This document shows positions 1-26,209 of a DNA stretch of 26,209 nucleotides, piece by piece (the first letter of the stretch is position 1; each line of letters opens with the position of its first letter). The DNA is from a virus. The notes below the pieces were generated by a model that saw only the letters and a list, made by a program, of their open reading frames with translations, ran no database searches and was not told the DNA's origin. The stretch lies in IMG/VR virus record IMGVR_UViG_3300037143_000001, positions 1 to 26,209 of that record; one strand, given 5' to 3'. The translations under genes were made by a program, and so were the position numbers.

Positions 1-2961
1 AGCGATCACGTCCTGGAAGGTTCGGATGCCAGCGAAGTACCGGCGCGCGATCGCCAAATACGCCTGGGTGTACGCCCCGAATGGCCACGCGAAGAAGTCG
101 GCACCCCGGAACCAACCCTGCTGGAGCATCCAGCCCTTCATCCTCATGCACTCCGCCTCGAAGGCGGTCGCAGAGAGGGTCGTCAGGCCAGCGTTGTGGT
201 TGGCGATGGTGTCGGCGTGACAGGCCATGTCCCAGTTGTGCTCGTAGTAGAGGCGGTTGACGTCCGGGTACGCTAGGTACTGGCTTGAGCCACCCTCCGA
301 CGCAGCGACGGCGTCGCGGATCAGGTGGCATGTGCCCCGGAACCCGTACACGTCCATCGCCTCTGCTGCCTGGAGGTTGTTGAGATAGCCGTCATCGAAC
401 ATGATGCACACAAGACCAGAGGCCGGATTGGGGACCAGCTCGACCGACTGGATCCACACGTTGATCGGCGTACCAGTGTTGTTGTCGATGACGGTGAACT
501 GCAAGGTGTTAAAGGCGGTCGTGACCGGTGAGCCTGTAGTGCCAGCACTCGTCCCCGTGAGGCCGTTCAGATCATTCAGGGCGATGTGGATGGTCGTCGG
601 CTGCATCGGCTTCTGCCAACCACTCGACTGGGTAGCGATAACTGCTCCGGAGTAGTAGTTGTTGCCGAAGCCAGCGGACGACCCGATGGACACCTGGAGA
701 CCTGCATTCCCCATGAGTGACGGCTGATCCACGAAGTACTTGACCCGCAGCATCTGAGTAGTGAGGTCGAACGGCGTCAGCGAGGTGCAGACGAACCTGC
801 ACGCTCCGCCCGCTCCGTCAGTCGTGAGCTTCGCGGCCGACGGGTACTGGGCGTAGGTAGTCGAGTCGAGAACTGCGGCTCCGGTGCCGGAGTGAGTCCA
901 CGCACCGAGCCCCTGGCCGAACTCGGCGACGATGCCGGAGCGGTGAAGCGGCGGCGGCTGAAGCGTCGGGACGTACAGGCCGTGCGCGGCAACGCCCCCG
1001 AAGGTGGCAGTTGGGACTGTGCTCGGCGCCAACACCAGGTCATCGGCGACGGGGTTGCGCGTGGCGTAGGGGTCACCCGGAGCGTAAGCGCCGAGCGCAG
1101 TCCACAAACCACCGATCACCTTGAAGGTGATAGCGGTCCCGATGGCATCGAATATGAACACCGAGACAGGGCCAGCAGGCCCGACGATGTTCGATGCGTC
1201 AGCGGTCGTGACGGTGACTTCGCCGCCGCCGAGGCCCGTGACTTGGGACGCAAGTGGGTACGCGTAGTTCGGTGTCGCTGATGTAATGGGGATAGACGAG
1301 GCGTGCGCCGCCGCGCCCGTAGTGACGAACGTCTGAGACTGACCACCAAAGTTGAGCGTGAGCGGTCCTGGGCCGAACGCGGCCGACACGCCGAGCACCG
1401 GCAGCGAAGTGATCGGGCTACCAGTCGTGAGAGCCGTCGACAACGCTCCGTAGGAGGAGTTCGTGCCAGTCCCGGCCACCGCCGCTACGACGATGTCACT
1501 GGTCCCGGCCCCCGCGACGGCCGGGAGGACTACGGCCTGCGTGGTGCCGAGGGTGATCCCAACACGATCGCCGAGCACGGCGTCGTATGAAGCGGTTGCC
1601 GGAGCTACGTCTTGGGTTGTAAAGCCGGGACCAGTCGCTCCCGTGGCCCCGGTAGGTCCGACGCTGCCTGTCGCGCCTGTAGGCCCGATTCCTCCGGTAG
1701 CGCCGGTTGGTCCGGTAGGCCCGACCCCTCCGGTCGGTCCAGTCGCCCCCACCCCAGTCGCACCCGTGGGTCCCGTTGCCCCAGTCGGTCCAGCTCCCAG
1801 ATCCAGCGACGTCGGTGTAACGACCCCGCCGATGACCATCGGGTTCGCCCTGATGGCCTGGATGAACGCAGCCTGCGCGGCAGTATCAGCACCAGACGAG
1901 GAGATCGTGAAGTCGTCGGCTCCCACCACCCGGTCGTAGTAGTCGACCAGGATGCAGCGCGGCATCTTGTCGCGGACCATCGCGAACAGGTTGGCGAACC
2001 ACTGAGCCTTGCCACCAGAAGCGGCTAGTCGCGAGTCCTCAGCGACACCCACCTCGCCAATCCCGAATGGCTTGGCCGAGAGCGCCATCAGTTCGGTGTA
2101 GTTCGCGAGGAACAGATCCGTGGGCTGGAGGACCGTCGGGTTCTCCGTCGTCATGTAGCCGTCGAGGCCGACGATGTCCACGTAAGCATCGCCTGGGTAG
2201 AACGGCGTCGGGTCGACGGTCCCAGCGCCCTGAGCGGGTCCCCAAATGTTGGGACTCCACATGAACTGCGCGTTGGCGGCGCCGTTGGCCCGCAGCTTGT
2301 TGACGACGTACTGCCAGCCCGCCACGAACTCTGCGGCCGTCTCCTTCGTATTGCCGTAGCTGTCCCAGGTGCCGTTGAACTCGAACGCCAGACGAATGAT
2401 GACCGGTCTGTCGATGGCTGCGATCAACTCGGCAGAGGAGACCAGGTATGCATCCTCGCTGCCCGAGGTGAAGCTGTAGAGCGTTCCGGTCGGCGCCCAC
2501 GAGATGTACATGATGGCGTTGAGCGCCGTCGCCCACGTCGGGTAGGAGGTGTAGAAGATCGGCTCGCGGACCATCGACTGGTAGAAGTTGAGAAGGTCCA
2601 GGCTGCGAGGACTTAGCTGTGTGTTGATCGTCTCGAAGTCCGCTTCTGCCGGTGTCTCACCACCGGGGCTGGCGAGGAGGACCTTCGCTCGGGTGGACTG
2701 AGCGAGGATGGGGGCGCCCCCGATGTTCGCCAGCGCGGTCGGTTCGCTCTCAACGTCCGAGAGGTTGGCGTTCTTCAGCAGCGCTACGGCATCGCTGCCC
2801 GAGCCGGTGAAGTACGCGAGGCCCGTCCATGCTGTGACCCCGTCGCCAACCTTCAGCTTGTCCGTGTCCGTCTCGTAGCCAGCCTCGCCCTGTGCGAGTG
2901 TCGGGTTGGTCGCCGTCCAGTTGGCCGCTGTGTCGCGCCGGAGTTGAAGTTGGACTGCCAT
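1..2961 (-). CDS. Tail fibre/spike with GH26-like hydrolase, collagen-like stalk and NodB deacetylase (partial)
   Basis: This virion protein probably binds and degrades host surface polysaccharide. It is open for 987 codons from an ATG that overlaps the upstream TGA (TGATG), and it runs off the left edge with no stop seen. Residues 1-50 ([19 protein letters not shown]) look like the N-terminal domain of phage fibres and tropism determinants. Residues about 85-345 resemble a glycoside hydrolase family 26 barrel: [10 protein letters not shown] offers E194 as acid/base, FMWSPN lies near 233-238, and GIGEVG offers E303 as nucleophile. Residues about 391-446 are Gly-X-Y triplets, mostly GPT and GAT, with one register break at G403-V404. 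Residues 447-845 are beta-rich with no clear family. From about 850 a polysaccharide deacetylase follows: FDDG with D856/D857, H914 and H921, then WPFG near 960. The domain readings come from motifs and the substrate is unknown. Confidence 0.85.
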
Positions 2962-3191
2962 CAGGCGTTGCCTCCATCGATGAGCTGGGTGGGCAGGAAC
3001 ACGGTGGAAGCCGAGCCTCCATCGATTAGCTGGGCAGCGAGCCCAGCCGGTCCGACCACTTGCATGACGGTGGCCGGAGGACTGACGATCCGGGGCGAGC
3101 CGGGACCCACTGCGATCGTGAGGTCGTACGTCGCCGACACGAGCTGAGGCGTACCGGCGCCTACCGCGATCGTGACCGCGTATGTCGCCAT
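2961..3191 (-). CDS. Small tail-tip associated hypothetical protein
   Basis: This 76-residue protein has no recognised family. Its first half holds two similar beta-strand-like units ([10 protein letters not shown] and [10 protein letters not shown], each followed by P and a VS pair). Its C-terminal part holds the motif QLIDGG twice, mirrored in the DNA as two near-identical blocks at about 2980-3035. It starts with an ATG that overlaps the upstream TGA by one base, and its own TGA overlaps the ATG of the fibre gene in the same way, so all three are probably translationally coupled. Its position just before the fibre suggests a structural, connector or fibre-assembly role, but that is inferred only from context. 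Confidence 0.6.
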
Positions 3192-3577
3192 CAGGGGACC
3201 GTTACGTTCTGCTCGATCGAGACCTTGCCCCGGAGCATCGTCGTGATGCCACCGGAGGCCGACCGCTTCATGTCGAACCAGGCTTCGGTCACGAGCGGCG
3301 AGGCTGTGAGCAGCGCCGTCGTCTGGGTAGGCGTGAGTGAGATCGTGACGACTCCACCAGCGGCGTTCGACATGTCGATGGCGAACGTCTCAAGCATCGT
3401 GCCCCCAGGCTGGTCGCGGAGCTGAGCCGTCCAGACGTAGCCAGACTGGTCCTGTGGGGTGCCGGTCGAGTCGACGACGGATAGCGCGAGCGAGAATGTG
3501 TCGCCCGTGTAGAGCGTGACGTCCTGCTCAGGGACGGGAACATTCGTCACGTCTTCTCCGATCGTTGCGGCAGCCAC
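3191..3577 (-). CDS. Putative baseplate/tail-tip protein (BppU N-terminal-like)
   Basis: This 128-residue protein is predicted to be all beta. The segment [20 protein letters not shown] followed by [10 protein letters not shown] resembles the immunoglobulin-like N-terminal domain of phage upper baseplate proteins (BppU type), though the match is only by eye. The GTG start is the first possible start after an in-frame TGA two codons upstream. No good Shine-Dalgarno is seen, and the gene begins inside the end of the preceding Cys-rich microprotein gene (31 nt overlap), so translation probably depends on that gene. The stop overlaps the next ATG (TGATG). Its place before the fibre gene supports a tail-tip role. 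Confidence 0.6.
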
Positions 3578-3705
3578 CAGTGTTCACGCTTCGGCTCGTA
3601 CACGGCCTGGCAGCCGATGCACTTACGCCAGGAGCAGCGGGGGTTGTTCGGGCAGTGAGGGACAAGCCTGGTGTTACAGCGCTTGCAGATGGCAGCGGGA
3701 GGCAT
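3547..3705 (-). CDS. Cys-rich (zinc-ribbon-like) microprotein
   Basis: This 52-residue ORF starts at an ATG two bases after the stop of the preceding gene (TGACCATG). It contains CKRC near residues 7-10, an HC pair at 17-18, C24, and CIGC at 29-32, so there are three CxxC-like or paired sites that could hold one zinc, or two with the histidine. The C-terminus is basic and aromatic ([10 protein letters not shown]). Small zinc-ribbon proteins of this kind are common next to holins in actinobacteriophages, with unknown function. Its end overlaps the start of the next gene in another frame. The tight spacing and the regular cysteine pattern argue that it is real despite its size. Confidence 0.6.
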   Translation of the reverse strand: MPPAAICKRCNTRLVPHCPNNPRCSWRKCIGCQAVYEPKREHWWLPQRSEKT

Positions 3706-3707
3706 GG

Positions 3708-3947
3708 TCAGGGCTGCGTCGCGACGATCTGCCGCACGGTCTCGGCAACCCGGTCGTGGTGCTCGTCGAGCTGCTCACCGATCGCCTTGCGGTGCTTTGC
3801 CATCTCCGCCGCGTGCCACTTCTTCACCCGCGGGCCGAGCAGCTTCTGCCAGACGACCACGCCGACGAGAATCTCGACCAGGGATTCAGGTCCGTTGCCC
3901 GTGATCGATGGCCAGAAGTAGTTGAACCAGAGGCTATGGAGGATCAC
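3708..3947 (-). CDS. Small membrane-associated protein of the lysis cassette
   Basis: This 79-residue protein starts at a GTG that overlaps the TGA of the upstream putative holin by 4 nt (GTGA). A hydrophobic stretch near residues 24-36 (LVEILVGVVVWQKL) could be one membrane helix. It is followed by a basic, His-rich, probably helical tail (VKKWHAAEMAKHRKAIGEQL, then DEHHDR). Similar short proteins with one membrane helix and a His-rich tail often follow holins in actinobacteriophage lysis cassettes. A holin-partner or antiholin role is possible but only inferred. Confidence 0.6.
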   Translation of the reverse strand: MILHSLWFNYFWPSITGNGPESLVEILVGVVVWQKLLGPRVKKWHAAEMAKHRKAIGEQLDEHHDRVAETVRQIVATQP

Positions 3948-4282
3948 GTCTTGGCCCCGATCGCCTGCTCGAGAGCCGTCAGCCTTGCCTCGATATTGAG
4001 GTGGCTCTGATCTTTCACAAAGCGCTCGCCGATCCACACGCCGGAGAAGGTCCCGGCGATGTTCGCCACGGTCATCGCCAGCACCACGATGATCTTGCGG
4101 TCGAGGTCGTGACTTTGGAGCGCCGTCACTGAGACGGTCGTCGTCGTGATGACGGCCAGCCACGCGGCGGCGTCGAGCAGCCCGGCAGCGATGCGGTGGC
4201 CCCTGGCTTCTGCGATGACGAGGCAGGTCGAGAGGACGTCTTGTATCACCATTGCCGCTGCTGCGAGGAGGACGAGGATCAA
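3944..4282 (-). CDS. Three-helix membrane protein, holin candidate
   Basis: I place the start at a TTG because a GGAG lies 7 nt upstream (4290-4293) and no better start follows the preceding stop; an ATG ten codons later is the alternative. The 112-residue product has three hydrophobic segments, at about residues 1-22, 31-55 and 61-83. A charged C-terminal helix (EARLTALEQAIG) follows. Three helices with a short charged tail fit class I holin architecture, and the gene lies in a run of endolysin and small membrane proteins. It also resembles small phage membrane proteins of unknown function, so a holin role is a context-based proposal. The stop overlaps the next GTG. Confidence 0.6.
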   Translation of the reverse strand: MILVLLAAAAMVIQDVLSTCLVIAEARGHRIAAGLLDAAAWLAVITTTTVSVTALQSHDLDRKIIVVLAMTVANIAGTFSGVWIGERFVKDQSHLNIEARLTALEQAIGAKT

Positions 4283-4307
4283 TGGACTGCTCCGATCACG
4301 ATGGCGC

Positions 4308-4649
4308 CTAGCGGTGGACCAGGGTGAGGACCGATGCGACAAGGGAGGCAGACACGCCTAGCGCGCCGAATGACACGGCAACCGTCTGTCGCCTGGTCAG
4401 CCTGCGGTCGTCGCTCTGCACCCGGTCTGCGGTCGCCACGGCGCGCGACACGACCCCTGCCTGGCGCATCTCGGAGAGCTGCGACTCGTGCGAATCGAGA
4501 CGCCCCTCGAGCCGTGCTAGATCGGCCTTGTCGGCCTTGTGGGTGAGCTGGCTGAGGATGTCGCGATGCATCCCGTTGACGGCGTGCTCGACCCGGAGCA
4601 GGCCGCGGGCGACCTCTCCGATGGTGACGGGTGCCCCGGCATCAGTCAC
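4308..4649 (-). CDS. Coiled-coil protein with C-terminal membrane anchor, holin-like
   Basis: This 113-residue protein starts at a GTG three bases after the endolysin stop. Residues about 15-65 are predicted coiled coil (heptad-like LARLEGRLDSHESQLSEMRQ). A polar basic stretch follows, then one C-terminal membrane segment at about 90-110 (VSFGALGVSASLVASVLTL). A cytoplasmic coiled coil plus one membrane helix directly after the endolysin is typical of phage haemolysin XhlA-like or single-helix holin proteins. With the next two genes it forms a set of membrane proteins, and which one makes the pore cannot be told from sequence. Confidence 0.65.
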   Translation of the reverse strand: MTDAGAPVTIGEVARGLLRVEHAVNGMHRDILSQLTHKADKADLARLEGRLDSHESQLSEMRQAGVVSRAVATADRVQSDDRRLTRRQTVAVSFGALGVSASLVASVLTLVHR

Positions 4650-4652
4650 CGG

Positions 4653-4883
4653 TCAGGAACGCTTGGGGAACAGCTTGGCCCAGCACTCCGGGCCGAAGCG
4701 CGACCCGTCGTCGCCGGCGATCCCGTGGCCCTGACAGAACCGGAGCACGGTCTCAACCGTGGCCGCGTCGTAGATGCCGTTCTCCTTGAAGTCGAGGACG
4801 TCGGCGCCCCAACCGATCGACCGGAGGGCACCTTGCAGCGACTTCACCTCCGGCCCGCTCTGGCCCTTCACGTAAGTCGGCAT
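4653..4883 (-). CDS. Possible internally initiated wall-binding-domain product of the endolysin
   Basis: Inside the endolysin gene, in frame, an ATG at codon 192 is preceded by AAGGAG (4889-4894) with a 5 nt spacer, a better ribosome site than many true starts here. Translation from it would give 76 residues beginning MPTYVKGQSG, which is exactly the peptidoglycan-binding domain without the amidase. Some characterised endolysins make such a free binding domain from an internal start, and it joins the full-length enzyme. The site is seen directly; its use is inferred. Confidence 0.5.
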   Translation of the reverse strand: MPTYVKGQSGPEVKSLQGALRSIGWGADVLDFKENGIYDAATVETVLRFCQGHGIAGDDGSRFGPECWAKLFPKRS

Positions 4884-5456
4884 GTCGTCTCCTTCTGTCG
4901 GTGCCCCGACGATCTCTTTCGCCCGGGCGATGATCTCGGACCGCTGGTCGATGACGGGCTGTCCGGGGCAGTCGAGGTGATCCCCCCACGCCGCGCCGCC
5001 CATCCCGTGCCAGCCGACTCCGCCGACGTTCACGTCGTCGGTCGACTGAAGTGGCACGCCGTAGTTCGTGTGCAGCCATGCGAGCACCTGCGCGCACGAC
5101 TCGATCTGAGATGGCAGCAGGTGGTCGCCGGAGAGTCCCGAGTTCTCGATCGAGACCCACCTGTTGTTGCCGGCGACCTCAGCCCATGCGCCTTGGTCGA
5201 CAGGGACCCACTGGTAGAGCTCGCCCGAGTTCGTCCCGGTGCCGAAGTGGGCGCTGACCTGAGAGGCCGGATCGTGGAACCACGCGTCACAACCGGCGAT
5301 CGTGTCGACGGCATGCCCGGGGGTGAGCGTCCCGTTGTCGCTTGATTGCATGATGTGGAGCACGAGGCCGAGGATCGGCGTCTCCATGCTGCCCGGCCCG
5401 TAGCAACCGGGCACTGGGCCGTGGTAAGCAGCCTTGGGGAACAAGCCAGTGGTCAT
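4653..5456 (-). CDS. Endolysin: N-acetylmuramoyl-L-alanine amidase with peptidoglycan-binding domain
   Basis: This 267-residue endolysin should cut the bond between muramic acid and L-alanine in host peptidoglycan at lysis. Residues about 25-170 form an Amidase_2/PGRP-type domain. H34 (LVLH), H150 (WHGMGG) and C163 (DHLDCPG) are the likely zinc ligands. Residues about 192-262 form a PG_binding_1 domain (YVKGQSGPEVKSLQGALRS, NGIYDAATVETV). The ATG start has a GGAGGA immediately upstream (5461-5466, spacing about 4-5). A second strong ribosome site lies inside the gene exactly at the domain boundary and is listed separately. The holin candidates follow immediately, so this is the core of the lysis cassette. 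Confidence 0.92.
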   Translation of the reverse strand: MTTGLFPKAAYHGPVPGCYGPGSMETPILGLVLHIMQSSDNGTLTPGHAVDTIAGCDAWFHDPASQVSAHFGTGTNSGELYQWVPVDQGAWAEVAGNNRWVSIENSGLSGDHLLPSQIESCAQVLAWLHTNYGVPLQSTDDVNVGGVGWHGMGGAAWGDHLDCPGQPVIDQRSEIIARAKEIVGAPTEGDDMPTYVKGQSGPEVKSLQGALRSIGWGADVLDFKENGIYDAATVETVLRFCQGHGIAGDDGSRFGPECWAKLFPKRS

Positions 5457-5469
5457 GGGGTCCTCCGTC

Positions 5470-5580
5470 TCACTTGGTCGGTGCCACGGGTATGGCGTCG
5501 TGCTCGTGCGGCAGGTCGCCCCCGACGTGATCGTGGCCGTAGGCGGTGCGCTTGTCGATGTGGTGAAGGTGCCAGGTCAC
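5470..5580 (-). CDS. His-rich microprotein (36 aa)
   Basis: A 36-codon ORF starts at a GTG overlapping the upstream TGA by 4 nt (GTGA) and ends just before the endolysin Shine-Dalgarno, so it fills what would otherwise be a gap. Seven of its 36 residues are His (WHLHHIDK, GHDHVG, PHEHD), which could bind a metal. No family is recognised. The precise fit between its neighbours, using the same overlap as other pairs in this operon, is the main reason to believe it. It might instead be a leader that couples endolysin translation to the upstream gene. Confidence 0.4.
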   Translation of the reverse strand: MTWHLHHIDKRTAYGHDHVGGDLPHEHDAIPVAPTK

Positions 5581-5795
5581 TCGAACGACGCCGGGACCGG
5601 TTCGAGCAAGAGCGCCCAGGCGTGGCGGACGAGTTCGATCCGGCGCTCCATCGCGGAGGCCGCTTGCTTCGAGATGTGTGGTCGACGGTGTTCGAGATCC
5701 TCGGCGAGCTTGCGATATGCCTCTGCCAGTTCAGGGATGCCAGGCGACTCGTCCGAGCAGTAACGAACGAACGTATACGTGTGGATGAGCCCCAT
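5577..5795 (-). CDS. Hypothetical small protein
   Basis: This 72-residue protein begins MGLIHTYTFV. The start is chosen because the ATG overlaps the upstream TAA by one base (TAATG) and a GGAGG lies 8 nt before it; a start five codons upstream would lose that fit. The middle is a charged amphipathic helix (PELAEAYRKLAEDLEHRR, then QAASAMERRIELVRHAW). No family is recognised, and nothing suggests secretion or membrane insertion. It is the fourth gene in the overlapping chain that starts with the papain-like enzyme and leads to the endolysin. Confidence 0.65.
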   Translation of the reverse strand: MGLIHTYTFVRYCSDESPGIPELAEAYRKLAEDLEHRRPHISKQAASAMERRIELVRHAWALLLEPVPASFE

Positions 5796-6109
5796 TACAC
5801 CTGCCTCCAAACGTGGCCCTCATCGAGGAAGCCGTGGAAGTATTCGCCTTCGGGGTCGCCGCGACCGCAGGCAATCGAGGCCCTGATCTCGATTGAACCA
5901 TCGGCGCACTCCCGGAACGTCCACGGTGGCTCGGACACGCCGTGAAGGCCAGAGCCACGAGTCGGCCGGTCGAACAGGTCCTTGCCCTCATGGATCGGGA
6001 GCAGGAACCAGACCTCGCGCTGCGACTTGCCATCAACCAGCACCGAACCGAGGCTGTAGTCACCAGCCCGTTCGAGGTCGTCCATCGTGGCGACGCGGCG
6101 ACCGATCAC
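5795..6109 (-). CDS. Hypothetical phage protein (possibly DUF6527-like)
   Basis: This 104-residue protein starts at a GTG overlapping the preceding TGA by 4 nt, with a weak AGAGG five bases upstream; an ATG eight codons on is the alternative. The second half (PPWTFRECADGSIEIRASI, then EYFHGFLDEGHVWR) has the layout of small phage proteins in which a beta strand carrying a Ser-Ile precedes a histidine and a glycine-rich turn. That recalls DUF6527, but the match is uncertain. The function is unknown. Its stop overlaps the next ATG. Confidence 0.65.
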   Translation of the reverse strand: MIGRRVATMDDLERAGDYSLGSVLVDGKSQREVWFLLPIHEGKDLFDRPTRGSGLHGVSEPPWTFRECADGSIEIRASIACGRGDPEGEYFHGFLDEGHVWRQV

Positions 6110-6369
6110 GATGCCTCTGCCATAAGAACCCGGTCGACGTAAGTGAGCAGCTCAGGCCAGCTAAGCGCCTTCAGACGGGCAGCCAGCTCCGGGTTGCCGG
6201 GATTGATCCCCGCCCGTATGCCGATCTGGCCTAGGTCGTGACCCTGCTTCCACTTGCTCACCTGCTGGGGCCAGCACCCGTACTTCTCAGCAGCAGCCCG
6301 TTGGCCGTGCTCAGCCGCGTAGGCGACGATCGCTTCCTTCTCGTCGCGGGACCGGGTGACTTGAGTCAT
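6106..6369 (-). CDS. Helix-turn-helix DNA-binding protein
   Basis: This 87-residue protein has a clear helix-turn-helix at about residues 12-42: VAYAAEHGQRAAAEKYGCW followed by PQQVSKWKQG. This is the pattern of transposase-type (HTH_29/psq-like) and small regulator DNA-binding domains. The remainder is helical (PELAARLKALSWPELLTYVD). No transposase catalytic domain is nearby, so it is more likely a phage regulator or accessory DNA-binding protein than part of a mobile element. The ATG overlaps the upstream TGA by 4 nt (ATGA). Confidence 0.7.
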   Translation of the reverse strand: MTQVTRSRDEKEAIVAYAAEHGQRAAAEKYGCWPQQVSKWKQGHDLGQIGIRAGINPGNPELAARLKALSWPELLTYVDRVLMAEAS

Positions 6370-6953
6370 GCGTGGCTCGCGGCAAGCTGCCCGATCTCAG
6401 CCGGGGTCACCTCGAACGGGTCCGCGGGCATGACGCCGCCGCCGTGCTCGAGCGAACGGGCCACGAGCGCGGAGCAGATGAGCGTGCCATCGCGGCCCAG
6501 GGCCTCGCCACGGTGGGAACGCAGGTCGATGAAACGGGGCAGGAGCAGATTGACGAAGATGCTGGCGATCGTGAGGAAGTCGTACCGGTCGCCGACTTGG
6601 TGCTCTGCGTAGGCGAGCACTCGATCGACGTCGATTTCGAGGGCGTCGATCGAGGGGAAGCGCGCGAGCTCCACGATCACGTAGGAGCCACCGGGGGCGA
6701 TGTCCGACAGATACGAGCGTTCGACCCCGTGCGCCTCGGCTTGGATGACCTCGGGGTCGTTACCGACCCCTACGAGCAGGGCCGCGTGGTTGTACGTGCA
6801 GTACGCGGCCGGCGTCCTGATCCGCTGGGCGATCCGGATCGCGCGGCCGACGAAACCGGCGGAGTGACAGAGGACGACATCGCCCGGGTGTGCCTCGGCG
6901 AGGGTGATCGTCGGGACTGGCGGGTGCGGGGTCGGGTCGCTGAGGAAGGTCAT
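6366..6953 (-). CDS. Papain-like amidase/peptidase (permuted NlpC/P60, YiiX/C92-like)
   Basis: This 195-residue protein starts at an ATG with GGAGG five bases upstream. The N-terminal GDVVLCHSAGFVGRAIRIAQ is the typical entry to permuted NlpC/P60 (YiiX, C92) folds. NHAALLVG supplies a histidine near residue 56, and GTLICSALVARSL near 165-177 supplies the catalytic-type cysteine that lies after the histidine in permuted members. Relatives hydrolyse peptide, amide or thioester bonds. In a phage, a wall-degrading or virion-linked role is plausible but not shown. It heads the chain of overlapping genes that ends at the endolysin, and it is separated from the tail genes by a plus-strand gene. Confidence 0.75.
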   Translation of the reverse strand: MTFLSDPTPHPPVPTITLAEAHPGDVVLCHSAGFVGRAIRIAQRIRTPAAYCTYNHAALLVGVGNDPEVIQAEAHGVERSYLSDIAPGGSYVIVELARFPSIDALEIDVDRVLAYAEHQVGDRYDFLTIASIFVNLLLPRFIDLRSHRGEALGRDGTLICSALVARSLEHGGGVMPADPFEVTPAEIGQLAASHA

Positions 6954-6989
6954 GGATACCTCCGACGTGCGCTCGGGTGTGAAGGGGCG

Positions 6990-6995
6990 TACAGT
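6990..6995 (+). promoter_or_regulatory. Possible -10 element (TACAGT) for the plus-strand secreted-peptide gene
   Basis: TACAGT fits the TANNNT -10 pattern and lies upstream of the only plus-strand gene in this part of the window. No convincing -35 is found 16-18 bases before it. Transcription would begin near 7002, leaving about 64 nt before the ATG that has a Shine-Dalgarno. An ATG at 7004 in the same frame would be leaderless. Confidence 0.3.
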
Positions 6996-7066
6996 GCTCG
7001 GACATGCAAGTGCCCGGGCGACGCGTGAACGTCCCCAGGCGTGGCCAGACCCCAAGGAGGTCCGAC

Positions 7067-7255
7067 ATGACCAAGGTAGCTCGCTCAGCGTTCGTAGGTG
7101 CCGTGCTGGCGATGTCGGCGGTGATCGCTGCGCCGAGTGCGGGTGCCACCGTCTCCGGCACGCCCCGCCATGCGATCGAGCGCAAGTGCCCTTCGGTCTG
7201 GCAGACGCCGCCGAAGCCAGGTTGCCCGTTCATCCCCTATCGGAGGATGCACTAG
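7067..7255 (+). CDS. Small secreted protein with signal peptide, on the strand opposite the structural operon
   Basis: This 62-residue protein starts at an ATG with AAGGAGG (7054-7060) six bases upstream, among the best ribosome sites in the window; an in-frame ATG at 7004 is possible but less likely. Residues 1-27 are a signal peptide: basic MTKVARS, a hydrophobic core, and an APSAGA cleavage-like end. The mature part would be about 35 residues with two cysteines (ERKCPSVW, KPGCPF) and several prolines. No family is recognised. Its stop overlaps the stop of the convergent minus-strand gene by about 2-3 nt. A lone opposite-strand gene inside a virion operon is typical of a moron expressed independently. 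Surface modification or superinfection exclusion is a guess. Confidence 0.7.
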   Translation: MTKVARSAFVGAVLAMSAVIAAPSAGATVSGTPRHAIERKCPSVWQTPPKPGCPFIPYRRMH

Positions 7256-7692
7256 GCGTAGATGAAGGTCACGTCGAACCAGTTGTTCTGCGAGGTCGCG
7301 CCGACGAAGGTAACGGAGTACGCCCCGCCGTTGCTGAACGTCAGTCCGAGTACGTCCCCGATGGCACACTGAACAGCCTTCGAGACCGTCAGCGTGATGT
7401 TGCCGGAGGCGCTTCCCCCGTCGCCGTTCGCATTGGCGATCTGGGTCCCGTTCTTCGTTAGCTTCAGCTCGAATGGCCCGTCCCCTCCCGCGCCGCTGGC
7501 GAGAATGCCAACGTTGACCTGATACCACCCGGCGACCGGGATCGTGTAGGTGGCCGAGCCGGACGTGCTGACAGGCGAGCCTCCGTGCGCGATGGGGTGA
7601 GACCCGAGTGCGCCCGACATGTCATACGTCGGGCCAGGAGTGTTCGCGTTCATCTCGGCGGCGGTCAGGACCTGGCCAGCGATAAAGGTCAT
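7252..7692 (-). CDS. Virion-associated protein with C1q/TNF-like jelly-roll fold
   Basis: This 146-residue protein starts with TFIAGQVLTAAEMNAN, an entry sequence shared by many phage fibre, appendage and head-decoration proteins. The rest (YTIPVAGWYQVNVGILAS, FELKLTKNGTQIA, GLTFSN) matches the beta-strand pattern of C1q/TNF-like trimeric jelly rolls. These often bind receptors or carbohydrates on virions. The ATG has AAGGGG five bases upstream. It follows the minor tail protein gene and is the last tail gene before the plus-strand moron, so a tail appendage is the likely location. Confidence 0.7.
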   Translation of the reverse strand: MTFIAGQVLTAAEMNANTPGPTYDMSGALGSHPIAHGGSPVSTSGSATYTIPVAGWYQVNVGILASGAGGDGPFELKLTKNGTQIANANGDGGSASGNITLTVSKAVQCAIGDVLGLTFSNGGAYSVTFVGATSQNNWFDVTFIYA

Positions 7693-7701
7693 TCGGACCC
7701 C

Positions 7702-8910
7702 TTAGAAGTTGAGGCGGTTGCCGCTGTCCAGGGTCCCGAACACCGGATCGTTCAGGATGAAGAACGAGCGGGTGTCGACGGAGCCGAGGGCGAACGTGAT
7801 CGTGTACGTCGAGGACGAGACGTTGAGGGCGAGGGATATCTGGTCGATGTACGAGATAGAGGTGATGGTCGCCGGTGTCCCGCTGCCTGCCGGGGTCCGC
7901 TTGACGGTCACGAGGTCGCAGAGGTCGAGGGCGAGAATCGCGGCGAGCTGCGTCGAGGTCAGGCTCTGCAGGTCGAGGGAGACGGACCCGAAGCGGACGT
8001 TGGGCGTGGAGTACCGGCCGACGGTGTAGCCGCAGAGGTCGAGCACGAGGGCGTCGGTCTCGTTCTCCAACGTCGGCAGCGGGTAGCACCGCAGGCGATA
8101 TTGCGTCTGGCTCGCAAGGTCGTTCGCCGTTTGCAGGACGCCACCACTGCGCGTCCCTGTTACCTGGTTGAACAACAGGAGCGCCTGGGAGTTCTGCTCG
8201 ACAACGGCGTAGCCGATAGCTCCGGCCGCTAGGTCCGCCGGGACGTCACTGAACAGGACCGAGCTAGTCAGCGTCCCGATGTAGTAGCGGTCGTGGAACT
8301 GGAGGAGCCCCTCGTTGTCGCAGAACAAGTAGCCGACCTCGGAGGCCGCGCACGTCTGGCAGTACGAGAGCGCATCCTGCTCGAGCACGTTGGACGTGCT
8401 CGCCTGCAGGAGCGACTGCCCGGTGGCCACGATGGCGCCAAGCGGGTAGGCAACCTCTGGCAGCGCGAGCACCGCGCTGATCCTCTGACCCGAATACTGC
8501 TGGGAGAACGAGCGCCCGAGAGTCGTTCCCGCGCCTATCTGACAGTTGGCGAGCAGCGACGGGCCTTCGAGGCAGGTGAGCACCGTCGTGCAGAGATTCG
8601 GGAGGCTGTAGATGTTCTGGATGTCGTTGACGATGCCCCGGAACTGAGATAGGCCATCGACGAATAGCTGAATCTCGATTCCGGGGATCACCTGGGGGTA
8701 GTGGATGGAGCTTGTGTTCGACGGGTCGAACAGCCGCTCGTTGTCGAGCAGCGTCACGGTCATCGTTCCGGCGTTGTACTGGTCCGTCTCGAGGGACCGG
8801 CCACGACTCGTCGGCACCGAACCAATGAGGTATTGCGTGACGTCCCACCAGACCGGGAGCCCGCCGACGTAGGTGAACGCAATCTTGACCTGGACCGTTG
8901 GAGCGGTCAT
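7702..8910 (-). CDS. Minor tail protein / tail-associated baseplate component
   Basis: This 402-residue protein directly follows the tape measure gene, where siphophages encode distal-tail and tail-associated proteins. The early region (WWDVTQYLIGSVPTSRGRS, TMTVTLLDNERLFDPSNTSS) and the end (TFALGSVDTRSFFILNDPVF, then GTLDSGNRL) are characteristic of actinobacteriophage minor tail proteins. The ATG at 8910 overlaps the tape measure TGA and has AAGGTG five bases upstream; a GTG one codon earlier is also possible. I see no enzymatic motif. It probably forms the tail-tip hub to which the fibre proteins attach. Confidence 0.8.
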   Translation of the reverse strand: MTAPTVQVKIAFTYVGGLPVWWDVTQYLIGSVPTSRGRSLETDQYNAGTMTVTLLDNERLFDPSNTSSIHYPQVIPGIEIQLFVDGLSQFRGIVNDIQNIYSLPNLCTTVLTCLEGPSLLANCQIGAGTTLGRSFSQQYSGQRISAVLALPEVAYPLGAIVATGQSLLQASTSNVLEQDALSYCQTCAASEVGYLFCDNEGLLQFHDRYYIGTLTSSVLFSDVPADLAAGAIGYAVVEQNSQALLLFNQVTGTRSGGVLQTANDLASQTQYRLRCYPLPTLENETDALVLDLCGYTVGRYSTPNVRFGSVSLDLQSLTSTQLAAILALDLCDLVTVKRTPAGSGTPATITSISYIDQISLALNVSSSTYTITFALGSVDTRSFFILNDPVFGTLDSGNRLNF

Positions 8911-11390
8911 CACTTCACCTTGATCGGGATGCCACCGTTCGCCCGGCTGTAGCGGATGAGTGCGTTCACCAGGTCATTCGGCGACTGCACGCCGGAGAGG
9001 GTCAGGTTCTCGATGTAGATGTTGCCGCCGCCGTTCGAGCTGGTCTGGCCGCCTCCGAGAACACCCTTCGCCCCCATGCCCGAGAACTGCCGCACGCTCC
9101 CGACTGACGTGAACGTCTTCGTCTGCTCGGCGTTCAGGACCATCTCGGGGCCGCTCTCGCCGATCATGGCGAACGTCGGGCGGGTGACGAGACCACCACC
9201 CGCGAGGTGGAGGAAGCCCTTGATCCCAGAGACGATGCTGCTCACCGCGCCGGCACCGGGGATGTGACTGGTGATCGCCTTCCACACGTCCGAGCCGATG
9301 TTGCCGAGAGCAGCCATGATCTTGCTGGGCAGGCCCTCGAAGAACGAGACGATGCCGGAGATGAACTTGCTCACGTCGGTCGTGCAGGTGTCCCAGATGG
9401 CCTTGATGTCGGAGACGATGGTGCTGATGCCGCTCACGATCCTGCCGGGCAGCTTGTCGAAGAACCCGACGACGCCGGTGATGAACGTGCTCACACCCGT
9501 CGTGATCGTGTCCCAGACGGCCTTGACCTTGCCAACGATGTCCTCGAAGAACCCGATGATCTGGGTGTGGAACATGAGGAACAGAGCGAGCGCCGGCATG
9601 ACGGGCGCGAGGAGGATCTCCGCGAGCAGCTCCCAGTGGGACTTGATGAAGGTCACCACGTCGGAGAACGCACCCTCGATCGGCTTGAGAACACTGTTCT
9701 CGATGAAGTGCCAGACGGCGAGCGGCGCGGCCTTCATGTCTGTCCAGACGGTGCTCCAGTGCTTGACGATCCAGGCGATCCCAACCGCCAACGCGGCGAC
9801 GAGGATGATGATCCCGCCCGTGGCTGCCGTCCAGAACGACGTGGCAGCGATCGTGTCGGCGACCCAGAATCCGATCATGGTGCCGACGACTGCGCCGAAG
9901 GTGACCCCCAGGGCGACCAGGACGATCTTGTGCTTGGCGATGAAGTCGAAGACTGACCCGATGACCGGCAGGAGCTTGAGGCCGAGTTCGGTTACGAAGT
10001 CCATGACAGTCGCCTTCACGAGGGCGAACTGGTGGCCGAGAGTCTGAGCCTGCTTGGCGGCCGCTGCGTGAGCGGCGCCTGCCTTCGAGACAGCCGCGGT
10101 CGCCGAGTCGTAGGCCGCGGGACCAGCCTGGACGATGGCCAGCATCTTCGAGGCAGCCGTGGCGCCGAATGCTTGCGTCACTGTCGCCAGTTGCTGGGCC
10201 TGGGTCTCGCCTGAGATCTTCTGGTGCAACTGGGCGATGACCGAGGCCATGCCGACGAACTTGTGTTGGGAGTTGTCGACGGTGATGCCGAGGTTCTGCA
10301 GCTTCTGCTGTGATGTCCCGATGGCTGTGGTGGCCGCCTCGTACGCCTTGACGGCGTTGGCCTGTGCCGGTGCCATCCCCGCGGTCGCAGCAGTGAACTG
10401 GGCTGTGGTGACCTTGCCGTTCGCGTACTGAGTGGCGAGCGTCTTCAGAGACGGCGACAGATCGTCGAAAGCGGTCTTCTGTGCCGTCGTAGCGATGTTG
10501 ACGGCCGTGCTGACCTTTAGCAGGTTCGCCATCGCCGCCGAGACCGCCGAGACCGCCCCGCGCCCAGCCATGCCGTGATTGGCGAGGTCGACCAGCAGGC
10601 CACCCATCTGAGACATCGGCGGGGTTGCCGTGCCGAGCTGGGTATGCAACTTGACGAACGCGGCCGACACGCCGTCGATGCCGAGCCCGGTCTTCTGGCC
10701 GGTCACGAACAGCACGTTCGACACCGCTGCGGCCCCGGAGGCTTTCGTGCCGAAGACCTGCATGGTCTTCGCGAGCTGAGTCGTGGTGTCGCCGAGAGAG
10801 TTCCCGCTGCCCTCGGCGAGGTCCATCGACGCTTGCATGACAGTCATGGCCTGGCTGGCAGAAAGCGCGTGGCCCTCGGTCGATCCGAGCTGGGCCGCTA
10901 CGCCGGTGTAGGCGGTCTGGATGGCTGCGCCCGAGTAGATCGTCGTGCCTGCGGTGTGCAGGAACGCGTTGCCGATCGACGCGGCGGCCTTGTCCGAGAT
11001 CCCAGCCGACGCGGCGAGAGACGACGTGCCTGCTTGGAAGTCGCTCCCCATCTTGATCGCTGCGGCCCCGACCACGGCCGCGCCTGCCGCGACGCCGAGA
11101 AGGGCCGTGCCGCCGAGGGACGACATCCCTTTGGAGAACGACTTGCCTTTGGTGTCGGCCTCGTCGAACTTGTCGCCGGTCTTGTCGAGAGCTGTCCCGA
11201 GAGGGGCGAAGACGCTGCCTGCCGAGCCGGCGATCTTGTGGAAGATGTTGCCGATCTTCGAGCCGGCCTCGTCCATCTTCCCCGAGGACTCGTCTGCTGC
11301 TGCGTCGGCCGCGAGGGACGTCTCCTCGAAGGCGGCGACTGCGCCAGCACTTGACCCGGTGATTATGGCTTTTATCACTCGGTCGGCCAC
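8910..11390 (-). CDS. Tail tape measure protein
   Basis: This 826-residue protein is the longest complete gene of the tail module and lies just after the chaperone and gp10-like genes. It is rich in Ala, Gly, Ser and Thr with long helical stretches, as expected for a protein that sets tail length. Residues about 485-550 form strongly hydrophobic segments (TFGAVVGTMIGFWVADTIAA, ILVAALAVGIAWIV) of the kind that may insert into the host membrane. Residues about 620-700 hold two copies of a unit of roughly 40 residues (KAVWDTITTGVSTF / KAIWDTCTTDVSKF). No peptidase or lysozyme domain is seen. The start is a GTG with GAGGTG six bases upstream. Confidence 0.93.
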   Translation of the reverse strand: MADRVIKAIITGSSAGAVAAFEETSLAADAAADESSGKMDEAGSKIGNIFHKIAGSAGSVFAPLGTALDKTGDKFDEADTKGKSFSKGMSSLGGTALLGVAAGAAVVGAAAIKMGSDFQAGTSSLAASAGISDKAAASIGNAFLHTAGTTIYSGAAIQTAYTGVAAQLGSTEGHALSASQAMTVMQASMDLAEGSGNSLGDTTTQLAKTMQVFGTKASGAAAVSNVLFVTGQKTGLGIDGVSAAFVKLHTQLGTATPPMSQMGGLLVDLANHGMAGRGAVSAVSAAMANLLKVSTAVNIATTAQKTAFDDLSPSLKTLATQYANGKVTTAQFTAATAGMAPAQANAVKAYEAATTAIGTSQQKLQNLGITVDNSQHKFVGMASVIAQLHQKISGETQAQQLATVTQAFGATAASKMLAIVQAGPAAYDSATAAVSKAGAAHAAAAKQAQTLGHQFALVKATVMDFVTELGLKLLPVIGSVFDFIAKHKIVLVALGVTFGAVVGTMIGFWVADTIAATSFWTAATGGIIILVAALAVGIAWIVKHWSTVWTDMKAAPLAVWHFIENSVLKPIEGAFSDVVTFIKSHWELLAEILLAPVMPALALFLMFHTQIIGFFEDIVGKVKAVWDTITTGVSTFITGVVGFFDKLPGRIVSGISTIVSDIKAIWDTCTTDVSKFISGIVSFFEGLPSKIMAALGNIGSDVWKAITSHIPGAGAVSSIVSGIKGFLHLAGGGLVTRPTFAMIGESGPEMVLNAEQTKTFTSVGSVRQFSGMGAKGVLGGGQTSSNGGGNIYIENLTLSGVQSPNDLVNALIRYSRANGGIPIKVK
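9285..9535 (-). repeat. Tandem duplication of about 40 codons in the tape measure gene
   Basis: Two adjacent protein-level repeats are visible. One contains VWDTITTGVSTFITGVVGFF then DKLPGRI. The other contains IWDTCTTDVSKFISGIVSFF then EGLPSKI. They are spaced about 120 nt apart. The DNA copies have diverged at many third positions, so the duplication is old. Such repeats change tape measure length in whole helical units. Confidence 0.7.
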
Positions 11391-11393
11391 TGG

Positions 11394-11858
11394 CTACACC
11401 TCGTCGTCGAGAACGATGACTGCTATGGCCCTGTCGAGCGCCTCGACGGCCATCAGCTCCACCCGGTCGATGTTCGCCTCGACGGCTGGCACCAGGAACG
11501 GGTGCATCGGCTGGGGCACGACCACGCTCGTATTGCCGAACAAGGGGTGCTCGAACTGCTCGCCTTCGCCCTTGCCCTTGTTGCCCAGCTCGAACAGCCC
11601 GGCGAGCGGAGAATCGCCCGCCGTGACGGCGACCGTCAGAAGGCCAGTGATCCGCACCTTGATCGAGTCGGAGATCGTGGACGAGTACGGGCCGACGAGG
11701 AACTGAGCGTCGTGCGCGACGAGTTCACCAGCGAGACGGAACTGGGCGCGGAGTTCCTTCGCGAGGACCGGCTCGGCCTTGCGTAGCGCCTTCGCGAACC
11801 TGGAGAAGTCGCGGAGGTCGAGGCCCATCCCGCTCGTGACCGATGTCGGCTTGGCCAC
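11394..11858 (-). CDS. HK97 gp10-like neck/tail completion protein
   Basis: This 154-residue protein has the layout of the HK97 gp10/tail-completion family. A helical start (LRDFSRFAKALRKAEPVLAK) is followed by a beta region, then LAGLFELGNKG, FEHPLFGN and QPMHPFLVPAVEA, the end pattern of that family. The GTG start has GGAGG five bases upstream, and this ribosome site overlaps the TAG that ends the frameshifted chaperone. Family members usually lie between the head-tail adaptor and the tail terminator. Here the gene sits between the chaperone and tape measure, which is unusual. Confidence 0.7.
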   Translation of the reverse strand: MAKPTSVTSGMGLDLRDFSRFAKALRKAEPVLAKELRAQFRLAGELVAHDAQFLVGPYSSTISDSIKVRITGLLTVAVTAGDSPLAGLFELGNKGKGEGEQFEHPLFGNTSVVVPQPMHPFLVPAVEANIDRVELMAVEALDRAIAVIVLDDEV

Positions 11859-11867
11859 GAGCGCCTC

Positions 11868-12262
11868 CTATTTGTACAGCCTCACGGCGTGCGCCCACAT
11901 GAGGTCGAAGAAGTCTTCCGGCAACTCAGGGTCTAGGAGGAACTGGGGAGGGATTCCGGTGATGACGGCGAGCTGGGCAACGTCGTCGGTGAAGTGCCCT
12001 CGCCTAAAGGGGCGTCCTCGTCCTGCACGGTCACGTCGAGGAGGTCGTTGATCCAGTCGTCAAACGGCTTGACGACTTCGCCGGCGCGCTTGGTGGCGTC
12101 CCATGCGAGCCAGTAGACCTGCTCCTCGCGCTGGGTCTCCTTCATGGTTCCGAGTCCGCACTTGAACTCGCGCTCGAAGGCGACCTTCGTCACCGGGAGG
12201 ACCGAGTAGGTCTTCTCGGTCCCGTCCAGCTTGGTGACGGTGAGCTTGAGGATCTTCGCCAT
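11868..12262 (-). CDS. Tail assembly chaperone, gpGT-like fusion made by -1 frameshift
   Basis: At codons 85-86 the mRNA reads C-CCT-TTA, a perfect X-XXY-YYZ slippery heptamer. A -1 shift there continues for 45 residues (RRGHFTDDVAQLAVITGIPP, FLLDPELPEDFF, MWAHAVRLYK) to a TAG at 11868-11870, giving a protein of 131 residues. This extension is protein-like, with an acidic and hydrophobic gpT-type helix pattern, whereas the zero-frame tail is low complexity. Phage lambda G/GT and many siphophages use the same arrangement between the major tail protein and the tape measure. Confidence 0.8.
11933..12262 (-). CDS. Tail assembly chaperone, gpG-like (zero-frame product)
   Basis: This 109-residue protein begins MAKILKLTVTKLDGTEKTYS and has a helical middle (FEREFKCGLG, EEQVYWLAWDATKRA, PFDDWINDLLDVTV), the pattern of gpG-type chaperones that coat the tape measure during tail assembly. 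The zero frame ends in a low-complexity Thr/Ser/Pro tail, as expected for sequence read in the wrong frame of a frameshift overlap. The ATG overlaps the major tail protein stop (TGATG). Confidence 0.8.
   Translation of the reverse strand: MAKILKLTVTKLDGTEKTYSVLPVTKVAFEREFKCGLGTMKETQREEQVYWLAWDATKRAGEVVKPFDDWINDLLDVTVQDEDAPLGEGTSPTTLPSSPSSPESLPSSS
12005..12011 (-). promoter_or_regulatory. Programmed -1 ribosomal frameshift site CCCTTTA
   Basis: The heptamer CCCTTTA lies in the correct phase (GCC CCT TTA) inside the chaperone gene. Shifting back one base opens a frame that reaches almost to the next gene's Shine-Dalgarno. I did not find a long downstream pseudoknot by eye. Confidence 0.8.
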
Positions 12263-12669
12263 CAGGAGAACGCCTTGGTGATCCCGCCTGAGAACGGCCA
12301 GGAGACCGAGGAAACCTGCAGGTCGCCGACCTTGCCGGAGACCGGCTTCCAGTCGTTGATCAGGACGACGCCCGAATACGCCGGGTTCGTGGTCGACGTC
12401 GCGGCGTTCAGCTCCTTCACCGTGATCGAGGCCGTCGCACCGACGAGCGGGTAGATCGTGGCCTCGACTGACGTGGCCGCGAAGTCCTGTTGGAAGTCGA
12501 TGGTGATCTTGTGGTCACCGAGACCGGCCACGCGCGACTTGGCGGTCGCTCCGAACGCGGTCGTGTCGACGTCGGCGTAAGACTCATCGATCTCGACCGA
12601 TGTGACGTGGTTGGACAGGTCCACGGAATTTATAATAATTTGTGGATTGAGAAGAACGACGACGCTCAT
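12262..12669 (-). CDS. Major tail protein
   Basis: This 135-residue protein is predicted to be all beta with the pattern of phage tail tube subunits: PQIIINSVDLSNHVTSVEID, VDTTAFGATAKSRVAGLGDH, KITIDFQQDF, and a C-terminal SSVSWPFSGGITKAF. This lambda gpV/TP901-type tube fold is supported by its place immediately upstream of the frameshifted chaperone. CAGGAG precedes the ATG by 10 nt. A short AT-rich stretch near 12628-12642 encodes the QIII segment and contrasts with the surrounding GC-rich DNA, but it is coding. Confidence 0.85.
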   Translation of the reverse strand: MSVVVLLNPQIIINSVDLSNHVTSVEIDESYADVDTTAFGATAKSRVAGLGDHKITIDFQQDFAATSVEATIYPLVGATASITVKELNAATSTTNPAYSGVVLINDWKPVSGKVGDLQVSSVSWPFSGGITKAFS

Positions 12670-12676
12670 GGCTGAC

Positions 12677-13012
12677 TTACTCCTGTTCTGTCGCGGCCAC
12701 TGGGGCCTCGGTTATGCCGTCGGCCGGGACCGGCGTCGGGGTTGGTACGGGGTCGGGCGGGATGACGCCGCCCAGGTCAGGGACCACGACGGGTGGCGGG
12801 TCGGGGGCTGGCGTGAGCGGCTCGGATACAGCAGCAGGCTCAGAGACCGGGATCGGTGCAGGCTCAGGCGGTGCCAACGGCGGATCAGCGAACTGCAGGT
12901 GGCCGGACTCGATCAGCGCCTGGATGTCGGTCCCGGCCAGCTGCTCGTCGGTGAGTGTCTCACCACGCTTGGCAGGCTCGAAGTTGTCGGAGATGACGAG
13001 GTACGTGGCCAT
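12677..13012 (-). CDS. Pro-rich hypothetical virion-module protein
   Basis: This 111-residue protein has a short folded N-terminal part (YLVISDNFEPAKRGETLTDE, DIQALIESGHLQFA) followed from about residue 43 by a Pro/Ala/Val-rich tail that is probably disordered. Similar short proteins with the 'KRG-x-x-LTDE ... LIESGHL' arrangement occur in actinobacteriophage structural operons, with unknown function. The ATG has GGAG six bases upstream. It lies between the tail-terminator-like and major tail protein genes, so a minor virion or assembly role is likely but unproven. Confidence 0.6.
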   Translation of the reverse strand: MATYLVISDNFEPAKRGETLTDEQLAGTDIQALIESGHLQFADPPLAPPEPAPIPVSEPAAVSEPLTPAPDPPPVVVPDLGGVIPPDPVPTPTPVPADGITEAPVAATEQE

Positions 13013-13021
13013 TGACGGCTC

Positions 13022-13441
13022 CTAAGCGTGGACTTGCACGGTGAACGGAACGAGGATGTAGACCGCGCCGCCGGTCCCGATGGCGAGATTGCGAGGCGGC
13101 CCTGCCTTCTCGACGAAGGCTGACGAGACGACGCCGCCGAGCGTGGGGTCAGCCTCGATGGCGGCTCGCAGGGAGTTCGGACCGGCTTGGCTCATGTAGC
13201 TCTCCATCGCCTGGAGAGCAGCCCGGTCGTCGCTGCGGGCGAGCACGAGGTACACGTCGAAGGCGTGGATGACATCGCCGCCCTGGAAGGCGCCGTGGAA
13301 CTCGACGGTCTGGATGGCGACGAGCGCGACCGGTGGCGAGATCGAGTCCGACAGGTAGGCGGCCGTCCGCAGGCCGCTGATCTGCTTGAGGGCCGTCTCG
13401 ATTGCCTCGGCGACATCCCTGACGCTCGGGGTCGTGTTCAC
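13022..13441 (-). CDS. Tail terminator-like protein
   Basis: This 139-residue protein starts at a GTG overlapping the adaptor stop (GTGA). The helical beginning (RDVAEAIETALKQISGLRTA) followed by beta strands (VALVAIQTVEFHGAF, HAFDVYLVLARSDDRAALQA) and a C-terminal strand (AVYILVPFTVQVHA) is the layout of phage tail terminator and minor tail-joining proteins of the gpU/gp17 type. Such a protein caps the tail tube and joins it to the connector. Its position after the adaptor and before the major tail protein agrees. The assignment rests on layout and synteny. Confidence 0.65.
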   Translation of the reverse strand: MNTTPSVRDVAEAIETALKQISGLRTAAYLSDSISPPVALVAIQTVEFHGAFQGGDVIHAFDVYLVLARSDDRAALQAMESYMSQAGPNSLRAAIEADPTLGGVVSSAFVEKAGPPRNLAIGTGGAVYILVPFTVQVHA

Positions 13442-14316
13442 GCTACGAGAACTGGGTCTTCGATCCAGTTGCTGAGGAGCAGCTCGGCGGTCGGGTGGAG
13501 AGCCTGCTTGAGCCGCACGATGCCGGTCTCGCCGAACGCCGTCGCACCGAACGGAACGTCCTTCGCCCTGTAGATGGCGATCGACTGGAGGATGGCGGCC
13601 TCGACGACGGTGGCCGGGATGTTCGGCCAGCCCCACTGTGCGGTCACCATCACGAGCGCCTGGGTGTAGGGCTTGGGATATGCGATTCCGCCCCACACGG
13701 GGAAATATAAGTCGCGTATGGCCCGGATCTGGGTGAAAGGCCACGGCTCGGACTGCATGAGCGCGTTGATCGGCTCGAGCTGGTAGTCGAGCGGTTCCCA
13801 GTTGAGGCCGTAGGTGCCGTCGCCGGCGTAGTCGACCTGCACGATCAGCCCGGCGAGGGTGGCCATGTCGTCGACCTCGACGAGCCACGGGTCGTTGCTG
13901 ACGTACCGGCGCGGCGCGAGGCTGATCGTGAGCGCCTGGACCTCGCTGCCGAGAGCCGGTTGCGGGTCCTGGTTGACGACGTTGGCGAGGGTGAAGCTCA
14001 CGCCGGGGACGACGTTCGCCACGACCGAGAGGGGCGAGACGAGTCCGTCGCCGGTCGGGTCGATGACTGAGCGGCCGACGTCGGTGGCAACGATCGCCGC
14101 GTCGAGCACGGTGTCCGAGCCTTCGACGAGCGTGCAGCCGGAGTCAGAGCGCGGCGCGGGATCCTGCCAGAAGCGCCGGTTGCACTTCGACTCGATCAGG
14201 CGCGAGGCGGCGTTGACCGCGGCGGCGATAGCGGCGTCGGAGATGGTATCGGTGATGTTCAGGGCCGCCTTCACGTCGGCGAGGGCGCAGAGGCCGTTGG
14301 TGACGGTGTTGTTCAC
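13438..14316 (-). CDS. Head-tail adaptor (HK97 gp6/SPP1 gp15-like connector)
   Basis: This 292-residue protein begins with the helical bundle of connector proteins: ALADVKAALNITDTISDAAI, then AASRLIESKCNRRFW. It ends with the matching helices (PATVVEAAILQSIAIYRAKD, HPTAELLLSNWIED). A long beta-rich insert of roughly 130 residues lies between, so it is much longer than the usual adaptor of about 100-200 residues. The GTG start overlaps the stop of the glycosyltransferase by 4 nt. The protein should bind the portal ring and extend the DNA channel. Confidence 0.75.
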   Translation of the reverse strand: MNNTVTNGLCALADVKAALNITDTISDAAIAAAVNAASRLIESKCNRRFWQDPAPRSDSGCTLVEGSDTVLDAAIVATDVGRSVIDPTGDGLVSPLSVVANVVPGVSFTLANVVNQDPQPALGSEVQALTISLAPRRYVSNDPWLVEVDDMATLAGLIVQVDYAGDGTYGLNWEPLDYQLEPINALMQSEPWPFTQIRAIRDLYFPVWGGIAYPKPYTQALVMVTAQWGWPNIPATVVEAAILQSIAIYRAKDVPFGATAFGETGIVRLKQALHPTAELLLSNWIEDPVLVA

Positions 14317-15743
14317 GCTGCCTCCTCATCCTTGTGATGTGCCAGCACGCGGCGGTGGAACAGCGCCCGGTCCTCGTCGGCGAACTTGGCGCCCTTGCGG
14401 TACACCTCGTCGTCGGCGCCCTTGCCTGCGATCGGGTGCATGTGCTCGACCTGGGCGGCGTAGGCGGGTTGGAACACTCCCCGCTGCTTGGCCACGCCCA
14501 CGAGCTCATCGTCGACGAACCAGTGCTTGTAGCCCTCGTGGCAGACGACGCCAGGGCCGTCCCAGGAGGCGCCCAGCTCGTCGACGTAGCTGCGGCGAAC
14601 CATCGGATGAGTTGCGTGCTCGCCTCGCATAACCCGCGGGTTGGCGAGGTCGTTCGTCCCGACCACCTGAGCGCCGTAGCGGCGACCGACGTCCTGTGCG
14701 TGGTCGAGCCAGCCGGGCCGGAACCTCACGTCGTCGCCGACGAGCAGCAGCCACGGGGCGGACGTGGCCTCGTAAGCGACGTTGACCTTCTCGGCGAACG
14801 TGTGCGCGTCCGGGTTCGAGAGGACCTCACCCCCGCGGGCCAGCACCTCGGCGATCTCGTCGTCGTCGTCGTCCTCACAGACGAACCAGGCAGTCGCGAG
14901 GCCCGTCGATGCCCGCAAGCTCTCCATGAACCGCTGGACGTTCTGCGGCCGGTGGAGCACCGGGACGATGACGTCCACCTCCTCGGTCGCCGGTGGGGCG
15001 ACGAAGCTCGTCCAGAAGTCGTCCTCGGCGAGCCAGAGGTGCTTGAAGTGCGTGGTCCGGATGCCGGTGTGGACGTGGCAGGGGATCCCAAGCTCACGGG
15101 TGCGGTCGAAGAACGAGACGTCCTCGCCCATGAGAGCGCCGCCGCCAGGATCGGGCAGGCGGTCGAACCATGCCTCGCCGTACTTGGCCAGCACAGACTC
15201 GATGACGGAACGGTGGATGAGCACGCACGCTCCACCGGTGGCGCCGCACTCGACGAGAGCGTTGACGGGGTAGTGCATCCGGCCCGTGAAGCGCCGGATG
15301 CCGTCGTCGTGCTCGATCCAGTCGAGGATCGTCGGCGCCGGGAAGCACCGCATCCCGTTCGAGCCGTCGGCGCCGATCTCGCGCTGGGCGAATGCGAGGC
15401 CGCCGACGATGGGCCGCTCGGCCGGGTCGGCGACCGACAGGAGCATCTCGAGCACGTACGGCTCGAAGCCCATGTCCGCGTCGAGGAAGAAGAGCCACTC
15501 GCACGGGCCCGAGAGCAGCGTCTTGCAGGCGTCGTTGCGGCCTTCGGGGATGCCCATCGACGTGCATTTGATCTCGGCCCACGTGTGGAGGCGTCGCTCT
15601 CCTGCGATGTCGTGGGCGAGCAGGCTGATGAGCGACTTGTGGAAACTGGCCGAGACCTCGTTCGGGTGCAGGTAGGCGAGGAGGACGTTCGAGCTGTCGG
15701 CTGGCGTGACAGAGGTGGTCTTGGCGGATCGCTCGCCGGACAC
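14313..15743 (-). CDS. Tandem glycosyltransferase (two GT-A domains)
   Basis: This 476-residue protein contains two GT-A-type domains. The first (about 15-250) has MGIPEGRNDACKTLL and then WLFFLDADMGFE, with D88-A-D90 as the metal/sugar-nucleotide DxD, and a GEDVSFFDR acceptor-side motif near 206. The second (about 255-470) starts VDVIVPVLHRPQNVQRFMES and has WLLLVGDDVRFRPGW with D337/D338. No signal or membrane segment is seen, so it acts in the cytoplasm. It lies between the head protein and adaptor genes, and it overlaps the adaptor start. Some mycobacteriophages carry structural-region glycosyltransferases that glycosylate their own virions, so that role is likely here. Sugar and target are unknown. 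Confidence 0.85.
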   Translation of the reverse strand: MSGERSAKTTSVTPADSSNVLLAYLHPNEVSASFHKSLISLLAHDIAGERRLHTWAEIKCTSMGIPEGRNDACKTLLSGPCEWLFFLDADMGFEPYVLEMLLSVADPAERPIVGGLAFAQREIGADGSNGMRCFPAPTILDWIEHDDGIRRFTGRMHYPVNALVECGATGGACVLIHRSVIESVLAKYGEAWFDRLPDPGGGALMGEDVSFFDRTRELGIPCHVHTGIRTTHFKHLWLAEDDFWTSFVAPPATEEVDVIVPVLHRPQNVQRFMESLRASTGLATAWFVCEDDDDDEIAEVLARGGEVLSNPDAHTFAEKVNVAYEATSAPWLLLVGDDVRFRPGWLDHAQDVGRRYGAQVVGTNDLANPRVMRGEHATHPMVRRSYVDELGASWDGPGVVCHEGYKHWFVDDELVGVAKQRGVFQPAYAAQVEHMHPIAGKGADDEVYRKGAKFADEDRALFHRRVLAHHKDEEAA

Positions 15744-15747
15744 TTGT

Positions 15748-15972
15748 TCAGCGACGCGTGGTACGGAGCTGGCCAGGTGCGGCTGTCGCCTGCTCGACCA
15801 CTGGGCGCACGGTGCGCTTTGGGCGCGAGCACTCCTCGACGAACAGGTCCGGGTGGGCCTTCACGAGCGGGTCGTCGGCGGCCCAGGGGTCGCCTTCCTG
15901 CACGGTGAGGACTCCTGCAGGCGAGCCGATGGCCACCGTACGGGCAGCAAAGAGGACGCGAGTGTCTGACAT
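15748..15972 (-). CDS. Small head-module protein
   Basis: This 74-residue protein starts at an ATG with GGAG six bases upstream. It has a beta-strand-rich N-terminal half (RVLFAARTVAIGSPAGVLTV) followed by DPLVKAHPDLFVEE and a basic, probably flexible C-terminus. Short proteins with the 'DPLVKAHPDLF' pattern are common just after the major capsid gene in actinobacteriophages and may be minor head proteins. The function is not established. Its stop lies five bases before the glycosyltransferase GTG. Confidence 0.65.
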   Translation of the reverse strand: MSDTRVLFAARTVAIGSPAGVLTVQEGDPWAADDPLVKAHPDLFVEECSRPKRTVRPVVEQATAAPGQLRTTRR

Positions 15973-16005
15973 TGGGGGCTCCTAACGGGGCGGAAGTGGG
16001 CGGTT

Positions 16006-16045
16006 CCTGCGGCCACCGCCACCGCCCGGAGACGGTGGCCGCAGG
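16006..16045 (-). terminator. Strong hairpin after the major capsid gene
   Basis: A perfect 13-bp inverted repeat (CCTGCGGCCACCG at 16006-16018 and its complement at 16033-16045) with a 14 nt loop fills the gap between the capsid stop and the next gene. On the minus strand it is not followed by a T-run, so it is not a standard intrinsic terminator. It could partly stop transcription or protect the 3' end of capsid mRNA, raising capsid over downstream genes. Confidence 0.5.
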
Positions 16046-16060
16046 TCAAGAGGACACCTA

Positions 16061-17506
16061 TCAGCTATTGGCCAAAATCCTTAGAGCGTTGTGGGTGACC
16101 ACGTCAAAGCCCAAGCGGGTGTAAGCGTACCACCCGCGTTGTCCCGTTGGTCTGCCGGAGCTGGTATCGAATAGGTGCTGCACCAGCTCGACGGTCATGC
16201 CAGCACGCTGGATGATGTAGAACTGGCTGACATCACCCACGACCAGGAAGTTCTCCGCTCCTGTCGTCCCCGTGAACCCTGGGGCATAGTCGGTCAGCAC
16301 GACCGGCTTGCCCATCAGGACCGAGGTGCCGTCAGCCGCAAGGTTGACGGTGAAGTCGGAGAGCGCCAGGCCGTTGCCGAAGGCACGGATGAGGGCTTCC
16401 ACCTGCACGTTCATCACCCACGTCGAGCCGGGGCGGAAACGCTCAGGCATCTGCGCCCACACGTCACGGACGTCGAGGGCGCATATCTCGCCCGCCGTCG
16501 TCACCTTGGAGTGGGCCGGGCTGGTCGTGGTGTTCGCCATGGCGGTGAACAGGCCGGTCGGTTGTGACGAGCCGGAGCCCGTCATCGACTGGGCCGCGAT
16601 CAGGTCCGTGTAGCCCTGGCCGAGCACCATCGCCATCTCGTCGGCGAATCCGGGGTAGTCCTGCCCGACTTCGATCGAGTAGGGAATGAACCCGGCGGCC
16701 TTGTAGACCGGGATGGATGGCTGCGACAACGCCGGCGTGCCGTCGGTGACGACGCCAGCCTCAGCGACGAAGGACCATGTTGCACCCGGGGCCGTGACAC
16801 CCTTCCACGCGTCGGTCGTGATCGTCTTGATCGTCGCGAGCGAGAGGATGGGAGCTTCGAGCGCACCAGACGACAGGATGATCGTCGGGTCGATTAGGAC
16901 CGGTATTCCGTAGCCGCCGGCTGAGCCGGTGCCTTCGTTCGCTGCCCGGTACTCGTTGATCGCGCGTACCTCTTCGGGCGTGAACGCCGGGTTGGTCTGC
17001 GTGATCCCCTTGACGAAGGCCGACCGGTAGCCCTCGGTCTCGGTCAGGAGCAGGAGCTTGGCGATCTCACGGCTGTCGCAGTCGCCGTTGTTGCCGCGGA
17101 GCAGCTTCTCGATCCCGTCCTGCTGGAAGGGTGCGAGGTGCTTGCCCTCGGTCTCGACGACCTTGAGCGCTGCGTCGCGCATCTCGTTCCGGCTGGCCGT
17201 GCGGAGGTTGACCGCGTTCGGGTTGACCTTGCGGCCTACCTCGAACTCCGGGGCGCCGGGCGTTAGCTCGGACTTCCGGATCTCGGCCACCTTGCGCTGG
17301 CGGGCCTCGCGCTTCTCGAGCACGTCACGGACCTCGATCGCTTCCTCACAGGCGACGTCGAGACGCGCGTCCTGCTCGGGGGTGACCGATTCCGCGTCGG
17401 TGATCGACCGCACCTCGGCTGCCATCCAGGCCATCACGGCCCGCAGTTCGTCTATGGACAGCTCGGCGAGCTTTGCCCGCAGTGCTGCCCTCTCTTCGGG
17501 AGTCAT
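16061..17506 (-). CDS. Major capsid protein (HK97 fold)
   Basis: This 481-residue protein forms the icosahedral shell. Residues about 1-130 are charged and helical (RAALRAKLAELSIDELRAVM, EEAIEVRDVLEKREARQRKV) and look like the delta/scaffold domain removed by the prohead protease. The remainder has the HK97-fold sequence flow: GSAGGYGIPVLIDPTIIL, AGFIPYSIEVGQDYPGFADE, MTGSGSSQPTGLFTAMANTT, STWVMNVQVEALIRAFG, GWYAYTRLGFDVV. The ATG has AGGAGG about eight bases upstream. It directly follows the protease gene, the standard order. Confidence 0.92.
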   Translation of the reverse strand: MTPEERAALRAKLAELSIDELRAVMAWMAAEVRSITDAESVTPEQDARLDVACEEAIEVRDVLEKREARQRKVAEIRKSELTPGAPEFEVGRKVNPNAVNLRTASRNEMRDAALKVVETEGKHLAPFQQDGIEKLLRGNNGDCDSREIAKLLLLTETEGYRSAFVKGITQTNPAFTPEEVRAINEYRAANEGTGSAGGYGIPVLIDPTIILSSGALEAPILSLATIKTITTDAWKGVTAPGATWSFVAEAGVVTDGTPALSQPSIPVYKAAGFIPYSIEVGQDYPGFADEMAMVLGQGYTDLIAAQSMTGSGSSQPTGLFTAMANTTTSPAHSKVTTAGEICALDVRDVWAQMPERFRPGSTWVMNVQVEALIRAFGNGLALSDFTVNLAADGTSVLMGKPVVLTDYAPGFTGTTGAENFLVVGDVSQFYIIQRAGMTVELVQHLFDTSSGRPTGQRGWYAYTRLGFDVVTHNALRILANS

Positions 17507-17518
17507 TTCGTTGTCCTC

Positions 17519-19498
17519 CTAGGACTCGATGTGGTGCAAAGCGTCGAGGCTCTTCGCCTTACGCGCTGCCTTGGACCGAACCGCAGGGCCGCTGGCCGCC
17601 GGTGGCTTGGGTGTCTTGCTGGTGTCAGCGAACGGCGCTGCCGGAACGCTGGCGAACATGCGCTGGACGACCTTCGGGCTCGTCCGGTCGGTGAACCGGG
17701 CAAGCGCTACCGGGTCGTGGCGCAGGCGATCTATGAAGGCGTCGGTCGTGGACCGCACGCCGGAACTAGCGCCCTCGTTGGCCGGGAACGTCACCGGACC
17801 AAGCTCGAGCACTTGAGCATTCGTGATGGTCCGAAGCGGCAGCCCTTTCGGGTTGTCGATCGTGACCTTGCCGGAACGGTCCCACTGGTCCATGCGGACG
17901 ATGAAGCGGAACGATGCCCCGAGTTGGGAGCCGACCGTCTCGCCGGACATGAGCAGCCCGCGGAGCGCAGGCAGCACGAAGTTGCGGTTGTAGTCGGTGT
18001 CGAGGAGCGGGACCTCGTAGTACCCGCCGATGGCGTCCTCGCGGAGCGTCGAGAGCGGGCCCAGCGGCTTGTTGCCGAGCTGCGGATCGAAGCCGTGGTC
18101 GTAGAGCACCCGCATCGACGACTTGTCGCCCTGGATCGTCTCTGAGTAGGCACCGGGAGCGACGCGCTCAAGGAACTGGCCCTCGAACCACGAGTCGATC
18201 TCGTACCACTCGTTGAACGTGCTGAAATAGCCGAACATGAGCGAGCCGCTCTGGCCGGCGGGCGTCGACGTCGCATCGCGGAGCAGGACGCTCGGGGCGC
18301 CAGGGCTGGAATGGCGGGCACGGAGCAGGTTCTCCATCGGCGTCTTGTGGCGCTGAGGGTCCTCGATGCCAGGGTCGGGCGTGTTCGCCTCGTCGGTCGG
18401 GTCGTCCACGGTCACGACCGGCGCGCCGTTGCCGAGGAACTGGCCGCACTGGTCGCAGTAGTCGGCGTCGGAATCGTTCGAGGCGCCGCAGTATGAGCAC
18501 ACCGGCTCACCGTCGGCAGCGTCTCCACCACCGGGCGTGGCCGCTGCAGCCTGGGCGTTGGCGTCCACGAGTTCGAGGCCGCCGTCGGTATCGTCAGCCG
18601 CGTAACCTGCCTGGTAGAACGGGTAATCGTCAGGGTCCGCATTGGGATGGGACGCCGCGAAGTCGGCCGCCGACATCTGAGGGACACCAGCCGACTTGTC
18701 GCCCTTGCCTGCCTGGTAGTCGGCGTTGTCGGTTGCGACGGCCCGCCACATACCCTTCTTGGCTGCGGCGTTGGCCTCCGGTGCTGGCACGTACTCGGTC
18801 TGCTCAACGACCTGAATCGGGTCACCGGTGAACGTGACGACATCACTAGCGTCGATCGAGTAGTTCAGCTGCCAGTCGCCAGGCTCGTCGCCGCCGTAGC
18901 GGTGGAACACGACCCACTCGTCGCTTAAGTCCCGGACCCAGATGTCGATGTCGCCGACGCCGTCCTCAGCGTCCTTGCCGAGTTCCACGATGAGCGCCGC
19001 ATAGACGAGCGATTGGATGTCGCCGAATGACGTGGAGTCGTCGACGCGCTGCTCCGCTGTCTTGGGCGGGTTGGCGCGACAGAACGCATACCAACGCTCA
19101 CGCCTGGAGTTTGCCTCGACGGTCTGGAGTTCAGGGATGTCTTTCTGGTCAACGCCGCTGTCCCGGTAGTGCGCAGCGAGGTGGTTCCACACGGCCTGGC
19201 GGTCACCGGACGGGATGACCGAGTTGCCACCGTGGGCGCCGTTGAGCGCTCCCATGGTTGCCTGAAAGCCCTTCTCGTTGGCGTCGCCAGGGATCCCCTT
19301 TGCATCGACGTCGTGGTGAGGCCCCCAGCCGTCCTCCTTGTCGGTCCCGTCGGCGTCGGCGTCCGTCTCGCCCTCGTCAATCCAGGCGTACAGCTTCGGG
19401 AAGTCGCCAGCCACCTTGTCGAACGCCGTCTCGGCGGCCGGGCCGTTCCAAGAACCGGTCTTATCGATGGCGGTGTGGTGTATGGGAGCTGCTGGCAT
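17519..19498 (-). CDS. Prohead protease fused to N-terminal accessory domains and a zinc ribbon
   Basis: This 659-residue protein is several times longer than a simple prohead protease. Residues about 1-115 match a domain often fused to phage proteases (DFPKLYAWIDEG, GPHHDVDAKG, AVWNHLAAHYRDSG). Residues about 165-235 form a second domain (DIWVRDLSDEWVVFHRYGGD). Residues about 330-355 are a zinc ribbon (CSYCGASND, DYCDQCGQ). Residues about 418-575 are the HK97-type serine protease (GYFSTFNEWYEIDS, LYDHG near 466, LGASFRF near 528, LGPVTFPANEG). Residues after 600 form a basic tail. It should cut the capsid delta domain during prohead maturation. The ATG has GAGGTG five bases upstream. Confidence 0.85.
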   Translation of the reverse strand: MPAAPIHHTAIDKTGSWNGPAAETAFDKVAGDFPKLYAWIDEGETDADADGTDKEDGWGPHHDVDAKGIPGDANEKGFQATMGALNGAHGGNSVIPSGDRQAVWNHLAAHYRDSGVDQKDIPELQTVEANSRRERWYAFCRANPPKTAEQRVDDSTSFGDIQSLVYAALIVELGKDAEDGVGDIDIWVRDLSDEWVVFHRYGGDEPGDWQLNYSIDASDVVTFTGDPIQVVEQTEYVPAPEANAAAKKGMWRAVATDNADYQAGKGDKSAGVPQMSAADFAASHPNADPDDYPFYQAGYAADDTDGGLELVDANAQAAAATPGGGDAADGEPVCSYCGASNDSDADYCDQCGQFLGNGAPVVTVDDPTDEANTPDPGIEDPQRHKTPMENLLRARHSSPGAPSVLLRDATSTPAGQSGSLMFGYFSTFNEWYEIDSWFEGQFLERVAPGAYSETIQGDKSSMRVLYDHGFDPQLGNKPLGPLSTLREDAIGGYYEVPLLDTDYNRNFVLPALRGLLMSGETVGSQLGASFRFIVRMDQWDRSGKVTIDNPKGLPLRTITNAQVLELGPVTFPANEGASSGVRSTTDAFIDRLRHDPVALARFTDRTSPKVVQRMFASVPAAPFADTSKTPKPPAASGPAVRSKAARKAKSLDALHHIES

Positions 19499-19537
19499 CA
19501 GTTCACCTCAACTGTTCGAGTCGTCGTCATCGGCGGG

Positions 19538-20830
19538 TTAAGCACCGGCCGGCGATGGCGCCGGGTTCTTGATCGTCGGGGCCGGGACGTCAGCATCGGG
19601 CGTCTCTAGGTCGTCGTCGGCAGGCAATCTCGGATCCGGCTGGGCTTCGCCACCAGGAGGCAGCGTGGGCCCGGGCTTCTGCAGCTGCACCGAGACGAGC
19701 CCGGTGTGCTTGAGAAGTGTGAAGTCGCCGGTGAGGACGGCCTGGATCACGGTGTCGGGCTCGAAGCCTGCCTGGATGTAGGTCAGGATCGTCTTCGCGT
19801 CCTCAGACTTGATCGTGGCGGCCTCGGTCTCGTCCTCCTGCAGGAACGGGACGTCACGGCCGTCGTACCAGAGGCGAGAGCCAGCGGGGACGGCGACGAG
19901 TGTCGAGAGCGCGCCTGCCGCCGTGCGCCACAGGGGCCGCATCGTGGCGTCGGAGAACCGCCGCCGGGTGGAGGCGTAGTTCCCGGCGTTGAGTGCCGAG
20001 CCCTGCATCCCCTCGGACAGCGAGAGCAACGTCGGCGGGACACCGGCAGCCGAGGCGATCCGGAGTTCGCCAGCGCCCTGCACCGCGTTGATATTGAGCT
20101 GCTGGAAGTTGGAGCCGACGACCTTCACGTCCGCACCAGCGCCGAGGTAGAGGGTCTTGAAGCCGGACTGCGGACCGGTGTGGGCCGACTCGAGCTTGTC
20201 CTTGAACTTGTCGAAGGCTTCCTGGGAAACACCCTGTTGGAACTGCACGACGAGCGATGGCGTGGCTGCGTTCTTCAAGAAGGAGTGCTTGAAGTCGGAC
20301 ATGTCGAGGTAGGCGATGATGTCCGGCAACAGCGAGTTCATCCACGAGATGCCACGGAACTCGAAGTCGGGGTCAGGTATCGGCCGGTAGTGGCAGACCT
20401 CTTCGGGCAGGAATGTGGAGGTGACCTGGCCCTTTAGGTTCTTCACGATGTAGCCGACAAGCAGCTTGCCGTAGCCGAGCCCGGTCTCCACGTCCTCGGC
20501 ATCCACCGTGGCGATCGAGACCGACGTCGGCTTGAGCCGGATCAGCTGCTGGCCGCCTGGCGACTTCACCCAGTACGAGTTGCCGTACAGCGACGCGTCG
20601 ACTTCCATGCGGGAGAGCAGGTCGCCTGTCGTCGCCATCGGCCAAGGGGTCTCGAGCAGCGTCAGGTCCTGAGTCCCGAACAACTTGCCGGGACGCCCTG
20701 CCTGCCAGCCCTGGAAGGTGAAGCGGACCTCGGAGAACACCATCAGCCGGAGAGCGATGCACGCCCACACGATCGGGTTGCGCTTGGCCTGCGAGGCGGT
20801 CATCTCTTCGATGCCGCCCGACGGCATCAC
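19538..20830 (-). CDS. Portal protein, main part
   Basis: This 430-residue reading frame is a phage portal that forms the DNA channel at the capsid vertex. NPIVWACIALRLMVFSEVRF, GRPGKLFGTQDLTLLETPWP, TTGDLLSRMEVDASLYGNSY and LRIASAAGVPPTLLSLSEGM are typical portal segments. The C-terminus is Pro/Asp-rich. The only starts in this frame (GTG at 20830, ATG at 20827) have no Shine-Dalgarno, and homologous residues (GFNGVSYV) are encoded upstream in the same frame back to an in-frame TGA at about 20861-20863. The true N-terminus appears to lie in a separate frame (20874-20963). A joined protein would be 466 residues. Confidence 0.9.
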   Translation of the reverse strand: MMPSGGIEEMTASQAKRNPIVWACIALRLMVFSEVRFTFQGWQAGRPGKLFGTQDLTLLETPWPMATTGDLLSRMEVDASLYGNSYWVKSPGGQQLIRLKPTSVSIATVDAEDVETGLGYGKLLVGYIVKNLKGQVTSTFLPEEVCHYRPIPDPDFEFRGISWMNSLLPDIIAYLDMSDFKHSFLKNAATPSLVVQFQQGVSQEAFDKFKDKLESAHTGPQSGFKTLYLGAGADVKVVGSNFQQLNINAVQGAGELRIASAAGVPPTLLSLSEGMQGSALNAGNYASTRRRFSDATMRPLWRTAAGALSTLVAVPAGSRLWYDGRDVPFLQEDETEAATIKSEDAKTILTYIQAGFEPDTVIQAVLTGDFTLLKHTGLVSVQLQKPGPTLPPGGEAQPDPRLPADDDLETPDADVPAPTIKNPAPSPAGA

Positions 20831-20851
20831 ATAACTTACGCCATTGAATCC

Positions 20852-20879
20852 AAACTGCTCTCAGGTGCGCTCGCTAGAA
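20852..20879 (-). other. Candidate translational bypass (take-off TTC-TAG, landing TTT) in the portal gene
   Basis: The take-off codon TTC (20877-20879) is followed at once by TAG, and 22 nt later TTT (20852-20854) starts the main portal frame. Both codons are read by the same Phe tRNA. Joining them gives DYLRLF-GFNGVSYV, with the motif spacing expected of portals. A +1 shift hits TGA after four codons, and a -1 shift hits TAA within 13 codons, so simple frameshifting does not solve it. A mutation or an assembly error is the alternative. Confidence 0.45.
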
Positions 20880-20963
20880 GAGGCGAAGGTAATCCGGGAA
20901 ACTCAGAGTTCCTGAGTCAGACCGGCCTTCGCCTCTCGGTCGACGAATGAGGTTCGTCAACAT
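20874..20963 (-). CDS. Portal N-terminal ORF (29 aa) ending at TTC-TAG
   Basis: The ATG follows AAGGAGGTGAT (20970-20980), an 11-base perfect match to the 16S rRNA anti-Shine-Dalgarno, with 6 nt between. The 29 codons read MLTNLIRRPRG, EGRSDSG, TLSFPDYLRLF and stop at TAG. The final segment is what normally precedes the F-x-F-N/G-G-x-x-Y motif near the start of actinobacteriophage portals, and that motif reappears in the main portal frame as GFNGVSYV. This ORF is therefore the front of the portal, interrupted by a stop and a frame change, rather than an independent gene. Confidence 0.75.
   Translation of the reverse strand: MLTNLIRRPRGEGRSDSGTLSFPDYLRLF
20879..20936 (-). other. Nested RNA hairpin ending at the portal break
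   Basis: On the minus-strand transcript, AGAGGCGAAGG (20926-20936) pairs perfectly with CCTTCGCCTCT (20879-20889). Inside it CCGG (20922-20925) pairs with CCGG (20894-20897), and ACTCAG (20912-20917) pairs with CTGAGT (20901-20906) around a 5 nt loop. That makes about 21 pairs in 58 nt, ending on the first base of the TTC codon before TAG. Confidence 0.7.
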
Positions 20964-20969
20964 GCGGGC

Positions 20970-21046
20970 ATCACCTCCTTGGAAGTTGGGGAGGCAAGTA
21001 CCTGCTCCCATGGACGACTCCGGCAGACGCCGGAGCAACTGAACCG
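20970..21046 (-). promoter_or_regulatory. Portal leader: hairpin plus strong Shine-Dalgarno
   Basis: The gap between the Ala-rich gene and the portal leader ORF holds a perfect 7-bp hairpin with a 4 nt loop (CTCCGGC at 21018-21024, GCCGGAG at 21029-21035), without a following T-run on either strand. It also holds the Shine-Dalgarno AAGGAGGTGAT at 20970-20980. A CCTCC at 20990-20994 could pair with the GGAGG at 20974-20978 and partly hide it. I see no convincing promoter here. Confidence 0.5.
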
Positions 21047-21454
21047 TTAAGCGGGCGGGGCGCCGCCAAGGTGGAGAGCCGTCTCGACGTCCTGCTCGAC
21101 GGTCTTCAGCTCGTCGACGACCTTCTCGCCGAAGGACTCGGACTCGGCCACGAATGCGGGCACGTCGGTTGCCGCTGCTGCGATGTCAGTGGCCGCTGCT
21201 GCGACTTCGGTGGCGCCGGGGATCGGGAGGTCCTTCACGACGGAGGCGACCTCTGTGGCCGCCGCGGCTACGTCTGGAGCGACCTTGGCAGCCTCGGCCA
21301 CGTAGGCGTCGACGTCGGTCGTCAGATCGAGCTTGCCGATGCGGCCGACGAAGCTGAGGGCTGTCGCGCCGTACTTCTTGGCGACGGTCTGGAGTTCCTT
21401 GACGAACCCAGCTTCGTCGTCGGTCAATCCTGCGAGGTCAGCGGACCAGTTCAT
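21047..21454 (-). CDS. Ala-rich helical hypothetical protein
   Basis: This 135-residue protein begins MNWSADLAGLTDDEAGFVKE, one base after the stop of the upstream membrane-protein gene (TAACATG). Residues about 60-115 are low complexity and strongly helical, built on repeated AAAAT-x-V units (AAAATEVASVVKD, TEVAAAATDIAAAATDVPAF). The end (EKVVDELKTVEQDVETALHL) is amphipathic. No family is recognised. It has no signal peptide or membrane helix. It belongs to a three-gene insert between terminase and portal, where phages often place accessory genes. Confidence 0.6.
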   Translation of the reverse strand: MNWSADLAGLTDDEAGFVKELQTVAKKYGATALSFVGRIGKLDLTTDVDAYVAEAAKVAPDVAAAATEVASVVKDLPIPGATEVAAAATDIAAAATDVPAFVAESESFGEKVVDELKTVEQDVETALHLGGAPPA

Positions 21455-21455
21455 G

Positions 21456-21635
21456 TTATTTGATGTCCTTCTGTGAGGGCGGCGAGTCACCGCGTTCGAG
21501 TGCGATTCCGAATAGGACAAGGCCGGCGCCGAGGGTCACGATCCCGGCCCAGACGGCCAGGAAGCCGACGCCACCGGCGACAGCGAGGACGCCAAGCGCT
21601 TCGAGCAGCGAGGCGACGATGCGCGTCCAGTTCAC
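21456..21635 (-). CDS. Small two-helix membrane protein (59 aa)
   Basis: A 59-codon ORF starts at a GTG that overlaps the dioxygenase stop by 4 nt (GTGA) and ends one base before the next ATG. Residues about 9-27 and 28-47 are hydrophobic (LLEALGVLAVAGGVGFLAVW, IVTLGAGLVLFGIAL) and should form a helical hairpin in the membrane, followed by a polar tail (ERGDSPPSQKDIK). Its N-terminus (VNWTR) resembles that of the next gene (MNWSA). Small hydrophobic proteins between terminase and portal are common in actinobacteriophages, with unknown role. The tight spacing supports it. Confidence 0.65.
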   Translation of the reverse strand: MNWTRIVASLLEALGVLAVAGGVGFLAVWAGIVTLGAGLVLFGIALERGDSPPSQKDIK

Positions 21636-22261
21636 GCGCCCAGCCAGACCGTCGAGTGATCCCCGGCCGCTTCGGGTGCAGGCTCAGGCGAGTAGTAGTA
21701 GACGGCGACCGACCGGCGAGGCTCCGGTCCAGCCCATGGTGTCGGGTGGCCGTGCCAGGAGCGGTCCGAGGTGGCGAAGATGACCGTCCGGTTCATCTGA
21801 GGGGCGACCGTGACCTCGCAGTCCTTGCCGAGCAGCAGTGCGCCGCCCCACTCAGGACGCCAGCCCTTGTTCAGGTAGACGAGGCAGTTAAGCCGCCTGT
21901 ACAAGTCGCCGACTCCGCGGTTGAAGTCGACGTGCATGGCCAGGCGTCCACCGGTGACGATCTGGTGATACCCGCCGCCGGTCGTGTCGGGCGTCAGGTC
22001 GGGGATGACGAAGGCTTCCGACAGGGCCGAGCACCAGGGCCGCGAGGACAGCAGGGTTAAGAACCCCCTGGTCATCTCGCCCCACATCGACTGGTCGGAC
22101 CCTTCGAGCTTGCCTTCCTCGCGTTCCCCGCCAAACCGCTTCCACGACGGGTGATCCTCGTCAGGGATCTCAGCGAGAACCGAGTCGAGTTGGCTTTGGA
22201 GCCAGAAGTCGTCGAGCACGAGGTGGGGGAACGGTTCGGTGGCCGGAACAGGGAGGACCAT
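21632..22261 (-). CDS. 2-oxoglutarate/Fe(II)-dependent dioxygenase (prolyl-hydroxylase-like)
   Basis: This 209-residue protein has the double-stranded beta-helix of 2OG-Fe(II) dioxygenases. GRLAMHVDFN supplies H110 and D112, SWHGHPTP supplies the distal His (H170, or H172), and PRRSVAVYYYS supplies the 2OG-binding Arg near 182-183. The central LNCLVYLNKGWRPEWGGALL is typical of the prolyl 4-hydroxylase-like branch. The ATG follows the terminase stop by 14 nt with AAGGA upstream; longer frames only overlap the terminase. It would hydroxylate a protein side chain or another small target using 2-oxoglutarate and oxygen. The target is unknown, but a virion protein is plausible given the location. 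Confidence 0.85.
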   Translation of the reverse strand: MVLPVPATEPFPHLVLDDFWLQSQLDSVLAEIPDEDHPSWKRFGGEREEGKLEGSDQSMWGEMTRGFLTLLSSRPWCSALSEAFVIPDLTPDTTGGGYHQIVTGGRLAMHVDFNRGVGDLYRRLNCLVYLNKGWRPEWGGALLLGKDCEVTVAPQMNRTVIFATSDRSWHGHPTPWAGPEPRRSVAVYYYSPEPAPEAAGDHSTVWLGA

Positions 22262-22275
22262 TGGGCGGTTGTCCT

Positions 22276-23691
22276 TCAGTCGGTGGCGAACCACAAGTCC
22301 GACGTGCGGCCCGAGGTGATCGCTTTGTCGTAGGCGAGCGTCAGCGCCATGAGGGGCGAGACGTCCTTGTCGGAGTTGCGCCCCCAGATCCAGGTGTCGC
22401 CGACCGAGCGCTTGCGCACTCCGGCTGCGGCTATGTCGAGATCGGGGTTGCGGCGAATCTGGATCTTGCGGTCGGCGATCGCGTCGAAGGTGTTGCCGCA
22501 CGCGGCCGCCATCTCCCGGCTCGAGTAGCCATGGCAGACCACGCCCTTCGCCTCGATCTCAGGGATGAGCGAGGCCGCACCGCCGTAGGTGTCGAAGGCG
22601 ACGGGCGCTTCCCACTTCTTGGCCAGCTCGGACGCCTTGGCGACGACCCAGCCGACGCCCTCGGCGAACTTGACCAGCTCGCAGCGGCCCTCGTTGTCGG
22701 CGATCGCTATGGCGGCGGCCGAACGCTCAGGGTTCACGTCGAGGCCGATGACGAGTCCCCTGTCGGGCGCCAAGGATTCGGAACACACGGCGTTCCACAC
22801 CGCGGCTGGGATCACACGCTCCTCCGAGATCGTCCACTGGTTGAGGCAAGCACGGCGGAAGTCGCCCTCCGGCATGGTTAGGCGAGCATGGCGGACCGCC
22901 TCGATCGTCTGGGTGTACCCGAGGGCGGGCATGCACGACCACCAGGTCGCCTCATCATCGATGTCGGCGTCCTCGCCGGCGGACCACTCGAAATAAGCCA
23001 TCCCCGACGTCACGCCTGCGTCGACTGCGGCGCGCCCGGTGTCGACCTTGCGCTTCAGGAACGCCGACTTCTCTGTGCCGGCGGTTGAGATGTTGAGGAT
23101 CTGGGCACTCGGCCGGGTCAGCATCGCCGGCAACATGGCCTGCTCACGTCGGTCGTCCTCGTCGGCGAAGCTCTCGTCGATGACGCCCAGATCCAGGGTC
23201 TTGCCGTGGCCGGAATCGTCTCCTGAGTTGAGCAGGATGATGCGGGAGCCGGTCTTGAAGAGGACCGATTCGTTGCCCACTCCGCGGCTGACCCGCTTCA
23301 CGCCCGCCTTCACAGGGAGGCGTGGGGGCATGGCCGGATCGATCAGGGGGGCCTGGTCATTGATCAGCTTCTCACGGGCGTCCTTGCCCGTCTGAGCCGT
23401 GTAGGCGATCCGCTGCGAGACTGACCACCCGAGCGCCCGTTGTATCTCCCACGCGAGCATCAGCGTGGTCTTGCCGTTCTGGCGTGGAACTGTGATGACG
23501 ACCTCGCGATATGCGGGGATCATCGTGCCGGGGAACAGCTCAAGCCCGATATCAGCCACGAGCCGTTGCCAGGGCATGAGCGGCTGATGTATCGAATCAG
23601 CCGCTCTGGCTACCTCCGGGCCGAGCGTCTGCCGGCTGGGCGTTCTCGTCGTCGCCCACCGTGGCGGACAACGATCCGAGGAGGAGGGCAA
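22276..23691 (-). CDS. Terminase large subunit
   Basis: This packaging ATPase/nuclease is about 471 residues with the start proposed here. Walker A is TVPRQNGKTTLM, the Walker B-type motif is LGVIDESFADEDDR, and the RNase H-like nuclease acids are in VIGLDVNPERSAAAIA, VAFDTYGG and DVSPLMALTLAYD. The start is uncertain. Family members have the conserved segment TLGPEVARAADSI before LMPWQRLVADI, so a TTG at 23691, overlapping the small terminase by 95 nt, is preferred over the ATG at 23577, which would remove that segment. No good Shine-Dalgarno is seen at either. Confidence 0.9.
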   Translation of the reverse strand: MPSSSDRCPPRWATTRTPSRQTLGPEVARAADSIHQPLMPWQRLVADIGLELFPGTMIPAYREVVITVPRQNGKTTLMLAWEIQRALGWSVSQRIAYTAQTGKDAREKLINDQAPLIDPAMPPRLPVKAGVKRVSRGVGNESVLFKTGSRIILLNSGDDSGHGKTLDLGVIDESFADEDDRREQAMLPAMLTRPSAQILNISTAGTEKSAFLKRKVDTGRAAVDAGVTSGMAYFEWSAGEDADIDDEATWWSCMPALGYTQTIEAVRHARLTMPEGDFRRACLNQWTISEERVIPAAVWNAVCSESLAPDRGLVIGLDVNPERSAAAIAIADNEGRCELVKFAEGVGWVVAKASELAKKWEAPVAFDTYGGAASLIPEIEAKGVVCHGYSSREMAAACGNTFDAIADRKIQIRRNPDLDIAAAGVRKRSVGDTWIWGRNSDKDVSPLMALTLAYDKAITSGRTSDLWFATD

Positions 23692-24031
23692 ACTCGTCAG
23701 GGCTATCCGGCTCCTTCGTGGAGGCGACGAGACGCGCTCGGGCGAGTGGATTGAGGCCGAATCGATCTTCGAGAGCACGGATCTCCGCTCGCAACGTGTC
23801 GGTGGCCCGGTAGAGAGGGTTGGGAACCGGCTGCCCGTTCGAGCCCTGTACGAGCCGATGTTTGCGGGCGAGTGCCCAGACCTCTTCAAGCTCGGAGTAC
23901 AGCCCGAACAGTCGGCAGAGCGCCGGGAGGTGGACGTCCTCGACGGCATCTGACTGAGGCGACGCCCAGAAGGCGTTCCAGGCTGCCAGCGCGGTCGGGG
24001 TCAGGTCATCTGGTGCCGATTTTATGCCCAT
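23597..24031 (-). CDS. Terminase small subunit (P27-like)
   Basis: This protein of about 144 residues should recognise phage DNA for packaging. Its helical N-terminal half (PTALAAWNAFWASPQSDAVE, LPALCRLFGLYSELEEVWAL) and the C-terminal LRAEIRALEDRFGLNPLARA are typical of P27-type small terminases. The start is either the ATG at 24031 or an in-frame GTG at 24046; neither has a well-spaced Shine-Dalgarno. The last 40 residues are acidic and low complexity. It opens the head module, and its 5' end lies against the divergent ASCH gene's promoter. Confidence 0.8.
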   Translation of the reverse strand: MGIKSAPDDLTPTALAAWNAFWASPQSDAVEDVHLPALCRLFGLYSELEEVWALARKHRLVQGSNGQPVPNPLYRATDTLRAEIRALEDRFGLNPLARARLVASTKEPDSPDEFALLLGSLSATVGDDENAQPADARPGGSQSG

Positions 24032-24048
24032 GACCAGGGGATTCACCC

Positions 24049-24077
24049 TTTACACCGAGAAGGGACGGGCTTATAAT
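24049..24077 (+). promoter_or_regulatory. Strong sigma70-type promoter for the ASCH gene, leaderless transcript
   Basis: TTTACA (24049-24054) and TATAAT (24072-24077) are separated by exactly 17 nt: a perfect -10 and a 5-of-6 -35. The ATG at 24084 begins 7 bases after the -10, where transcription should start, so the mRNA has essentially no leader. No Shine-Dalgarno is present. It is the clearest promoter in the window. Confidence 0.85.
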
Positions 24078-24083
24078 GAAGAC

Positions 24084-24455
24084 ATGAAGGCACTCACGAT
24101 CCGCCAGCCTTGGGCCAGCCTGATCATGGATGGATCGAAGGACGTCGAGAACCGCAGCCGTCCGACGAAGTACCGGGGCATCCTCGTCATCCACGCAGGT
24201 CTCGCCGACGATCCGACCGAGCCAGCCGACGCTGACCTCCCCCGAGGAGCGATCATCGGAACGGTCCGGCTCGTCGACTGTGTGCGAGACAGTGAAAGCC
24301 CGTGGGCCAGGGCCGATCAGTGGCATTGGATACTGGCCGACCCCCGCCCGTGCCGGCCGCGCCCCGCTAAAGGCCAGCTCGGCTTGTGGTCGCTCAGCCC
24401 GAGAGACTGGGCGTGGGTTCGGCGCACCCGGATCTCGCGACGGGTCACCGCCTGA
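24084..24455 (+). CDS. ASCH domain protein
   Basis: This 123-residue protein is an ASCH (PUA-like, RNA/nucleotide-binding) domain. KALTIRQPWASLIMDGSKDV followed by ENRSRPTKYRG and ILVIHAG is the classic N-terminal signature, GAIIGTVRLVD is the central strand, and GQLGLWSL is the C-terminal one. Family members bind RNA, and some hydrolyse modified nucleosides such as N4-acetylcytidine. The start is fixed by the promoter, not by a ribosome site. It is one of only two plus-strand genes, and its 3' end overlaps the convergent ABC-GNAT gene by 11 nt, so expression is likely independent of, or antagonistic to, the minus-strand operon. Confidence 0.88.
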   Translation: MKALTIRQPWASLIMDGSKDVENRSRPTKYRGILVIHAGLADDPTEPADADLPRGAIIGTVRLVDCVRDSESPWARADQWHWILADPRPCRPRPAKGQLGLWSLSPRDWAWVRRTRISRRVTA

Positions 24456-25605
24456 CCTTGTGGCCTCTTGGGCGCATCCGCCGGCCATCGGTCCTCGTGG
24501 GCACCGCCAACAGCAGGTCCCGGTCCTGGCCGATGGTCTTGGGGCCGACATACTCGAAACTCGCCGTGTATCTATGGGTCGATTGAGCGATAGTCGCCGC
24601 GCCTTGGCCTGAGGGTCGGACCATCGAGGGCTTCCGGGCCATCAGCCAGAGGGGCGACCGCGCCCGGTGCTTGATCATGGACGGGCTCGACGTGACGCTC
24701 CGGTAGCGGAAGCCGTGGCCCTTGTACAGCGAGGCGACATACTCCGAGAGACGGTTGCCGAGGCCGACACCTTGGAAGTCAGGCAGCACCACCGTGCGAT
24801 GTTCCCGCCAGATCAGCCCGTGGTTGTTTATGGGGAATGGGATGGCCGATGCGAACCCCGCTGGGGCGCCCTCGACCCTGGCCAGGTAGCAATGGGCCGA
24901 CTTGACCAGCTTCCCGGTCAGATAGTGATGGCGACGGAAGGTCTCCCACTCGCCGGGGTCGCATCGTTCGATCGTGACCGGGATCTTGGGACGGGGTTGA
25001 AGGGACCTCCAAGTGAACTGACCTGGGCCGCAGTCGTAAACCCAGTCGGGCTGTAACCAGTCGAGGATGTCGGAGTGACACGAGGCGACGATGAGTTGCC
25101 GCTCGGAACGGCGGATGTACTTCGCAACGGCGGCGGATGCCACCTTGGCCACCCGGCGATCGACGAGGGACGTGAACTCGTCCACGACCATCGAGCCGTC
25201 GCTCTCCAACAGGCGCCGGGCAAGCTCGGCACGGAACTGCTCGCCGTTGGAGAGGACTGAGAACGGCCGCAGCCATGACGGCGGCGAGGAGAACCCGACG
25301 GCGGAGAGTGCCGAGGTGACCTCTTGCGCCCCGAACGCCGGATCGAAGGCGTCAACCACGGCCCGGTCAGAGGGCCACTCGAGCGGCGCGGGGGAGGCGA
25401 ACATCTCAGCGAGGATGGTGGACTTGCCTGAGCCGGACGGGCCGACGATGGCCCCGATGAGCCAGGGGCGCTCGTCAAAGGGCAGATCCACGTCCCAGGC
25501 GAGCTCTGACGCCTTCGCAGCGGGGATATCGAAGATTCCCTCGACCTGGACGACCCGAGGCGACCTGACGATCTCAGAGCGTCTCAGGATGTGAGTGCGC
25601 GGCAC
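24445..25605 (-). CDS. ABC-type ATPase fused to GNAT/Mom-like transferase
   Basis: This 386-residue fusion has an ABC ATPase at about 15-205: Walker A GPSGSGKST (55-63), signature-like LSNGEQFRAELARRL (118-132), Walker B SMVVDEF (138-144) and an H-loop ASCHSD (H177). No membrane segment is present, so it is not a transporter. From about 210 a GNAT fold follows: FRRHHYLTG (H227-Y228), AGFASAIPFP, and the acetyl-CoA loop VVLPDFQGVGLGNRLSEYVA. The HY motif placed before the GNAT core recalls the Mom family of phage Mu, which modifies adenine in DNA. A DNA-modifying role is likely but unproven. The GTG start lies 22 nt inside the ParB-like gene, with GGAGG seven bases upstream. Confidence 0.8.
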   Translation of the reverse strand: MPRTHILRRSEIVRSPRVVQVEGIFDIPAAKASELAWDVDLPFDERPWLIGAIVGPSGSGKSTILAEMFASPAPLEWPSDRAVVDAFDPAFGAQEVTSALSAVGFSSPPSWLRPFSVLSNGEQFRAELARRLLESDGSMVVDEFTSLVDRRVAKVASAAVAKYIRRSERQLIVASCHSDILDWLQPDWVYDCGPGQFTWRSLQPRPKIPVTIERCDPGEWETFRRHHYLTGKLVKSAHCYLARVEGAPAGFASAIPFPINNHGLIWREHRTVVLPDFQGVGLGNRLSEYVASLYKGHGFRYRSVTSSPSMIKHRARSPLWLMARKPSMVRPSGQGAATIAQSTHRYTASFEYVGPKTIGQDRDLLLAVPTRTDGRRMRPRGHKVRR

Positions 25606-26156
25606 TCCAGACCCTCCCCTGTGAACCGGCGCAGGAGCACCAGCTGTTCGGACTCGTCATGGCAGGTCACCACGACAGCCCAATTCGATTGCAGGTCTGC
25701 CGACTGGTCCGGGGCGTCTTGGTCGGCGCCCATCAGCTTGGCAATGGCATCCTGGTCGAACCCGGTGGCTTCGAGGAGTGCGGCATCGTCGATCCCGGCG
25801 AGCATTGCGGCCAGGGCGTCGTCGTCGTAGTCCCCGAGGTCGGCCGTCCGGTTGTCGGCGAGGGCGAAGGCGCTAGCGGTCATGTCGTCGTCGTCGACCC
25901 AGACCACGGCGATGTTCTTCCAACCCAGTTGCTTGGCCGCTTCGAGCTGGTGGTTGCCGGCGATGACGATTCCAGAGTCACCCTGGCGCCGGGCGACGAT
26001 CGGCTTGCGTTGGCCGAATGCCGCATAGCTGCGAGCCACCGCCGCGATGTCGCCTCGACGTGGATTGCCTGGTAGCGGCATCAGCATGTCGACGGCGAAG
26101 GCGAGCGAACGGAGTTCTTCGTGGATGCCGTCGGGAGCGGCAGGGCGACTAGGCAA
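25584..26156 (-). CDS. ParB/sulfiredoxin-like domain protein
   Basis: This 190-residue protein has a ParB-N/Srx fold: LMPLPGNPRRGD (about 25-36), FGQRKPIVARR, VIAGNHQLEAAKQLGW (64-79, the GxHRxEAA-type loop), then DDMTASAFALADNRTADLG and YDDDALAAMLAGI. Phage members of this family occur beside DNA methylases, amidoligases and Mom-like enzymes. Some ParB-fold proteins bind or cut DNA, or hydrolyse CTP or ATP. The TTG start has AAGGGGG five bases upstream and follows a possible stop, so it is preferred. The downstream ABC-GNAT gene starts within its last codons, so the two are coupled. Confidence 0.85.
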   Translation of the reverse strand: MPSRPAAPDGIHEELRSLAFAVDMLMPLPGNPRRGDIAAVARSYAAFGQRKPIVARRQGDSGIVIAGNHQLEAAKQLGWKNIAVVWVDDDDMTASAFALADNRTADLGDYDDDALAAMLAGIDDAALLEATGFDQDAIAKLMGADQDAPDQSADLQSNWAVVVTCHDESEQLVLLRRFTGEGLECRALTS

Positions 26157-26209
26157 CTAGACCCCCTTTCCTACAAATGGTCAAATGCGATGAGAAGATA
26201 TAAAACGAC

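Follow-up and report, generated by a model that had tools for sequence, protein, structure and literature searches.

A short stop-bounded insert in a phage portal gene as a candidate for ribosome bypassing

Known cases of bypassing and the portal locus

To our knowledge, programmed bypassing is firmly established only for one phage gene and for yeast mitochondria. In the model proposed for T4 gene 60, the upper part of a 5' stem is already in place outside the ribosome when take-off occurs, and the mRNA is pulled as the lower stem finishes pairing; the gap has been proposed to give protection from an endonuclease (PMC5009743). The locus described here is the portal gene in a 26,209-nt stretch of DNA (IMG/VR record IMGVR_UViG_3300037143_000001, positions 1-26,209; hereafter the window). 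Similar to gene 60, it has a UAG right after the candidate take-off codon, matched or synonymous codons for take-off and landing, a strong predicted 5' stem-loop whose final pairing would have to wait until the ribosome moves off the take-off codon, and a gap within the tolerated length; a GAG just 5' of the landing codon and an association with a homing endonuclease are possible further parallels (PMC5009743, PMC2988022, PMC11194080). The differences are that gene 60 encodes a topoisomerase and has a 50-nt gap, whereas the gap considered here is of 16-22 nt in a portal gene; that the window has neither a clear take-off stem-loop nor a known nascent-peptide signal; and that the endonuclease is found in a related contig, L054, not in the window.

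Three further systems invite comparison. In the mycobacteriophage Corndog, peptides of the tape-measure gene were seen by mass spectrometry without a canonical start, with bypassing or an atypical start as the proposed explanation (PMC4351075). As in the present case, a phage structural gene is affected, there with an HNH gene inserted upstream (PMC4351075), but the Corndog protein is proven and the interruption is a whole endonuclease gene instead of a short insert. As cited in PMC5009743, short bypassing was also suggested in an actinophage packaging gene, the terminase of Streptomyces phage Hau3, where it was proposed to depend on a UUA codon and where the gene is a terminase, not a portal. 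Lastly, the byp elements of Magnusiomyces mitochondria are short inserts that are skipped in translation and whose landing codons are not always matched (PMC5009743); these are read by mitochondrial ribosomes and occur in several genes, in contrast to the single insert in the window.

A portal gene divided between two reading frames

The portal of the window is of the HK97 type (PF04860, Phage_portal), and its gene, located between terminase and protease, lies on the minus strand, divided into two reading frames with the following features.

20980-20970, minus strand: perfect Shine-Dalgarno sequence AAGGAGGTGAT, 6 nt 5' of ATG 20963
20963-20874, minus strand: ORF1, the N-terminal 29 portal codons, from ATG 20963-20961 to TAG 20876-20874
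20879-20877, minus strand: putative take-off codon TTC (Phe), assigned from the sequence
20876-20861, minus strand: 16-nt insert TAGCGAGCGCACCTGA, that is, TAG-CGAGCGCACC-TGA, delimited by comparison with L027, L003, L032 and about 70 contiguous relatives
19538-20860, minus strand: ORF2, the rest of the portal, beginning EQFGFNGVSYVMPSGG; PF04860 (Pfam, 1.6e-31 for 19538-20854)
20854-20852, minus strand: putative landing codon TTT (Phe), likewise assigned, with GAGAG just before it
20830-20825, minus strand: earliest possible internal starts, GTG 20830 and ATG 20827, with no Shine-Dalgarno sequence

The product of ORF1 is MLTNLIRRPRGEGRSDSGTLSFPDYLRLF, ending on the codons TTC-TAG; it aligns with the portal N-termini of L027, L041 and L054 and contains a run rich in Arg, located some 20 residues away from the P site. 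ORF2 is 67-68% identical to the portals of L027 and L054, and the two ORFs, although in different frames, jointly encode one conserved protein. Behind TGA 20863-20861, the portal frame encodes EQFGFNGVSYV ahead of any start codon. The insert bears the upstream-frame stop (TAG) at one end and the downstream-frame stop (TGA) at the other, and has no tandem duplication and no second copy anywhere in the window. The GAGAG 5' of TTT provides a Shine-Dalgarno-like GAG, but this is also the conserved Glu codon.

An earlier, sequence-only reading had described this split, and most of its description holds: a 29-codon ORF with a perfect Shine-Dalgarno sequence ends on TTC-TAG, the rest of the frame opens behind an in-frame TGA with no ribosome site of its own, and TTC and TTT lie 22 nt apart in the correct frames. 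Its statement that no single shift avoids a stop is also borne out, since a +1 shift at TTC hits TGA 20863-20861 and a -1 shift hits TAA 20838-20836; a simple frameshift is thereby rejected. What that reading overlooked is a hairpin upstream of the TAG.

An identical 361-base stretch occurs in two further IMG/VR contigs. These, 3300038456_000007 and 3300050119_000020, align to the window over 10.2 and 13.8 kb at 99.98% identity, each with 2 SNPs. The three are almost clones of one another, and their source samples may be related rather than independent. Because the same DNA is found in three contigs, a sequencing or assembly error in one of them is unlikely.

Intact relatives place the insert at 16 nt

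Relatives fetched by portal sequence carry the contiguous motif DYLRL(F/W)-E-x-F-(G/S/A)-(F/Y)-x-G, and in comparison with about 70 of them the extra DNA of the window amounts to 16 bases between TTC and GAGCAGTTT, i.e., 20876-20861. The gap had been put at 22 nt and the joined DYLRLF-GFNGVSYV taken to restore the portal motif; neither proposal is exact. The 22 nt include GAGCAG (EQ), which is still present behind the insert, and therefore a hop from TTC to TTT would give DYLRLF-GFNG in place of DYLRLF-EQF-GFNG, losing the EQF of intact relatives. The weight of this three-residue loss is hard to judge, as residues 1-44 of the portal are predicted by AlphaFold at low confidence (pLDDT < 50).

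Alignment of related portals also revealed that the 22-nt gap is not conserved. Among about 84 distinct related portals, only those of the window and L054 are interrupted; none of 10 bacterial prophage loci, sampled from one phylum, has a broken portal frame, and the four portals checked in isolated relatives (Gordonia, Mycobacterium and Rhodococcus phages) are all intact. The sequence-only reading had named gapless relatives with intact portals as evidence against bypassing. Such relatives are indeed the rule, and an insert specific to one lineage is not refuted by them.

A second interrupted portal

The other interrupted portal, that of L054 (IMGVR_UViG_3300050026_000198), rests on one contig. 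After MLSDLGRRRRRTLEEERSAGAISWPDY it has 8 additional bases, TGACTTAG, which open with a stop codon, and it continues as LRLWEQFGFNGVQYVVPGGG. This 8-nt insert, TGA-CT-TAG, lies three codons earlier than the site in the window, and the two inserts are alike in that the upstream-frame stop comes first and the downstream-frame stop last. One insert of the pair has a 5-nt tandem duplication (CTTAGCTTAG). L054 is the closest relative of the window in the portal tree: the two are neighbours among 76 portals, at a fork that is not among the best supported (98/78), and are separated by 0.79 substitutions per site. Because the inserts have neither sequence, length, frame nor exact site in common, they may be independent of each other.

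The Shine-Dalgarno sequence of L054 (AGGAGGTGAT) is similarly strong to that of the window. Its nearest matched in-frame codon (Tyr) is 47 nt away, and a hop to it would delete 14 residues. The next possible start, GTG 3133, lies about 68 residues into the portal; thus, a restart cannot rescue L054.

A strong hairpin ends at the putative take-off codon

Three hairpins are predicted around the gap.

20961-20939, minus strand: hairpin A, 9 bp, predicted to begin 2 nt downstream of the first base of the ATG
20937-20878, minus strand: hairpin B, with a predicted 12-bp outer stem (20937-20926 with 20889-20878) and inner stems of 4 bp and 7 bp
20829-20809, minus strand: 9-bp hairpin in ORF2 (-13.0 kcal/mol), some 25 nt downstream of the putative landing codon, a possible counterpart of the 3' stem-loop in gene 60-type bypassing

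The 3' arm of hairpin B is predicted to end within the take-off codon TTC, directly upstream of TAG. By composition-corrected z-score, the hairpin region ranks first of 2615 on the minus strand of the window; its plain energy has equals elsewhere (roughly the 1st percentile for this strand), and only the composition-corrected and position-specific scores stand out. The z of the 87-nt ORF1 is about -7, compared with a mean of -0.4 in 69 intact relatives (sd 1.0, minimum -3.4), and the closing energy of the last 15 nt of hairpin B is -20.9 kcal/mol, the minimum in the relatives being -10.2. A closing energy as strong was found at none of 4354 background positions, and none of 4000 synonymous-codon null sequences matched the stability or the closing energy of hairpin B; these figures, like those on codon usage below, come from comparisons chosen after seeing the data and should be read accordingly. 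The hairpin of L054 is mildly unusual (z of -2.2 to -2.7; closing energy of -9.1 kcal/mol).

In its predicted form, hairpin B would fit a gene 60-type 5' stem-loop able to close as the ribosome leaves the take-off codon. The stem-loop at the start of the gap is weak (-5.2 kcal/mol) and does not hold the stop within its stem. An RNA element search of the region gave no Rfam match, and no promoter or terminator was found at the hairpin.

Codon usage and conservation of the joined protein

The first 39 codons of the window portal have a GC3 of 0.54, versus 0.87 in the remainder, a value below that of every one of 4078 equally long segments taken from ten window genes. The corresponding values in L054 are 0.59 and 0.84, and in 21 intact relatives of high GC3 the N-terminal difference is -0.05 (sd 0.06, minimum -0.16). 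From GTG 20830 onward, GC3 reaches 0.95 over the first 39 codons. On a larger scale, 20830-21046 (minus strand) forms an island of lower G+C that runs from the end of a 135-aa gene to GTG 20830, where codon usage becomes abruptly normal.

In the 18-residue block across the gap, both interrupted portals match the consensus at 16 of 18 positions, the best among the high-GC3 set, and the pN/pS of EQFGFNGVSYV between the window and L054 is 0.09. The combination of low GC3 and conserved amino acids is easier to reconcile with selection on the joined protein than with decay; relaxed decay would alter the amino acids too. It fits a segment that is translated and under extra constraint (from RNA structure, slow codons or nuclease evasion), or one that was imported and functional until recently; import could also be the source of the codon-usage anomaly.

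A homing endonuclease beside the portal of L054

In intact relatives, including L027 and annotated phages, the gene order is terminase, small membrane protein, portal. The genes that bear on this arrangement are as follows.

L054 1979-2911, minus strand, antisense: GIY-YIG/NUMOD3 homing endonuclease of 310 aa (4.5e-11, 3.3e-13)
Window 21047-21454, minus strand: 135-aa protein, by synteny in the same place as the L054 endonuclease
Window 21456-21635, minus strand: small membrane-protein gene, which adjoins the portal in intact relatives (comparison with L027 and annotated phages)

The endonuclease of L054 thus sits between the small membrane gene and the interrupted portal, and no close relatives of it were found beside other portals. 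The 135-aa protein of the window has no Pfam match above the cut-off and no PHROG. No GIY-YIG gene is present in the two contigs nearly identical to the window and no HNH gene in the window itself; an HNH gene beyond its right end was rejected as an endonuclease candidate, its best match being a packaging family. In L045, L046 and L047, genes are also inserted directly before the portal, which is uninterrupted in each; therefore, gene insertion alone is not the cause.

Several other genes of the region are unusual in their own right. A 2OG-Fe(II) oxygenase gene (PF13640, 7.6e-16; 21632-22261, minus strand) lies between the terminase and the small membrane gene of the window and is absent from that place in L027. 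Upstream of the terminase genes, 24445-25605 (minus strand) encodes an unusual pairing of an ABC/AAA-type P-loop with a GNAT acetyltransferase domain. The head maturation protease gene (17519-19498, minus strand) has a long N-terminal extension, the first 131 aa of which are 71% conserved in L054 and were not seen in the other relatives compared. The longer contig also has, farther along, a gene resembling WhiB, which suggests that the host is an actinobacterium.

A model of bypassing and its alternatives

Because the insert follows an exceptionally strong hairpin and the nearest relative has a different insert nearby, the ribosome probably jumps the portal gap. More specifically, the reading that we consider the most likely, with a probability of about 0.45, is that the portal is made by gene 60-like bypassing linked to a homing endonuclease; the chance of recoding of some form, all kinds taken together, is slightly better than even. 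Ribosomes would load at the perfect Shine-Dalgarno sequence, translate 29 codons through a hairpin-rich stretch rich in rare codons, and halt with TAG in the A site, the Phe-tRNA being paired to TTC. By then the inner portion of hairpin B would have emerged from the ribosome, and closing of the 12-bp outer stem could pull the mRNA and drive the ribosome forward across the stop-bounded insert. Landing would occur on an in-frame Phe codon, most likely TTT, after GAGAG, and the portal body would then be translated. The insert and the odd codon usage may be the trace of a homing endonuclease that targeted the DYLRL(F/W)E-region motif, such an enzyme still being present in L054 and apparently absent from the window lineage.

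We infer the bypass, the landing site and the protective role of the gap. Bypassing would account for the presence of the hairpin as well as its position, for the stop and the matched codon, and for the conservation of the protein; it does not explain the retention of EQ or the route that L054 would take with matched codons. Of the bypass originally proposed, the real interruption, the stop after the would-be take-off codon and the in-frame synonymous landing codon stand, and are joined by the 5' hairpin and by a comparable interruption beside a homing endonuclease in the neighbour in the portal tree. The 22-nt hop as written does not stand, and L054 has no equivalent short matched hop.

Among the alternatives, a recent disabling insertion, whether the scar of an endonuclease cut followed by end-joining or a product of prophage decay, would leave no portal and genomes that are dead or helped. 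Stop-bearing inserts of 8 and 16 nt, one with the duplication CTTAGCTTAG, resemble repair scars, an endonuclease adjoins the portal of L054, intact relatives are the rule, and recency alone would account for the conserved amino acids. Yet three contigs have this allele as their consensus, the remaining structural genes of the window are uninterrupted, and the only two broken portals are each the other's closest neighbour in the tree, with breaks that fall within four codons of each other. The extreme hairpin and the matching codon-usage anomaly would also go unexplained, and we regard this scenario as unlikely.

Somewhat more doubtful is termination followed by restart, in which ORF1 would be a leader peptide and coupled re-initiation at GTG 20830 or ATG 20827 would yield a truncated working portal. 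This GTG-ATG pair lies 43 nt past the TAG, and codon usage is normal from exactly there. Restart would be compatible with a poorly ordered portal N-terminus, as suggested by the low confidence of residues 1-44, by the closest solved portal, 9lw9, which has 466 residues in its sequence and 395 in its model, and by another portal solved without its N-terminal tail. Against this, 20830 lacks a Shine-Dalgarno sequence and lies 43 nt away from the stop, no such start exists in L054, hairpin B is left unexplained, and DYLRL-EQFGFNGVSYV is kept in both the family and the window, which would not be expected of an untranslated or useless segment.

Recoding by another route is the least probable: an exact skip of 16 nt in the window and 8 nt in L054 would fit the consensus better than matched hops, but a +1 slip at TTC-TAG with TGA read-through requires two rare events in succession, a mismatched hop would land on UGA or UAG, and, as regards removal of the insert from the RNA, no Rfam element was found and we know of no case of splicing of so short a piece.

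Implications for phage genes and bypassing

Gene 60-like bypassing at this locus, if true, would be a further phage case, this one in a virion gene that is essential, and its gaps would be much shorter than that of T4. Tentatively, the window and L054 may represent a lineage of phages, possibly actinophages, in which endonuclease-linked, stop-bounded mini-inserts of the portal gene are skipped by the ribosome, aided by a long 5' hairpin. Another case would allow a test of whether bypass gaps originate as inserts that resist an endonuclease, and of which signals are minimal; it would also caution annotators that a phage gene that looks 'broken' may be functional.
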